Below are positions 1-64,000 of a stretch of 64,000 nucleotides of DNA, piece by piece (positions within the stretch are counted from its first letter, which is position 1; each line of letters begins with the position of its first letter). This DNA is from Thioalkalivibrio sp. ALJ3 (GTDB taxonomy: Bacteria; Pseudomonadota; Gammaproteobacteria; Ectothiorhodospirales; Ectothiorhodospiraceae), in contig NZ_KB897907.1 of assembly GCF_000377205.1 (NCBI RefSeq), positions 310,001-374,000 of the forward strand. The letters are read 5' to 3'. The notes under the pieces are model-generated. The model did no database searches, was not told the origin of the DNA, and saw only the letters and a list, made by a program, of their open reading frames with translations. The position numbers and the translations under genes were made by a program.

Positions 1-717
1 TGCGGCTTCGAGGCCCTGCTGCGCTGGGAACACCCGCAGCGAGGTCAGGTCCCGCCCGGTCAGTTCATCGCGCAGACCGAACGCACGGGCCTCATCCATC
101 CCGTGACGCTCCAGGTACTGGATCTGGCGATCGCCGACCTTCTTGCCTTTCGCGCGCAGGGAATCCTGGCGCCCGTCAGCATCAATGTCTCGGCACGCAA
201 CTTCCTCAATCCCGACTTTGCACAAACCATCATCGATCGGATGGAGACCGCCGGCCTGCCGGCCAGCTCGCTGGAGATCGAGTTTACCGAGACGGCCCTT
301 ATGGCCGACCCCGACGAGGTGATCGGTGCATTGCGGCGCCTGAACGGACAGGGGTTGGCGCTTTCCATCGATGATTTCGGCACCGGATATTCGTCCCTTT
401 CCTATCTGAAAAGCCTGCCGGTCACGACCCTGAAGATTGATCAAACCTTCGTGTCCCAAATGGCCACACAGCGAGTGGACGAGCAGATTACCCGCGCGGC
501 AACCGGTCTCGCTCACGACCTCGGTCTGAAGGTGGTGGCCGAGGGCGTGGAGGACGAGCAGACCCTCGCAATGCTGCGCGAGCTGGGCTGCGACGACGCC
601 CAGGGCTTCGGGATCGCCCGCCCCATGCCCTTCGACGAGGCACTGTCCTGGGCGCGCCAGTACTCCCCTGCGCCTGCCCAGGACAGCCCGGTCGCCACAG
701 GCCACCGCGATCGCTGA
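1..717 (+). CDS. EAL-domain c-di-GMP phosphodiesterase, C-terminal part (5' end outside window)
   Basis: The frame is open from base 1 and ends at TGA 715-717, so only the C-terminal 238 residues are seen. They form a nearly complete EAL domain, which hydrolyses cyclic di-GMP to pGpG. The first motif reads EALLRW, followed by [18 protein letters not shown], the catalytic loop [21 protein letters not shown] and AEGVED. All metal- and substrate-binding positions that can be judged look intact, so it should be catalytically active. The N-terminal region, where PAS, GGDEF or transmembrane segments often sit in such proteins, is not visible. It is followed after 5 bases by the rpmB promoter and is not obviously co-transcribed with rpmB. 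Confidence 0.93.
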
Positions 718-722
718 CGATC

Positions 723-751
723 TTGCACCCGGCGGGCGACTGGGCTATGAT
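723..751 (+). promoter_or_regulatory. Sigma-70 promoter of rpmB-rpmG
   Basis: TTGCAC at 723-728 and TATGAT at 746-751 are separated by exactly 17 bases, a strong match to the housekeeping consensus. The -10 box lies 40 bases before the rpmB start codon. Confidence 0.7.
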
Positions 752-791
752 CCGCCGTCTTTTGCTAGACCCAATTTCCGGAGTCCCCGAG

Positions 792-1028
792 ATGGCCCGA
801 GTATGTCAGGTGACCGGCAAGCGCCCGGCGACCGGTAACAACGTGTCCCACGCCCACCGCAAGACGCGGCGGCGTTTCCTGCCCAATCTGCACACCCACC
901 GCTTCTGGGTGGAGAGCGAGAACCGCTTCGTGCGGCTGCGTGTGAGCAGCAAGGGCATGCGGATCATCGACAAGCTGGGCATCGATGCAGTGCTCGCGGA
1001 CTGCCGCGCCCGCGGCGAAAAGGTGTAA
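792..1028 (+). CDS. rpmB: 50S ribosomal protein L28
   Basis: 78-residue basic protein beginning [12 protein letters not shown], with the L28 hallmarks [15 protein letters not shown] and a C-terminal region [13 protein letters not shown]. Length is normal for the family. L28 is a component of the large ribosomal subunit. The ATG at 792 is chosen because L28 proteins begin at this point; the longer open frame from 723 overlaps the promoter. rpmG follows after 10 bases and both share a promoter at 723-751 and a terminator at 1247-1272, the usual rpmBG operon. Confidence 0.98.
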
Positions 1029-1038
1029 GGAGCTCTCC

Positions 1039-1209
1039 ATGGCAGCGAAAAGCGCACGCGACAAGATCCGCCTGGTGTCCTCCGCCGGCACCGGCCATTT
1101 CTACACTACGTCGAAAAACAAGCGGAACATGCCCGAAAAGATGGAGATCAAGAAGTTCGATCCCGTCATCCGCAAGCACGTGATGTACAAGGAAGCCAAG
1201 ATCAAGTAG
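1039..1209 (+). CDS. rpmG: 50S ribosomal protein L33
   Basis: 56 residues, [20 protein letters not shown] at the start, then the L33 core [21 protein letters not shown] and a basic end KEAKIK. No zinc-binding CxxC pairs are present, so it is the zinc-independent (C-) type of L33. Start ATG 1039 is preceded by AAGGAG nine bases upstream. Second gene of the rpmBG operon, closed by a strong terminator. Confidence 0.97.
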
Positions 1210-1246
1210 CCATTGCCCGGCGCGAGATCGTCTGAATACAGACAAG

Positions 1247-1272
1247 AAAAGCCCGGCATTGCCGGGCTTTTT
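1247..1272 (+). terminator. Rho-independent terminator of rpmBG
   Basis: Perfect 7-bp stem GCCCGGC/GCCGGGC (1251-1257 with 1261-1267), three-base loop ATT, preceded by AAAA and followed by TTTTT. The A and T runs make it potentially bidirectional, and it also faces the 3' end of the minus-strand gene at 1299-1532. Confidence 0.9.
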
Positions 1273-1298
1273 GTTACTGGAAACAACCTGTTGCCCCG

Positions 1299-1532
1299 TC
1301 ACGGCCCGGAATCACCCTGGTCCCGTCGCCCCTCCACATCGCCGCTTTCAGCCACGGACTCGGCCCAGCGAACCATCATCCGTCCCCAGCTATGGGCAGT
1401 TGACGGGTCCAAGTCAAGCTTGGTATAGCGACCTCCATCACGGATAATAATCCTCAGGAGAGGGATTCCCGAGTCGTGCAGTATCTGCCGCAGCTCCACG
1501 ACCTCGCCGAACGGCGCCTCAATCGACTCCAT
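1299..1532 (-). CDS. Small conserved hypothetical protein (DUF6967-like)
   Basis: A 77-residue product starting MESIEAPFGEVVELRQILHD. The core, up to DPSTAHSWGRMMVRWA, resembles from memory a family of short gammaproteobacterial proteins labelled DUF6967; no function is known to me. The start at 1532 is preferred over the longer frame from 1616 because the upstream part looks unlike protein and a purine-rich stretch GGGAGAGAG lies 10 bases before it. It is divergent from the EAL-HDOD gene, the two start codons being 74 bases apart, so both may share a control region. It ends against the rpmG terminator. Confidence 0.6.
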   Translation of the reverse strand: MESIEAPFGEVVELRQILHDSGIPLLRIIIRDGGRYTKLDLDPSTAHSWGRMMVRWAESVAESGDVEGRRDQGDSGP

Positions 1533-1606
1533 GATGTGTTCGCTCTCTCCCGGGCCAGCCACGTGCAGATCATGGCTGCCTACCCCCTCTACTGGCAAAC
1601 GCAAGC

Positions 1607-2821
1607 ATGCACCCAATTTTTGTCGGTCGGCAACCCATCTTCGACGCCCACGAACAGCTGGTGGGTTTCGAGCTCCTTTTTCGCGCGGGAAACTATAACG
1701 AGGCCACCATCACCGATGGCGACCAGGCCACATCAGACCTGCTGCGCAGCGCGTTCGTGGATATCGGGCTTCCCCACCTGGTGGGCCAGCACCTGGCCTT
1801 CGTCAACCTGACGCGCTCCTTTCTGGACAACGAGGTCATCACCGCACTCCCCCCCGATCAGGTCGTACTGGAACTCCTGGAGGACATCGAGATCGACGAC
1901 GAGGTCGTAGCGGCCGTTCAGCGGCTTAAGAGCGCGGGATTTCGCATCGCGCTCGACGACTACCAGTTCCAGGACCACCATTCCGACCTTGTTGAACTGG
2001 TCGACATCGTAAAGCTGGATATCCTGACGATGACCCACGAGGCACTGGCCCGGGAGGTCCATGGCCTGAGGCAGTTCGGTGTCGAGCTGCTGGCGGAGAA
2101 GGTGGAAACGGCCGAACAGTACCAGTACTGCCAGACGCTGGGCTTTCGCTACTACCAGGGCTACCACCTGTCACACCCGCATGTGATCGAAGGCCAGCGC
2201 CTGGAGAGCCTGGAACTGGCGCTATTGCGCCTGTTGCAGACCTTGCAGCAGGTCGACCCGGAACCCCGTGAGCTGGAGCGTCTGATCAGCGCTGAACCCG
2301 GCCTCATGGTTCAGATTCTGCGCATTGCCAACAGCCCCAGCTATCGCGGTGCACAGCCCACTGAAGACCTGTATCAGGCGATCCTCCGCCTCGGCCAGGG
2401 GCGCATCCGGCGCATGGCCATGTTGATGATCCTCCACGGTGCGACCGGCCCTTCGACCGGAGTTGAACAGGTAATGATCCGTGCCCGCATGGGCATGCTC
2501 CTGGCGCGGACCCAGGGCCTGCCCGAGGCGGAGTGCGAACGTTATTTCACCTTGGGGATGCTTTCGGGCCTGGATCGAGTGCTGGGCGTCCCCCTGCGCC
2601 GCATCCTGAACGACCTGCACCTGTCACCGGAGATGGAGCAGGCCCTGCTCGAACAGCGCGGACCACTGGCGCCCTGGCTCCAGACGATCGAGGCCTTCGA
2701 AGGACCGGCCGCACCCCCGCCCGCGGAACAATCCCCGGTCGCACCACAGGTTGCCAGCCGACTCTATCTGGAAGCGGTACGCTGGACGGAGGACCTACTC
2801 GATTCGCTGTCCAGGACGTAA
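1607..2821 (+). CDS. EAL-HDOD signalling protein (YuxH type)
   Basis: 404 residues with an N-terminal EAL-like domain (about 3-200) and a C-terminal HDOD domain (about 205-390). The EAL part keeps FELLFR, KLDIL and a final QGYHLS, but the catalytic loop is LDDYQFQDH instead of DDFGTGYSS and the EGVE site reads EKVE. It is therefore probably not a working phosphodiesterase and may bind c-di-GMP or act as a scaffold. HDOD domains are non-hydrolytic HD relatives found in signalling proteins. It is followed within 3 bases by the chorismatase-like gene, which in turn overlaps mutM, so the three are very probably one transcript. Confidence 0.9.
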   Translation: MHPIFVGRQPIFDAHEQLVGFELLFRAGNYNEATITDGDQATSDLLRSAFVDIGLPHLVGQHLAFVNLTRSFLDNEVITALPPDQVVLELLEDIEIDDEVVAAVQRLKSAGFRIALDDYQFQDHHSDLVELVDIVKLDILTMTHEALAREVHGLRQFGVELLAEKVETAEQYQYCQTLGFRYYQGYHLSHPHVIEGQRLESLELALLRLLQTLQQVDPEPRELERLISAEPGLMVQILRIANSPSYRGAQPTEDLYQAILRLGQGRIRRMAMLMILHGATGPSTGVEQVMIRARMGMLLARTQGLPEAECERYFTLGMLSGLDRVLGVPLRRILNDLHLSPEMEQALLEQRGPLAPWLQTIEAFEGPAAPPPAEQSPVAPQVASRLYLEAVRWTEDLLDSLSRT

Positions 2822-2824
2822 TTG

Positions 2825-3769
2825 ATGGCACCCCACCTCCATAGCCGGCTCGGTTCCCCCGTGACGACGCCTCAGGATGGCCTGCATGTACGGCTGGAGG
2901 GGCCCGCCAGCGTTTCTGCCGAGGGCGGCCAGCTACGGATCGTTCCGGGGCTCGAGCCCCTCGCCCCGGACCTCTACGTCGAGCGCTGGTGGGGAGAGGG
3001 CCCGGCTCGGTCCATGGACGCCAGCCCCCTGCATCTGCTGGAATTTGACGATGTCCTGTTTGCCGCCTGGCAGGGACCGGACCAGCCCCTGCGGGACCAA
3101 ACGCAGCAGGCCTACGATCAGTTGCTGCGGGCCTGCCGGGAACGCGGCTTCGAACATCCAGCGCGCATCTGGAATTACTTTTCCGACATCCACGGCGACG
3201 AGCAGGACCGGGAGCGTTACCAGGCCTTCTGCGTCGGCCGCGCCGAGGCCCTGGAAGCACTTGAGGTCCCGCTGGGCAGCATGCCCGCAGCCACCGCCAT
3301 CGGAACCCGCAAGTCGGGACTTTTCGTCTATCTCATTGCCACGCGGAGTCCGGCACAAGCGATCGAGAATCCACGCCAGGTCAGCGCCTATCACTACCCC
3401 AAGCGCTACAGCCCGAAGAGCCCGACCTTTGCCCGCGCCACTTTGCTGCAGGCCGAGCAGGGGCCCATGCTGATGGTCTCCGGGACGGCCAGCATCGTCG
3501 GCCACGAGAGCCGCCACGCGGAGGACGTGGTCGCACAGGCGCGCGAGACGGTACGCAACCTGCATGCCCTGCATGACGCGGCGGGGCGCGAACTACCCGG
3601 CCCTGCCTGGTTGCGGGTCTACCTGCGGCATCCGGAGGACCGCGCCGCAGTTGCGGCCGTAATTGCCGAGCAATACAAGGCAATGAATCCAGGCCCTGTC
3701 GTTCAATGGGTTCGGGGCGACATCTGCCGGCCGGAACTCCTGCTCGAGATCGAGGGCGTGCATGCCTGA
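2825..3769 (+). CDS. Chorismatase / 3-hydroxybenzoate synthase-like (FkbO-Hyg5-XanB2 family)
   Basis: 314 residues. The pieces ARIWNYFSDIHG, ERYQAFCVGRAEAL, PAATAIGT, ENPRQVSAYHYPKRY and the C-terminal VSGTASIVGHES are hallmarks of the chorismatase family, two RidA-like folds in one chain, which convert chorismate to pyruvate plus 3- or 4-hydroxybenzoate or a dihydrodiol. XanB2 members feed aryl-polyene pigment and ubiquinone synthesis. Which product this enzyme makes cannot be read from sequence alone. ATG 2825 is preferred to the TTG one codon earlier; AGGA lies about 11 bases upstream. It starts 3 bases after the EAL-HDOD stop and overlaps mutM by 8 bases. No other pigment or ubi gene except ispB (prenyl chain, 4 kb away) is in the window. 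Confidence 0.85.
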   Translation: MAPHLHSRLGSPVTTPQDGLHVRLEGPASVSAEGGQLRIVPGLEPLAPDLYVERWWGEGPARSMDASPLHLLEFDDVLFAAWQGPDQPLRDQTQQAYDQLLRACRERGFEHPARIWNYFSDIHGDEQDRERYQAFCVGRAEALEALEVPLGSMPAATAIGTRKSGLFVYLIATRSPAQAIENPRQVSAYHYPKRYSPKSPTFARATLLQAEQGPMLMVSGTASIVGHESRHAEDVVAQARETVRNLHALHDAAGRELPGPAWLRVYLRHPEDRAAVAAVIAEQYKAMNPGPVVQWVRGDICRPELLLEIEGVHA

Positions 3770-4577
3770 GTTGCCCGAGGTCGAGACCACCCGACGCGGC
3801 CTGTCACCCCTTCTTGAAGGACAAACCATCAGCCGGCTCGAGGTACGCGATGGACGCCTGCGCTGGCCGGTGCCACAGGCGCTGCCGGCACAACTGGCCG
3901 GCGCCCGCATCATTGAACTGACACGACGCGCCAAGTATCTGCTACTGCGCACCGATCGTGGCGGGATGCTCCTCCATCTCGGGATGTCCGGCTCGCTGCG
4001 CCACTGCACCCCCGACGTCCCGCTGCGTGCACACGACCACCTGGTCCTGCACCTGGCGAACGGATCGCAGGTGCGCTTTCATGATCCACGCCGCTTCGGG
4101 TGCTGCCTGCCGCTGCCGGAGACCGGCGAGGCACACTCCCTGCTGGCCGGCCTGGGGCCGGAACCCCTGGATGCCAAATTTGACGGCGACTACCTGTTCC
4201 GCCGCAGCCGCGGGCGCCGGGGTCCGGTCAAAGCCTTCATCATGGATCAGGATATCGTGGTCGGCGTGGGCAACATCTATGCGACCGAGGCGCTGTTCCT
4301 GGCCGGGATCCGTCCGGGGCGGGCCGCCGGGCGCGTGACCCGGGCGGAATATGGACGACTGGCCGGATTCATCCGCACGGTGCTGGGAGCGGCGATCGAA
4401 CAAGGCGGCACGACCCTGCGCGACTTCCTGCGCGAGGACGGGACCCACGGGTATTTTCGCCAGTCACTGCGGGTCTACGGACGCGCCGGAGAGCCGTGCC
4501 TGGAGTGTGCGACGCCGCTGCGCAACCGACGTATCGGGCAGCGAGCCTCGGCGTACTGCCCAACCTGCCAGCGTTAG
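3762..4577 (+). CDS. mutM: Formamidopyrimidine-DNA glycosylase (Fpg)
   Basis: 271 residues, the normal Fpg length. Removes oxidised purines such as 8-oxoguanine and nicks the abasic site. The N-terminal PELPEVET contains the catalytic proline and glutamate exposed after Met removal; Lys58 in RRAKYLLL, the VVGVGNIYATEALF helix-two-turn-helix, and a C-terminal zinc finger with CLEC and CPTC pairs (about 246-268) are all present, so it should be active. It overlaps the chorismatase gene by 8 bases and ends 11 bases from the convergent spoT stop. Confidence 0.97.
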   Translation: MPELPEVETTRRGLSPLLEGQTISRLEVRDGRLRWPVPQALPAQLAGARIIELTRRAKYLLLRTDRGGMLLHLGMSGSLRHCTPDVPLRAHDHLVLHLANGSQVRFHDPRRFGCCLPLPETGEAHSLLAGLGPEPLDAKFDGDYLFRRSRGRRGPVKAFIMDQDIVVGVGNIYATEALFLAGIRPGRAAGRVTRAEYGRLAGFIRTVLGAAIEQGGTTLRDFLREDGTHGYFRQSLRVYGRAGEPCLECATPLRNRRIGQRASAYCPTCQR

Positions 4578-4588
4578 AGAGGCGCTGG

Positions 4589-6760
4589 CTAGCCGCGCTG
4601 ACGCGCGATACGCAGCACATCCGGCAGGCGCCGCAGGCCGCGCATGATCTGGGCCAGGTGCTGGCGATCGCTGACAGTCAGCAGGAAGGTCATCGCGGTG
4701 GAGTGGCCGTCCTGCTCGTTGAACGAGATGTGCTCGATATTCGAGCCGTGATCGGCGATCACGGCCGCCATGTCGGCCAGCGCACCGCGCCGGTTGGCGG
4801 TGCGAGTGCGCACCGCCGCAGTGAACTGGAGCTCCGGCTCGTGCGACCACTCCAGCGCAATCGTCTTGTCAGCACGATCCCGGCTCTCGTGCAGCACGTT
4901 GCGGCAGCTCTCCCGGTGCACGACCAACCCGCGACCCGCACTCAACTGGCCGAGGATCGGGTCACCCGGGATCGGGTGGCAGCAGCGTGCGTAGTTCAGC
5001 ACCAGTCCCTCGGTGCCCTTGACCGCCAGGGTGGTCTGGGAGGTGCTGTCAGCGTCCGCGTTCTCCTTGCCCACCATCTGACGGGCCACGAGCGAGGCCA
5101 TGCGGTTGCCCAGGCCAATATCCGCCAGCAGGCCGTCCACATCCTGTAACTGCATCGCGTCGAGTAGCTGATCCAGGCGGGCCGGCGAGATCTGCTTGAG
5201 CGAGGTATCCAGCGCGCTCAGGGCCTTCTCCAGCAGTCGCTCGCCGAGGGCGCGGGCCTCGTCCGCCTGCATCGACTTCAGGCAATGGCGGATGCCCGAA
5301 CGGGCCTTTCCGGTGACGACGAAAGACAGCCAGGCGGGGTTGGGGCGCGCACCGGGGGCGGTGACGATTTCCACCGTCTGGCCGCTTTGCAGACGCACCG
5401 AAAGCGGCGCCAGCTGGCGATCGATCTTCGCAGCCACACAGCGGTTGCCGACATCGGAGTGCACCGCGTAGGCAAAGTCGATCGGGGTCGCATCGCGCGG
5501 CAGTACCAGGATGTCGCCCTCGGGGGTGAAGGTGTAGACTTCGTCCGGGAACAGATCGACCTTCACGTTCTCCAGGAACTCGATGGAGTTACCGACGCTG
5601 TTCTGGATCTCCAGTACATCCTTCAGCCACTCGCGGGCCCGGCTCTGCGCGGTACGCGCGGACTCACCCCCGGCCTTGTACTGCCAGTGCGCGGCGATCC
5701 CGCTCTCGGCCACGCGATCCATCTCGGTGGAGCGAATCTGGATCTCGATCGGGATGGCCTGCGGCCCGAACAGGATGGTGTGCAGCGACTGGTAGCCGTT
5801 CGACTTGGGAATCGCAATGTAGTCCTTGAAGCGCCCCGGCACCGGCTTGTAGAGATTGTGCACCACGCCCAGCGAACGATAGCAGGTATCGACATCGTCG
5901 ACGATGATGCGGATGGCGAAGACGTCGAACACCTCCTCGAACGAGTGGTGCTTGTCGCGCATCTTGCGATAGATGCTGTACAGGCTCTTTTCGCGCCCGG
6001 AGATGCGTCCGACGATCCCGGCCGCCTCCATGCGCGAGCAGATCGCCTGCTCGATGTTCTTCATCGGCTCGCGCCGGTTGCCCCCGGCCCGCTGCACGGC
6101 GCGCTCCAGGACCGCGGCGCGCCAGGGGTGCTTGGCGGAAAACCCGAGCTGCTCCAGCTCACGGCGGATCGCGTTCATCCCCAGGCGCTGGGCGATCGGC
6201 GCATAGATCTCCAGGGTTTCCTTGGCGATGCGGCGGCGCTTGTCCGGGCGCATCACGCCCAGGGTGCGCATGTTGTGCAGGCGGTCGGCTAGCTTGATCA
6301 GGATCACCCGGATATCGCGGGTGATCGCCAGCATCATTTTGCGGAAGTTCTCCGCCTGTGCCTCGGCCTTGGACTGGAACTGCAGGTGGGTGAGCTTGGA
6401 GACGCCGTCGACCAGCTCGGCCACCTCCTCGCCGAACTCGGCGTGAATACGGTCCTTGCTGGTGGCGGTGTCCTCCATGACATCGTGGAGGATCGCGGCG
6501 CAGATGGCCTTGTGGTCCATCCGCATCTCGGCCATGGTCCGGGCCACGGCCAGGGGATGGTAGATGTACGGCTCGCCGGTCTTGCGGGTCTGGCCTTCGT
6601 GGGCCTCCGCGCCCAGAAGATAGGCGCGATAGACCTCCTCGACTTCGTCCGGCTCGAGGTAGGCCTCAAGCTCGGAACACAGATCGCTGATCAGGAATCG
6701 GGTCGAGTCACCGGGAACCGGCGTTGCGGCCCCGGGCGCGGCTGGCTGCCCAGCGGCCAT
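4589..6760 (-). CDS. spoT: Bifunctional (p)ppGpp synthetase/hydrolase
   Basis: 723 residues with the full Rel/SpoT order: HD hydrolase domain (HDVMED at 92-97, intact), synthetase domain with RFKD at 310-313 and IAIPKSNGYQSLHT, TGS domain near 405-470 and a C-terminal ACT domain near 645-720. The RXKD signature is the one found in bifunctional SpoT/Rel enzymes rather than the synthetase-only RelA. It controls the stringent response. It is the third gene of gmk-rpoZ-spoT; 13 bases separate it from rpoZ. The E. coli neighbour trmH is absent here, while recG lies 6 kb away on the other strand. Confidence 0.97.
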   Translation of the reverse strand: MAAGQPAAPGAATPVPGDSTRFLISDLCSELEAYLEPDEVEEVYRAYLLGAEAHEGQTRKTGEPYIYHPLAVARTMAEMRMDHKAICAAILHDVMEDTATSKDRIHAEFGEEVAELVDGVSKLTHLQFQSKAEAQAENFRKMMLAITRDIRVILIKLADRLHNMRTLGVMRPDKRRRIAKETLEIYAPIAQRLGMNAIRRELEQLGFSAKHPWRAAVLERAVQRAGGNRREPMKNIEQAICSRMEAAGIVGRISGREKSLYSIYRKMRDKHHSFEEVFDVFAIRIIVDDVDTCYRSLGVVHNLYKPVPGRFKDYIAIPKSNGYQSLHTILFGPQAIPIEIQIRSTEMDRVAESGIAAHWQYKAGGESARTAQSRAREWLKDVLEIQNSVGNSIEFLENVKVDLFPDEVYTFTPEGDILVLPRDATPIDFAYAVHSDVGNRCVAAKIDRQLAPLSVRLQSGQTVEIVTAPGARPNPAWLSFVVTGKARSGIRHCLKSMQADEARALGERLLEKALSALDTSLKQISPARLDQLLDAMQLQDVDGLLADIGLGNRMASLVARQMVGKENADADSTSQTTLAVKGTEGLVLNYARCCHPIPGDPILGQLSAGRGLVVHRESCRNVLHESRDRADKTIALEWSHEPELQFTAAVRTRTANRRGALADMAAVIADHGSNIEHISFNEQDGHSTAMTFLLTVSDRQHLAQIMRGLRRLPDVLRIARQRG

Positions 6761-6773
6761 GAGTTATCGACTC

Positions 6774-7049
6774 CTAGCGTTCGTCGGCTTCCAGCTGCTC
6801 CAGATGGCGGATCGTGCTGAAGTCCAGCATCTGGTTCTGGGGCCGTTCATCGTGCTCGTCGAACACCTCGGTGCCGACCAGCCCGTCGGCAATCTCGCGC
6901 AGGGCGATGACCGTGGGCTTGTCGTTGTCCTCGGATACGCGAGGCTCCTTGCCGTGTGCGATATGACGGGCCCGGCGGGCCGCCATCAGCACCAGTTCGA
7001 AGCGATTGTCCACTTTTTCGAGGCAGTCCTCGACGGTGACGCGTGCCAT
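6774..7049 (-). CDS. rpoZ: RNA polymerase omega subunit
   Basis: 91 residues starting [20 protein letters not shown], followed by AARRARHI and the conserved block [13 protein letters not shown]. Omega helps assemble RNA polymerase and is needed for its response to ppGpp, which makes the adjacency to spoT functionally coherent. A short acidic C-terminal tail follows. Start ATG 7049; gmk lies 34 bases upstream. Confidence 0.97.
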
Positions 7050-7083
7050 GGGTACTCCGGTTATGAGTCGTTAATACTGCATG

Positions 7084-7734
7084 TTACGCCGTGCCCGGCG
7101 TACTCGCCAACAGATTCCGTATTGTTGATGCGGAACGAATCTCCTGCTCGACCGTACGCAGACGGTTGGAGCGGAAGATGCTGGCCAGATCACTGACCGC
7201 CCGCTCGAAGTCCGAATTGACGACCGTGTAGTCGTATTCGCGAAAATGCGTGCAATCGGACTCCGCGTCGCGCAGGCGCCGCTGGATGACCTCTTCGCTG
7301 TCCTGCCCGCGCCCGCGCAGGCGGCGTTCCAGCTCGTCGCGCGACGGCGGCAGGATGAAGATTGAATGCGCATCCGGCACCGCCGCGCGCACCTGGCGCG
7401 CACCCTGCCAGTCAATCTCCAGGATCACGTCCATGCCGGCATCCAGGCGCTCTTCGACGCTGGCGCGTGCGGTGCCATAGAAGTTGTCGAACACCTTCGC
7501 GTGTTCCAGCAGCTGGCCGTCCTCGATCATGCCGAGGAATTCCTCGGCCGAGACGAAGTGATAGTGCTCGCCGTTCACCTCGCCGGCGCGCGGCTTGCGC
7601 GTCGTATGCGAGACGGAGACCTCGACCTGCTCCACGCGCTCGAGCAAAGCGGCGACCAGGCTGGTCTTGCCTGCGCCCGATGGCGCGGAAACGATATAGA
7701 GGGTGCCGCGAACGGCCTGGGAAGTGGCGGTCAT
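7084..7734 (-). CDS. gmk: Guanylate kinase
   Basis: 216 residues. Phosphorylates GMP to GDP. The P-loop SAPSGAGKTSL is at about 16-26, followed by SHTTRKPRAGEVNGEHYHF, which binds GMP, and EIDWQGARQV. Length is typical. First gene of the gmk-rpoZ-spoT unit, so GMP use and ppGpp metabolism are transcribed together. Confidence 0.97.
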   Translation of the reverse strand: MTATSQAVRGTLYIVSAPSGAGKTSLVAALLERVEQVEVSVSHTTRKPRAGEVNGEHYHFVSAEEFLGMIEDGQLLEHAKVFDNFYGTARASVEERLDAGMDVILEIDWQGARQVRAAVPDAHSIFILPPSRDELERRLRGRGQDSEEVIQRRLRDAESDCTHFREYDYTVVNSDFERAVSDLASIFRSNRLRTVEQEIRSASTIRNLLASTPGTA

Positions 7735-7819
7735 GAACGCGTCCGCAGGAGCAGAACAGGAATGGAATCATCGGCTGGCTGCCGGCCAGAAACGACCCGG
7801 CATACCAGGGAAATAGAGT

Positions 7820-7896
7820 TGGTCGGAGTGAAAGGATTCGAACCTTCGACCCCTGCCTCCCGAAGGCAGTGCTCTACCAAGCTGAGCTACACTCCG
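7820..7896 (-). tRNA. tRNA-Pro (anticodon CGG)
   Basis: 77-nt cloverleaf on the minus strand. The acceptor stem CGGAGTG/CACTCCG pairs perfectly, the D arm reads TAGCTCAGCTTGGTAGAGCA, the anticodon stem is CTGCC/GGCAG around loop TTCGGGA, giving CGG, and the T arm contains GGTTCGAATCC. The 3' CCA is encoded. It stands alone between gmk and ispB. Confidence 0.95.
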
Positions 7897-7909
7897 AACC
7901 AAGCCCGCT

Positions 7910-7938
7910 ATTATGCCGAGCCGCCCCGGGCGTGTCCA
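7910..7938 (-). promoter_or_regulatory. Promoter of tRNA-Pro
   Basis: On the minus strand TGGACA (7933-7938) and CATAAT (7910-7915) are 17 bases apart, with the -10 box 13 bases before the mature tRNA 5' end. Confidence 0.55.
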
Positions 7939-7979
7939 TGCCCCCGAGCGGCCGCGAATGCGCAGACCACCAGACCCGG

Positions 7980-8948
7980 TCAGTGATCGCGACCCACAGC
8001 GAAGCGCGCGAGGTCGATCAGGGCCTGGCGGTGTGGCGACTCCGGGAGCACGGAAACCGCTGCAATCGCCGCTTCGGTCTCCGCGCCTGCGCGCTCGCGG
8101 GCATAATCCAGGGCCCCGGTGGCGTAAACGATCTCGAGTACCGCATCCACCTGCTCGCGCCCGCCGTCCTCGATCGCCTGGCGCACCACGGTCTGCTGCG
8201 CCGGCGTACCGACCCGGATCGCCTGGATCAGCGGCAGTGTCGGCTTGCCCTCGGCCAGGTCATCACCCATGCGTTTGCCGGTCACCGCATCATCCGACGA
8301 ATAGTCCAGCACGTCGTCGATCAACTGGAACGCCGTACCGAGATGCATGCCGTAACGCGCGAGGGCCTCCTCTTCGGCCTGCGACCGCTCGCCAAGGACT
8401 GCACCCAGCTGGCAGGCGGCCTCGAACAGCTTGGCCGTCTTCGACTGGATCACGTTCATGTAGCGGGCCTCGTCGACATCGGCGTCGTGGCAGTTCATCA
8501 ACTGCATCACCTCGCCCTCGGCGATCACGTTGGTCGCATGGGCCAGGATCTCCATCACCCGCATCGAGCCAACCTCGACCATCATCTCGAACGCGCGCGA
8601 GTAGAGAAAATCGCCGACCAGCACCGCGGCCTCGTTGCCGAAGATGTGGTTTGCGGTCTCGTTGCCCCGACGCATCTCGGAAGCATCCACCACGTCGTCA
8701 TGCAGCAGGGTTGCGGTATGGATAAACTCCACCACCGCGGCCAGCACCACCGGCTCCTCGCCCTCAACCGCGCAGGCGCGCGCCGACAGGGTCGCCAGCA
8801 AGGGCCGCAGGCGTTTGCCCCCGGAGTGGATAATGTAGTGGCCCAGCTGGTTGATCAGCACCACCGGCGAACTGAGCCGGTCACGAATGCACTGGTCAAC
8901 CGCCTGCATGTCGTCTGCAGCCAGCTCTCGGATTGCGTTGATGGACAT
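7980..8948 (-). CDS. ispB: Octaprenyl diphosphate synthase
   Basis: 322 residues of the trans-prenyltransferase family. It elongates farnesyl diphosphate with IPP to make the ubiquinone side chain. GGKRLRP binds IPP; the two aspartate-rich motifs are HDDVVD (around 83) and IDDVLDYS (around 211), both intact. The position next to rplU-rpmA-obgE, transcribed divergently, is the classical ispB location in gammaproteobacteria. The exact chain length of the product is not determined by what I can see. Confidence 0.95.
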   Translation of the reverse strand: MSINAIRELAADDMQAVDQCIRDRLSSPVVLINQLGHYIIHSGGKRLRPLLATLSARACAVEGEEPVVLAAVVEFIHTATLLHDDVVDASEMRRGNETANHIFGNEAAVLVGDFLYSRAFEMMVEVGSMRVMEILAHATNVIAEGEVMQLMNCHDADVDEARYMNVIQSKTAKLFEAACQLGAVLGERSQAEEEALARYGMHLGTAFQLIDDVLDYSSDDAVTGKRMGDDLAEGKPTLPLIQAIRVGTPAQQTVVRQAIEDGGREQVDAVLEIVYATGALDYARERAGAETEAAIAAVSVLPESPHRQALIDLARFAVGRDH

Positions 8949-9039
8949 GCGGGTAGGCGCGCCGGTATGAGGAAGTTGGTAGGCGCTGGCATGCTAGGAA
9001 GGCCCCGGTGGGGTGTCAAGCGCACACCACCGCCGGGCA

Positions 9040-9068
9040 TTGACCCGAAGGCGACTCACTGCTAGCAT
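9040..9068 (+). promoter_or_regulatory. Sigma-70 promoter of rplU-rpmA
   Basis: TTGACC (9040-9045) and TAGCAT (9063-9068) with a 17-base spacer, about 68 bases before the rplU start. The leader may hold autoregulatory structure but I could not define any. Confidence 0.6.
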
Positions 9069-9135
9069 TTCCGCCCTTTCGCGAGACCGGCTTTGCGCTC
9101 GGTCCACACAGGTATCGCAACGGAGTCCCAGGGAA

Positions 9136-9447
9136 ATGTACGCGATCATCGCAACAGGTGGTAAACAGTACCGCGTCGCCGAAGGTGACGTGATCCGCAT
9201 CGAAAAGCTTGAGGCCGAAGCCGGCTCCGAGGTCGAGTTCGACCAGGTGCTGATGGTCGGTTCGGGCGACGATGTCCGCGTCGGGGCCCCGCTGGTCGAC
9301 GGCGGCAAGGTGACCGCCAAGGTCGAGGACCATGGGCGCGCCAAGAAGGTCCATATCATGAAATTCCGGCGCCGCAAGCATTCGCAGAAGCAGATGGGGC
9401 ACCGCCAGCACTACACCACCGTGCGCATCACCGGCATCGCCGGCTGA
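9136..9447 (+). CDS. rplU: 50S ribosomal protein L21
   Basis: 103 residues beginning [18 protein letters not shown], a signature of L21, with the C-terminal basic stretch [25 protein letters not shown] precedes the ATG. L21 is a large-subunit protein that contacts 23S rRNA and L20. Followed after 33 bases by rpmA. Confidence 0.98.
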
Positions 9448-9480
9448 CGCGCAGGCGCATTTTTTCAGGAGAACAAATCC

Positions 9481-9741
9481 ATGGCACATAAAAAGGCAGG
9501 CGGGAGTACCCGCAACGGGCGCGATTCCGAGAGCAAACGCCTGGGCGTGAAGCGCTTTGGCGGCCAGGTCGTGCGCGCCGGCAACATCCTCGTCCGTCAG
9601 CGCGGGACGCAGTATCATCCCGGCGAGAACGTGGGTTGTGGCAAGGACCACACGCTGTTCGCGAAGGTCGACGGCGAAGTCGTGTTCAAGGTCGGTGGCC
9701 CGAACAACCGGCGCTTCGTGAGCGTGCAGCCGCAGCAGTAA
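9481..9741 (+). CDS. rpmA: 50S ribosomal protein L27
   Basis: 86 residues starting [20 protein letters not shown], the conserved N-terminal tail of L27 that reaches the peptidyl transferase centre, followed by [17 protein letters not shown] and HPGENVG. AGGAG lies upstream of the ATG. The start has no cleavable extension of the Firmicutes type. Transcription ends at the terminator at 9765-9791. Confidence 0.98.
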
Positions 9742-9760
9742 GCGGACACGCCACCGGTAG

Positions 9761-12024
<2,264 letters not shown>

Positions 12025-12110
12025 GCGCAACGTCCCGGCGATCCCGCCACCCGAACCAATGAGGTAAGGTGCCCGCATCCCGAATCACCGACCCGAGCCA
12101 AGGAGCCCGC

Positions 12111-12500
12111 ATGTCGCGCGAAATCATCCAGACCGAAAACGCCCCGGCCGCGATCGGCCCCTACTCCCAGGCCGTGCGTGCCGGCGACACCCTGTACCTG
12201 TCCGGCCAGATCCCGCTGGACCCGGCCACGATGGAGCTGGTCGACGGCGGCATCGAAGACCAGATCCGCCGCGTGTTCGACAACCTGAAGGCCGTGCTGG
12301 AGGCCGCCGATGCGGATTTCTCCGACATCGCCAAGCTGAACATCTTCCTGATCGACCTGACCCACTTCCCGCTGGTCAACAAGATCATGAGCGAGGTCTT
12401 CGCCGAGCCGTACCCGGCGCGCGCCGCGATCGGCGTGGCCGCCCTGCCCAAGGGCGCGCAGGTGGAGATGGACGCCATCGCCTGGTGCCCGCGCGGCTGA
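12111..12500 (+). CDS. ridA: RidA family enamine/imine deaminase
   Basis: 129 residues. Hydrolyses reactive 2-aminoacrylate and 2-iminobutanoate formed by PLP enzymes such as threonine deaminase. Shows [19 protein letters not shown], the conserved Asn/Arg region, and the C-terminal [20 protein letters not shown] with the substrate-binding arginine. ATG 12111 is chosen because AAGGAG lies seven bases upstream; an in-frame GTG at 12069 would add an unlikely 14-residue leader. Gene lies between proB and recG on the same strand. Confidence 0.95.
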
Positions 12501-12519
12501 TCTGCGCGCAGCGACCGCG

Positions 12520-14583
12520 GTGGACCTGCAGGCACCACTGACGGGGTTCAAGGGCGTCGGCCCCGCGGTGGCCGAGCGCCTGGCACGCCTGGGCCTGGAA
12601 CAGGCCCGGGACCTCCTCCTGCACCTGCCGCTGCGTTTCGAGGACCGTACCCGGCTGACCCCGATCCGCGCCCTGCGCCCGGGGCTCCCCGCCCTGTTCG
12701 AGGGCCGGGTCACCCATGCCGAGGTCGTCCATCGCCGCCGGCGCATGCTGGTCGTCACGCTGGAAGAAGACGGCGCGTCCATCCTGCTGCGGTTCTTCCA
12801 TTTCGGCAGTGGCCAGCAACACCGCCTGAGCCCGGGCACGCGCATTCGCGCCTTTGGCGAACCGCGAGGCATGCCCGGCGCGATGGAGTGCGTGCACCCG
12901 GAACTGCAGGTGGTGGGCACGAAACCGCCTACCCTGGAAACCCACCTGACCCCGATCTACCCGACCACCGAGGGCATCTCGCAGAAGCTCCTGCGCCAAC
13001 TGGTCACCGAGGTCCTGCCAACGACCGGGCAACTGCCCGACCTGCTCCCGGAACTGAGCGAACGCCAACTACCCGGGCTGCACACGGCCCTGCAACAGCT
13101 GCACCACCCCCCTGCGCGGGCCGAGGCCCTGGATGCACTGGACACCGCCGAGCAGCGCGGGCCCGCACGCACCCGCCTGGCACTGGAGGAGTTGACCGCC
13201 CACCAGCTCGCCCGCATGGAACAAAGCCGCACCCCGCAGGATGCGCGCCGCGCGCCGGTCATCCGCCCCGAGGGCGTACTGTGGCGACAACTGCGCGACC
13301 AGCTCCCGTTCAAGCCCACCGGCGCACAGGACCGCGTGATCCACGAGGTGCGCGAGGACCTGGCTCGCCCGATCCCGATGAACCGGCTGGTGCAGGGCGA
13401 CGTCGGCTCTGGCAAGACCCTGGTCGCAGTCGCGGCCGCCCTTGCGGCGGTGGAAGCCGGCCATCAGGTCGCATTCATGGCCCCCACCGAGCTGCTCGCC
13501 CGCCAGCACGGGCGCAATCTCGCCCAGTGGCTGGAACCGCTGGGCGTGTCGGTGGCGTGGCTGGGCGGGCGCCAGACCGCCAACGAACGGGGCCAGTTGC
13601 TTTCCGAGCTGGCCAATGGTCAGCGCCAGGTCGCGATCGGCACCCACGCCCTGTTCCAGGAGGAGGTCCGCTTCCACCGCCTGGGGCTGGCGATCATCGA
13701 CGAGCAGCACCGCTTTGGCGTGCATCAGCGTATGGCCCTGCGCGACAAGGGTAACGGCCAGATGCCGCACCAGCTGATCATGACCGCAACGCCGATCCCG
13801 CGCACCCTGGCCATGGCCCTGTACGCCGACCTGGACAGCTCGGTCATCGACGAGCGCCCACCGGGCCGAACACCCGTGCGCACCGCGCTGATCAGCCACG
13901 AGCGCCGCGACGAAGTGATCGAGCGCATCCGCGCGGCCTGCGGCTCCGGCACCCAGGCCTACTGGGTCTGCCCGCTGGTGGAGGAATCGGAACAACTCGA
14001 GGCGGAATCCGCCGAGGCCACCGCCGAGCGGCTGTGCGAGGCGCTGCCGGAACTGAGAATCGGGCTGGCCCACGGGCGCATGAAGGGGTCCGAACGCGAT
14101 ACGGTGATGGAACGCTTTCGCGCGGGCGCTCTCGATCTGCTGGTCGCAACCACGGTGATCGAGGTCGGCGTGGATGTCCCCAACGCCAGCCTGATGATCA
14201 TCGAGAACGCCGAGCGCATGGGCCTGTCGCAACTGCACCAGTTGCGCGGCCGTGTCGGGCGCGGCAACACCGCCTCCGCCTGCGTGCTGCTCTACCGCCC
14301 GCCGCTGGGCGAGACCGCCCGCGAGCGCCTCGAGGCGATGCGCCGCACCAACGACGGTTTCGAGATCGCGGAGGTGGACCTCCGGTTGCGGGGCCCTGGC
14401 GAGCTGCTGGGCACGCGCCAGACGGGCGACCGCAGCTTCCGCGTGGCCGACTGGTCGCGCGATCAGGACCTGCTGGAGGAGGCCACGGAGCTGGCCCTGC
14501 GCGTGCGCGAGGACCCGCCGCGCGCCGCGGCCCTGATCGAGCGCTGGCTGGGCGGCGCCACGCGCTATGCCACCGTCGGCTGA
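12520..14583 (+). CDS. recG: ATP-dependent DNA helicase RecG
   Basis: 687 residues, normal RecG length. It remodels stalled replication forks and branched recombination intermediates. N-terminal wedge domain includes GVGPAVAERLARLG; the helicase core has QGDVGSGKT (Walker A, near 290), IIDEQHRFGV, TATPIPRTLAM, and motif VI QLRGRVGRG. The TRG-type C-terminal region RGPGELLGTRQTG is present. The start is GTG at 12520, 19 bases after ridA, with no obvious strong ribosome-binding site. Confidence 0.96.
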   Translation: MDLQAPLTGFKGVGPAVAERLARLGLEQARDLLLHLPLRFEDRTRLTPIRALRPGLPALFEGRVTHAEVVHRRRRMLVVTLEEDGASILLRFFHFGSGQQHRLSPGTRIRAFGEPRGMPGAMECVHPELQVVGTKPPTLETHLTPIYPTTEGISQKLLRQLVTEVLPTTGQLPDLLPELSERQLPGLHTALQQLHHPPARAEALDALDTAEQRGPARTRLALEELTAHQLARMEQSRTPQDARRAPVIRPEGVLWRQLRDQLPFKPTGAQDRVIHEVREDLARPIPMNRLVQGDVGSGKTLVAVAAALAAVEAGHQVAFMAPTELLARQHGRNLAQWLEPLGVSVAWLGGRQTANERGQLLSELANGQRQVAIGTHALFQEEVRFHRLGLAIIDEQHRFGVHQRMALRDKGNGQMPHQLIMTATPIPRTLAMALYADLDSSVIDERPPGRTPVRTALISHERRDEVIERIRAACGSGTQAYWVCPLVEESEQLEAESAEATAERLCEALPELRIGLAHGRMKGSERDTVMERFRAGALDLLVATTVIEVGVDVPNASLMIIENAERMGLSQLHQLRGRVGRGNTASACVLLYRPPLGETARERLEAMRRTNDGFEIAEVDLRLRGPGELLGTRQTGDRSFRVADWSRDQDLLEEATELALRVREDPPRAAALIERWLGGATRYATVG

Positions 14584-14646
14584 ATCAGGGCCGCACGGAA
14601 CGCCCGCCCCGATCATCCATCAGACAAGAGAGCAAAGGAGTACTCA

Positions 14647-14904
14647 ATGCCCGTTGAATCACTGTTATTGCTGCTGCTGATCGGCGGCATTGCCGGCTGG
14701 CTCGCGGGCTTGCTGGTCCACGGCGCCGGCCAGGGCATCCTGCTGAACATCGTGATCGGAGTAATCGGGGCGGTGCTGGGCGGCTGGCTGTTTACCCAGC
14801 TGGGGGTGCCGACGGCCGGCCTGGTCGGGACCCTGGTGGCGGCCACGGTGGGGGCGATCCTGCTACTGGCGCTGCTGCGTCTGATCGCACCACGCAAGTG
14901 GTAA
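14647..14904 (+). CDS. GlsB/YeaQ/YmgE family membrane protein
   Basis: 85 residues, three hydrophobic segments rich in glycine, with GGIAGWLAG and VIGVIGAVLGGWLF typical of the transglycosylase-associated/GlsB family. Such small inner-membrane proteins are often stress-induced, but their activity is unknown. AAAGGAG precedes the ATG. A second small membrane protein follows after 24 bases, probably in the same transcript. Confidence 0.9.
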   Translation: MPVESLLLLLLIGGIAGWLAGLLVHGAGQGILLNIVIGVIGAVLGGWLFTQLGVPTAGLVGTLVAATVGAILLLALLRLIAPRKW

Positions 14905-14928
14905 ACAAATCGCATGGAGGGAGACGCG

Positions 14929-15117
14929 ATGATCCAGATCCTCGGCATTGTCCTGCTGGTCGGCGGCCTGATCGCGGCCATCGTCGGACTGCAGGACAGC
15001 TTCGGCCTGCGTGAACGGGCGGCGCGCCTGTTTCTTGGCCGCTTCACCCAGCGCACGCTTGCCCTGCTGATCGGAGGTATCACCTCGGCCGTACTGGGGC
15101 TGTTCCTGCTCTTCTGA
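14929..15117 (+). CDS. DUF3185-like small membrane protein
   Basis: 62 residues with two membrane segments: MIQILGIVLLVGGLIAAIVG, a short loop with FFGLR-like residues and RFTQRTLALLIGG, then a second segment ending LFLLF. This matches my memory of the DUF3185 family. ATG 14929 is favoured because GGAGGG stands seven bases upstream; the ATG at 14914 contains that site itself. Function unknown; linked to the GlsB-like gene. Confidence 0.75.
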   Translation: MIQILGIVLLVGGLIAAIVGLQDSFGLRERAARLFLGRFTQRTLALLIGGITSAVLGLFLLF

Positions 15118-15166
15118 ACACCCGCCACCATCGATTCCAAACACCGCGACACGGTCCACCGGTCTT

Positions 15167-16126
15167 TCACGGCATCGCGAGTTCGACCCCACAAGATTCC
15201 TCGAGCGCGGTCCGATCGGCCGCCGCCAGATTCTCGCGCCCCGCATTCGCCGGCCCCAGCTCCGCGTGCATGACCGCGGCGGGATCATCGACATGGCCGA
15301 TCCCCAGCGCATGCCCCAACTCGTGCGCCAGCGTCAGGCGCAGCTCGTCAAAGTCGCTCGCCTTGTAAACCGTAATGCTGCGGCGATTCCCCTGCTGCTG
15401 ATAAACCGCCATATCGAACCCGGTGCCGGCGGCGGCCGCCCGGTTGAAATCATCAACCTGTTCATTGAAGGCCGCGATCTCGTGCTCCAGTTTACGACCG
15501 GCCGCGTTCAGATCTGCCCGGCGATCCTCCAGCCCGCGGCGGCGTTCCTCCAGTCGCTCGTGCTCCTCACGCAGCTCCCGCGCCTCCTGCTCCAGACGCT
15601 CGCGGGCCTGCGCACTGCGCTCCCCGCGGCCCGCGTTCCACTCGGCGACCCGGCCTTCATGCGCGCGGCGGCGCTCGTCGAACCCGCGCACGCGGCGTTC
15701 GTACAGTTCGACGTCGGCGTTTAGCGCCGAGCGATGGCGATCCAGGCGTTCCCGAGCACCGTCGATATCCTCCTGTGCCTGATCCAGCTGCGCGCGCGAG
15801 CGCTCTCGCGCCATGGCGCCGGCCTGACGTTCGTCGAACACCAGTCGCACGGCCATCCCTTCACCGTCGCGCGCGGTGAACAACCGTTCTTCGGTATGGG
15901 TCTCCCACATTGCCACGGCGGCATCGAGTGCGCGGCGCACTTCGTCGGGCTCCAGCTCGAAACGCGGGTCGATCTCGCCCAGATGCATCTCCACCGGAAT
16001 CTCACAGCCGGGCGCGGCCGGGTGCCCCCCGCCCGCCAGGAAATCGCGCGGATCGCCGTCCAGCAGCACGGCCCCGCCCAGCAGCACGGCACCCGCACCG
16101 CCCAACACCCATATCGGTATGGCCAT
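15167..16126 (-). CDS. Membrane-anchored coiled-coil matrixin-like metalloprotease
   Basis: 319 residues. An N-terminal hydrophobic anchor (about 3-24) is followed by a region resembling the first part of matrixin domains (EIPVEMHLGEID), then a long charged stretch (about 100-235) of Glu/Arg/Ala heptads that should form a coiled coil, then the zinc site HELGHALGIGH at 268-278 and VMHAEL, a plausible Met-turn. The zinc motif is that of metzincins. The coiled coil appears to be inserted within the catalytic domain, which is unusual. ATG 16126 has GGAGGGG upstream; the longer frame from 16165 has none. Substrate unknown; probably periplasmic. Confidence 0.8.
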   Translation of the reverse strand: MAIPIWVLGGAGAVLLGGAVLLDGDPRDFLAGGGHPAAPGCEIPVEMHLGEIDPRFELEPDEVRRALDAAVAMWETHTEERLFTARDGEGMAVRLVFDERQAGAMARERSRAQLDQAQEDIDGARERLDRHRSALNADVELYERRVRGFDERRRAHEGRVAEWNAGRGERSAQARERLEQEARELREEHERLEERRRGLEDRRADLNAAGRKLEHEIAAFNEQVDDFNRAAAAGTGFDMAVYQQQGNRRSITVYKASDFDELRLTLAHELGHALGIGHVDDPAAVMHAELGPANAGRENLAAADRTALEESCGVELAMP

Positions 16127-16244
16127 GCATCCCCTCCGAGATCCCCAACCGCAACATGCCACCAATCAGAGACATTCGCCAATTTGCTCCCCTGCAGACG
16201 CCGAGGCACCATGAACCACACACATTTCGCAGGGAGAGCCCATC

Positions 16245-16685
16245 ATGATGCCTCGTTCCAGCCTTTACAGCCTGCTGGCCGCCGTCCCGTTCGCGTTCCT
16301 GCCACTGGTGGCCCAGGCCGAAAAACCGAACATCCAGCCGGGCGAATGGGAGTACACCAACACCACCACGATGGAAGGTGCCCACCAGATGCCGGAGCAG
16401 ACCGAAACCTACACCGAGTGCGTAACCGAGGAGGATCTCGCGCGCGGCGAGGAGATGATCGAGGCGCCCGAGGGCTGTAGTGTGGACAGTATGGACATGC
16501 GCGCGGACGGCGTGGACTACACCATGACATGCACTGACCCCGACGGCACCAGCATGGACATGGAGGGCTCGATGCAGTTCATGGGGGATCGCGCCGAGGG
16601 CGAGATGCGCAGCGAGATCGACTCGCCGATGGGCCCGATGTCCGTGCGCATCACCGTTGACGGCCAGCGCATCGGCGACTGCTAG
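16245..16685 (+). CDS. DUF3617 family exported protein
   Basis: 146 residues with a signal peptide (about 1-25, ending VAQA), then the DUF3617 pattern PGEWEYTNTTTMEG, a central Cys-containing TECVTEED and a C-terminal short strand. Very acidic and methionine-rich after the signal. Four cysteines could form two disulfides in the periplasm. AGGGAG lies nine bases before the ATG at 16245; the next ATG codon is also possible. Divergent from the matrixin-like gene, 118 bases apart. Function of the family is unknown. Confidence 0.85.
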   Translation: MMPRSSLYSLLAAVPFAFLPLVAQAEKPNIQPGEWEYTNTTTMEGAHQMPEQTETYTECVTEEDLARGEEMIEAPEGCSVDSMDMRADGVDYTMTCTDPDGTSMDMEGSMQFMGDRAEGEMRSEIDSPMGPMSVRITVDGQRIGDC

Positions 16686-16729
16686 GGGCCACCTCCCGCC
16701 CCCGGCCCGGGTGATACCGGGTCGGGTAC

Positions 16730-17335
16730 TCAGCGCTTCACGGTGGAACGCAGCGCCAGGCGCACGAGGGTCTCCACCGAATCCGCCTGATCGCGAACGG
16801 CAGCGACCATCTTCTCCGCATTGGCTCGCGGATAACCCAGCGACTCGAGCGCCGCCATCGCCTCCCCGTCCATCGCGGCGCCGGGGGCATCCGCTGCGCC
16901 ACCCGCAACACCCGGCGTGGCCGCGAACCCCATCTCGACCAACCGCTCGCCCAGCTCCAGCACCACCCGTTCGGCCGTGCGCTTGCCGATCCCCGGGACC
17001 TTGGCCAGCCCGGCGACGTCACCGCCGCTGATCAGGCCAGCCAGCTCGTCACCCGCATAGGTCGAGAGCATCGCCAACGCAAGCTTGGCTCCAATCCCGT
17101 TAACCCGGATCAGGCGCCGGAACAGATCGCGGTCGCGCCTGTGCATGAACCCGAATAGCTGGTGTGCATCTTCGCGCACCACGAGGTGCGTGGTCAGGAC
17201 CACGGTGGCGCCCGGTTCCGGCAGGGCCGCCAGCGTGGAGAGCGGGGCCTCGACCTCGTAACCCACGCCCCCTGCATCAATGACCACACCATTCACCTCG
17301 CGGCTGACGAGCGTCCCCTCCAGCCGGGCAATCAT
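16730..17335 (-). CDS. ruvA: Holliday junction DNA-binding protein RuvA
   Basis: 201 residues. Binds four-way junctions as a tetramer and loads the RuvB motor. MIARLEGTLVSRE begins the OB fold; helix-hairpin-helix motifs VNGIGAKLALAML and VPGIGKRTAERVV follow, then a flexible Ala/Gly linker and the RuvB-binding domain III. ATG 17335 overlaps the ruvC stop by 4 bases (ATGA). No ruvB follows; the next minus-strand region is non-coding and then the DUF3617 gene in the opposite direction. Confidence 0.97.
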   Translation of the reverse strand: MIARLEGTLVSREVNGVVIDAGGVGYEVEAPLSTLAALPEPGATVVLTTHLVVREDAHQLFGFMHRRDRDLFRRLIRVNGIGAKLALAMLSTYAGDELAGLISGGDVAGLAKVPGIGKRTAERVVLELGERLVEMGFAATPGVAGGAADAPGAAMDGEAMAALESLGYPRANAEKMVAAVRDQADSVETLVRLALRSTVKR

Positions 17336-17847
17336 GGGCGCCCCCCGATCACGGCCGAGGCGGATCCCGCCAGACGCGCCTGGTGCTGGGCGGTATGGGC
17401 GTGGCACAGCGCGACGGCGAGGGCATCGGCGGCATCGCTGCTGGCCGGCTCGGTCAGGCGTAACAGTTGCTGCATCATGTGCTGGACCTGCTCCTTGTCC
17501 GCGCTGCCCACGCCGACCACGGCCATCTTGATCGCACGCGGGGCATATTCATGTACCGGGAGCCCGGCCTGGGTTGCCGCGCAGATGGCAGCCCCCCGGG
17601 CATGCCCCAACTTGATCGCCGACTGCGCATTGCGGGCGACGAACACCGTCTCGATCGCCAGCACGTCGGGTCTGAGCTCGTCGATCACCTCGACCACGCC
17701 GGCGAAGATCTCGCCCAGGCGTTCGGGAAACCCCTTGGCACTCGGGCGGATCACGCCATGGCCGCAGGAACGGCCCTTCCCCCTGACGTACTCGATCACC
17801 GCAAAGCCGGTGATCCGCGAGCCGGGATCGATACCGAGGATACGCAT
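17332..17847 (-). CDS. ruvC: Crossover junction endodeoxyribonuclease RuvC
   Basis: 171 residues, usual length. Resolves Holliday junctions. The catalytic acidic residues can be seen: Asp7 in ILGIDPGSR, Glu66 in VLAIETVFV, and the pair in SSDAADALAVALCH near 139-142. Lies 20 bases after the YebC-family gene and is translationally coupled to ruvA. Confidence 0.97.
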   Translation of the reverse strand: MRILGIDPGSRITGFAVIEYVRGKGRSCGHGVIRPSAKGFPERLGEIFAGVVEVIDELRPDVLAIETVFVARNAQSAIKLGHARGAAICAATQAGLPVHEYAPRAIKMAVVGVGSADKEQVQHMMQQLLRLTEPASSDAADALAVALCHAHTAQHQARLAGSASAVIGGRP

Positions 17848-17867
17848 CCGCTTTTCCGGGGCTCGCG

Positions 17868-18605
17868 CTACTGCCCCACGCCTTCCGGGAAGTCGGCGTT
17901 GGTGTAGACGTTCTGCACGTCATCCAGGTCGTCCAGCATCTCCAGGAGCTTCAGCACGGTCTCGGCGGTGTCCCCATCCAGCGGCGACAGGGTCTCGGGC
18001 CGCCAGGTGACCTCCGAGTTCTCCGGCTCCAGCCCCCTGTCCAGCAGGGCCTGGCGCACATCCTGGTAGGTATCGGGTTCAGTGATGACCTCGATCGCGC
18101 CGTCCTCCTCAACCTGCACGTCCTCGGCCCCACCCTCGAGCGCGGCCTCCATGACCGTCTCGTCGTCCAGTCCAGGCGCGAAGCGAATCACGCCTTTGTT
18201 CTGGAACAGGTAGGCCACCGAGCCGTCGGTCCCCAGGTTGCCGCCCATCTTGGAGAAAGCGTGGCGCACCTCGGCTACCGTCCGGTTGCGATTGTCGGTC
18301 ATGCAGTCGACCAGGATCGCCGCGCCGCCCGGGCCATAGCCCTCGTAGCGGATCTCCTCCATCGCATCGCCATCGGTCTCGCCCGCACCGCGCTTGGCCG
18401 CGCGCTCGATGGTATCCCGCGTCATGTTGGCGGCAAGCGCCTTGTCGATCGCCAGGCGCAGACGCGGATTGGTCTCGGGATCGGACCCGCCCTGACGGGC
18501 GGCGACGGTAATCTCGCGAATCAGCTTGGTAAAGAGTTTGCCGCGCTTGGCGTCCTGGGCGTTCTTGCGATGCTGGATATTCGCCCACTTGCTGTGGCCT
18601 GCCAT
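17868..18605 (-). CDS. yebC: YebC/PmpR family protein (TACO1-like)
   Basis: 245 residues starting [21 protein letters not shown], the family hallmark, with [20 protein letters not shown] in the middle. Long described as a transcriptional regulator; recent work on the family links it to relief of ribosome stalling. Its position directly before ruvC-ruvA is the standard gammaproteobacterial order. The 146 bases up to the DJ-1 gene probably hold its promoter. Confidence 0.95.
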
Positions 18606-18751
18606 TCGGTCCCGACTCCTTGTGCTGGGTTCGTTGGGCGCGGCCAGGCGACCGCGAGACCCGCACAGTCTAATCGACTGAGGCCGCCGGGTTCATGCAA
18701 AGGCACGAAAGGATGCTTGATGGGGTAGCGCGGGGGCCGAACTGGCCGACG

Positions 18752-19306
18752 TCAGGGACGCAGCAACGGTCCCTCGACGGCCTCACGGGCTTCGCGCCCG
18801 GCCAGTTGCTCAATCAGGGTCAGCGCAAAATCCATCGCCGCACCGGGACCTCGGCCGGTAATGATGTGACCGTCGACTTCCACGAGGTCCCCGGTCGAAC
18901 GGATGCCCGATTCGTCCAGCGCTCCGGTGAACGAGGTCACGCGACGCCCTTCCAGCACACCCGCCTGCGCCAGCGCCTTGGGCCCGGCGCAGACCGCGCC
19001 CAGCCAGCCGTCGCGCTCCGCCTGGGCCCGCAGCATGGCCTGCACGCGTGGATCGTCGCGCAGGTGATCGGCCCCCGGCAGGCCGCCGGGCAGCACGATC
19101 AGGTCGAAGGCCTCGTCCTGAACGGCATCGAGTGTGGTATCCGGCTGGATCACCGTCCCGCGGGAACAACGCACGGGGCCCGGCTCAAGCCCGGCGACCG
19201 TTACCTCGAAGCGCGCGCGACGCAACAGATCGATGATGGTGACGGCCTCCAGCTCCTCAGCCCCGGCCGCCAGCGGCACCAGTACGCGGGGATGTTCCTG
19301 CGTCAT
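18752..19306 (-). CDS. DJ-1/YajL family protein
   Basis: 184 residues. The nucleophile Cys106 in GAVCAGPKALA and Glu18 in AGAEELEA sit at the same positions as in human DJ-1, and GRGPGAAMDFALTLIE is conserved. DJ-1 family proteins act as redox-sensitive chaperones or glyoxalase/deglycase enzymes; the exact activity is debated. ATG 19306 has GGAGG five bases upstream, so it is chosen over the GTG two codons earlier. 12 bases separate it from ctpA upstream, suggesting one transcript. Confidence 0.92.
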   Translation of the reverse strand: MTQEHPRVLVPLAAGAEELEAVTIIDLLRRARFEVTVAGLEPGPVRCSRGTVIQPDTTLDAVQDEAFDLIVLPGGLPGADHLRDDPRVQAMLRAQAERDGWLGAVCAGPKALAQAGVLEGRRVTSFTGALDESGIRSTGDLVEVDGHIITGRGPGAAMDFALTLIEQLAGREAREAVEGPLLRP

Positions 19307-19318
19307 GGCCACCTCCGA

Positions 19319-20605
19319 TCAGCGCTGGCTGTAGATGTTCAGACCCTTGAGCAGATTCAGGGCCTCGCTCAAACCGTAGTCACGCTCGGCCAGACTCTCG
19401 CCATTGTCGTCATCGTCTTCCGGCATATCCTCGCCCTGCAGCTCGCGCTGCATACGCGCCTGGGCGTCGCGCTCGTCTTCACCTTCGGCACGCGTGACCG
19501 TCAGGTTTTCCAGCCGGATATCGGGTGCTACGCCCTCTTCCTCGATGTTGCGCCCATCCGGCGTGAAATAACGCGCCGTGGTCAACTTGATACCGGTATT
19601 TTCGGTCAGCGGCAGGATCGTCTGCACCGAACCCTTGCCAAAGGTGTTCTGGCCCATGACGACCGCTCGATTGTGATCCTGGAGCGCACCGGCCACGATC
19701 TCCGAGGCCGAGGCCGAGCCCCGGTTCACCAGCACAACCATCGGGGCACCGCCGAGCACGTCACCCGGGGAGGCCTGATAGCGGAACTGTGAATCCTCCA
19801 GTCGGCCCTCGGTATAGACAATCAGCCCGTCCTCAAGGAAGGCATCGGACACACCCACCGCGCCATTCAGGATGCCGCCCGGGTTGTTGCGCAGATCCAG
19901 CACGAGCCCGCGCAGATCGCCCTTTTCCTTCAATTCTTCGACCGCCCGCACGACATCGCGCGCGGTGCGCTGCTGGAAATTGCTGATGCGCAGGTAACCG
20001 TAACCGTCTTCAAGGATCTCGGAGCGCACGCTCTGGACCTGGATACGGTCGCGCGTCAGGGTGACCTCCTTCGGTTGGTCCTCGCCCTCGCGGACGATGG
20101 TCAGGGTAATGTCGGAGCCCTTCTCGCCCCGCATCTTGGAGACGGCATCGGACAGCGTCATGCCCTGCACGGATTCGCCGTCCAGGCGAATGATCAAGTC
20201 ACCCGCCTGGATGCCGGCCTTGCTCGCCGGGGTGTCATCGATCGGGGCAATGACCTTGACGAAGCCATCCTCCATGCCGACCTCGATCCCCAGGCCGCCG
20301 AACTCGCCGGAGGTGCCAACCTGCATGTCCTCGAAGTCCTGTTCGTCCAGGTAGGCCGAATGCGGATCCAGCCCGGACAGCATCCCCTTGATGGCGTTGT
20401 CCAGCAGCTCCTTGTCGTCCACCTCGGTGACGTAATTGCGCTTGATGCGCATGTACACCTCGGTGAACCGCTGCAGGTCCTCCACCGGCAAGGCATTCTT
20501 CGCGCCATTCTCGCGATCGGCGTACACCGCCACCGAGACGCTGAGCATGACGCCGACCACCAAACCCACCACCAGGGCGTACCCGGTGCGACAAGACTTC
20601 TTCAT
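19319..20605 (-). CDS. ctpA: Carboxy-terminal processing protease (S41)
   Basis: 428 residues. A signal anchor (about 8-30) exports it to the periplasm, followed by a PDZ domain (EFGGLGIEVG, SKAGIQAGDLIIRLDG) and the S41 protease with the Ser in GSASASEIVAGAL and Lys in TFGKGSVQT. Cleaves exposed C-termini; family members process cell-wall hydrolases in Pseudomonas. ATG 20605 is preferred because AGAGGA lies upstream and the signal peptide begins here (MKKSCRTG). An acidic stretch GEDMPEDDDDNGES lies near the C-terminus. Downstream of envC, as in many relatives. Confidence 0.93.
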   Translation of the reverse strand: MKKSCRTGYALVVGLVVGVMLSVSVAVYADRENGAKNALPVEDLQRFTEVYMRIKRNYVTEVDDKELLDNAIKGMLSGLDPHSAYLDEQDFEDMQVGTSGEFGGLGIEVGMEDGFVKVIAPIDDTPASKAGIQAGDLIIRLDGESVQGMTLSDAVSKMRGEKGSDITLTIVREGEDQPKEVTLTRDRIQVQSVRSEILEDGYGYLRISNFQQRTARDVVRAVEELKEKGDLRGLVLDLRNNPGGILNGAVGVSDAFLEDGLIVYTEGRLEDSQFRYQASPGDVLGGAPMVVLVNRGSASASEIVAGALQDHNRAVVMGQNTFGKGSVQTILPLTENTGIKLTTARYFTPDGRNIEEEGVAPDIRLENLTVTRAEGEDERDAQARMQRELQGEDMPEDDDDNGESLAERDYGLSEALNLLKGLNIYSQR

Positions 20606-20746
20606 TACCAATCCTCTAGAAACGGAGGTATTCGACGCGACGATGGTAGCACCGCGAATCTGACCCATGCCTGAACGCCCGACTGCGTCTGCTGTTTTCG
20701 CCCGACAAATGTTTCAAATCTGCTCACGATTTTTTCGTGACGCTCG

Positions 20747-21946
20747 TCATTGAGATAGCCACCAGTCCTCAGGGTTCAACGGATCGCCATTTCGCCGAAT
20801 CTCGAAATACAGGCCCGGGGCGATGGCCTCGCGGCCCGCGCCGGCCAGAGCCATGCGCGTTCCCCCTTCGACCTCCTCACCCTCCGCAACCAGGATTTCC
20901 TCAAGATTGCTGTACAGCGTCAGGTAGCCGTCCCCATGGTCGAGGATGACCAGAAAGCCGTACCCCTGCATCCAGTCAGCGTAGACCACGCGCCCGAAGT
21001 GGACCGCATGGACAGCCTCGCCGTTATCGACCTCCAGCACGGTCCCGCGCCAGCGTGACTGGAGGCTGCTGCCACGCGGCTCGTTGAAACGTCGAACCAC
21101 CGAGCCATCCGCAGGCATGGGGAGTTCGCCCTGGAGTTCGGAAAATCCCACGTCCGAGCGTACGGGTGCCCGTTCGGGCGGAGGATCACCCCGAGCCGCA
21201 CGTTCCTCCCGCTCGGCCGCGTCGCGCTCCACCTCGCGAATCAGTTCCTCCAGCGTCTCTGCGTTGCGCTCCAGCCGCGCCAGTTCCAGCGCCTCGTCCT
21301 CGATCGCGCGCTCCAGTTCGTCCATGGCCGCGCGCTGACGATCTTCTTCGCGTTCGAGATCGGCGACCACCGCGCGCAGATCCTCCTCCTGTTCGGCCAG
21401 CACCGCCTGTTCACGCTCCAGGTCATCGCGCGCGGCGCGCAACACCGCGAGCTGCTCGCCGAGGGCCGCCAGCGCCTCGGCCCGCGCCTCGCGCAGGCGC
21501 GCGGCGATCTCCGGGTGCAATCGACTCAGTTCGCCCTCCCCCCCCGCACCCGGGATGCGTCCGGGGTGCCGGTCGCGCTGCCACTGATCGCGGAGCAGGC
21601 GCCCCGCCTGCACCCGCTCCTCGCGCAGGCGCTCCTCTTCCTGCGCGACGCGTGCCTCGTGCTCGGCGATCACCTCGGCCTGCTGCTCGCGCTCGGCCTC
21701 CAGCTCGCGCAGTTCGCGCCGCGACTCGCTGCTACCCCGCGCGGCACGCTCGAGTTCCTCCTCCAGACGCTGGAGTGCCGCCTGGCGCTCCTCCTGGCTG
21801 CGCTCCAGATCACGGATCGCCTCCAGCGTCTCCTCCAGCTCGGCCTCCGGCTCGAATGCCAGCAGACTGCCCCAGGGAACGATCAAAAACCCCACCAGAA
21901 CAAGCAGTAAGGGGTATCGGGAAGTCAAGATTGCGCAAATTCGCAT
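20747..21946 (-). CDS. envC: EnvC-like murein hydrolase activator (degenerate LytM domain)
   Basis: 399 residues: signal segment (10-31), long coiled coil rich in Glu/Arg/Leu (about 35-265) and a C-terminal M23/LytM domain ending LYFEIRRNGDPLNPEDWW. Active M23 enzymes have HxH before FE; here the position reads GLYFEIR, and the first His site is missing, as in E. coli EnvC, so it should activate amidases during division rather than cut peptidoglycan. Followed by ctpA after 141 bases and divergent from the ArsR-type gene with 77 bases between starts. Confidence 0.9.
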   Translation of the reverse strand: MRICAILTSRYPLLLVLVGFLIVPWGSLLAFEPEAELEETLEAIRDLERSQEERQAALQRLEEELERAARGSSESRRELRELEAEREQQAEVIAEHEARVAQEEERLREERVQAGRLLRDQWQRDRHPGRIPGAGGEGELSRLHPEIAARLREARAEALAALGEQLAVLRAARDDLEREQAVLAEQEEDLRAVVADLEREEDRQRAAMDELERAIEDEALELARLERNAETLEELIREVERDAAEREERAARGDPPPERAPVRSDVGFSELQGELPMPADGSVVRRFNEPRGSSLQSRWRGTVLEVDNGEAVHAVHFGRVVYADWMQGYGFLVILDHGDGYLTLYSNLEEILVAEGEEVEGGTRMALAGAGREAIAPGLYFEIRRNGDPLNPEDWWLSQ

Positions 21947-22023
21947 ATCGGGGTACGTTTAGGTACTTATATTCTCACCCGGTTACGGGCCTGCTGTTTC
22001 GCAAAACAATAAAGAGGCATGCC

Positions 22024-22359
22024 GTGAGCAACGAAGCGGTCGAAGAAGAAAAGATGGTCGAAGACGAACTAATGTCTCAGGACGAGGACATCGAGCGGGC
22101 CTCGCGCTCGCTCAAAGCCATGTCCCACCCCCTGCGGCTCAAGATCCTCTGCATTCTCGGCGATCGCGAGATCAGCGTACAGGAAATCGTCGATCAGGTC
22201 GGGACCTCGCAGAGCAACATTTCGCAGCATCTGGGCATCCTGCGCGACAAAGGCATCCTGGCCACACGCAAGGATGCGAACCGCGTCTACTACCGGGTGG
22301 GGGACTCCCGCACGCTGCGCCTGATCGGTATGATGCAGGACGTTTTCTGCAGCTCCTGA
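22024..22359 (+). CDS. ArsR-family regulator, BigR/YgaV/SqrR persulfide-sensor type
   Basis: 111 residues with a winged helix (SVQEIVDQVGTSQSNISQHL is the recognition region). Two cysteines, Cys43 in LKILCIL and Cys109 in DVFCSS, are 66 residues apart, the same spacing as in BigR (42/108) and SqrR (41/107), which sense hydrogen sulfide or persulfides through a tetrasulfide bridge. These are the only cysteines. GTG 22024 is chosen because GAGG lies 6 bases upstream; ATG codons at 22054 and 22072 would shorten an acidic leader. It is followed after 17 bases by a rhodanese and then a glutaredoxin, supporting a role in sulfane-sulfur control. Confidence 0.87.
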   Translation: MSNEAVEEEKMVEDELMSQDEDIERASRSLKAMSHPLRLKILCILGDREISVQEIVDQVGTSQSNISQHLGILRDKGILATRKDANRVYYRVGDSRTLRLIGMMQDVFCSS

Positions 22360-22376
22360 CCAACGCGGCGCCCTGA

Positions 22377-22805
22377 ATGCTCGAAAGACTCCCTGAATTC
22401 CTGTCCAATCACCCGATCCTGACCGGTGCCCTGCTCGCGGTTGTCGGGATGATCCTGTTCACCGAATTCCGCCGCCTGACGCGCAAGTATCGGACCCTGT
22501 CGCCGAACGAAGCGGTGCGCGTGATCAACCAGGACGACAGCCTGGTGCTGGACGTGCGCGAGGACAACGAAATCGCCTCCGGTCGCATAGGCGGCGCCAA
22601 GCATATCCCGGCGGGCAGCCTGCAAAAGCGCATGGATGACATCGCCAAGTACAAGGACAAGCCGGTGGTGGTGTACTGCCGCAGCGGCAACCGTTCCGCG
22701 ATGGCCGCCTCGCAGCTGACCTCTGCGGGCTTTCAGGATGTTGTGAACCTCCAGGGCGGCATCCAGGCCTGGCAGTCCGCGGGCCTGCCGATCAAGAAGA
22801 AGTAA
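22377..22805 (+). CDS. Membrane-anchored rhodanese-like protein
   Basis: 142 residues. One N-terminal transmembrane segment (about 13-29) is followed by a single rhodanese domain with LVLDVREDNE and the active-site loop CRSGNRS (Cys101). Rhodanese domains carry sulfane sulfur as a cysteine persulfide. Similar one-TM rhodaneses lie before grxC and secB in many gammaproteobacteria (YibN). The stop overlaps the next start by one base (TAATG). Confidence 0.93.
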   Translation: MLERLPEFLSNHPILTGALLAVVGMILFTEFRRLTRKYRTLSPNEAVRVINQDDSLVLDVREDNEIASGRIGGAKHIPAGSLQKRMDDIAKYKDKPVVVYCRSGNRSAMAASQLTSAGFQDVVNLQGGIQAWQSAGLPIKKK

Positions 22806-23083
22806 TGCGCTTCGAGGTCTATGGCACGGTCCGCTGTCCATTCTGTCTGCTGGCCCGCCGGCTGCTGATCCATCGCGGTTATTCCTTTGACGATTTCCCG
22901 GTGGATCGCGAACCCGGGGCTCGCGCGGAAATGGAGCAACGGGCCGGACGCCACTCGGTGCCGCAGATCTTCCTTGGCGAGACTCACATCGGCGGGTATG
23001 ACGAGCTGCAGGCACTGGATCATTCCGGCGACCTGCACCGAATGGCCGAAGCGGCAGGCGTCCAGCGCACCAGCGATGCCTGA
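22805..23083 (+). CDS. grxC: Glutaredoxin (GrxC type)
   Basis: 92 residues. The dithiol active site CPFC is at 11-14; SVPQIFLGETHIGGYDEL contains the cis-proline and glutathione-binding GGYD. Reduces disulfides and glutathionylated proteins. Coupled to the rhodanese by the TAATG junction, and followed 101 bases later by secB, the conserved yibN-grxC-secB-gpsA order of E. coli. Confidence 0.94.
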   Translation: MRFEVYGTVRCPFCLLARRLLIHRGYSFDDFPVDREPGARAEMEQRAGRHSVPQIFLGETHIGGYDELQALDHSGDLHRMAEAAGVQRTSDA

Positions 23084-23184
23084 GCCCCACACGCGGTAGC
23101 GATACCCACCCGCTCCTATCCAGCGCCGCATTCCTTTACGATTCCCCGACACGAACCTCACTTCTCACGACTCGGAACAACACC

Positions 23185-23721
23185 ATGGCTGAAGAAACCT
23201 CCAAGAACAGCGGTAACAGTGCCGGCGCACAGGGCGATAGTCAGGACAACCCCGGCTTCTCCATCCAGAAGGTGTTCATCAAGGACATCTCGTTTGAATC
23301 GCCGGATGCCCCCGAGGTCTTCCTCAACGAATGGAAGGGCGAGACCAACATTCAGCTGAACACCAACGCCCGCCCGATTCGCGAAGAGGAAGGCGTGTTC
23401 GAGGTCGAACTGAAGCTGACCGTGACCACCGAATCCAACGGCAAGACCGCCTATCTGGTCGAGATCAACCAGGCCGGGGTCTTCATCGTGCGGGGCTTCC
23501 CGCGCGACCAGCTCAACCAGCTGCTGGGCTCGTACTGCCCGAACCTGCTGTTCCCGTTCGCGCGCGAAACCGTCGCCGACCTGGTACTCAAGGGCGGTTT
23601 CCCGCAACTGCTGCTGCAGCCGGTCAACTTCGAAGCGCTGTACCAGCAGCACCTGGAAGACCAGAAGAAGGCGTCCGGCGAATCGCAGACGGCCTCGCCG
23701 GAGTCGACCTCACAGGCCTGA
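23185..23721 (+). CDS. secB: Protein-export chaperone SecB
   Basis: 178 residues. Tetrameric cytosolic chaperone that keeps preproteins unfolded and delivers them to SecA. Core motifs FSIQKVFIKDISFESPDAP and GVFIVRGF are present, and a C-terminal serine/glutamine-rich tail (KKASGESQ onward) is longer than in E. coli, as is the N-terminal Ser/Asn leader. Followed 16 bases later by gpsA. Confidence 0.96.
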   Translation: MAEETSKNSGNSAGAQGDSQDNPGFSIQKVFIKDISFESPDAPEVFLNEWKGETNIQLNTNARPIREEEGVFEVELKLTVTTESNGKTAYLVEINQAGVFIVRGFPRDQLNQLLGSYCPNLLFPFARETVADLVLKGGFPQLLLQPVNFEALYQQHLEDQKKASGESQTASPESTSQA

Positions 23722-23737
23722 TCCGGAACTCGCACCC

Positions 23738-24736
23738 GTGCACATCGCACTCCTTGGTGGCGGCTCCTGGGGCACCGCGCTGGCGATTCATGCAGCGCGA
23801 CTGCACCAGGACGTCGTGCTCTGGGTCCGCAAGCACGAGACGGCCGACCGGCTGAACCACGAGCGCGAGAATGCCCGTTATCTACCCGGCATCCCGTTCC
23901 CGGAGCATCTCTCCATCAGTGCCGACCCCGACGTCGTCGACGCCGCGGATCTGGTGCTGATCGCGGTCCCGTCCGGGGCCTTCCGCGAGACCCTGCGCTG
24001 GTTGCAGCCACATCTGCGTGCGGAGCAGACGGTCGCCTGGGCCACCAAGGGGCTTGAGACCTCCAGCGGAGCCTGGCTGCACGAGATCGCCGAGGAAGAA
24101 CTGGGCACCGGCTTCCCGCCCGCATTGATCTCCGGGCCGTCCTTCGCCGCCGAGGTGGCACGGGGCCAACCGACTGCGCTGACGGCCGCATCACACGACG
24201 ACCGTTGCATGGACCGACTGGCGGAGGCCCTGCACGGCGAGGCCCTGCGCATCTATCGCAACCCCGACGTGATCGGTGTGGAACTGGGCGGCGCGCTGAA
24301 GAATGTTCTCGCCGTCGCGACCGGGATCGCGGACGGAGCGGGCTACGGTGCCAATGCCCGTGCCGCGCTGATGACCCGTGGGCTGGCCGAGATGCAGCGC
24401 CTGGGCGCGGCAGTCGGTGCCCACCCGGGCACGCTGACCGGGCTGTCCGGTCTGGGCGACCTGATCCTCACCTGTACCGACGACCAGTCACGCAACCGCC
24501 GTCTGGGCCGCCTGCTGGGGCAGGGCTACGACCTGGAGACGGCCCGCGCCCGCATCGGCCAGTCGGTCGAGGGGGTGGAAACCGCGCGACAGATCAACGC
24601 CCGCGCCAGGACCCTGTCGGTGGACATGCCCATCTGCGCGGAGGTCCACGCCGTGCTCTATCAGGATCGTCCCGTGCGCGAGGCCGCGCGCCGCCTGCTG
24701 GAGCGCGACCCGGCACACGAGAACCCCTCCACCTAA
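23738..24736 (+). CDS. gpsA: Glycerol-3-phosphate dehydrogenase [NAD(P)+]
   Basis: 332 residues. Reduces dihydroxyacetone phosphate to sn-glycerol 3-phosphate for phospholipid synthesis. The nucleotide-binding GGGSWGTALA is at the N-terminus; the active-site lysine lies in ELGGALKNVLAVATGI and the motif GLSGLGDLILTC follows. Start codon is GTG at 23738. secB-gpsA linkage is standard. Confidence 0.96.
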   Translation: MHIALLGGGSWGTALAIHAARLHQDVVLWVRKHETADRLNHERENARYLPGIPFPEHLSISADPDVVDAADLVLIAVPSGAFRETLRWLQPHLRAEQTVAWATKGLETSSGAWLHEIAEEELGTGFPPALISGPSFAAEVARGQPTALTAASHDDRCMDRLAEALHGEALRIYRNPDVIGVELGGALKNVLAVATGIADGAGYGANARAALMTRGLAEMQRLGAAVGAHPGTLTGLSGLGDLILTCTDDQSRNRRLGRLLGQGYDLETARARIGQSVEGVETARQINARARTLSVDMPICAEVHAVLYQDRPVREAARRLLERDPAHENPST

Positions 24737-24842
24737 GGGACCCCTGCCGCGCCCGGTAACCCCGAGCCGAACCCGCGCAATCGCACCTGCGCGCATGGTT
24801 CGTTACCGTGCACGGACGATTATCCACAGCTGGGAGGCACCC

Positions 24843-25421
24843 ATGCGCAAGGCGTGGAAGGAACTGGATCTCGAGGGCGGCGGCCTGCAGGCAATCAACG
24901 CGAAGCTCGCGGCCGAGATGCGCGCGCGCCCACCCGCCTACATCGCCTGGATCCTGTTTCCGCTTGGACTGCACCGTTTTTATCTGCGCGAGCCCCTGGG
25001 CGCCACGGGCTATATTGGCCTGAGCGTGGTGACCCTGGTCGTGGCCTGGCTTCTGGCTGGCTGGTGGTGGTTAATCCCGGCGGGTGTCATGGCCGGCTGG
25101 GCCGCTATTGATCTGGTCTGGATCGACCGCCGCGTGACGGACTACAACAAGGAACTGCGCAAGCAGGTGTTCCTGCGCAAGGGCCACAGGCCGCCGCAGG
25201 ACTATCGCGGCCGCTACACCAGCGACGAGGACGCCCAGCGCGAACTGGCCGAATACCAGTCGATCAAGGAAGGCGAGCGCGCCGGACACCCAGGTCCTGC
25301 CGGAGCGAACGATCGTGACCGCGACGTGGGCGGCAAGCGCCGCATGCCAAGCTTCAACGAGCAGGAAGCGATGCTGCGCCAGATGCGTTCACGCAAGAAG
25401 GACGGGGCCGGGGACGACTAG
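24843..25421 (+). CDS. TM2-domain-like membrane protein
   Basis: 192 residues. Two membrane helices around 40-90 are preceded by LFPLGLHRFYLREPLGATGY, which resembles the GxHRFY motif of TM2 domains. The C-terminal 95 residues are hydrophilic and basic (RKGHRPPQDYRGRY, ending MRSRKKDGAGDD). ATG 24843 has GGGAGG upstream; an in-frame GTG-started extension from 24795 is less likely. Function unknown. Confidence 0.75.
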   Translation: MRKAWKELDLEGGGLQAINAKLAAEMRARPPAYIAWILFPLGLHRFYLREPLGATGYIGLSVVTLVVAWLLAGWWWLIPAGVMAGWAAIDLVWIDRRVTDYNKELRKQVFLRKGHRPPQDYRGRYTSDEDAQRELAEYQSIKEGERAGHPGPAGANDRDRDVGGKRRMPSFNEQEAMLRQMRSRKKDGAGDD

Positions 25422-25461
25422 TCCACGGCCTCGCGCCCGCACGCGCGGAGCCCGACGGTTC

Positions 25462-25752
25462 TCAATTATCGCCGGGGCGCCAGACGCCACTGGCCTCCTG
25501 CTGCGGCGGCGGGGCGGCCTGCTTGCGACTCTCCACATCCACGAACACCGACTCGGTGAACTGCGAGAGCTGCTGGAGATACTCCTTGCGTTCGTTCACC
25601 GACTCCGGCATCTGCGCCACCAGAAAGCCGGTAATCGCGCTTAGATACTGAACGGCCACGATGGGCTGCTGGGCCTTGGGATCGGTTTCGACCAGCACGT
25701 CCTGGATCTTCTGGATCAGGTCGCCGGACAGCTGCAGGGTATCGTCGCTCAT
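25462..25752 (-). CDS. Small hypothetical protein
   Basis: 96 residues, starting MSDDTLQLSGDLIQKIQDVL. Predicted mostly helical and soluble, with a proline/glutamine-rich tail (AAPPPQQEASGVW). I do not recognise a family. ATG 25752 is preceded by CGAGAG about nine bases upstream. The gene is convergent with the TM2-like gene and lies 113 bases after the BCCT gene on the same strand. Codon composition matches its neighbours, which supports it being real. Confidence 0.65.
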   Translation of the reverse strand: MSDDTLQLSGDLIQKIQDVLVETDPKAQQPIVAVQYLSAITGFLVAQMPESVNERKEYLQQLSQFTESVFVDVESRKQAAPPPQQEASGVWRPGDN

Positions 25753-25865
25753 GGTGTTCTCTCGGTTATCAAGTTTCCGCATAGGCTAAGGCAAGAGGAC
25801 CACGCCCAAAAAGTGAACGCAAAGCTGGCGGGACTTTCCACCCCGCCACGCGAGACGCCCAATCA

Positions 25866-27539
25866 TCACCACGGCCTTGACGGGGGCTCTCGGTCTGCTT
25901 TGTCATCGTCCGCGCCGGATTCCGGGGCATCGTCCTCCGCGTCGTAGTCCTCGTTCATGCGATCCGGTGGCACCTGCCAGGGCTCGCTGGGCAGGATCGT
26001 CCGCTCGCCCGGCCGTGGTGCCCAGCGCTCCTGTTCCAGTCCCCGGATCAACCCCACGATCATCATCAGGATCACCATCGAGAATGGCAGCGCGGCGAGG
26101 ATCACCGCGCTTTGCAGCACCTCCAGACCGCCAGCCAGCAACAAGACCGCCGTGATTAGGCCGATCAGGGCACCCCAGATGGCCAGGTGCCGCTTGCGAT
26201 GGACGGTGGAGCCGTGCGCCAGCAGGGTATTGATCACGACAATCCCGGCGTTCGCGGAGGTCAACAAATATGTCGCGATCAGGATGGTGATCAACCCACC
26301 TCCGATCTTGGCCACCAGCCACGGCTCCAGCGTATCCATGGTCGCGAAGGTGGCCATGGTCAGGTCCTCCGAAACCTTGTCGGCAATATCCGCGATCCCG
26401 TCGACCTCGGCATGCAGTGCAGTACCCCCCAGCATCGCCAGCCAGAAAAAGGTGATCACCGTGGGCACCAGCAACACACCCAGGACAAATTCGCGCAGCG
26501 TACGCCCGCGCGAGATACGCGCGATGAACAGCCCCACGAACGGGGCCCAGGCCAGCCACCAGCCCCAGTAGAACACCGTCCAGTCGGAGTGCCAGGGATC
26601 CGTCTGGTGGGCATGGGTGTACAGCGAAAGTCCCAGCAGGTTCTGCAAATAGCTGCCGGAGGACTGCACGAACAGCGCCAGCAGGTACTGGGTTGGCCCC
26701 CAGATCAGCAGCAGGCCCATCAGGGCCACGCTCAGCCACATGTTGGCCTGAGAAATCCGTTGCACGCCGACCTGGACACCGGTGATCACCGAGACGATGG
26801 CGATTGCCGTAAGGAGCGCCGCCAGGAACAGCTGGCCGTGCTCGCCCCCGCCGATACCCAGCGTATGCGCCAGACCGGTATCCAACTGCTGGATACCCAG
26901 CCCCAGTGTCGTCGCGATCCCGAATACCGTGGCGAGGATGGCCAGCAGATCGACGATGTCGCCGGGCCAGCCGTGGCTGTACTTTCCGATCAGCGGATGC
27001 AACGCGGAGCGCAGCGCCAGCGGCTGTCCCCTGCGAAAGCCGAAATAGGCCAGGATCAGTGCCAGCAACGCGAACACCGCCCAGGCGTTAAGGCCCCAGT
27101 GGAAATAGGTCAGCACCATGGACATATCGGCGGCCTCGGCACTCTCGCCGTTGTCCAGCAGGAATGGATTGCCCCCATAGTGGCTGAGCGGCTCGGCCAC
27201 CGCCCAGAACAGAAGACCCACGCCCATACCAGCGGCAAACAGCATCGCCAGCCACGAGACGGTGGTGAACTCCGGCACTTCGTCGTCGCGCCCGAGGCGC
27301 ACGTTCTTGTAGCGCCCAACCCCCAGCCAGATCACGATGACCAGAAAAAAGGCCATCGCAACCACGTAATACCACTCGAGAAAGGGTGTCAGGAAGGCAC
27401 GGGTATCGAAGACGACCTGTTCGAGCTGTTCCGTGCGGTAGATCGCAAACAGCGCGATCAGTACCACCAGCAGCAATGCGACCGGGGCTACGCGCGGGTT
27501 CAGTCCCTTGAAGGGCCCTCGGGTCGCGACGTTATACAT
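25866..27539 (-). CDS. BCCT family betaine/choline/carnitine transporter
   Basis: 557 residues with about 12 membrane helices. The BCCT signature is clear: GMGVGLLFWAVAEPLSHY and, further on, DWTVFYWGWWLAWAPFVG followed by ARISRGRTLREF. These sodium- or proton-coupled carriers import glycine betaine or related solutes at high osmolarity. The C-terminal tail (from about 525) is strongly acidic; in BetP relatives tails sense osmotic state, but this is inference here. The start is 27 bases after the zinc-peptidase stop, so the two could be co-transcribed. A member in this setting fits a halotolerant host. Confidence 0.95.
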   Translation of the reverse strand: MYNVATRGPFKGLNPRVAPVALLLVVLIALFAIYRTEQLEQVVFDTRAFLTPFLEWYYVVAMAFFLVIVIWLGVGRYKNVRLGRDDEVPEFTTVSWLAMLFAAGMGVGLLFWAVAEPLSHYGGNPFLLDNGESAEAADMSMVLTYFHWGLNAWAVFALLALILAYFGFRRGQPLALRSALHPLIGKYSHGWPGDIVDLLAILATVFGIATTLGLGIQQLDTGLAHTLGIGGGEHGQLFLAALLTAIAIVSVITGVQVGVQRISQANMWLSVALMGLLLIWGPTQYLLALFVQSSGSYLQNLLGLSLYTHAHQTDPWHSDWTVFYWGWWLAWAPFVGLFIARISRGRTLREFVLGVLLVPTVITFFWLAMLGGTALHAEVDGIADIADKVSEDLTMATFATMDTLEPWLVAKIGGGLITILIATYLLTSANAGIVVINTLLAHGSTVHRKRHLAIWGALIGLITAVLLLAGGLEVLQSAVILAALPFSMVILMMIVGLIRGLEQERWAPRPGERTILPSEPWQVPPDRMNEDYDAEDDAPESGADDDKADREPPSRPW

Positions 27540-27566
27540 CCGCCTCCTCCGTGAAGTGCTGGGCCG

Positions 27567-28730
27567 TCAGACGCGATGGGCATGCAACAGTTCCCGCTCG
27601 CCGGCGGAACGATTGCCCGTGCGGAAATCCTGAATGACCCGGTGCACAAAACGCAGCTTCGCGATCGCCTCCGGGGTCAATACAAACGGATAGACATGGG
27701 CATGCCCCATGCTGCGGTTCAGGCTGTTCAGGGCCGCCGCCAGGGGTAGCCAGTGCGCGACCAGCGCGTCCGGATCGTCGGTCGCATAGGCGTTGAAATC
27801 CGACTGTCCGCCCTGAGGACCCAGCCGCGCGGCGGCGCCGACGCTGGGCGCGACATCCATGCCATAGGCGGCGGCCGTGTCCAGCGCATCCACGATATGC
27901 AGGTAGTGCGCCCAGGTCTCGGCCCAGTCCTCCCAGGGATGGGAGCTGGCATAGGCCGATACAAAGTGGTCTTGCCAATTATTCGGCGGCCCCTGCTCAT
28001 AGTGCTGGCGCAAAGCCGCATCATAATCGGCCCGCTCATCCCCAAAGCATTCGCGAAAGGGCTCGTGCCAGCGCGTGTCGCGGATCAGGCGATCCCAGTA
28101 GTAATGCGCCGATTCATGGCGAAAGTGCCCGAGGATCGTGCGATAGGGCTCGGCCATCGCCTCGCGCATGCTCTCGCGCACGGCCGGATCCGCCTCCGCG
28201 ATGTTCAGCGTAATCACGCCATTCGCATGCCCGGTCACCACGCCGCCGCCCTCGTGGAAATCCGGGTTCGGATCGGCCAGAAAGTTGAATGCCAGGCCAG
28301 CGGAATCCGTCTCCTTGGAGACAACCGGAAGCCCCAGACGCAGCAGGCTGTACACCAGGCGCCGTTTCTCCGTCTCCAGCCGCTCCCACAGGCGTGCATT
28401 TCCGGGCACCGTCAGATCGGGGATGGTGCGGTTCAACCGGCAGGCGCGGCAGTACGTTTCCGGGTCATCGTGGCGCACCATCCAGTTGCAGACCGCATCC
28501 ACCGCATAGTGGCGGCACTGGCGATAGATCGGCCCATCCGCATCCCCCGCGACCTGCCACAACCCGCCCGGGATCGGCGCGCCGGAGGCATCCAGCGCAT
28601 CCCCGGCCATTTCCAGCGCAGACAGCTCCAGACGGTCGGGCAGAAAGCCCAGCCGCCGCCCACAGCCATTGCAGTAGGTGTTGTCGAAGTAAATGACACT
28701 ACCGCAGCCTTCACACTCGAACAGCTGCAT
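27567..28730 (-). CDS. Putative zinc-binding metallopeptidase with N-terminal zinc ribbon
   Basis: 387 residues. The N-terminal 100 residues carry CxxC pairs: Cys6/9 with Cys20/23, and Cys72, Cys81, Cys94/97, suggesting one or two zinc ribbons. The rest matches the putative metallopeptidase family PF15887, with HFRHESAHYYWDRL (His205, Glu206, His209) as the metal site and a downstream Glu-rich segment WEDWAETWAHYLHI likely supplying the third ligand. No signal peptide, so cytosolic. Substrate unknown. Upstream of the BCCT gene. Confidence 0.85.
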   Translation of the reverse strand: MQLFECEGCGSVIYFDNTYCNGCGRRLGFLPDRLELSALEMAGDALDASGAPIPGGLWQVAGDADGPIYRQCRHYAVDAVCNWMVRHDDPETYCRACRLNRTIPDLTVPGNARLWERLETEKRRLVYSLLRLGLPVVSKETDSAGLAFNFLADPNPDFHEGGGVVTGHANGVITLNIAEADPAVRESMREAMAEPYRTILGHFRHESAHYYWDRLIRDTRWHEPFRECFGDERADYDAALRQHYEQGPPNNWQDHFVSAYASSHPWEDWAETWAHYLHIVDALDTAAAYGMDVAPSVGAAARLGPQGGQSDFNAYATDDPDALVAHWLPLAAALNSLNRSMGHAHVYPFVLTPEAIAKLRFVHRVIQDFRTGNRSAGERELLHAHRV

Positions 28731-28832
28731 TGCAACCTCCCGGAAAATGCGGTGACGCGATTTGCGGCATGCCTGTCAGCCTACGCCAAAACCACTGCAT
28801 GCGTCGCGAAGATGCCCCGCCCTGCCCCCCTT

Positions 28833-30101
28833 TCAGAGGCCTCGCTTGAGCAGCATCTGCACCCGTTCGAGCGCCAGCGGGTCCGTCAGGATTCCCGCAT
28901 GGGTGGTTTCCACACCATAGACGCTGCTTGCGATCCGCTGCACGGGTGGATACAGCATGGTCGAGAGGGGGACCACACCGTCCGTCCCTGTTCGCCCCCC
29001 GCCATCCGGACGGCGAAAACTGAACAGCAGGTGCAACTCGGTCTCCCCCGACAATTCGGACTCGAACAATCGCCGCTGGTACTCGCTACCGGGCGCCATG
29101 TCGCGCCAGACCGGGATCACCACCGGCGAGCGATCCACTCCGGACTGCGCGGCGGCGTGACCGCGCCAGGGGGTGGACAGCGCGATCATGTGCGGGATCT
29201 GCGCCGGGGCCGCGCGACGCTCGCGCTCGTGCAACAAACCCTTGGCCACCAGACCGCCCATGCTGTGCGCAACAACCGGCATGGACTCTACATCGTGGCG
29301 CAGCTCCAGCTCCTCCAGGGTTTGTACCAGATGCGTGGCAACGGTCTGCAGAGGCAGTCCCGACGGGTAGTAGTACAGCCAGGGCTGATAGCGCTCGCGA
29401 TCAAGATGGTCAATCAGTTCGGCGAATCCCCGCGGCGAACCGTTCATGCCATGCACGAACAGCACCGGGACCCGGTCCGGATCGTAGGGCTCCAGGAAAT
29501 AGATCCCGGCATAACCGTCCAGCATGAAGTCCAGCGGCCGCCACTGGCTCCCGCGGGCCACATTCGCGTCGAATCGCGGATCGTCCAGCGTGGTCACCTC
29601 CCCAAACACCGTGATACCGCCAACACTGACGGGACTGCCATCCAGGCCACGCTCGCGCTCGGGAGACAACGCGATCGCATGCGCCGCGACCACGTCACCC
29701 TCGACCCGGATCTCCAGATCGCCAGCGCGAGTACCTGCTAGACACTCCAGCACGTCACCTTCGTTCGCCAGATACACCGGGGCACCCACCTCGTGCCGCC
29801 CGTCGCGCTCGGGATCGGCAAAGGCCAGAACCTTGTAGCGCCCCGGTGCCAGCCCGAAAAACCAATGGCCACCGCCAGCACTCACCACGTGGTCCACCGG
29901 TTCCGGCACGGCGCCCTCTTCCACCGGCACTCGGAACACCGCAATCATGTACGGCCCCGGGACCTCGTCATCCGCCACCACCGTCCCGGCAATCGTGCAA
30001 GCCTGGTCCATCATCTGGATCTGCCCGCGCGCGTCCCACAACCCGCAACCCGCCAGCAACCAAGCCACCAGCACCAATGCGGCAATCCTCGCTCTGTCCA
30101 T
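28833..30101 (-). CDS. Lipoprotein alpha/beta hydrolase
   Basis: 422 residues. A lipoprotein signal ends LLAGC (Cys19), so it should be lipid-anchored. After a beta-rich N-terminal domain (about 35-200) comes an alpha/beta hydrolase: oxyanion region LFVHGMNGSP near 215, nucleophile in AHSMGG (Ser280), then TDGVVPLSTM and THAGILTDP carrying likely Asp and His. It looks like a lipase/esterase of the PGAP1 or triacylglycerol-lipase type. ATG 30101 is chosen since the signal sequence begins there; the open frame extends to 30230. Ends 102 bases before the next minus-strand gene start. Confidence 0.85.
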   Translation of the reverse strand: MDRARIAALVLVAWLLAGCGLWDARGQIQMMDQACTIAGTVVADDEVPGPYMIAVFRVPVEEGAVPEPVDHVVSAGGGHWFFGLAPGRYKVLAFADPERDGRHEVGAPVYLANEGDVLECLAGTRAGDLEIRVEGDVVAAHAIALSPERERGLDGSPVSVGGITVFGEVTTLDDPRFDANVARGSQWRPLDFMLDGYAGIYFLEPYDPDRVPVLFVHGMNGSPRGFAELIDHLDRERYQPWLYYYPSGLPLQTVATHLVQTLEELELRHDVESMPVVAHSMGGLVAKGLLHERERRAAPAQIPHMIALSTPWRGHAAAQSGVDRSPVVIPVWRDMAPGSEYQRRLFESELSGETELHLLFSFRRPDGGGRTGTDGVVPLSTMLYPPVQRIASSVYGVETTHAGILTDPLALERVQMLLKRGL

Positions 30102-30230
30102 GCCCGCCTTCCCCACCGGCCCGCTTAATACCCAGGAGCCGCCCCTCCCCGTCTCCATGTCACTCACAGGATAGCGGCGCGCTCTTCGGACCGCCTCATT
30201 TGCCTTGTATGGCAGCGACCGGACGCCCAC

Positions 30231-30256
30231 AAAAAGGCCCGCGCGAGGCGGGCCTT
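30231..30256 (-). terminator. Rho-independent terminator after clpB
   Basis: On the minus strand AAGGCCCGC, a short loop CTCGC and GCGGGCC form a stem followed by TTTTT, 30 bases past the clpB stop. Confidence 0.85.
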
Positions 30257-30285
30257 GCCGGTCGTGTGCAGGAGAGCGGGCCGGA

Positions 30286-32874
30286 TCAGGCGGCCGCCGC
30301 GGCGCGGGTAAACGCCAGATGCCCGCCGGCCATGTCCACCTCGATGGTATCGCCCGGGCCGAACTCGCCGGCCAGAAGCGACTGGGCCAGCGGATTCTCG
30401 AGCTGGGTCTGGATCGCCCGCTTGAGCGGACGCGCCCCGTAGACCGGGTCGAAGCCCGCGGCGCCCAGGTGATCCAGCGCCGCGTCGGTGATGGTCAGTC
30501 CGAGGTCGCGCTCTTCCAGACGCTTGCGCAGGTACTGCAGCTGGATGTCGGCGATCGCGCGGATCTGTTCGCGCTCCAGCGGATGGAACACCACCACGTC
30601 GTCGACACGGTTGATGAATTCGGGGCGGAAGTGCTGCCCGACGATCTCCATCACCGCAGCCTTCATCGCGCCGTAGTTCTCCTCGCCGGCCATCTCCTGG
30701 ATCTGCTGCGAACCCAGGTTGGAGGTCATCACGATCACCGTGTTGCGGAAGTCCACGGTGCGGCCGTGCCCGTCGGTCAGGCGCCCGTCATCCAGCACCT
30801 GCAGCAGCACATTGAACACATCCGGGTGCGCCTTCTCGACCTCGTCGAGCAGGATCACGGAGTACGGCTTGCGGCGCACGGCCTCGGTCAGGTAGCCGCC
30901 CTCCTCGTAGCCGACGTAGCCCGGGGGCGCCCCGATCAGCCGCGCCACGGAGTGCTTCTCCATGAACTCGGACATGTCGATGCGCACCATCGCCTCTTCG
31001 GTGTCGAACAGGAACCCGGCCAGCGCCTTGGTCAGCTCGGTCTTGCCCACGCCGGTCGGGCCGAGGAACAGGAACGAACCGTTCGGACGATTCGGGTCGG
31101 ACAGGCCTGCCCGCGAGCGACGAATGGCATTGGCCACGGCATTGACCGCCTCGGACTGACCGACCACGCGGACGCCAATCGCCTCTTCCATGCGCAGCAG
31201 CTTGTCCTTCTCGCCCTCCAGCATCTTGGAGACCGGGATGCCGGTCCAGCGCGAGACGACCTCGGCGACCTCTTCGTCGGTCACCTTGGTGCGCAACAGT
31301 TTGGTCTCCTGGCTCTCCATTTCGTGGGCCATGGCCAGGGACTTTTCCAGGTCCGGGATCCGACCGTACTGCAGCTCCGACATGCGCGAAAGATCCCCGG
31401 CACGGCGGGCCGTTTCCAGCTCCATACGGGCACGCTCCAGTTCTTCCTTCAGTTGCGCGGCGCCGGAGACCGAGGCCTTCTCGGACTTCCACACCTCCTC
31501 CAGATCGGAGTACTCGCGTTCCAGGCGCTTGATCTCGTCCTCCAGCGTGTCGAGGCGCTTCTTCGAGGCATCGTCGGATTCCTTCTTCAGTGCCTCGCGC
31601 TCGATCTTCAGCTGGATCAGGCGGCGTTCCAGGCGATCCATGGATTCCGGCTTGGAGTCGATCTCCATCTTGATGCGGCTGGCTGCCTCGTCGATCAGGT
31701 CGATCGCCTTGTCCGGCAGCTGGCGGTCGGTGATGTAGCGCTGCGAGAGCTGCGCGGCGGCAACAATCGCCGGGTCGGTGATCTCGATCCCGTGATGAAC
31801 CTCGTAGCGCTCCTTCAGCCCGCGCAGGATGGCGATGGTGTCCTCCTGCGTGGGCTCGTCGACCAGGACCTTCTGGAAGCGGCGCTCCAGTGCGGCGTCC
31901 TTTTCGATGTTCTGGCGGTATTCATCCAGCGTGGTCGCGCCGATGCAGTGCAGTTCGCCGCGTGCCAGCGCCGGCTTGAGCATGTTGCCCGCGTCCATCG
32001 CGCCCTCGGCTTTGCCGGCGCCCACCAGCGTATGGATCTCGTCGATGAACAGGATCACGCGACCTTCTTCCTGCGAGAGCTCCTTGAGCACGGACTTCAG
32101 CCGTTCCTCGAAGTCGCCGCGGTACTTGGCCCCGGCCAGCAGCGCGCCCAGGTCCAGCGCCAGCACGCGCTTGTCCTTGAGCCCCTCGGGCACCTCGCCA
32201 TTGATAATGCGCTGCGCCAGGCCCTCGACGATCGCGGTCTTGCCGACCCCCGGCTCGCCGATCAGCACCGGGTTGTTCTTGGTGCGACGCTGCAGCACCT
32301 GGATCGAGCGGCGGATCTCCTCGTCACGCCCGATCACCGGATCCAGCTTGCCCTGCTCGGCGCGCTCGGTCAGGTCGGTGGTGTATTTCTCCAGCGCCTG
32401 GCGGCTCTCCTCGGCGTCCGGGTTGTCCACCTGGTTGCCACCGCGGATGTCGTGGATAGCCTTGTCCAGTGCGTCCTTGTTGGCGCCGGCATGGCGCAGC
32501 ATCTCGCCCACGCCGCCCTTCTCGTCGACGGCGGCGAGCAGGAACAGCTCGCTGGAGATGTACTGGTCCTTGTTCTGCTGGGCCAGCTTGTCGCAGACGT
32601 TCAGCAGCCGGCCCAGGTCATTGGAGACATGGACCTCGCCGGCCGCGCCTTCGACCTTCGGCATGCGGTCCAGCGCCTCTCCAAGCGCCGAGCGCAGCTG
32701 GCGCACGTTCACGCCCGCGCGGTCGAGCACGTGGCGCACGGTGCCGCCATCCTGGTCCAGCAAGGCCAGCAGCAGGTGGGATGGTTCGATGAACTGGTGG
32801 TCGCGGCCAACGGCAAGTGACTGCGCATCGGCGATCGCGGACTGGAACTTGGTGGTCAGGCGATCCATTCGCAT
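30286..32874 (-). CDS. clpB: ATP-dependent disaggregase ClpB
   Basis: 862 residues, full length. Hexameric AAA+ unfoldase that rescues aggregated proteins with DnaK. Order: N-domain repeats ([20 protein letters not shown], then SHLLLALL), first ATPase with [13 protein letters not shown], a coiled-coil M domain (about 410-530), second ATPase with [15 protein letters not shown], and a small C-terminal domain. Start ATG 32874 matches other ClpB proteins. It has a near-consensus heat-shock promoter at 32915-32942 and a strong terminator. Confidence 0.98.
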
Positions 32875-32914
32875 TGGGAAACCCCTCGGTCAAATCTGTA
32901 TGAACTGACACGAA

Positions 32915-32942
32915 CCATGGGGGCAATGCCCGGCGCTTCAAG
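32915..32942 (-). promoter_or_regulatory. Sigma-32 heat-shock promoter of clpB
   Basis: Minus strand: CTTGAAG (32936-32942), 13 bases, CCCCATGG (32915-32922). This matches the RpoH consensus CTTGAAA-N13-CCCCATNT closely and lies about 40 bases before the clpB start codon. Confidence 0.85.
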
Positions 32943-32943
32943 G

Positions 32944-33233
32944 TTAGGGAAACACTGATCAATGTACACGCTCGCGCTCGAGTCGGTTTTGCGTGCGAAC
33001 AATGCGCGGTGACTGCCGTGCAGTCATTCTGCACAAGGGAGCCGCAATGCCGTTCCCACGCCCGTTTTTGATCAACAACGGGCGGCCGAGCCCCTTCGGG
33101 GTTGGCACCCCAGGTTCCCCGATCCTGCGTTGCGGCCCTTGCCGGTAGAACCACTACCGGCTGCGCACCGCGCCTTGTCTCGGAAAACCTGGGGTGCCAA
33201 CGCGAGCGCGTACATTAATCAGTGTTTCCCTAA
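32944..33233. repeat. MITE-like element with 33-bp terminal inverted repeats
   Basis: The ends read TTAGGGAAACACTGAT at 32944 and its reverse complement ending at 33233. Over the first 33 bases the two arms differ at two positions only. An inner inverted repeat, GTTGGCACCCCAGGTT (33100-33115) against AACCTGGGGTGCCAAC (33186-33201), makes the right half a long hairpin. No transposase is encoded; no target duplication is obvious. Occupies most of the 388-base gap between clpB and yfiH. Its left end is 1 base from the clpB -35 box. Confidence 0.8.
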
Positions 33234-33262
33234 ACACCGAATTTAGAACAGGTGGCGCGCCG

Positions 33263-34048
33263 TCATTCCTCGTCCAGATGCCCGATCCAGGCCAGCGTGC
33301 CCATGCGTCCGGTCTCGCCGTCCCGGCGGTAGGAGTAGAACCGCCCGGCCTCCGAATAGGTGCAGCGCCCGCCGCCCGCCACATGTACGACATCGACCCG
33401 CTCCAGCCGGTGCCGGGCCAACGCGTAGATGTCCGCGTGGAAATGCCCTTTGGGGCCGGGACGGAAGGCGGGCGCGGCCTCGACATCGTGATCGAGGAAG
33501 GTATCGCGCACCTCCGGCCCGACCTCGAAGGCCTCCGGCCCGATCGCCGCCCCCATCCAGGCGCGGATCTCCGCCTCGGGGCGCGTGATGCGCAAGGCCT
33601 CGACGGCCGCCTCGAGCACCCCGTCGGCCAGCCCGCGCCAGCCGGCATGGGCCACGGCCACCGCCTCGCCATCGTCGGTCGCCAGTACGACGGGCAGGCA
33701 GTCCGCCGTCTGCACGGCACAGACCACACCAGGGACGTCGGTGAATACCGCATCGGCCTCGAGCACCTCGTCCTGCTCCCACGCCTCCAGCAGGTCCTCG
33801 GCCCGGATGACGCGCGTGCCGTGGACCTGCCGCGGCCAGGCGACGGGCTCCGCGATCCCCAGGCTGTGTTCCAGGCGGTAGCGGTTCTCGGCGACATGTT
33901 CGGGGTTATCGCCGGTATGCAGGGCGAGGTTCAGCGAGTACCAGGGGCCCGTGCTCACGCCCCCCTCCCGCGTGCTCTGTACCGCCCAGACACCCGACGG
34001 GAGGTCGCCGAAGTCCGGCGCCAACATGGGGATCAGTTCAGCGGTCAT
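33263..34048 (-). CDS. yfiH: YfiH/PgeF multicopper-fold purine nucleoside phosphorylase family protein
   Basis: 261 residues. Motifs QVHGTRV, TADCLPVVLA, AHAGWRGLADGV and GAAIGPEAFEVG define the laccase-domain (DUF152) family; the His/Cys metal site is intact. Members have been described as peptidoglycan-editing factor PgeF and as purine nucleoside phosphorylases. ATG 34048 is inside the end of rluD, overlapping it by 11 bases, as in E. coli where yfiH follows rluD and clpB follows yfiH. Confidence 0.93.
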   Translation of the reverse strand: MTAELIPMLAPDFGDLPSGVWAVQSTREGGVSTGPWYSLNLALHTGDNPEHVAENRYRLEHSLGIAEPVAWPRQVHGTRVIRAEDLLEAWEQDEVLEADAVFTDVPGVVCAVQTADCLPVVLATDDGEAVAVAHAGWRGLADGVLEAAVEALRITRPEAEIRAWMGAAIGPEAFEVGPEVRDTFLDHDVEAAPAFRPGPKGHFHADIYALARHRLERVDVVHVAGGGRCTYSEAGRFYSYRRDGETGRMGTLAWIGHLDEE

Positions 34049-34997
34049 TCTGGGCCTCCCGGTCGGTACGCAGGGCGACGAGCAGCGCCTCGAAATCCTC
34101 GGGCACGGGGACCTCGAAGGCGAGCACTTCGCCACTGTCAGGATGCTCGAATTCCAGCCGCGCCGCATGCAGGGCCTGGCGGCGAAAGGCCGCGAGCGCC
34201 CCCTTCGCCGCCTCGCCCATGCCGCGCACCGGACGCGGTCGCCCCCCATAGGCGGGATCACCCACGATCGGGTGGCGGATATGCGCCATGTGCACGCGGA
34301 TCTGGTGGGTACGCCCGGTCTCCAAACGCACGTTCAGCAGGGTATGAGCCGGGAAGCGCTCCGCCACCCGGTAGTGGGTCACCGCCGGCTTGCCGCCGCC
34401 CGTGACCGCCTGACGCTTGCGATCCACCGGATGGCGGCCGATCGGCTCTTCGATGGTGGCACCGCTGATCACGCGGCCCTGCACCAGTGCCCGGTACTCG
34501 CGGTGCACCGTACGTTCCTGCAACTGGCGCACCAGCGCGGTCTGCGCCTGCGGCGTACGCGCAACCACCATCAGCCCGGTAGTGTCCTTGTCCAGCCGGT
34601 GCACCACCCCGGCGCGCGGCAGCTGCGAGAGGTTCGGGTCACGGTGCAACAGGGCATTCACCAGGGTGCCGGCCCGATGCCCCGCCGCCGGGTGCACGAC
34701 CAGCCCGGCCGGCTTGTTGATCACCAGTACGGCGGGGTCCTCATGGACGACATCCAGCGCAATGGGCTCGGGTTCCGCCTCCAGGACCGGGGCCCCCGGG
34801 GGCTCCAGCACGACATGCTCGCCGCCCTGCACCGGCGTGCGCGGTTTTGGCTGGCCACCGTTCACGGTCAGGGCCCCTTCCTTCAGCCACTGGGTCAGCT
34901 GGCTGCGCGAATACTCCGGGAACAGCCGCGCCAGCGCGGCATCCAGCCGCTGGCCGGCCTCTTCCTCGGGGAGTTCCGCAGATCGCGGTTCGTTCAT
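34038..34997 (-). CDS. rluD: 23S rRNA pseudouridine(1911/1915/1917) synthase
   Basis: 319 residues. S4 RNA-binding domain at the N-terminus (QRLDAALARLFPEYSRSQL), then the pseudouridine synthase core with the catalytic Asp in HRLDKDTTGLMVVA and ETGRTHQIRVH. ATG 34997 begins MNEPRSAE; the frame is open further upstream into the bamD promoter region but that part is unlike protein. Divergent from bamD, 98 bases between starts, exactly the E. coli bamD/rluD arrangement. Confidence 0.95.
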   Translation of the reverse strand: MNEPRSAELPEEEAGQRLDAALARLFPEYSRSQLTQWLKEGALTVNGGQPKPRTPVQGGEHVVLEPPGAPVLEAEPEPIALDVVHEDPAVLVINKPAGLVVHPAAGHRAGTLVNALLHRDPNLSQLPRAGVVHRLDKDTTGLMVVARTPQAQTALVRQLQERTVHREYRALVQGRVISGATIEEPIGRHPVDRKRQAVTGGGKPAVTHYRVAERFPAHTLLNVRLETGRTHQIRVHMAHIRHPIVGDPAYGGRPRPVRGMGEAAKGALAAFRRQALHAARLEFEHPDSGEVLAFEVPVPEDFEALLVALRTDREAQNDR

Positions 34998-35095
34998 TGG
35001 CGATACTCGTCTCGATTTTCCCGCACCCGCGGACGGCCAGGCACGGCATGATGTTGTAGAATCCGCGAACACCGCTTCATCTGCGAGGCCCCATC

Positions 35096-35935
35096 GTGAT
35101 TTCTGCCCCGAACCTGCTGCGCCTGACCGCCATCCTGCTCCTGGCACTTTTGATTGCCGGTTGCGCCGGGCGCGAGGACCCGACACTGGGCTGGTCCGCC
35201 AGTCAGCTCTACGGCGAGGCGAAGAACGCCCTGAACGAAGGGAACTACGATCAGGCCGTTGAATACTACGAAAAGCTCGAGGCGCGCTACCCGTTCGGCC
35301 GCTATGCCCAGCAGGCGCAGATCGAGATCCCGTACGCCTACTACAAGGCGCGCGAACCGGAAGCCGCCATCGCCGCGGTGGACCGCTTCATCCAGCTCAA
35401 TCCGCGCCACCCGAACCTGGATTATGCGTACTACCTGCGCGGGCTGATCAACTTCAACCGCCATCAGGGCTTTCTTACCAATCTGTTCCCGCGTGACCCG
35501 GCGGAGATGGATCCGGAGCCCTTCGAGCAGTCCTTCCAGGATTTCGACCGCCTGATCCGCGAGTTCCCGGACAGCCGCTACGCGCAGGACTCCTACCTGC
35601 GGATGGTCTACATCCGCAACGCACTGGCCGCCTACGAACTGCGCGTGGCCGAGTTCTACATGGAGCGCACCGCCTGGGTCGCGGGCGCCGAACGCGCGCG
35701 TCACCTGCTGGCCACCTACCCCGGTGCCGAGGTCCAGCCGCAGGCCCTGGGCGTACTGTGGCGCGCCTATAGCGAACTGGGGCTCGAGGACTACGCCGAC
35801 GCGACAATGATGGTCCTGGAGCTGAACTACCCGGACGCGGCCGCAGCCGTGCGGGCCGGCGAACCCATCGAAATACGCGAGCCGCGCGGAGGCCTGTGGC
35901 GCGTGTTCGACCGCCTGCCCTTCTTCACGAACTGA
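35096..35935 (+). CDS. bamD: Outer membrane assembly lipoprotein BamD
   Basis: 279 residues. Essential subunit of the BAM complex that folds outer-membrane proteins. Lipoprotein signal with lipobox LLIAGC near 18-23, then tetratricopeptide repeats beginning LYGEAKNALNEGNYDQAVEY. The C-terminal extension ends PFFTN. Start codon is GTG at 35096; no earlier in-frame ATG makes sense. Divergent from rluD. Confidence 0.95.
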   Translation: MISAPNLLRLTAILLLALLIAGCAGREDPTLGWSASQLYGEAKNALNEGNYDQAVEYYEKLEARYPFGRYAQQAQIEIPYAYYKAREPEAAIAAVDRFIQLNPRHPNLDYAYYLRGLINFNRHQGFLTNLFPRDPAEMDPEPFEQSFQDFDRLIREFPDSRYAQDSYLRMVYIRNALAAYELRVAEFYMERTAWVAGAERARHLLATYPGAEVQPQALGVLWRAYSELGLEDYADATMMVLELNYPDAAAAVRAGEPIEIREPRGGLWRVFDRLPFFTN

Positions 35936-35971
35936 CCGGGGAGCATCCGTACTCCCCGGCACGCGACCAGA

Positions 35972-36077
35972 CCGTCATTGCGGGGCGGCAAACGGTTTCC
36001 TGAACCCGCAGCGGCCGGGGCCGGCGCGCGGTTCAACCCGGCCGATTGCTGCGTCCCTGCGCTCCTCGCAATGACGG
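35972..36077. repeat. REP-like inverted repeat between convergent genes
   Basis: Perfect 11-bp arms CCGTCATTGCG (35972-35982) and CGCAATGACGG (36067-36077) enclose a GC-rich core with further pairing (AACCCG against CGGGTT-like segments). The right arm continues as GAGGAGCGCAG on its complement, a pattern familiar from intergenic repeats in many proteobacteria. It sits between the ends of bamD and glnB and may help terminate both. Confidence 0.6.
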
Positions 36078-36092
36078 GGCAAGGCCCGAGGT

Positions 36093-36536
<444 letters not shown>

Positions 36537-36565
36537 TCATAGCGCGCAGGCGATACCGACGGCGA

Positions 36566-38260
36566 TCAACCCGGGCGGTAACCGGAGGTGATCGGATAAC
36601 GACGGTCGCGCCCGAAGGCCCGTCGGCTGACGCGCACGCCAGGCGGGGCCTGGCGGCGCTTGTACTCGGCCAGAAACACCAGCCGCGCGATACGCTCCAC
36701 GATGGCCCGGTCAAAGCCATCGGCCACGATTTCCTCCACCGAGCGCTCCTGTTCGACGAACGCCTCCAGCACCGCATCCAGCACCTCGTAGGGGGGCAGC
36801 GAGTCGGCATCCTTCTGGTCGGGCGCCAGTTCGGCGCTGGGCGGGCGCTCGATCACGCGCTCGGGGATCGCCGCGCTGCGCGTGTTGCGCCAGCGCGCCA
36901 GGCGGTAAACCCACTGCTTCGAGACGTCTTTGAGCGGTGCGAAACCACCGTTCATGTCGCCGTACAGCGTGGAGTAGCCCACGGACATCTCGGACTTGTT
37001 ACCGGTCGCCAACAGCAGCCTGCCACTGCGGTTCGACAGCGCCATCAGCAGCACCCCGCGGGCACGCGACTGCAGGTTCTCCTCGGTCACATCCCCCGCG
37101 TGGGCGGGCATGTCGACGAACGCCGATGACAGCCCGCCGAGGAAGTCCTGCACCATCGGTTCGATCGCGATCTCGTGGTACTCAATACCCAGCAACCGGG
37201 CCTGTGCCTCGGCGTCCTCGATACTCATCGACGCGGTATAGCGATACGGCATCATCACCGCGGTCACCGCGGCCGGACCCAGCGCATCCACCGCCAACGC
37301 GGCCGTCAGCCCCGAGTCGATGCCGCCGGACAGGCCCAGCAACACACCGGGAAATCCGTTTTTGGAGACGTAGTCACGGATGCCGATCATCAGGGCCTGG
37401 TAGAGGTCGCGGGCATCCGCCTCGTCCGGCTCCGGGCCGGGGTCGGTCAGCGTCGGGCGGATGCCGCAGGCGGACAAGTGCATGGTCTCGGGCCGCGGGT
37501 ACAACTCGATGCCCGATGTTCCACGCCGGGCCTCCACCAGGGCATACCCGGTCGCCCAGGCCGGCAGCACCGCGCGCGCCCCATGCGCGGCGTCGTGCAC
37601 GAAGGAGCGGCCGTCGAACACCAGCTCGTCCTGCCCGCCCACCTGGTTCACGTAGACCACCGGGCAGCCGGTCTGGGCCACACGCGCCCCCACCACCTGC
37701 AGGCGCTCCTCGGCCTTGCCGCGATGATAGGGGGAGGCATTCAGGTTCAGGATCAGTTCGGCGCCGGCCGCCTGCGCGGCGGCCGCTGGCGCCGGTTGCC
37801 AGATGTCCTCGCAGACGGTCAGGCCGATCCGCCAACCCGCCAGCTCGACCACGCAGGCCTGCTCGCCCGCGACGAAATAGCGCTGTTCGTCAAACACCGA
37901 ATAGTTGGGCAGGACCTGCTTGGCATAGCGCGCGATCTCGCGGCCATCGCGCAGCCACAGCGCGGCGTTCACCAGACCCTGCTCGGTGGTGACGGGCGCG
38001 CCGAGGATCACGTCGATGCCCGCTACCGAGCGCGTAATCGCGGCCAGGGACTGCTCCACCGCGCGCAGGAAGGCCGGGCGCAGCAGCAGGTCCTCCGGGG
38101 GGTAGCCGGTCAGGGCGAGTTCGGGGAAGACCACTGCGCGCGCACCGGCGGCGCGGGCCTGTTCGATCGCGTCCTCGATCAGGTGGCGGTTCGTATCCAG
38201 CCCGCCCACGATCGGGTTGATCTGGGCCAGGGCCAGCGGCAGGTTATCGGCAGACGCCAT
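36566..38260 (-). CDS. nadE: Glutamine-dependent NAD+ synthetase
   Basis: 564 residues with two domains: an N-terminal nitrilase-type glutaminase (Glu in VVFPELALTGY, Lys in RYAKQVLPNYS, Cys in LTVCEDIW) and a C-terminal ammonia-dependent synthetase with the PP-loop LGLSGGIDSGLTAALA and TGNKSEMSVGY. Converts deamido-NAD to NAD using glutamine. It is 9 bases after sucD and upstream of glnB, so energy, 2-oxoglutarate and glutamine metabolism meet here. Confidence 0.96.
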   Translation of the reverse strand: MASADNLPLALAQINPIVGGLDTNRHLIEDAIEQARAAGARAVVFPELALTGYPPEDLLLRPAFLRAVEQSLAAITRSVAGIDVILGAPVTTEQGLVNAALWLRDGREIARYAKQVLPNYSVFDEQRYFVAGEQACVVELAGWRIGLTVCEDIWQPAPAAAAQAAGAELILNLNASPYHRGKAEERLQVVGARVAQTGCPVVYVNQVGGQDELVFDGRSFVHDAAHGARAVLPAWATGYALVEARRGTSGIELYPRPETMHLSACGIRPTLTDPGPEPDEADARDLYQALMIGIRDYVSKNGFPGVLLGLSGGIDSGLTAALAVDALGPAAVTAVMMPYRYTASMSIEDAEAQARLLGIEYHEIAIEPMVQDFLGGLSSAFVDMPAHAGDVTEENLQSRARGVLLMALSNRSGRLLLATGNKSEMSVGYSTLYGDMNGGFAPLKDVSKQWVYRLARWRNTRSAAIPERVIERPPSAELAPDQKDADSLPPYEVLDAVLEAFVEQERSVEEIVADGFDRAIVERIARLVFLAEYKRRQAPPGVRVSRRAFGRDRRYPITSGYRPG

Positions 38261-38269
38261 CGCGGCGTG

Positions 38270-39145
38270 TCAGGCGCGATCGAGCGCGGACTGCATGGCC
38301 TGGCCGAGTTCGGCCGGGCTCTCGGCCACGCTCGCACCCGCCGCGCGCAGGGCTGCCATCTTCTGTTCGGCCGTGCCCTGGCCGCCGGCGATGATCGCCC
38401 CGGCATGGCCCATGCGACGTCCGGGCGGCGCGGTAGCGCCCGCGATATAGGCCGCCACCGGCTTGTCGAATTCATGCTCGATATAGCGCGCGGCGCGTTC
38501 CTCGGCATCGCCGCCGATCTCGCCGACCAGCAGCACGCCGTCGGTCTCCGGGTCGTCGCGGAACAGCCGCAGGCAGTCGACGAAGTCGAGCCCCTGGATC
38601 GGGTCGCCGCCGATGCCGATGCAGGTGCTCTGGCCCAGCCCCCGGTCCGAGGTCTGCTTGACCGCCTCGTAAGTCAGGGTGCCGGAGCGCGAGATGATGC
38701 CGATGCGCCCTCGCTGGTGGATATAGCCGGGCATGATGCCGACCTTGCAGGCATCCGGGGTGATGATGCCGGGGCAGTTCGGGCCGATCAGGCGGGTCGG
38801 GCTGCCGGCCAGCACTTGCTTCACGCGGATCATGTCCTGCACCGGGATGCCTTCGGTGATGCACACGGCCAGCTCGATGCCGGCATCCGCCGCCTCGCAG
38901 ATCGCATCGGCCGCGAACGGGGCCGGGACATAGATCATGCTGACGGTCGCGCCGGTCTGCGCCACCGCATCGACGACGGTATCGAACACCGGACGGTCGA
39001 GATGCGTCTGTCCGCCCTTGCCGGGCGTCACACCCCCGACCAGACGGGTGCCGTAGGCGATCGCCTGCTCGGAGTGGAAGCTGCCCTGCTTGCCGGTAAA
39101 GCCCTGGCAGATCACCTTCGTATCGCGGTCGACGAGGATACTCAT
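38270..39145 (-). CDS. sucD: Succinyl-CoA synthetase alpha subunit
   Basis: 291 residues. CoA-binding N-terminal Rossmann domain ([17 protein letters not shown]) and phosphohistidine in [17 protein letters not shown]. Interconverts succinyl-CoA and succinate with phosphorylation of ADP or GDP. The ATG overlaps the sucC stop by 4 bases. Confidence 0.97.
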
Positions 39146-40302
39146 GCCACGGCCTCCACCACCGTGCGCGCCGCGCGGTCGAGGTCCGCGGCCGGGATCA
39201 CGTCCAGACCGGAGCTGGCCAGCGCCTCGCGGCCCTGCTCCGCGTTGGTGCCTTCCAGCCGCACCACCACCGGAATCTGGACCTGCACCTCGCGGATCGC
39301 GGCGATGATGCCCTCGGCGATCAGGTCGCAGCGCACGATGCCGCCGAAGATGTTCACCAGAACCGCCTTGACCGAGGTATCCGACAGGATCAGCTTGAAC
39401 GCGGCCGTGACCCGCTCCACCGTCGTGCCGCCGCCGACATCCAGGAAGTTGGCCGGCTCGCCGCCGTGGTGCTTGATCAGGTCCATCGTGGCCATCGCCA
39501 GGCCCGCGCCGTTCACCATACAGCCGATGGAGCCGTCCAGACGGATGTAGTTGAGGTCGTGCTCGTGCGCCTCTTCCTCGGCCGGGTCGCGCTGGCGCGC
39601 GTCACGTTCGGCCATCAGCGCCTTCTGGCGGTAGGCGGCAGAGTCGTCCACGGTCAGCTTGGCGTCGATGGCCAGCAACTGGTCGTCAGCGGTCAGCACC
39701 AGCGGGTTGATCTCCAGCAGCTGCGCATCCACCTGCTGGAACAGGGCATGGGCGTTGTTCACCAGCTGGGCCATCGCCTTCGCCGGCTCGCCCGAGAGCC
39801 CAAGGGCAAAGGCCACGCGCCGACCGTGAAACGGCATCACGCCCGTGGCCGGGTGGATCGGCAGGGTGACCACGGCCTCGGGCCGTTCGGCGGCCAGAGT
39901 CTCGATATCCATACCCCCCTCGGCGGAGACCACCAGCGCCAGGCGCTCGCGGGTCCGATCCACCAGCAGTGCAAAGTAGAACTCGCGGGCGATGTCCGCG
40001 GCCGGCTCCAGCAGGAGCTGATCCACCGGCAGGCCTTCGGGGCCGCTCTGCCCGGTGACCAGGCGCGAACCCAGCAGCTTTTCCACCGCCTCGCGTGCAG
40101 TATCGGGGGAATCCGCCATCACCACACCGCCGGCCTTGCCGCGCCCACCGGAATGCACCTGAGCCTTGACCAGCACACGCTCGGCGCCCAGCGCCTGCCA
40201 GGCAACGGGGAATTCATCCGTGTGGGTGATCACCTGTCCGTCGGGAACGGGGATGCCGGCGTCGCGAAAGCGCGCCTTGGCCTGAAATTCGTGGAGATTC
40301 AT
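39142..40302 (-). CDS. sucC: Succinyl-CoA synthetase beta subunit
   Basis: 386 residues starting [23 protein letters not shown]-grasp domain with [15 protein letters not shown], then LEINPLV and the C-terminal [11 protein letters not shown] / [11 protein letters not shown]. Works with SucD in the TCA cycle. No sucAB genes precede it, unlike E. coli. Upstream there are 261 bases up to panD, mostly repeat-like DNA. Confidence 0.97.
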
Positions 40303-40384
40303 GGGTGTGGAGGATAGCGGCGAGGCCGTTGCCCGACAACTGTGGGGCCCGACAACTGCAGGGGCGAATGCGAGGGCGTGTGCT

Positions 40385-40563
40385 TATGGCAGCGCTGAAT
40401 AGAGCCATCCTGGCTTTCTCAGGGCACGCTGCGCTGCAACGTTCTTGATGCCCTTGCACGGGCAAAGGGGTTTGCAGCTTGCTCCGGGATCAACCACCTA
40501 CGGTGGCCAATCCCGGCGGGACACCCCTGTGCCACACGAAAACGCAGATCAATCAGCGTTTCC
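40385..40563. repeat. Degenerate hairpin-rich repeat with a terminus related to the 32944-33233 element
   Basis: The right end, read on the minus strand from just after the panD stop, is GGAAACGCTGATTGAT. It matches 14 of 16 bases of GGAAACACTGATTAAT at the ends of the element near clpB. The left end (GGCAGCGCTGAATAGA) is a poorer copy. Inside are hairpins: CCGGGAT/ATCCCGG around CCACC/GGTGG at 40484-40516 and TGCCC/GGGCA at 40449-40464. No coding capacity seen. Confidence 0.55.
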
Positions 40564-40944
40564 TCAGGCGGCCTGCACCGGGATGCCGTGACCAGTACGC
40601 ACGATCGCGTTGCGGTCGTCGAGATACACGAGATTCGGGGTAAATTCGCGGGCCTCGGCGGCCTCCATCTGCGCATAGGCGCAGATGATCACGCGATGGC
40701 CCACTGCCGCTTTGTGCGCAGCCGCGCCATTGACCGAGACGATGCCGGAGCCCGGCTCGCCCTCGATCGCGTAGGTGGTAAAGCGCTCGCCGTTGTCCAC
40801 GTTGTAGATCTGGATCTGCTCGAACGGCAGGATACCGGCGGCATCCAGCAGCCGCGTATCGATGGCGCACGAGCCCTCGTACTCCAGCTCACAATGAGTG
40901 ACCTGGGCCTTGTGCAGCTTGCCCTTGAGCATGGTGACGTGCAT
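40564..40944 (-). CDS. panD: Aspartate 1-decarboxylase
   Basis: 126 residues. Makes beta-alanine for pantothenate. The self-processing site Gly24-Ser25 in EYEGSCAID yields the pyruvoyl cofactor. Start [10 protein letters not shown] is the family start. The TGA stop is followed at once by the repeat terminus GGAAACGCTGATT. panC lies 92 bases upstream on the same strand, so panB, panC and panD are close but panD may have its own promoter. Confidence 0.96.
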
Positions 40945-41036
40945 CGGCGAATTTCCCGGCGATAACCTCTGGGGGCGGAAAATTATCCGCAATTGAGCCG
41001 GGCGCGGCAAATGCCCCGCTCCGGCGAAGGCGCGGA

Positions 41037-41918
41037 TCAGCCCGCCGGACGGGTGCGCACGCTGTCGATCAGGCGGACTTCCGCCAGCCACGCGGCGGCC
41101 AGCACGACCAGATCCTGGTTAGCCAGCGGCACGCCGTTCTCCGGCTCGGCCAGGTCCTCCGCACGCCGAATGGACAGGTACTCGGGATCGAACCCGACCT
41201 CGCGCAGCCGGTCGCAGGCACGCCCCTCGACTTCGGGTATGCGTTCGGCATCGAATACCGTCGCCCCGCGGCAAACCGTGGCCACCTCGTCCAGCACGCG
41301 CTTGAGCTCCGGCGCAATCGCGCGCGCCTCCTCGGGCAGCTGGTCATTGCGCGAGCTGCAGGCCAGGCCGTCCTTCTCGCGTACCGTCGGGATCGCCTCG
41401 ACGCGCACCGGGATATCCAGCCCCTGCACCATGCGCTCGACCAGTTTGAACTGCTGGTAGTCCTTCTCGCCGAACAACGCGAGATCGGGCCGCACCAGAT
41501 TGAAGAGCTTGGTCACTACCGTGGCCACACCATCGAAATGCCCGGGACGAAAGGCTCCTTCCAGTATCTCCGACAACTGCGGCACGACCACCCGTACAGG
41601 AGGCATGCCGTCGTTCGGGTACATGTCCTCTTCCGATGGACAAAACACCGCGTCCACACCGGCCTCGGTCAGCAGACGCGAATCTTCCTCCAGGGTGCGC
41701 GGATAGCGCTCCAGGTCCTCGGCACGGTCGAACTGCATCGGATTGACGAAGATCGACACCACCACGCGCTGCGCACGGGCCCGCGCATGCCGGATCAGCG
41801 TCATGTGCCCCTCATGAAGGTGGCCCATGGTGGGGACCAGGGCAATGGTTCCGCGGCCCTTGCGGGCCCACTCTCGATGCATGGCCACCAGCTGGGGCCG
41901 GTCACGCAGGATTCTCAT
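41037..41918 (-). CDS. panC: Pantothenate synthetase
   Basis: 293 residues. Condenses pantoate and beta-alanine with ATP. HIGH-like [15 protein letters not shown], then [28 protein letters not shown] and the KMSKS-equivalent SSRNDQLP are visible. Located 39 bases after panB. Confidence 0.96.
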
Positions 41919-41957
41919 GGGCCGGATATCCCTCGGGCCGGGGTCCTCATGGACAGT

Positions 41958-42752
41958 TTAACGATAGGTATGCACACCAGATTCGGGGAACGCGCGCGAG
42001 CGCACCGCTTCACAATAAGCGCGCACGGCGCCCTCCAGCGAGCCGCCCTCGGCCAGGAAGTCGCGGGCGAAGCGCGGCGGCTCGGGGGTCAGGCCAATCA
42101 CATCCTGGATCACCAGCACCTGACCATCGCACTGCGGACTCGCCCCGATTCCGATGACCGGTATATCCGTCGCGCGCACGATCGCATCCGCCAGCTCCTC
42201 CGGGACGCTTTCCAGCAGCAACCCCTGGGCCCCGGCCGCCTCCAGTCGCGCCGCCAGAGATTCCATCTCGGCAGCCGCGTGCGGGTCGCGGCCCTGCACA
42301 CGGAAGCCTCCCATGCGATGCACGGCTTGTGGTGTCAGCCCCAGATGTGCGCATACAGGAATACCAGCGGCCACCAGCCGCTCGACGATCGGCAGCTCGG
42401 CCAGGCCACACTCGACCTTGACCATGTGCGCGCCGGCACGCAGCAGGGCCCCGGACTGCTGCAGCGCGGTCGGGGCATCGGCGTCTCCAAGAAACGGCAG
42501 ATCCGCCATGATCATTGCGTTATGGGCCACCCGCGCGACACTGGCGACGTGATAGCACATGTCGTCGATCGTCACCGGCAGTGTGGTCGGATGCCCCTGC
42601 ACCACCATGCCCAGGGAATCCCCGACCAGGATGACGTCCACGCCACAGCGATCCAGCAGCGCGGCAAAGGATGCGTCATACGCCGTCAGACAGGTAATCG
42701 GTTCGCCGGCCTGCTTGCGCCTGGCCAGCGTGTTGACCGTGATCGGCCGCAT
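41958..42752 (-). CDS. panB: 3-methyl-2-oxobutanoate hydroxymethyltransferase
   Basis: 264 residues. First committed pantothenate enzyme. Metal-binding VGDSLGMVVQG and CAHLGLTPQAVHRMGGF are present. ATG 42752 (MRPITVNTL) is chosen over the longer frame from 42785 because PanB proteins begin here. 36 bases after the deoxynucleoside kinase. Confidence 0.96.
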   Translation of the reverse strand: MRPITVNTLARRKQAGEPITCLTAYDASFAALLDRCGVDVILVGDSLGMVVQGHPTTLPVTIDDMCYHVASVARVAHNAMIMADLPFLGDADAPTALQQSGALLRAGAHMVKVECGLAELPIVERLVAAGIPVCAHLGLTPQAVHRMGGFRVQGRDPHAAAEMESLAARLEAAGAQGLLLESVPEELADAIVRATDIPVIGIGASPQCDGQVLVIQDVIGLTPEPPRFARDFLAEGGSLEGAVRAYCEAVRSRAFPESGVHTYR

Positions 42753-42788
42753 CAGTCTGCCTCCCGGGCGGGGTCGATCTGCCACACG

Positions 42789-43442
42789 TCAGAGCGTAAT
42801 TGGCAGCGGATTGAAATAGTGTCGGCCACCCTGGATCGGCTCCAGGAATTGCACCAGCTGTTCAAAATCGGCCGGGTTGTTCACCCAGTCGATCTCGGTG
42901 GCGTTCACAATCACCAGCGCCGCCCCTTCGAAATGATAGAAGAATTCCGCATAAGCCGCGTTCAGGCGCTCCAGGTAATGCGCCTCGATGTGACGTTCGT
43001 ACGGTCGCGCGCGCTGGCGAATGCGATCCATCAGGACCTCCACGGGCGCCTGCAGGTAGATCACCAGATCCGGCCGCGGCAATCCTTCTCGAAGATGCCG
43101 GAACATCTCGCGATAGATCTCCAGCTCGTCGGGGTGCAGGTTGAGCTCGGCAAACAGCGGATCCTTGTCCATCACATAGTCGGCCACGTGGCGCTGCTCG
43201 AACAGACCCTTCTGACTGACCGGCGTCAGCTGCCGGACACGCTGAACCAGAAAATGCAGCTGCGTGGCCAGGGCATGCTTGTCCGGCTCCTGGTAGAAGC
43301 GCTCGAGGAACGGGTTCTCGTCCGGCGCCTCGAAGATCCCCTCGGCGCGCAAATGCTCCGACAGCAGACGCGCAAGGCTCGACTTGCCCACCCCGATCGG
43401 CCCTTCCACGGCAACAAAGTCAAAATCGGTCAGACTCACCAT
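42789..43442 (-). CDS. Deoxynucleoside kinase
   Basis: 217 residues. P-loop GPIGVGKSSLA near 15-25, EAPDENPFLERFY, and the lid/substrate residues in DLVIYLQAPVEVLMDRI and RARPYERHI. Resembles deoxyadenosine/deoxycytidine kinases of the dNK family; the nucleoside preference cannot be read. Overlaps folK by 7 bases. This gene between folK and panB is common in sulfur- and methane-oxidising gammaproteobacteria, from memory. Confidence 0.9.
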   Translation of the reverse strand: MVSLTDFDFVAVEGPIGVGKSSLARLLSEHLRAEGIFEAPDENPFLERFYQEPDKHALATQLHFLVQRVRQLTPVSQKGLFEQRHVADYVMDKDPLFAELNLHPDELEIYREMFRHLREGLPRPDLVIYLQAPVEVLMDRIRQRARPYERHIEAHYLERLNAAYAEFFYHFEGAALVIVNATEIDWVNNPADFEQLVQFLEPIQGGRHYFNPLPITL

Positions 43443-43966
43443 TGCCCCCCGGCACGGGCAATGTCTGGGTCTTCCAGCGCGACAAGCGAAGCGCCATCGA
43501 AGCGGCTGGCGAGCCGATCTACCGAGCCCTCGCCCGGAATCTTCAGGTCCGGAGCCAACTCGGCCAGCGGCAGGACCACGAAATCGCGCTCGGTCAGGCC
43601 CGGATGGGGTACATGCAGACCAGGCAAATCCAGCACCTGATCGCCGAACAGCAGGATGTCCAGATCGAGCAGGCGCGGGCCCCAGCGTGTGCCATCGCGC
43701 TCGCGGCCACAGTCGGCCTCGATCGCCTGCAACGCATGCAGCAGATCCAGGGGTTCGAGCCGGGTGTGCAGCCGGGCCACGGCATTCACGTAATCCGGCT
43801 GGTCCTGCGGACCCATCGGCGGATTGCGGTACAACCGCGACTGCCCCGTCAGCCGCGTTTGTGGCACATCACCGGCCAGGCGCCGGAAGGCCTCGCGCAC
43901 CTGGGCCTCGGGGTCGCCAAGGTTGGCGCCGATGCCCACGAATACCTGCAAGCCGGCATCGGTCAT
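43436..43966 (-). CDS. folK: HPPK, 6-hydroxymethyl-7,8-dihydropterin pyrophosphokinase
   Basis: 176 residues. Transfers pyrophosphate to the pterin in folate synthesis. Motifs GIGANLGDP, the loop RNPPMGPQDQPDYVNAV and the metal-binding RWGPRLLDLDILLFG are complete. Start overlaps the pcnB stop by 4 bases, as in E. coli pcnB-folK. Confidence 0.96.
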   Translation of the reverse strand: MTDAGLQVFVGIGANLGDPEAQVREAFRRLAGDVPQTRLTGQSRLYRNPPMGPQDQPDYVNAVARLHTRLEPLDLLHALQAIEADCGRERDGTRWGPRLLDLDILLFGDQVLDLPGLHVPHPGLTERDFVVLPLAELAPDLKIPGEGSVDRLASRFDGASLVALEDPDIARAGGQW

Positions 43967-45348
43967 GCCGCGTCACCCCCATCATTCGATCCGCCGGACT
44001 CGCCATCGCCCTTGCGTCGGCGCTTGCGACGACGACCACCACGGCGGGCACGCCCCTTAGCCTTGCCGCCGCCCCCGGCCATCTTTTTCTGTTCGCCCTC
44101 GTCCTTTTCCTGGAACTCGGTCCACCAACGGCACAGTTCCGGGTCGGCATCGCCCGCGCGGGCGCGCAGGCAGAGGAAATCGTAACCCGCACGGAAACGC
44201 GGATGCGTCAGCAGGCGCAGCGCGCGGCCGCCGCGCGCCCGTTCCAGTCGCGCCTGCAGCTCCCATATTTCGCGCACGATCAGGCTGAAGCGCTTGGGGA
44301 TCGAGACCGTCTTGACCTGGCGATCCAGCACCTCGGCCATCGCCTGCTGCCAGGCCGGGATCTCCTGCTCGTCTTCCTCGATGCGCCGGGCCGCCGCCAC
44401 CTGCACCGGGGCCCACAGGATAGCGGCGTAGAGAAACGCCGGGTTGACCCCGAGCTCCTCGTTGATGCGCTTGTCAGTATTGAGCAGCGACTCGACCAGG
44501 AACTGCCGCCGCTCGGCACCCCGATCCGGGTCGGCAAAGCACTCGGCCGCCTCCGGGAACATCGGCGCGAACAAACCGAAGCGCTCCAGCTCGTCCAGAC
44601 AGGTGACCGCCGCACCGCTGTGGAACAGCTTGATCACCTCGTCGAAAAGCCGCGCCGGCGCCACCGTCTGCATCAGGCTCGCGAGTTCATGGATCCCGGC
44701 CTCGACCTCGGGCGCGATGCGCAGCCCCAGCTTCGCGGAGAAGCGCACGGCGCGCAGCATGCGCACCGGGTCCTCGCGCAGCCGCGTCTCGACATCATCT
44801 CCGATCAGTCGCAGTACGCCCTCGCGCAGGTCTTCAACCCCGCCGGTGTAATCGAGCACCGAGAAATCGTCGATGTCGTAGTACAGCGCGTTCACGCTGA
44901 AGTCCCGCCGCACCGCATCCTGCTCGATCGTGCCGTAGCGGTTATCGCGCAGGATGCGACCTTCGTCGCTCAGCGCCACCTGCCCGTCGCTGTCGTCGTC
45001 CTCGTCGTGCGGCGCACGGAAGGTGGCGACCTCAATCACCTCGCGGCCGAACAGGACATGGGCGAGGCGAAAACGGCGCCCGATCAGGCGGCAGTTGCGG
45101 AACAACCCGCGTACCTGATCCGGCGTGGCATCGGTGGCCACATCGAAGTCCTTGGGCTCGCGCCCCAACAGCAGGTCACGCACACCCCCGCCCACCAGAC
45201 AGGCGCGATAGCCCGCATCGCGCAGGCGATAGAGCACCTTCAGGGCGTTGTCGTCGATCGCGGCGCGCGAAATGCCGTGCTCCTCGCGTGAATACACGCG
45301 CGGCTCGGGGATCGCGGCAGACGGGGTTGCAGGATCGGCCTGGGTCAC
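43963..45348 (-). CDS. pcnB: Poly(A) polymerase I
   Basis: 461 residues. Adds 3' poly(A) tails that promote RNA decay. Nucleotidyltransferase motif LVGGGVRDLLLGREPKDFDV with catalytic Asp residues, then RRDFSVNALYYD. The C-terminal 40 residues are strongly basic (GRARRGGRRRKRRRKGDGE), a likely RNA-binding tail. Start is GTG at 45348. Heads the pcnB-folK-dNK-panBC run. Confidence 0.95.
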   Translation of the reverse strand: MTQADPATPSAAIPEPRVYSREEHGISRAAIDDNALKVLYRLRDAGYRACLVGGGVRDLLLGREPKDFDVATDATPDQVRGLFRNCRLIGRRFRLAHVLFGREVIEVATFRAPHDEDDDSDGQVALSDEGRILRDNRYGTIEQDAVRRDFSVNALYYDIDDFSVLDYTGGVEDLREGVLRLIGDDVETRLREDPVRMLRAVRFSAKLGLRIAPEVEAGIHELASLMQTVAPARLFDEVIKLFHSGAAVTCLDELERFGLFAPMFPEAAECFADPDRGAERRQFLVESLLNTDKRINEELGVNPAFLYAAILWAPVQVAAARRIEEDEQEIPAWQQAMAEVLDRQVKTVSIPKRFSLIVREIWELQARLERARGGRALRLLTHPRFRAGYDFLCLRARAGDADPELCRWWTEFQEKDEGEQKKMAGGGGKAKGRARRGGRRRKRRRKGDGESGGSNDGGDAA

Positions 45349-45424
45349 TCGGTTCGGGTTCCGTGAACGAAAGCGCAGTATGGTAACAGCAAGCCGGTTC
45401 GGTATAGGACCAGACGGGCGGATA

Positions 45425-45883
45425 TCATCTCCCTGCCCTCGGCGACTGCAGGCGTAGCGGCGCGGTCTCTCCGGTCAGGCGATAGCGCAGATAGTCATCA
45501 AGGATGCGCCGGTGGTCAAAGGCCAGAGGCTGGCCCTGATCGTCGGGATCCAGCCAGGCACAGTCCGCGGCGTCATCGGCCGCACGGGCCTCGCCCGCGC
45601 CGCGCGCCACGAATACGGCGCTGACGGTGTGCCCGCGCGGATCCCGCGCGGGGTCGGAATAGACGCCCAGCAAGGCCTCCAGCGTGACCTCCAGACCGGT
45701 TTCCTCCAGGGCCTCGCGCACAGCGGCCCGCTCGACCGACTCGCCGACATCCACGAAGCCTCCGGGGAGGGCCCAGCCATGGGGCGGGTTGCGGCGCTCG
45801 ATCACCAGCACGCAGCCAGGATGGGCCGGGTGATGGATCACCACATCCGCGGCCAGCAAGGGAGTTTGCGGTGGGCCACTCAT
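45425..45883 (-). CDS. NUDIX hydrolase
   Basis: 152 residues. The Nudix box at 41-63 (GGFVDVGESVERAAVREALE then ETG) is complete, so Mg-dependent nucleotide-diphosphate hydrolysis is expected; the substrate is not evident, with ADP-ribose-like compounds possible. Overlaps the hslR stop by 4 bases, implying coupled translation. Confidence 0.92.
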   Translation of the reverse strand: MSGPPQTPLLAADVVIHHPAHPGCVLVIERRNPPHGWALPGGFVDVGESVERAAVREALEETGLEVTLEALLGVYSDPARDPRGHTVSAVFVARGAGEARAADDAADCAWLDPDDQGQPLAFDHRRILDDYLRYRLTGETAPLRLQSPRAGR

Positions 45884-46305
45884 TCGTCCTGACCGTCCTG
45901 GCGGATGAAACGCCGGATCTGGCGGCGCTGGCGCTTGTCCGGGCGGCGACTGGGGGCGCTGTCGGCCACCGCCCGTTCCGCGCGCCGGCGTTCGGACTCG
46001 GCCTCGCGCCGGGCCTCGCTCTCGGGTGTCTCGGCATACAGCTCGCGCGCCTCGGTCGCGGGCCGACGCTGGTCATTCAGCGCCCGCACGTCGATCTCCC
46101 AGGTCTGCTGGCCACGATGAATCGTCAGGCGATCGCCCGGGTGCACCCGGCGCGCCGGCTTGCAGCGCTCGCCGTTCACATGGACCTTGCCACCACTGAC
46201 GGCCTCGGTCGCCATCGCGCGGGTCTTGAAAAAGCGCGCGGCCCAAAGCCACTTGTCGATGCGCAGCCCGTCGGCGGGCGCTGCGCGTGCCTCAGCCCCG
46301 GCCAA
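45880..46305 (-). CDS. hslR: Heat-shock protein 15 (S4 domain)
   Basis: 141 residues. S4 domain starting LRIDKWLWAARFFKTRAMA and then GGKVHVNGERCKPARRV. Hsp15 binds stalled 50S subunits carrying peptidyl-tRNA and recycles them. The C-terminal half is basic (KRQRRQIRRFIRQ). The start appears to be TTG at 46305 with GAGGG upstream; no ATG exists before the S4 core. Divergent from the GST gene. Confidence 0.9.
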   Translation of the reverse strand: MAGAEARAAPADGLRIDKWLWAARFFKTRAMATEAVSGGKVHVNGERCKPARRVHPGDRLTIHRGQQTWEIDVRALNDQRRPATEARELYAETPESEARREAESERRRAERAVADSAPSRRPDKRQRRQIRRFIRQDGQDE

Positions 46306-46414
46306 GGAACCCTCGCACTGGAGACACTGGACTTTCCCGCCGGGTCACGGGCATGGACAATGCGCGGCTTTCCACCATCAGAGGATGGGGCCCCGCATGG
46401 GGCTTCGATACGTC

Positions 46415-47104
46415 ATGAAACTCCCGCATCTGCACCTGATCAGCTTTGACCTTTGTCCTTTCGTTCAGCGTAGCGTGATCACGCTGAAATACAAGCAGGC
46501 CCCGTTCGAAGTGACCTATATCGATCTCGCGGATCCACCGGACTGGTTTCGCGAGCAGTCCCCGCTCGGCAAGGTGCCGATCCTTAAAGTCGATCACGAC
46601 ACCGTGCTGTTCGAGTCGGCGGTGATCAACGAATACGTCGATGCCATCACCCAGCCCCCGCTAATGCCGGACACACCGCTGCACCAGGCCCGCACGCGCG
46701 CCTGGATCGAATATCTGGGGGAGCAAACCATGACCCAGTATCGCTGGATGACGGCGGCGAACGAAGGCACCTTCGAGATGGAACGCCATGCAGCGTCGCG
46801 CGGACTAGAGCGGCTGGAGCGGGAACTGGCGGTCGATCCACTACTCGCAGGGCACGAGTTCACCCTGATCGACGCCACTCTCGCACCGATCCTGCTGCGC
46901 TACAGCCTGATCGATGACATCGACAATCCCTGGGAACCCGGGGCATTTCCGCGCCTCGCCCAACGCTGGGATGCGCTGCGCAACATAGAAGCGGTGTCCG
47001 CGTCGGTCCCCTCCGACTTCGCGGCGCGTCTGGCGGCCTACCTGCGCGCACGGGAAGGCTTTGCACCCTCGCACATTGCCTCGCGACTGACCGTTCCAGA
47101 CTGA
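46415..47104 (+). CDS. Glutathione S-transferase family protein
   Basis: 229 residues. Thioredoxin-like N-domain starting MKLPHLHLISFDLCPFVQRS, in which Cys14 of LCPFVQR is placed as in omega/DHAR-type GSTs; VPILKVDHDTVLFESAVINEY binds glutathione. The helical C-domain follows. Probably a thiol transferase or dehydroascorbate-type enzyme rather than a conjugating GST. ATG 46415 is preferred; an in-frame ATG at 46397 is possible. Confidence 0.88.
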   Translation: MKLPHLHLISFDLCPFVQRSVITLKYKQAPFEVTYIDLADPPDWFREQSPLGKVPILKVDHDTVLFESAVINEYVDAITQPPLMPDTPLHQARTRAWIEYLGEQTMTQYRWMTAANEGTFEMERHAASRGLERLERELAVDPLLAGHEFTLIDATLAPILLRYSLIDDIDNPWEPGAFPRLAQRWDALRNIEAVSASVPSDFAARLAAYLRAREGFAPSHIASRLTVPD

Positions 47105-47125
47105 TATCAAGACCGAAGCTGCTGA

Positions 47126-47347
47126 CTAGAACAACTCGGCCCACTCCGTCAGGGCGAACCAGATCACGTAGCCCCCATAGAGAATCAGGAACACGATGCT
47201 GAGGATGGTAATCGGGCGAAAGCCCTTCACCCTCACCTCGTAGGAGACGTCCTCCCCGCGTGCCCGCCGGCGCCGTACCTCCAGCCAGCGCGATACCCGC
47301 CACCATATGAACAGCAGGATCAGGACAACGGTCAGGAACTTCAGCAT
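47126..47347 (-). CDS. Small two-helix membrane protein
   Basis: 73 residues: a first membrane helix (MLKFLTVVLILLFIWWRV), a very basic cytoplasmic loop (RRRRARGEDVSYEVRVKG) and a second helix ending WFALTEWAELF. Convergent with the GST gene and 100 bases before the hrpB stop on the same strand side. No family recognised. Composition and a plausible topology support it as real. Confidence 0.7.
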   Translation of the reverse strand: MLKFLTVVLILLFIWWRVSRWLEVRRRRARGEDVSYEVRVKGFRPITILSIVFLILYGGYVIWFALTEWAELF

Positions 47348-47447
47348 CGTGGTTCGTTTCCTCGCACTCGACCCGGGTCAACTCTGAACGCGACACTACC
47401 CGAGAATGCGACCCGCCGCATCGAACGCCCGCCAGGACCGCGCCTAC

Positions 47448-49976
47448 CTACCCGCGCCGCTTGGTATGCCGCGTGGCTGGGGCATTCCACGGATCCTCCG
47501 GCCAGGGGTGTTTCGGATAGCGCCCCTTCAGCTCGCGGCGCACCTCCGGATAGCCGTTCTCCCAGAAGCTCGCGAGATCCTGCGTGACCTGCACCGGGCG
47601 CCGCGCCGGCGACAGCAGGTGCAGCACCAGCGCCACGCGACCGCCCGCCACCCGGGGTGTCTCGCCCAGGCCGAACAGCTCCTGCAGCTTGACCGCCAGC
47701 ACCGGCGGGTCCTGCGTGTAATCGATGCGGTGGGCGGAGCCGGAGGGGACCTGGATCCGCGCCGGCGCCTCCCGTTCCAATTGCTGCTGGTGGTCCCAGT
47801 CCAGCCGCGCGCGCAGGATCGCCGCCAGATCCAGCCGCTCCAGATCCCGGCGCCGCGTTATGCCGGCCAGATACGGCCCCAGCCAGTCCTCCAAGGTCAT
47901 CAGCAACGCGGCGTCGCGCAGATCCGGAAAACCGGCCGCGGGCAGGGTCTCGTGCAGCAACTGGATGCGGGCGCGCAGCTGGGTCGCCGCGTCATCCCAT
48001 GGCAGCAGCGCAAGGCCCTCGCGGCGCAGCCGCTCGCACCAGCGCGGGATGGTGGCGGCGGGGTCGTCCAGCGCGACCATCTGCCGCTCCACCACCAGCG
48101 TGCCGATCCGCCGGATCCGCGCGTTCTCCAGCCGTGGACCGTCCTCCACCCAGTCGCAGCGCGTCTCGCGGTGAAAGAGCTCCGAGGCCTCCTGCTCCAG
48201 TGCCGCCAGATTCAGCACCACCGCACAGCGGATGCGGGCCTCGCGGTCGGCGTCCGTGCAGTCCACCGCCACCAGGTAGTCGGCATGCGCCAGACGCTCG
48301 CGCTCCGGCAGCCACGCGCCACGACCATTCCCCATCACGAAGCGCCCGGCCGCCTCGCCACGGCGGCGCGCGATGCGCTCCGGCCAGGCCAGCGCCGCCA
48401 GCACGCCCAGCGCGGTGCCTTCATCCAGCACCGCATCAGTGCCAGCGGGGCGATCCCCGAATCGTGCCAGCGCCTGCTCCAGACGCCGCAACCCGGATTG
48501 CCAGACCCGGCCACCCGAGTGCCGAGCGCGCTCCAGGCGCGTGCCCAGCTCCAGCGGGGCCTCCGGCCCGGCCACGCCCGGTTCTTCCACCGCCACCGCC
48601 AGTTCGCAGGCCAGGCGCGCAAGCCCCCGCTCCCGGCCCCGCAACAGCATGTGCGCCAACCGCGGGTGGGTCGGCAGCCGCAGCAGGGCCCGCCCGTGCC
48701 CGGTCATCCGCCCATCGGCATCCACCGCACCCAGTTCGGCCAGTACCGCCTGCGCGGAGGCCAGCCCCTGAGCGGGCGGCGGCTCCAGCCAGTCGAGCTC
48801 GGCCACCGCCTCGCCCCAGCCGGCCAGTTCCAGGGCCAACGGCAGCAGGTCCACCTGCTGCATCCCCGGCGTCGCGTAATCCGGGCGCGCGACCTCGTCG
48901 GCCCGCGACCACAGGCGGATGGCCACCCCCGGTTCGGTGCGCCCGGCACGCCCGGCCCGCTGCTCGGCGGCGGCCTTCGAGGCCGGCAGCGTCACCAGCC
49001 GCGAGAGCCCGGTCGCGGCATCGAAGCGCGGCTCGCGGGAGAGCCCCGCGTCGATCACCACGCGCACGCCCTCGATGGTCAGGCTGGTCTCGGCGATGTC
49101 GGTCGCCAGCACCACCTTGCGCTCGCCCGTGGGCGCCGGGCGCACGGCCCGGGCCTGCTCCTGTGCCGACAGCCGCCCGAACAGCGGCGAAATGCGCGCG
49201 GGGCCGGCGGGTGTGTCCACCCCTTCGCCCACCCCGTTGCACAGGCGCGCTGCCACCTCGCGGATCTCGCGCTCGCCGGGCAGAAAGACCAGAACCGAGC
49301 CCATCTCCGCCGCCAGCGCCTCCCGCACCGCCTGCGCCACGCCGTCAGCCAGCGGGGCATCCTTCGCCGTTGGGGCGTAACGGACCTCGACCGGAAACTG
49401 CCGCCCGCGCGCTCGCAGCACCGGCACGGCGTCCGCCTCCGGGCCGGCCAGCAGCCTGGCCACGGCCTCGTCGTCGAGGGTCGCCGACATCACCACGATG
49501 CGCAGCTCCGGGCGCAGCAGCCGACGCACCTGCAACGCAAAGGCCAGCGCCAGTTCGGCCTCGGGCCGGCGCAGATGGAATTCGTCGAAGACCACGGTGC
49601 CGACCCCTTCCAGCAGCGGGTCACCCTGGATGCGGCGCAGGAACAGCCCATCGGTGACCAGCTCCACCCGGGTGCGCTCGGAAACCTTCTGCTCGTCGCG
49701 CACGCGGTAGCCGACCGTCTGCCCGGCCGGTTCACCCAGCTGCCCGGCCATGTAGGTCGCCGCCATGCGCGCCGCCAGTCGCCGGGGCTGCAACACCACG
49801 ACGCGGCCGCGCGCGCCGGCTGCCTGCATCAGATGCAGCGGCACGCCGGTGGTCTTGCCGGCGCCTGGCTCGGCCACCAGCACGGCGGCACCGCGCGTCT
49901 GCAGCGCGGCATCCAGAGGGGTTAGCAGATCTTCCAGCGCCCGGGCCTGCGGCGCCTCATTCAACTCTTTCGCCAT
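47448..49976 (-). CDS. hrpB: ATP-dependent helicase HrpB
   Basis: 842 residues. DEAH-type RNA-helicase family: Walker A AEPGAGKTTGVPL, VFDEFHLRR (DEFH), TDIAETSLTIEGV and RAGRAGRTEPG, then the HrpB-specific C-terminal region ending near KHPWPEDPWNA. The physiological role in proteobacteria is poorly known. Starts 9 bases after the HlyD-type gene, so it may be carried on the efflux transcript. Confidence 0.94.
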   Translation of the reverse strand: MAKELNEAPQARALEDLLTPLDAALQTRGAAVLVAEPGAGKTTGVPLHLMQAAGARGRVVVLQPRRLAARMAATYMAGQLGEPAGQTVGYRVRDEQKVSERTRVELVTDGLFLRRIQGDPLLEGVGTVVFDEFHLRRPEAELALAFALQVRRLLRPELRIVVMSATLDDEAVARLLAGPEADAVPVLRARGRQFPVEVRYAPTAKDAPLADGVAQAVREALAAEMGSVLVFLPGEREIREVAARLCNGVGEGVDTPAGPARISPLFGRLSAQEQARAVRPAPTGERKVVLATDIAETSLTIEGVRVVIDAGLSREPRFDAATGLSRLVTLPASKAAAEQRAGRAGRTEPGVAIRLWSRADEVARPDYATPGMQQVDLLPLALELAGWGEAVAELDWLEPPPAQGLASAQAVLAELGAVDADGRMTGHGRALLRLPTHPRLAHMLLRGRERGLARLACELAVAVEEPGVAGPEAPLELGTRLERARHSGGRVWQSGLRRLEQALARFGDRPAGTDAVLDEGTALGVLAALAWPERIARRRGEAAGRFVMGNGRGAWLPERERLAHADYLVAVDCTDADREARIRCAVVLNLAALEQEASELFHRETRCDWVEDGPRLENARIRRIGTLVVERQMVALDDPAATIPRWCERLRREGLALLPWDDAATQLRARIQLLHETLPAAGFPDLRDAALLMTLEDWLGPYLAGITRRRDLERLDLAAILRARLDWDHQQQLEREAPARIQVPSGSAHRIDYTQDPPVLAVKLQELFGLGETPRVAGGRVALVLHLLSPARRPVQVTQDLASFWENGYPEVRRELKGRYPKHPWPEDPWNAPATRHTKRRG

Positions 49977-49985
49977 CTACAGCGG

Positions 49986-51179
49986 TCAGTTCTCGACCAC
50001 GCGCGTGCCGGCCTGCACCCGGTCCCCCGGGCGGGTGACCACACGCTCGCCCGCCTCCAGGCCCTCGAGGATCTGTGTGGCGAAGCCCGAGCGACGGCCC
50101 ACCTCGACCCGGCGTGGCTCGGCACGGCCGTCCTCGACCACGAACACCGACCACTCGCCGCGGTCGCGGAACAGCGCGCTGGTGGGGACCTGCAGCACGT
50201 CATCCCCTTCCCACAGCAGGAACTCGGCCTCCACGCGGTAGCCCACCGCCAGCCCGGCCATGCGTGCCTCCACCGCGTCGAGGTCGAGGATCACCGGCAC
50301 GCGCTGCTCGTCCACGCCCAGCGCGGAGATCTTGGTAAAGCCGAACGGCTGCACGCGGCGCACGGTGCCCTCCAGTTCGGCATCGCGCCCCCAGTCGGTC
50401 AGGCGCACGCGCATGCCCGGCACTACGCGCACCGCGTCCATGGACAGCAGATCCACCTGCACCTCGAGGTCGTCGAGATCGCCCACGACCAGCACCGGCT
50501 CGCCGGCCCCGATCGTGCCCTCGCAGCAGCGATACCGCTCCAGGATCACGCCTGCGGCGGGCGAACGAACCGTCAGGGCATCGGCCTCGGACTCCGGCAT
50601 CTGTCCACTGGCAATATCCAGCACCACCCGCGCGCTCTCGACCTCGCTGCGCGCGACCTCCACCGCGGATTCGCCGGCGCGAACCGCCGAGCGCGCCCGA
50701 TCGCGTGCGGTCTCCATACGCTCCACCTCGGTGGCGGAAACCGCACCCCGATCGAACAGCTCTTGATAACGGCGATATTCCGATTCCGCGAAGCGGGCCT
50801 CCGACTGCAGATTCTCCAGATTCGCCTCGGCGCTTCGCAGCCGCGACCGAGCAGCGGCAAGATTCTCGCGCGCCTGCTCACGCGAACGTGCATCCAGCGC
50901 CGGGGTCGGCAAAGGCTCCATGCGGAAGAGCGCGTCGCCGAGCTCGACGGCATCGCCCTCTTCGAGCCGGACGCGATGCAGGAAGCCGGCGATCGGCGCC
51001 GACACCGTAAAGGTGTCGCGCAGCCGCGTGCGCCCTTCCTCGCGCACGGTCTCTTCGAACGGGCCGGCCTCGACCGTGGTCAGCGATACCGGCACCGGCT
51101 GCGGGCGCAGCGCCCATACCAGCGCGGCCACCCCTGCCAGCACGATGAGCCCAACCGTGATTCGCTTTTTCATCGCCAT
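49986..51179 (-). CDS. HlyD-family periplasmic adaptor of an efflux ABC system
   Basis: 397 residues. N-terminal membrane anchor (about 4-24: KKRITVGLIVLAGVAALVW), a lipoyl-like domain with SAPIAGFLHRVRLEEGDAV, a long alpha hairpin (about 80-180) and beta-barrel regions with RSPAAGVILERY. This is the membrane-fusion protein pattern. The start is taken at ATG 51179; ATG 51173 is also possible. The ABC permease and ATPase lie upstream on the same strand but are separated by an 879-base gap of repeats. Confidence 0.88.
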   Translation of the reverse strand: MAMKKRITVGLIVLAGVAALVWALRPQPVPVSLTTVEAGPFEETVREEGRTRLRDTFTVSAPIAGFLHRVRLEEGDAVELGDALFRMEPLPTPALDARSREQARENLAAARSRLRSAEANLENLQSEARFAESEYRRYQELFDRGAVSATEVERMETARDRARSAVRAGESAVEVARSEVESARVVLDIASGQMPESEADALTVRSPAAGVILERYRCCEGTIGAGEPVLVVGDLDDLEVQVDLLSMDAVRVVPGMRVRLTDWGRDAELEGTVRRVQPFGFTKISALGVDEQRVPVILDLDAVEARMAGLAVGYRVEAEFLLWEGDDVLQVPTSALFRDRGEWSVFVVEDGRAEPRRVEVGRRSGFATQILEGLEAGERVVTRPGDRVQAGTRVVEN

Positions 51180-51316
51180 AGGATCAGTCTCGCAAATCCC
51201 GCCACTCCGCGCTTCCCCCCTCATCGCCCGGCGTGCCGGGGCGTATATCTGCAAGTTGCCACACTCGGTTATCACCTGAACGGTGGTTGGCAACCAGCCG
51301 CTGTGAGGCTAAGCAT

Positions 51317-51580
51317 GGTTCGGCATCCGGTGTTTACGGTGGCTTTGATCCGCCGCCTGCCAAGCGCTGTCTCGGCAGCGCACCACGAGTTACTTCTTTG
51401 CTCGTGCAAAGAAGTAACCAAGAAACACGCCCGGGATTCGCCCGGGAACCTTGCTCCGGCCGCGCCAGACCGGCGGCGCTGAAACTCGCTAAGCTGTCGC
51501 TTCGCTCAAACAGTCAGCGCCCCGTGTCTATTTTGAATCGTCCGGCCTGTCACGCCCTCCACAAGGGGCTCATATCGGGA
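51317..51580 (+). repeat. Intergenic repeat, copy A
   Basis: Begins GGTTCGGCATCCGGTGTTTA and contains the perfect hairpin GTTACTTCTTTGC/GCAAAGAAGTAAC (51389-51401 and 51406-51418, loop TCGT). It then continues through GGCGGCGCTGAAACTCGCTA to CACAAGGGGCTCATA. A second copy lies inverted at 51772-52023. The copies differ by indels that shift any reading frame, so it is taken as non-coding. Similar 'GTTACTTTCTT...' repeats are widespread in proteobacteria from memory. Confidence 0.85.
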
Positions 51581-51771
51581 GGGTAGGTTAAAACAGGCGG
51601 TATTCCGGCGAAGAGCCAGACATCCACACGATTACGTAGAGACAAGGCCTTTGGCGCCCGCTGGCGGGCGCGGCACGCCAGGGCCGCAGGCCGCGCGTGC
51701 CCGGATGTCCGAATACCTAGCCTCCGTCCATTGGCACAAACGTCAGGTCAGCCGTTGTCTTGACCTTATCC
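51581..51771. other. Spacer between the two inverted repeats
   Basis: 191 bases with no credible gene. It includes a short perfect hairpin GCGCCCGC/GCGGGCGC near 51655-51672 and GC-rich segments. I see no transposase remnant or recognisable site. Confidence 0.5.
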
Positions 51772-52023
51772 CCCCGTATGAAGCCCCTTGCGGAAGGGTC
51801 CTCGGGACGGAAGAGAGGCGCTGACTGTCTGAGCGAAGCCAAAGGCGCAGCGAGTTTCAGCGCCGCCGGCCCGAGGGCCCTGGAGCAAGGTCCCCGGGCG
51901 GAATCCGGGTGCCCTTCTTTGGGTACTTTCTTGGGCAAGCAAGAAAGTACCTCGGGGCGCGCTGCCGAAACAGCGCTTGGCAGGCGGCGGACCAAAGCCA
52001 CCGTAAACACCGGATGCCGAACC
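51772..52023 (-). repeat. Intergenic repeat, copy B (inverted)
   Basis: On the minus strand this begins GGTTCGGCATCCGGTGTTTA and follows copy A closely for over 80 bases. Its hairpin is GTACTTTCTTG/CAAGAAAGTAC (51923-51933 and 51940-51950, one more G-C pair outside), a different sequence from the copy A hairpin but again perfectly paired. Ends 35 bases from the permease stop codon. Confidence 0.85.
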
Positions 52024-52058
52024 AGGACCAGCCACAAAAAGGCGGGCAATAACGACCG

Positions 52059-54419
52059 TTACTCGGCCGCCTTCAGGGCCTGTACGCGGTCGAGCTGCTG
52101 CAGGCGCCGCCAGGCGAGAAAGGCGGTCAGGCTGGCCGCGACCAGGATGCCGAGGGCGGCGAAGCCGTAGGCCTGCGGCGTAATCACCAGCGGCACGCGG
52201 AACAGGTCCATCGCAAAGGCCTGGTTCAGTAGCCATGCGAAGCCCGTGCCCGTCAGCCAGGCGACCGGGATCGCGGCGAGGGTGAGCACCGCGATCTCGC
52301 CGAGCAGGATCCAGCTGACCTGACCACGCGAGTAGCCGAGTACCTCCAGCGTGGCCAGGTCGCGAGCGCGCTCGGCATAGGTGATGCGGGCGTTGTTGTA
52401 GGTCACCGCAAAGGCGATAGAGACAGCGAGCGCGACGAACACCATTGCGAACACGATGATGGTCTCGCCGATGTATTCGCGGATGTTGCGCTCGGCCTCC
52501 GCGATCAGTCCGACACTGGCGACCCGCGGGCGGTCGGACAGGCTACGGAACAGTGCATCTTCTTGTGCGCGGTCGGTCAGCAACCAGGCGCCGGAGACCG
52601 CGGGCCCCTCGCCGATCATGCGGTTCAGGGCCGGGCGGTACATATAGGCGCCGACGCCGATGGGCTCTTCCACCACACCGGCCAGCGGCACCGTGACCGT
52701 GCGGCGGCGGCCCTCCAGGATCTCCACCTCCACCGGGTCGCCCACGCGCAGCCCGAGCTGTTCCGCCAAGTAGTCGGTCAGCAGGATGCCCTCGTCCGGC
52801 AGTCGGCCACGCCCGCCGCCCATCGGCAGTTGCCGCAGGCGCGGTTCGGCGTCCAGCCCCAGCAGGCGCACGCGCTCCTCGCGGTTCACGCCGACCAGCC
52901 GCACCGGCACCGCCCGGAAGGTCTCCACCGCCAGCACGCCCGGCTCGTGGCGCAGCTCGCCGGCCGCACGCGCCGGCACGGGATCGGTGAACTGCAGATC
53001 GATGTCCATCTGCAGCACCTGCCCGTACTGGGTGTCCAGCATCTGGGTCACCGCGTTCAGCTGGTAGGCGCCCATCAGCAGCAGCCCGCCGGACAGGCCA
53101 ATACCGATCACCGACAGCACGGACTTGAGCCGGTGGCGCGCAAGGTTGCGCAGGATGATCCGGGTCGGCTGATCGAACGCGCCCCAGGCCGCCGAGCGCT
53201 CCAGCCAGCCGCGATGAAAACGTTCCGGGGCCGGCGGGCGCATAGCCTCGGCCGGTTGCATGCGCACCGCCTGCCAGACCGCACGGAAGGTGCCGAGCAT
53301 GGCCGCGCCCATGGCCACGCCCACCGCCAGCACCATCACCCAGCCCTGCAGACGAAAGCTCATCTCCGGGAAGCGGAAGTACTCCGCGTAGATGCCGGCC
53401 AGGCCCTGCGCGGCCCAGGCCCCGAATGCGAGCCCCAGCGCGCAGCCCACCAGCACGATGCCGCCGGTCAGCAGGGCATAGTGCCCGGCGATCGCGCCGT
53501 TGCCGTAGCCGAAGGCCTTGAGCACGGCGATCGGCTCGCGCTGGGAGCGGATGATGCGGCCGACGACGACGTTCAGCAGAAAGGCCGCGACGGCCAGGAA
53601 GATGGTCGGGAGGATCGCCGCCTGCGCCCGCAGCTGGGTCAGCTCCTCGGACAGAAAGCGATGCGAGAACTGGTCATCGCGGCCATAGGCCCCCATGCCG
53701 CCGTAGCGCGCGAGCTCCCGGTCCATTGCCTCGATCACGGGGGCCGGGTCCGCACCCGCCTCCAGGCTCACGGCCACCGAGTTGAATGCCCCCTCCATCC
53801 CGTAGGCGGCAGCCAGCGCGCGGCGGTTCATCCACAGGATGCCGTAGCGCTCGTAGTCCGGCAGCAGATCGGTGGGGCTGATCTGATAGACAAACTCCGG
53901 CGACAGCGCGATGCCGCTGATCTGCAGGTCGGTCAGGCGCCCGTCGATGATCGCGCGCAAAGAATCGCCGGCCCGCAGCTCGTGGGCCTCGGCAAAGGCC
54001 TCGCTGACGACCGCCTCGCGCTCGCGGCCGGCCTCCGGCAGCCGCCCCTCGCGCAGGTAGAGCCGGTTCAGCAGCGGCTCACCCCCGTCGGGTATGGAGA
54101 GCACGGTGCCACGGATCGGCTCGTCAAAATCGGCGACCTCCAGGCGCACCGGGGCCTGCACCCGGGTCTCGATCTGGTTGATCCCCGGCGTATCGCGAAA
54201 GCGCTCCACCGCGCTCTCCGGCGCGCGCGTGATCTCCGCGAATACATCGGCGAACTGGTATTCCGAGTAGAAACGGTCCTTGGTGATCGTGAGGGCATCG
54301 AGGCTGGTCACGGCGATCACCAGCGTCATTACGCCGCTGGCGATCACCAGCGCGATCGCCGCCGCCTGTCCCTTCAGGTGACCGAGATCACGCAGGATCT
54401 TGCGGTTCAGCGCACGCAT
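52059..54419 (-). CDS. FtsX-type ABC transporter permease
   Basis: 786 residues. Two FtsX-like permease units, each with a membrane helix cluster, separated by a large periplasmic domain after the first helix (about 40-260) and another in the second half; MacB-type topology. Conserved GRIIRSQREPIAVLKAFGY and YAERARDLATLEVLGYSRGQ mark the two halves. Probably mechanotransmission or export of a lipid or peptide with the HlyD partner. It is 15 bases after the ATPase gene. Confidence 0.9.
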   Translation of the reverse strand: MRALNRKILRDLGHLKGQAAAIALVIASGVMTLVIAVTSLDALTITKDRFYSEYQFADVFAEITRAPESAVERFRDTPGINQIETRVQAPVRLEVADFDEPIRGTVLSIPDGGEPLLNRLYLREGRLPEAGREREAVVSEAFAEAHELRAGDSLRAIIDGRLTDLQISGIALSPEFVYQISPTDLLPDYERYGILWMNRRALAAAYGMEGAFNSVAVSLEAGADPAPVIEAMDRELARYGGMGAYGRDDQFSHRFLSEELTQLRAQAAILPTIFLAVAAFLLNVVVGRIIRSQREPIAVLKAFGYGNGAIAGHYALLTGGIVLVGCALGLAFGAWAAQGLAGIYAEYFRFPEMSFRLQGWVMVLAVGVAMGAAMLGTFRAVWQAVRMQPAEAMRPPAPERFHRGWLERSAAWGAFDQPTRIILRNLARHRLKSVLSVIGIGLSGGLLLMGAYQLNAVTQMLDTQYGQVLQMDIDLQFTDPVPARAAGELRHEPGVLAVETFRAVPVRLVGVNREERVRLLGLDAEPRLRQLPMGGGRGRLPDEGILLTDYLAEQLGLRVGDPVEVEILEGRRRTVTVPLAGVVEEPIGVGAYMYRPALNRMIGEGPAVSGAWLLTDRAQEDALFRSLSDRPRVASVGLIAEAERNIREYIGETIIVFAMVFVALAVSIAFAVTYNNARITYAERARDLATLEVLGYSRGQVSWILLGEIAVLTLAAIPVAWLTGTGFAWLLNQAFAMDLFRVPLVITPQAYGFAALGILVAASLTAFLAWRRLQQLDRVQALKAAE

Positions 54420-54434
54420 GGTCGGCCGCCGTCG

Positions 54435-55169
54435 CTACCAGTGCAGTTCGGCCGGGGACTGGCGCGTGGCGTTCTCGTGGATCTCGCTCACGCGGCCGTC
54501 GCTAAGGTGGATCACCCGGTCGGCCATCTCGCCGATCACCGCGTTGTGGGTGATGATCGCCACCGTCGTGTCCAGACGCTCGTTGATGTGCTGCAGCACC
54601 TCCAACACACGGATGCCGGTCTTCGAATCCAACGCGCCCGTTGGCTCATCGCACAGCAGCACGGCCGGCTGCTTGGCGATCGCGCGGGCAATGGCCACCC
54701 GCTGCTGCTCGCCGCCGGAGAGCTGCGAGGGGAAGTGGTCCATGCGGTTCTCCAGCCCGACCAGCGCGAGCGCCTCTTCCGGTGGCATCGGGTCGCGCGA
54801 GATCTCGGTGACGATGGCCACGTTCTCGCGCGCGGTCAGGCTGGCGATCAGGTTGTAGAACTGGAACACGAAGCCGACATGGTCGCGGCGAAAGGCCGTC
54901 AGCGTGCGCTCGGAGGCCTGCGCCAGATCCTGGTCGCGGTAGCGCACCTCGCCCTCGGTCGCGGTGTCCAGCCCACCCATGATGTTCAGGAGCGTCGACT
55001 TGCCGGAACCCGAGGCCCCCAGCATCACCACCAGCTCGCCGGTGTAGAGCTCCAGATCCACCCCGCGCAGGGCGTGGATGGTCACCTCGCCCATGCGGTA
55101 AACCTTGGTCACCCCCGCCGCGCGAAACATCACCTCCCGCGTGGCCGCAGGAGCCGGGGATGCGCTCAT
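54435..55169 (-). CDS. ABC transporter ATP-binding protein (LolD/MacB type)
   Basis: 244 residues. Walker [10 protein letters not shown] (51-59), Q-loop [14 protein letters not shown], signature [15 protein letters not shown], Walker [12 protein letters not shown] and H-loop ITHN are complete. ATG 55169 overlaps the stop of the small membrane protein gene by 4 bases. Partner of the FtsX-type permease. Confidence 0.93.
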
Positions 55170-55324
55170 GCGGGAGCGGCCACCACGTGCGTGGTCTGCG
55201 GCGCCGCGGCACCCGGCTCGGGCGCGCTTGGCAGGATGCCGCCCTCGCCGTCCAGGCTCATGGACCACAGGCTCAGCAGCAACAGCAGAATAATTAGTAT
55301 TGGAATCAGTACGCGCGGATTCAT
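55166..55324 (-). CDS. Small single-pass membrane protein at the head of the ABC operon
   Basis: 52 residues: [20 protein letters not shown] is a membrane helix, followed by a short acidic, Pro/Ala-rich tail with [18 protein letters not shown] lies eight bases before the ATG. Its stop overlaps the ATPase start (ATGA), indicating coupling. I do not recognise a family; it could be an accessory subunit or only a coupled leader peptide. The longer open frame from 55396 is not supported. Confidence 0.65.
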
Positions 55325-55458
55325 CGGACAGGCCCTCGCTCGCGACAGTACCCCAATGCTGCCACAAAGCCCCCGGCACGGCGTCGGGCCAGGCACCGTC
55401 GGCCGGGATGACCAGCAACGACAGGCACGCCCGACGCGGCTCGCGATGCGCCCCCGAT

Positions 55459-55487
55459 TTGTTGTTTTGCGCCCAAATATTTACCCT
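55459..55487 (+). promoter_or_regulatory. Possible promoter of the PfkB kinase gene
   Basis: TTGTTG (55459-55464) and TACCCT (55482-55487) with a 17-base spacer, about 120 bases upstream of the start. Moderate match only. Confidence 0.35.
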
Positions 55488-55606
55488 ATGCGCACCGTCC
55501 GGCCTGCCGCAGACGCGCCGAGCATCCCGAAATCGCGCGCCGCAGAGCCGTTTTGGCACTACAAGCGGTGCCATGCCAACCCGTTTCAACAACGCAAGGA
55601 GTCAAC

Positions 55607-56539
55607 ATGTCCGCACTCATCTGTGGATCCATCGCGTACGACACCATCATGGTGTTCCCCGACCGCTTCAAGAACCACATCCTGCCGGACAAGGTGCACA
55701 TGCTGAACGTGTCCTTCCTGGTCCCGGACATGCGTCGCGAGTTCGGCGGTTGCGCCGGCAACATCGCCTACAACATGAAGCTGCTGGGCGGCAACCCGAC
55801 CATCATGGCCACCGTCGGCGGCGACTTCGCCCCCTATGCCGACTGGATGGACAAGCACGGCATCTCGCGCAAGCACATCAAGGAGCTGAACGACACCTAT
55901 ACCGGTCAGGCGTTCATCACCACCGACCAGGACGACAACCAGATCACCGCCTTCCACCCGGGCGCGATGGGCTTCTCGCACCAGCAGAAGGTCACCGAGG
56001 CCGACGGCATCAAGGTCGGCATCGTCTCCCCGGACGGCCGTGACGGCATGATCGAACACGCCCAGCAGTTTGCCGACGCCGGTATCCCGTTCATGTTTGA
56101 CCCGGGCCAGGGCCTGCCGATGTTCGACGGAGACGACCTGAAGCGCTTCATGGAGAACGCCACCTACGCCGCGTTCAACGACTACGAAGCGCAGCTGACC
56201 GCCGACCGCACCGGCCTGAGCCTGGAGCAGATGGCCGAGATGGTCGACGCGATGATCGTCACCCGCGGTGGCGAGGGCTCCGACATCTACACCGGCGGCA
56301 AGAAGATCACCATTCCGTCGGTCGAGCCGGCCGCGATCAAGGACCCGACCGGCTGTGGCGACTCCTACCGCGCCGGCATCCTGTTCGGCCTGGAACAGGG
56401 CTATGACTGGGAAACCACCGGCCGCATCGCCTCGCTGATCGGCTCGATCAAGATCGCCCACTCCGGCACCCAGAACCACCACTTCACGCCGGAAGCGTTC
56501 GCCGACCAGTTCGAAAGGGCCTTCGGGTACCGCTACTGA
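55607..56539 (+). CDS. PfkB-family carbohydrate/nucleoside kinase (adenosine kinase-like)
   Basis: 310 residues. GGCAGNIAYNMKLLGG binds sugar, and the C-terminal DPTGCGDSYRAGILFG carries the catalytic Asp and anion hole. Closest in feel to the bacterial adenosine kinases annotated in beta- and gammaproteobacteria; ribokinase or another substrate cannot be excluded. AAGGAG precedes ATG 55607. Codons end almost always in C or G, with AAG, AAC, CAC and CTG dominating, suggesting high expression. A strong terminator follows and no neighbour is co-transcribed. Confidence 0.9.
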   Translation: MSALICGSIAYDTIMVFPDRFKNHILPDKVHMLNVSFLVPDMRREFGGCAGNIAYNMKLLGGNPTIMATVGGDFAPYADWMDKHGISRKHIKELNDTYTGQAFITTDQDDNQITAFHPGAMGFSHQQKVTEADGIKVGIVSPDGRDGMIEHAQQFADAGIPFMFDPGQGLPMFDGDDLKRFMENATYAAFNDYEAQLTADRTGLSLEQMAEMVDAMIVTRGGEGSDIYTGGKKITIPSVEPAAIKDPTGCGDSYRAGILFGLEQGYDWETTGRIASLIGSIKIAHSGTQNHHFTPEAFADQFERAFGYRY

Positions 56540-56577
56540 GCCACCTGACGCCGCCCCGGGCACCCGCCCGGGAACGC

Positions 56578-56618
56578 AAAAGGCCCGGCCCGAGTTTCCT
56601 CGGTCCGGGCCTTTTTTG
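56578..56618 (+). terminator. Rho-independent terminator after the PfkB kinase
   Basis: A 13-bp stem GGCCCGGCCCGAG/CTCGGTCCGGGCC with one mismatch, loop TTTC, A-run before and TTTTTT after. Confidence 0.9.
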
Positions 56619-56718
56619 TTAGCGCTCTGCAGAGGTCTGCTTACGGGCGGAGCCCCTGCCCGCGTCTGACGCCTGACAGGAGCTTTGTCGGACGGCCGGC
56701 TCCCACTCCCTCAAGGCG

Positions 56719-57195
56719 TCAACCGCGTTGGTAAGTGCCCACCAGCCGGTTCATGCCGATCACATGGGGCTCGGCGCGCTCCAGGAACTGCCAGAGCGTG
56801 AGGCCGGCGGGGAGCTGCAGGTCGCGGTCCAGCGCCAGCAGCCAGAAGAAGTAATGGTGTTTGCCGTGGCCCTCGGGCGGCATCGGGCCGCCGTAGCCGG
56901 TGCCGCCAAAGTCGTTCTCGCCGACATCGCCCAGGCTGGCCGCCTCGGGCAGGCCGTCGGTATCCGGCGGCAGGTTGTACAGCACCCAGTGCACAAAGCC
57001 GTAGGTGCCGGACTTGATCAGCGGGGCATCCGGGTCATGGCAGATGACGGCCAGCGAGCGCGTCTCCTGCGGGAGGTTGCTCCACTTGAGCGCTGGCGAG
57101 GTGTCCTCGCCCTCGCCCGTATGGCGCTTCGGGATCGGCTGACCGGGGCCGAACGCGGAACTGGACAGCTGCATGTCGGACAGTGCAAAACCCAT
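56719..57195 (-). CDS. YbhB/YbcL family Raf-kinase-inhibitor-like (PEBP) protein
   Basis: 158 residues. SNLPQETRSLAVICHDPDAP and FVHWVLYNLPPDT are PEBP hallmarks, and GYGGPMPPEGHGKHHYFF closes the ligand pocket. The biochemical role in bacteria is unknown. AGGAG lies seven bases before ATG 57195. Convergent with the kinase gene; 179 bases of mostly palindromic DNA lie between, including the terminator and TGACGCCT/AGGCGTCA arms (56667-56674 and 56714-56721). Confidence 0.93.
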   Translation of the reverse strand: MGFALSDMQLSSSAFGPGQPIPKRHTGEGEDTSPALKWSNLPQETRSLAVICHDPDAPLIKSGTYGFVHWVLYNLPPDTDGLPEAASLGDVGENDFGGTGYGGPMPPEGHGKHHYFFWLLALDRDLQLPAGLTLWQFLERAEPHVIGMNRLVGTYQRG

Positions 57196-57295
57196 CGCCA
57201 ATCTCCTGATCAATACGTACCCGCCACCCTAACGTGCACCCCGGGCCCACACCAACCGGTTGCAGCCGCCCGCCGTCACGCGGATCATCGAGGGC

Positions 57296-57727
57296 ATGCT
57301 GAATGCCGTAAAACGCTGGCTGGGCCGAGAAGACCCCCTGAGCGGGGCCGCGCGGGCGATCGACCGCGGCCGCTCGGGGATCGAGACCGTGCTGGGCCTG
57401 CCTCACCGGCTCGCCGTGCCACTGTTGCGCCGCCACTTTGGCGAGGCGGTTCACCCCTCCGACGAGGACTTCCGCGAGACAGGCCAGAACGGGTACTGGT
57501 CCCTGCCCACTCCCGGTTCGGAGTTCGAAGTCCGCCTGTTCGGCGACGATACCGGGCGCGTCACCGTCGGTACGGTTCGCGGCACGAACGTCTATTCGGG
57601 GCTGGTGGTGGTCAGCGAATGGTCGCCGGAAAACCCGGTGGCTGTTTGGCAGGTCCGCCTGGAAGATTCGGCCACCGAGTCTGCGCGAACGCTGCACGAC
57701 TTCCTGCTAGGCGACGCCTCCTCCTAG
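57296..57727 (+). CDS. Hypothetical protein upstream of a patatin
   Basis: 143 residues starting MLNAVKRWLGREDPL. Soluble, with a central GYWSLPTPGSEFEVRLFGDD and a C-terminal helix. GAGGG is just before the ATG. It ends 10 bases before the patatin gene and is very likely co-transcribed. I do not recognise the family. Confidence 0.7.
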   Translation: MLNAVKRWLGREDPLSGAARAIDRGRSGIETVLGLPHRLAVPLLRRHFGEAVHPSDEDFRETGQNGYWSLPTPGSEFEVRLFGDDTGRVTVGTVRGTNVYSGLVVVSEWSPENPVAVWQVRLEDSATESARTLHDFLLGDASS

Positions 57728-57737
57728 CGACCCGGCG

Positions 57738-58700
57738 ATGGACGATCGCGAACAGTCGATTTCGCTGGTACTGGGCAGCGGCGGGGCTCGCGGCTTGGCG
57801 CAGATCGGGGTCATCCGCTGGCTGGAGGAGCACTCCGACTATCGCATCCGCTCCATCTCGGGCGCCTCCATGGGCGCGCTGATCGGCGGCATCTACGCAG
57901 CAGGCAAGCTGGATATCTACGAGGACTGGGTGAAAACGCTGCGCCGCCAGGATGTCTGGCGGCTGCTGGATTTCTCGTTTCGCGGTGCCGGGCTGATCCG
58001 GGGCGATCGCCTGATCGGCAAACTGCGTGACATGCTGGGCGACATCGACATCGAAGAGCTATCGATCTCCTTTACCGCAGTAGCCACCGATATCGAGCGC
58101 GAACGCGAGGTCTGGCTGAACACCGGCTCGCTGTTCAACGCCATTCGCGCCTCCATCGCCATCCCCACTGTGTTCACCCCCGTGCACCATCACGGGCGGC
58201 TGCTGGTGGATGGCGCCCTGCTGAACCCCGTACCCATCGCACCGACCCTGAACGACCACACCGACATAACCGTGGCCGTCAGCCTGAACGGGCGCATGGG
58301 CGACGAACTCACGCGCGTCACCCGCCCCAACGCCTTCGATGACGTCGACGCCGAAAAACTGGGGCGCAGCCGCCTGAATCAGCGACTGCAGGGCGTATTG
58401 CCGGACCGGGTCGGCGGCTGGCTCCAGGACTGGCCAGGCAAGCTGGGGCTGGGCTCCACGACCGCCGGCATGAGCCGCGCCCAGGAGGCCCGGGCGCTCA
58501 GCATGATCGACGTCGTCTCCCATTCCATCGAGGCCATGCAGGGCTCGATCGCACGCTTTCGCATTGCCGCCTACAACCCCGAGCACCTGATCGAGGTGCC
58601 CGTCAACGCCTGCGGCATCTTCGACTTCCACCGCGCCCGCGAGATGATCGAACTCGGCTACCACCTCGCCGAACGCAGCCTGGGCGACCAAAGGCCGTAA
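57738..58700 (+). CDS. Patatin-like phospholipase (RssA/NTE type)
   Basis: 320 residues. Oxyanion hole GSGGARGLAQIG, nucleophile Ser44 in GASMG and catalytic Asp158 in LVDGALLNP form the Ser-Asp dyad of patatins. No signal peptide or membrane anchor. Likely acts on lysophospholipids or other membrane lipids, but the substrate is not known. Second gene of a pair with the hypothetical gene upstream. Confidence 0.92.
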   Translation: MDDREQSISLVLGSGGARGLAQIGVIRWLEEHSDYRIRSISGASMGALIGGIYAAGKLDIYEDWVKTLRRQDVWRLLDFSFRGAGLIRGDRLIGKLRDMLGDIDIEELSISFTAVATDIEREREVWLNTGSLFNAIRASIAIPTVFTPVHHHGRLLVDGALLNPVPIAPTLNDHTDITVAVSLNGRMGDELTRVTRPNAFDDVDAEKLGRSRLNQRLQGVLPDRVGGWLQDWPGKLGLGSTTAGMSRAQEARALSMIDVVSHSIEAMQGSIARFRIAAYNPEHLIEVPVNACGIFDFHRAREMIELGYHLAERSLGDQRP

Positions 58701-58718
58701 GCCCCACCCCCTTCCCCC

Positions 58719-58789
58719 TGTAGGAGGCCAGCCCCCTGGCCGATGGGGTTCTGCTGGCCCCGGATCGGCCAGAGGGCTGGCCTCCTACA
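58719..58789. repeat. Long palindrome between convergent genes
   Basis: 26-bp arms TGTAGGAGGCCAGCCC... against ...GGGCTGGCCTCCTACA (58719-58744 with 58764-58789) differ at one base; loop of 19 bases. It stands between the patatin and Smr genes, which converge here. Similar TGTAGGAG palindromes occur as REP elements in Pseudomonas/Xanthomonas relatives. Confidence 0.75.
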
Positions 58790-58811
58790 AGGAAAGAGGG
58801 AACGGCCTTGC

Positions 58812-59066
58812 TCAGTGCTTGAAATGCACAAACAGTCGGCCGTGGTTCTTCGAGTCCTTCTCCACCCGGTGGTAGCGCTGCTTGATCTCCGGCTGCTGCA
58901 AAAAGCGCAGCACGCGCTTTTTCAGTTGTCCGCTACCCTTGCCGTGGATGATCTCTACCGTCTTGATACGCTTGTCGCAGGCCTCTTCGATCGCGCCATT
59001 CAGCGCCGCATCGATCTTGCGCCCGTTACGAAAGCACTCGTGCAGGTCGATGGAAAGCCGCGACAT
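58812..59066 (-). CDS. Smr-domain protein
   Basis: 84 residues, a stand-alone Smr (small MutS-related) domain: LSIDLHECFRNGRKIDAALN and VEIIHGKGSGQLKKRVLRFL. The HGKG loop is the nuclease signature of the family. Such short Smr proteins may cut branched DNA or RNA; role unproven. ATG 59066 has GAGGAC upstream. Divergent from corA. Confidence 0.88.
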   Translation of the reverse strand: MSRLSIDLHECFRNGRKIDAALNGAIEEACDKRIKTVEIIHGKGSGQLKKRVLRFLQQPEIKQRYHRVEKDSKNHGRLFVHFKH

Positions 59067-59188
59067 ATCCGTCCTCTGTCCAGGGTCACCGCGATGCAGC
59101 CTGCCAGACTCGCCGCGCGTGCGCAGCCGCGTGTCGCCCTCACGCATGAACGCCCTATACTCGGAGCAACTCCGCTCCGGAAGACCCC

Positions 59189-60262
59189 ATGACACGACTG
59201 TTCGAGAAGACCTATCCGCAACCCGGAACGCCCCCGGGCCACGGGGTACACGCTCACGAACATTCCCACACTTCCGACGCCAGCGTTTCCGCCTGGCACT
59301 ACCACAACGAACAACTCAATCCCCTGGACCCTGAAACCGTGCTGCACGACGGTGCGCCGGCGGACGGGTTCGTCTGGCTGCACTTCCAGGGCACACCCGG
59401 TCCGGGCCAATTACACCGCCTGGGCGAGACGTTCGGGCTGCACCCGCTGGCGCTGGAGGACGTGCGCCATCGCGGCCAGCGCCCCAAGCTCGACTACTTC
59501 GGCGAGCACGCAGTGATCATCCTCAACCAGCCGCAGCTGGATGGCGATACCGTGCGACTGGACCAGCTCAACCTGTTTGTACACGCGAAGTTCGTGATCA
59601 GCGTACACAGCGGCGATACCGACCCGTTCGAGCCCATCCGCCAGCGCATGCGCGGCAGCAACCGCAACTTCAACCGCCTGGGTGCCCCGTACCTGGCCTA
59701 TGCCCTGATGGATGTCGTCGTGGATCAGGCCTTCCCGCTGATGGAGCAACTCGGCGACCGTATCGAAGACCTGGAAGAACGCGTACTCTCACAGCCCAAC
59801 CACGACACCCTGAGCCGCATCCATGTCGTACGCCGCGAACTGCTGGTGCTGCGCCGCCAACTCTGGCCCACGCGCGACGTAGTTACCCGCCTGATGCGCG
59901 ACAACCAGGACCCGTTCGGCCCAGAGATGATGCCCTGGCTGCGTGACGTCCACGATCACACTATCCAGATCATGGACCTGCTTGAGTCCTACCGCGAAAT
60001 GGCCTCCAGCCTGATCGAGGCCTACCTCTCGGCCATCAATCAGCGCTCCAACGACGTGATCCGTGTTCTCACCATCATCGCCACCATCTTCATCCCGCTC
60101 ACCTTCATCGTCGGCATCTACGGCATGAACTTCGACCACCCCGAAAGCCCATGGTCGATGCCCGAGCTCTACACCTACTACGGCTACCCCGTCCTGCTCG
60201 GCATCATGCTCGCCGTCGTTCTCGGGATGCTCTACCTGTTCCGCCGACGCCGCTGGCTTTAA
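59189..60262 (+). CDS. corA: CorA family magnesium/cobalt channel
   Basis: 357 residues. Long N-terminal cytoplasmic funnel, then two membrane helices at the C-terminus with the pore signature YGMNF (Gly312 to Asn314) and a basic RRRRWL end. The N-terminus is His-rich (HGVHAHEHSH), which is not usual and could bind metal. Pentameric inner-membrane Mg channel. Confidence 0.94.
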   Translation: MTRLFEKTYPQPGTPPGHGVHAHEHSHTSDASVSAWHYHNEQLNPLDPETVLHDGAPADGFVWLHFQGTPGPGQLHRLGETFGLHPLALEDVRHRGQRPKLDYFGEHAVIILNQPQLDGDTVRLDQLNLFVHAKFVISVHSGDTDPFEPIRQRMRGSNRNFNRLGAPYLAYALMDVVVDQAFPLMEQLGDRIEDLEERVLSQPNHDTLSRIHVVRRELLVLRRQLWPTRDVVTRLMRDNQDPFGPEMMPWLRDVHDHTIQIMDLLESYREMASSLIEAYLSAINQRSNDVIRVLTIIATIFIPLTFIVGIYGMNFDHPESPWSMPELYTYYGYPVLLGIMLAVVLGMLYLFRRRRWL

Positions 60263-60367
60263 CCCCACTCCGGCCTCGCCAACGGACCGGCGTCGTGGCG
60301 ATTTCTGTGGATGACCCCAGCGCCGGGGCGGCGCCCGGAGACAAGGGCACTGCCATCAGGGCGCGGG

Positions 60368-60712
60368 CTATCTCGAATCGGGCGGGAGCCCGAAACTCTC
60401 GCGCATCAGGTCGAGCAGGCCATCGACCCTGGACGGATCCTCGGTCTCGAACATCGCTCCCACTCCATACTCGTCCAGGCGCATAACGATGCAATGCCAG
60501 ACATGAGCCCGACCATCGGCCGCCTCTTCCGGACTGACGAGCAACCGCAGTCTGGAATTCTCGGAGAGACCCGCAACCGGCAACTCCAGATACAGCCCGC
60601 TGAGACTGACATCCCGGATCCGGCCACTGACCCGGTACCCCGGGGCACCGGGTGGATTCTGTATCTCGGCGGTCATGCAGACCGCCCTGCGACGCCCTTC
60701 CCGAAGCTCCAT
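60368..60712 (-). CDS. PilZ-domain protein
   Basis: 114 residues. REGRRRAVC and the later DVSLSGLYLELP match the RxxxR and (D/N)xSxxG elements of c-di-GMP-binding PilZ domains. A single-domain effector. ATG 60712 is preceded by GGGGGT; the frame is open further upstream from a TTG at 60835 but without PilZ-like sequence. Convergent with corA. Links to c-di-GMP genes elsewhere in the window (EAL at 1-717) are only thematic. Confidence 0.85.
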   Translation of the reverse strand: MELREGRRRAVCMTAEIQNPPGAPGYRVSGRIRDVSLSGLYLELPVAGLSENSRLRLLVSPEEAADGRAHVWHCIVMRLDEYGVGAMFETEDPSRVDGLLDLMRESFGLPPDSR

Positions 60713-60929
60713 TAGCCACCCCCCGGCAGTGCCTCCAGCCACGGCATCTTCGTGTCTCTCCCTGGACTGTAGTGCATACAGAAGGCGTCGGCGCTCGGGC
60801 CATGCCGACCCGTCCTCACTTTGAACCGCAGGCAACGGGATGCCCCGGCCCCGCGCAATGTGATAGACCCACGATCGTGTGCGCTACACTGGGCGCCAAC
60901 CCGCATCACGCCTGGCACCGCAACCGGTC

Positions 60930-61262
60930 ATGCTCCTCACGCTGTTGGTCATGCTCTTCGTACTGGGACTGGGTATCGCCCTGATGATCTGGCATGCCCG
61001 GCAGGTGTTTTCCGTGGAGCTGCGTCGTGGTTCGGTCCGTGTCCGGCGCGGCAAGCCGCCGGCTGGATTCGTGCGCGGCTGCGAGGACGTGGCACGACAG
61101 TTCGGGCTCAAGCGGGGCCGGATCGCTGCGGTGCGGACCGACGCGGGTGTTCAGCTTCGCTTCTCCCGCGATCTGCCAGCAAAGACCCACCAGGCCTTTC
61201 GCAACGTCTGGGCGCCCCCGCCGGGCGGCGGAGGTAGCGGCGGCATGCGCGCGACGGGATAG
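60930..61262 (+). CDS. DUF3634 family small membrane protein
   Basis: 110 residues. One N-terminal membrane helix (MLLTLLVMLFVLGLGIALMI), then a conserved soluble part: SVELRRGSVRVRRGKPPAGF and RGRIAAVRTDAGVQLRFS. Matches my memory of DUF3634. A C-terminal glycine-rich tail follows. The GTG at 60879 could start a longer form but lacks a good ribosome-binding site. Divergent from the PilZ gene. Confidence 0.82.
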   Translation: MLLTLLVMLFVLGLGIALMIWHARQVFSVELRRGSVRVRRGKPPAGFVRGCEDVARQFGLKRGRIAAVRTDAGVQLRFSRDLPAKTHQAFRNVWAPPPGGGGSGGMRATG

Positions 61263-61399
61263 CAGCCTGGAGCAGCGGATTACTCGCTGTACTCGCACTA
61301 AACAGTAATAAAAATGCAAGATATGGGAGCGGACCGATTTTCCGGGAGGTGCCCGCAGCGATAGTGGGTACCGGCACGGCGGAGCCAAAGGGGGCGAAC

Positions 61400-62599
61400 G
61401 TGAAGCTGAACATCGAGCAGCCCGGGCAGTACCGCTTTGGCCTGAGCCATCTGGGATTTCGCCCGTTCTTCTTGCTGGCCGGGCTGTACGCCGTGCTGGT
61501 CGCGGGTCTGTGGACCTGGCTTTACCACGTCGACATGGCGGCGCTGCCCACGGCCGTCTTTGGCGGGCCCTTTGCCTGGCATGGCCATACACTGATCTTT
61601 GGCTACGGCATGGCGGTCGTCGCCGGGTTCCTGCTCACGGCCGTGCGCAACTGGACCGAGATGCAGACGACCCACGGGCCCGCGCTGCTGGTGCTGGCCG
61701 GGCTCTGGCTCGGCGGCCGCGTGGCGGCCTTGTTCGGGGACCCCGGGCTGGTCGCGATGGCGCTGTTTGATCTCGGCTTCACCCTCTGGCTGCTGGCCGC
61801 CCTGGCCCGCCCGGTGTGGAAGGCGCGCCAGTGGGGCCAGCTGGCAGTGATCGGCAAAGTCGCCTTGCTGGGGGCCAGTAACGGGCTGTTCTACCTGGGC
61901 GCCTTCGACCTGCTCGATGGCGGCCAGCGCCTGGGGCTGTACTCCGGGGTCTACCTGCTGCTGTCGCTGATCCTGATGATGGGCCGCCGGGTCATCCCGT
62001 TCTTTATCGAGCGCGGCCTGGACGGGGCCTTTACGCCGGTAAACCGGGCCTGGCTGGACCGCCTGGCTCTGGTGCTGTTGCTGGCCTTCTGGCTGGTCGA
62101 AGTCTTCCTGCCCTGGTCAACCGTCGCAGCGGCGCTGGCGGCCGGCCTGGCCGTGGCACACGGCGTGCGCTGGGCGGGCTGGCATACGCCGGCGCTGTGG
62201 CGCAAGCCACTGCTCTGGGTGTTGATGCTGGCCTACGGCTGGATCGTGATCGGCTTTGCGCTGCGGGCCGCGGCCGAGTTCACGCCCCTCGCGCCGATGG
62301 CCGCACTGCACGCCTTTACCTACGGGGGCATCGGCCTGATAACCCTGGGCATGATGACGCGCGTGGCCCTGGGCCATACCGGGCGCAATGTCTTCGATCC
62401 ACCGCGCATCCTCGGGGTACTCTTCGCCTTGCTGGCCATCGGGACGCTGGCACGGGTGGCCGGACCCCTGCTCTGGCCGGCCCTGACCGCAACTTGGATG
62501 GGGGCCTCGCAGTTCCTGTGGATCGCGGCCTTCGCCGGGTTCGTCTGGGTCTACGCGCCGATGCTGATCAAACCTCGCATCGACGGGCGTTACGGATAA
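61400..62599 (+). CDS. nnrS: NnrS family heme/copper membrane protein
   Basis: 399 residues with about 12 membrane helices. SHLGFRPFFLLAGLYA, FGYGMAVVAGFLLTAVRNWT and GRRVIPFFIERGL are NnrS hallmarks. NnrS proteins protect cells from nitric oxide and metal-nitrosyl stress. GTG 61400 is chosen because AAAGGGGG lies six bases upstream and the family homology begins there; a GTG at 61349 would add 17 residues. No denitrification gene is in the window. Confidence 0.92.
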   Translation: MKLNIEQPGQYRFGLSHLGFRPFFLLAGLYAVLVAGLWTWLYHVDMAALPTAVFGGPFAWHGHTLIFGYGMAVVAGFLLTAVRNWTEMQTTHGPALLVLAGLWLGGRVAALFGDPGLVAMALFDLGFTLWLLAALARPVWKARQWGQLAVIGKVALLGASNGLFYLGAFDLLDGGQRLGLYSGVYLLLSLILMMGRRVIPFFIERGLDGAFTPVNRAWLDRLALVLLLAFWLVEVFLPWSTVAAALAAGLAVAHGVRWAGWHTPALWRKPLLWVLMLAYGWIVIGFALRAAAEFTPLAPMAALHAFTYGGIGLITLGMMTRVALGHTGRNVFDPPRILGVLFALLAIGTLARVAGPLLWPALTATWMGASQFLWIAAFAGFVWVYAPMLIKPRIDGRYG

Positions 62600-62759
62600 G
62601 CCGAGGCGACAGGGCGGTAGCACCGACAGCACCGCACGGCCAAGCGCTGGACTGCCCTGCCGCGCGCACCATCTGCAATGATGCAGGGTCTGTGCAGCCC
62701 GCAGGCAACGCGCCGGTAGCCAGGAACAGTTCGCAACGCGAAGGGTATCGGGGAGATCA

Positions 62760-63389
62760 ATGCTGGAACTGGGTGTGGTCGCACTGGCGACCTTCTTCGT
62801 GACCGTTGGGCCCGTGGACGTGGCGGTCGTCTTTGCCGTGCTGAGCCAGGGCATGACACGGGCCCAGCGACGCCGGATGGCCTGGCGCGCGGCATTGCTG
62901 GCGACCGGCATCCTGCTGCTGTTCGCGCTGTTCGGCGAGGCCGTGCTTTCGGTGCTGGGCATCACCATGCCGGCGCTGTACACGGCCGGCGGCATCCTGC
63001 TGTTGCTGATCGGGATCGACATGGTCTTCGCGCGCAGTTCCGGTGGGGTGTCGGCGACTCCGGCGGAAACCAGCGAGGCGCGCAGCCGGGGCGACATCTC
63101 GGTGTTCCCGTTGGCGACACCCATGCTGGCCGGGCCGGGCGCGATGGGGGCGGCAATCCTGCTGATGAGCCGGGCCGGCGATGACTGGATGGCTCAGGCG
63201 GTGGTGCTGGGCGCCCTGGCGGCGATCATGGTGCTGGCCCTGATCTGCCTGCTGGTCGCATCGCGCCTGCAGCACCTGCTGGGGGTCACCGGCGCCCATG
63301 TGCTGACCCGTATCCTCGGCGTGCTGCTTTGCGCACTGGCCATGCAGTTCATATTCGACGGCCTCGAGCAAAGCGGCCTGCTGGGCTGA
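62760..63389 (+). CDS. MarC family inner-membrane protein (UPF0056)
   Basis: 209 residues, six predicted helices. TFFVTVGPVDVAVVFAVLSQG, FPLATPMLAGPGAM and the final TRILGVLLCALAMQFIFDGL mark the MarC family, whose transport function is unclear. GGGAGA precedes the ATG. 160 non-coding bases separate it from nnrS. Confidence 0.92.
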   Translation: MLELGVVALATFFVTVGPVDVAVVFAVLSQGMTRAQRRRMAWRAALLATGILLLFALFGEAVLSVLGITMPALYTAGGILLLLIGIDMVFARSSGGVSATPAETSEARSRGDISVFPLATPMLAGPGAMGAAILLMSRAGDDWMAQAVVLGALAAIMVLALICLLVASRLQHLLGVTGAHVLTRILGVLLCALAMQFIFDGLEQSGLLG

Positions 63390-63563
63390 GCACCGGCTTC
63401 GTACGCGGCCGGGATCACAAGCGGGATGTTCGACAGCAAGCCCTTCGCGGGGGTCTACACTCCTCAGGATGGCCTAACAGATTCCTCGGGATTGATGGGC
63501 GCGCCCTTGTGCTAGCGCTTCCGCTCGATTCGCAATGGCCCCGGATCAGCCCCGGAGGATCGC

Positions 63564-64000
63564 ATGCCCGCCCACTCGCAGAATGGACCCACCCACTGGC
63601 CCGAACTCCCACCCCTTGATCAGTGGGAGGATACCTGTACCACGGTCCACATGTGGACGCAGATTGTCGGCAAGATCCGTCTCGAACTGGGGCCCTGGGT
63701 GAATCACTCGTGGGGTTCCACGCTGTATGTCACCAGCACCGGGCTGACGACATTGCCGATCCCCTATCAGGGGCAGACCTTCACCATCGACTTCGATTTC
63801 GTCGCGCACCAGCTGGTGATCACCACATCGAACGGCCGCAAGGTGCTCTTTACGCTGGAACCGATGAGCGTTGCCGATTTCCACGACAAGATCTTTGACG
63901 CACTTGCGTTCCTCGGCATTCGTGTAGCCATCCTCGCGCGCCCGGTGGAGGTACCGGAAGCCACCCCCTTTGCCAGGAACACGCGAAACCGCAGCTACGA
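63564..64000 (+). CDS. DUF5996 family protein, 3' end beyond window
   Basis: Open from ATG 63564 to the window edge (145 codons). Begins MPAHSQNGPTHWPELPPLDQ, then VHMWTQIVGKIRLELGPWVN, LTTLPIPYQGQTFTIDFDF and PVEVPEATPFA, which match my memory of DUF5996. GGAGG is six bases upstream of the ATG. Full-length proteins are roughly 300 residues, so about half is missing. Function unknown. Confidence 0.85.
   Translation, partial: MPAHSQNGPTHWPELPPLDQWEDTCTTVHMWTQIVGKIRLELGPWVNHSWGSTLYVTSTGLTTLPIPYQGQTFTIDFDFVAHQLVITTSNGRKVLFTLEPMSVADFHDKIFDALAFLGIRVAILARPVEVPEATPFARNTRNRSY

Follow-up and report, generated by a model that had tools for sequence, protein, structure and literature searches.

Immediately upstream of clpB in Thioalkalivibrio sp. 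ALJ3 lies a 290-bp sequence with inverted-repeat ends, which comes very close to the predicted heat-shock promoter of this gene. This raises the question of what the sequence is, how it came to be there and in what manner it may influence the genes around it. We analyzed the 64,000-nt stretch of ALJ3 DNA that contains it (hereafter, the window), the whole ALJ3 genome (G000 in our genome set) and the genomes of relatives, of which G001 is the nearest. The sequence is placed between the stop of pgeF/yfiH (33263) and the start of clpB (32874), both on the minus strand, and the clpB start is 69 bp from the edge of the element at 32944 (Table 1). The 862-aa downstream frame is presumably clpB, as judged from its recognizable sequence and from the original prediction; the longest frame of pgeF/yfiH starts at 34261. 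We take the sigma-32 -35 consensus to be CTTGAAA, and the predicted clpB promoter was matched to it by eye. The -35 box reads from 32942 to 32936, so the one-base gap to the element that had been claimed previously is correct.

Table 1. Positions in the window of the element, its parts and the neighboring clpB and pgeF/yfiH features
Feature	Positions	Strand	Remark
clpB, 862-aa ORF, downstream gene	30286..32874	-	
Predicted sigma-32 -10 region of clpB, CCCCCATGG	32915..32923	-	sequence compared with the assumed consensus
Predicted sigma-32 -35 box of clpB, CTTGAAG	32936..32942	-	sequence compared with the assumed consensus
MITE copy with the TA target bases on its flanks (probable)	32944..33233		element proper ~32947-33230
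Terminal inverted repeat, Y end, clpB-facing	32944..32976	+	94% complementary to X end
Left TA, probable target-site duplication	32945..32946		
Y module, imperfect hairpin	32977..33090	+	inverted, diverged relative of X
Small central hairpin, CCCC-TTCG-GGG	33091..33101		14-15 bp insert here in other copies
X module, long hairpin, arms of 22 bp	33101..33201	-	2 of 136 distinct copies have it inverted
Terminal inverted repeat, X end, pgeF/yfiH-facing	33201..33233	-	
Right TA, probable target-site duplication	33231..33232		
pgeF/yfiH, upstream gene	33263..34048	-	start by codon-usage scorer; name from the original prediction

The terminal arms are 33 nt long, differ at two positions and are separated by 224 nt, which bears out the earlier description of a 290-bp element with terminal repeats of about 33 bp and two mismatches. 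The internal inverted repeat is also present, but the 16 bp given for it was a shorter count of two 22-nt arms (33101-33122 and 33180-33201, 91% complementary). The X and Y modules show about 69-75% identity over the outer 104 bp from each end. When the 20-base end was searched with up to three mismatches, it was found twice in the window and not at all in 100 shuffles. The single strands of the element fold with predicted energies of -170 and -182 kcal/mol (z about -13.5 relative to shuffles), and the element contains no ORF of at least 80 aa; three overlapping ORFs extend far into the flanks. Elsewhere in the window (40537-40564), an imperfect palindrome of 28 bp looks like two family ends joined together, possibly a relic, at a place where G001 has unrelated sequence.

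The ALJ3 genome (2,629,588 bases in 12 contigs) contains at least 57 full-length copies and five partial ones, a tally that is the union of an element search, an end-motif search, a query with the B-type element and the reading of contig 3. The element is thus far from single-copy, as the original prediction had anticipated. Of 117 candidates from the element search 40 were scored, and all 40 were family copies. The end motif with up to three mismatches gave 149 matches, against none for the reversed control; the B-type query returned further copies, and a 324-kb part of contig 3, when read, yielded eight full-length copies and four short palindromes. Fifty-one distinct copies were read whole and measured 226-313 bp, falling chiefly into classes near 268, 283, 297 and 312 bp. 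A number of contigs break off inside a copy or a few bases away from one (C2:484374-484655 in a contig of 484658 bases, C7:6-208, C9:1-254 and C2:5-105), as expected of a repeat that breaks assemblies. Over all genomes we collected 136 distinct copies, including an added one (L028) whose second end was unrecognizable at the threshold and which served for module order only; one ALJ3 copy occurring twice among the rows (L024_20_331 equals L029_1502_1813) is left out of both the 51 and the 136. The 130-row alignment was made without L030, L073_7591, L089_1709 and any copy shorter than 255 or longer than 320 bp; on inspection, L073_7591 and L089_1709 have the ordinary module order.

An exact 30-base pattern, which distant relatives would escape, was found in 67 stretches among the genomes of 84,980 species, all of them Thioalkalivibrio. 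A family search of 40 genomes including ALJ3, in which up to 18 candidates per genome were scored, gave matches in 14, namely ALJ3, 12 of 24 other genomes of the genus and one outside it that matched weakly (G039, best E 2e-5). No plasmid relatives of the element were found. Gene calls came from a codon-usage scorer, for which 91 long ALJ3 ORFs were the training set, instead of a standard annotator; with gene overlaps of up to 60 bp ignored, no called gene spans any of the 51 distinct ALJ3 copies or of 125 copies overall. The 51 lie between tandem, divergent and convergent genes in 28, 16 and seven cases, respectively, which is similar to the shares of intergenic length on contig 3. Some deviant sequences were also seen. 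A 343-bp family member (L043 688-1030) has the Y module but lacks a recognizable X module, and 24-bp palindromes at L100 1458-1481, L120 1432-1455, L132 1414-1437 and other places correspond to two fused end repeats; at least the perfect one in L100 is explicable by a deletion between the TGATCA copies of both arms. X-module matches at C8:72563, C5:79902 and C2:5, compared by eye, are absent from our copy lists.

The flanks of the copies indicate where the element inserts. Of the 51 ALJ3 copies, 20 have TA on both sides, 27 on one side and four on neither, and the commonest flank pair, CTA/GGG...CCC/TAG, occurs in 10; given that CTAG is its own reverse complement, duplications of 2, 3 or 4 bp are indistinguishable there. 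Because most copies have TA on one or both sides, the outer TA is probably target DNA, so that the element proper at clpB probably begins 4 bp from the -35 box. We then compared the eight full-length copies from that part of contig 3 with G001. Three are common to both genomes, one site is cleanly empty in G001, one holds unrelated sequence (269506) and three lack two matching flanks. At the empty site (C3:241975), G001 reads CATCCTTGAAT where ALJ3 reads CATCCTA/element/TGGAAT. At clpB, the insertion was present only in ALJ3 and G001 among 16 loci, which were included when the clpB start could be matched; the 14 genomes without it include two from other genera, and in two of them (G006 and G012) the sequence past clpB looks by eye unrelated to pgeF. 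Conservation of the 290 bp at this position in distant relatives, against which the original prediction had to be weighed, was therefore not seen. Presence in ALJ3 and G001 only means that the insertion predates the split of these two genomes and is young within the genus. A similar sigma-32-like motif was found at the clpB of relatives, by eye and with a loose pattern. The insertion point is a TA that lies upstream of the clpB -35 box by a few bases, and the predicted sigma-32 core is, on this sequence comparison, older than the insertion.

If the family is a mobile element without a gene of its own, then it introduces the question of the transposase with matching ends, which the original prediction had suggested looking for. 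Transposase matches were found in nine of 40 genomes. Intact 321-aa frames occur in G012 (L226) and G021 (L218); they match the NCBIfam model NF033581, 'IS5 family transposase' (E 8.7e-95 and 1.9e-96), as well as Pfam DDE_Tnp_1 and DUF772. Both ends are visible in five insertion-sequence (IS) copies, which measure about 1.17-1.22 kb; two of the five have internal stop codons (L219 and L227). Each of 11 IS ends matches an A- or B-type MITE end at 15-18 of 18 bases, two A variants and one B variant having been tried. Right ends match the A-type end at 15-18 of 18 bases and all five are closer to A, and left ends match the B-type end at 13-18 of 18 bases with five of six closer to B, the remaining one resembling A better. 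These preferences imply that A-type copies, including that of the window, consist of two 'right' ends and B-type copies of two 'left' ends. The IS copies of the relatives (L226, L217, L219, L220 and L227) thus share with the MITE about 18 end bases, to which the similarity is confined, and TA-containing flanks; they differ from it in their length, their transposase gene and their two unlike ends. However, no match to DDE_Tnp_1, DUF772 or the 321-aa protein was found in ALJ3, and no IS5-type transposase was found in G001, so that any recent mobility is hypothetical. The expected transposase with matching ends accordingly exists in relatives and was not found in the ALJ3 genome. No convincing autonomous element was seen inside the family loci examined. 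An IS630-type transposase (TA target, DDE_3) was considered and rejected, with matches in six of 24 genomes and none in ALJ3. In G012, an IS630-type DDE_3 gene stands directly beside an IS5-type element with matching ends (L165, about 960-2085).

Next, we examined how the two arms of a copy relate to each other. In 49 ALJ3 copies, the two 29-base arms of the same copy showed 1.47 mismatches on average. Shuffling the arms inside each subfamily gave 3.47, and pairing with the arm of the copy nearest in its interior gave 3.63. A harder control, the copy nearest in its left arm, gave 2.12, so that the excess over this control is small. For all 129 rows, the corresponding values were 1.33 for the own arm, 3.19 for the subfamily shuffle, 2.90 for the nearest interior and 1.60 for the nearest left arm. 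Private changes matching on both arms were seen seven times, compared with 11 private one-sided changes, in the 49 copies. Two Watson-Crick types occur at 19 of 29 end pairs, seven of 35 X pairs and three of 30 Y pairs (129 distinct rows). Both copies with an inverted X module belong to ALJ3, and two relatives carry the module uninverted at one of the two sites. In addition, 17 orthologous pairs involving 15 ALJ3 copies were compared, for which both flanks had to match (L023/L081, with one flank, was left out). In thirteen of them there is an indel of 5 bp or longer, usually of one or two modules of 14-15 bp. The best ALJ3 paralog was closer than the ortholog in 10 pairs, less close in six and equal in one, a comparison that leans to paralogs because the best of about fifty is a maximum. 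This pattern is consistent with what gene conversion among copies would give, and the matched arms and inverted module are consistent with template switching in a hairpin, by analogy with other inverted repeats. Homogenization of arms together with inversion of the spacer is described as a signature of inverted-repeat template switching (PMC8604942, PMC8794818); the systems in the accounts available there are yeast coding DNA and RNA genes, whereas here it is a dispersed bacterial element and a 101-bp module is inverted, not a few bases. However, the arm matching could also stem from selection on pairing, and we count this against template switching.

We also analyzed the orientation of copies between genes. 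We counted 62 independent tandem sites, 48 with the Y end toward the downstream start and 14 with the X end toward it (p 1.7e-5). Where this start is less than 36 bp away, the ratio is 30 to 1 (16:1 in ALJ3 and 14:0 in other genomes), and beyond 36 bp it is 18 to 13 (Fisher p 0.0005 for near against far). The 36-bp threshold was picked after seeing the data; thresholds of 20, 30 and 50 bp give 19:0, 25:1 and 34:2 for the near sites. The window copy has the common orientation. The upstream gene at many tandem sites stops inside the element or only a few bases from its edge. Interrupted genes were considered as a source of the bias and rejected, since the joined flanks form one open frame at only two of the 31 near sites and the ratio without them is 28 to 1. 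The two possible interrupted genes, both with Y facing the start, are at L019 1504-1784 and L091 3244-3540. In the joined flanks of the 31 sites, the downstream start is in frame at eight, about one third being expected by chance, and the upstream frame is open at three, including L093 with a stop 196 bp before the element. The strong tandem bias suggests a direction-dependent effect on transcription. Given that no intrinsic terminator was found on either strand in 32800-33400, a polar effect would need another cause. In 131 of 136 rows, the more C-rich stretch of 78 nt is on the strand read Y first, which would be a weak fit to Rho. For ERIC elements, an orientation-dependent destabilization of upstream mRNA is described (PMC2229807, PMC3049150).

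Other explanations must be weighed against this body of evidence. Selection for a structured RNA or riboswitch-like unit, repeated by chance and kept paired by its function as RNA, would account for the very stable predicted fold of both strands, for the compensatory pair changes, which are seen even between the orthologous clpB copies, and for the tandem-gene orientation bias. We nevertheless consider it improbable, because Rfam 15 gave no match at E up to 1 on either strand of 32700-33500, the mismatches are strand-balanced (557 G-T against 465 A-C cells over 97 pairs), the X and Y arms favor opposite strands, and neither the empty site, the transposon ends nor the insertion-like distribution is what such a unit would predict. 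It is less probable still, to the point that we give it very little credence, that the family is of the REPIN/BIME type, mobilized by a RAYT (Y1 transposase) gene. REPs are reported from two Thioalkalivibrio strains (PMC3733652). The X module contains a GTAG-bearing hairpin, and ALJ3 has four Y1_Tnp matches (L264-L267; on C2, C4 and C5), three of them over the family cut-off; however, the examined flanks of all four are devoid of family end or hairpin motifs, and the ends match the IS5-type element instead. Moreover, the length, long terminal repeats and TA-centered sites of the element do not fit REPINs.

Two further alternatives concern parts of the picture only, and we regard each as unlikely, if less so than the foregoing. 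The ends could be alike through a transposase that selects symmetric ends, not through template switching. Transposases do recognize the ends of mobile elements, and matched variants may come from active progenitors, to which the nearest-left-arm control comes close; yet each of the seven matched double changes is confined to one copy, the IS copies themselves hold two different ends, and a module inversion is seen at a shared site. As for the orientation bias, the Y end might bear an outward promoter or translation signal that favors copies with Y toward a gene start. Y does point to close starts in 30 of 31 tandem cases, but in only 10 of 17 divergent ones (10 to 7), which is no clear bias (p 0.002 for the contrast between tandem and divergent cases, or 0.02 with only starts outside the element counted), and 32800-33400 contains no sigma-70-like promoter. 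The divergent ratio therefore makes a Y-end promoter a less good explanation of the bias than polarity of the opposite orientation, and such a signal strikes us as doubtful.

Taking these results together, we propose with a probability of roughly 0.85 that the 290 bp are a copy of a non-autonomous IS5-type MITE, an explanation in which mobilization in trans, template switching and selection on orientation are included as one. The original MITE reading agrees with this, the element being multicopy, patchy at clpB and accompanied in relatives by an IS5-family IS with matching ends. An IS5-type transposase would have moved the copies in trans, and ALJ3 would since have lost it, so that its copies are now probably mostly resident. 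After insertion, neighboring arms may form a hairpin, in which template switching by DNA polymerase would copy arm onto arm; this would keep the ends palindromic and occasionally invert the inner module, and gene conversion among copies would shuffle the 14-15 bp modules. Between tight tandem genes, the bias suggests that the element is tolerated or useful mainly if the transcript reads X first, with Y beside the downstream start, and that the Y-first orientation is probably polar or destabilizing. The clpB copy would have inserted in the common orientation, before the ALJ3/G001 split, upstream of the older predicted sigma-32 promoter. A bolder reading, which we hold only tentatively, is that the element acts as a direction-sensing operon module, which when read X first permits or aids the next gene and when read Y first is polar, and whose hairpins are perfected by template switching without selection on sequence.

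The element is of a known kind, a MITE, and belongs to an apparently undescribed family. Like ERIC, Correia/NEMIS and RUP as they are described (PMC2229807, PMC10969869), it is small, gene-less and mostly intergenic, has TA-ended terminal inverted repeats, is present in tens of copies or more and would give strongly folding transcripts. ERIC orientation is reported there as crucial for its effect on mRNA, and inversion is reported for Correia. However, the Thioalkalivibrio element is mostly 267-313 bp long, against roughly 100-200 bp for these families, and, in comparison with their descriptions, it differs in its two diverged inverted half-modules, its central hairpin and its IS5-type ends. 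The Chunjie MITE of Geobacter is also similar by description, at 235 bp with dozens of intergenic copies, size variants and one operon copy; the available text of that report does not mention orientation bias (PMC10969869). The Thioalkalivibrio repeat papers, as far as their available text goes, concern REPs and RAYTs and not this family, and the corresponding text of the comparative genome paper (PMC5328954) deals with transposases only. No description of the family was found in the open-access literature searched.

What the family adds to known MITEs is its self-matching ends, shuffled modules and orientation bias. At the clpB locus, the predicted heat-shock promoter seems to retain its core with 290 bp inserted a few bases upstream of it. 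The family is present in many copies, some at shared sites, in 13 genomes of one genus; such copies make MITE evolution by gene conversion measurable and offer a copy-by-copy measure of whether inverted repeats are kept up by template switching or by selection. If the direction-sensing reading is true, then selection has left almost only X-first copies between tight tandem genes. The orientation bias yields a direct, testable prediction on how a resident MITE affects operons.
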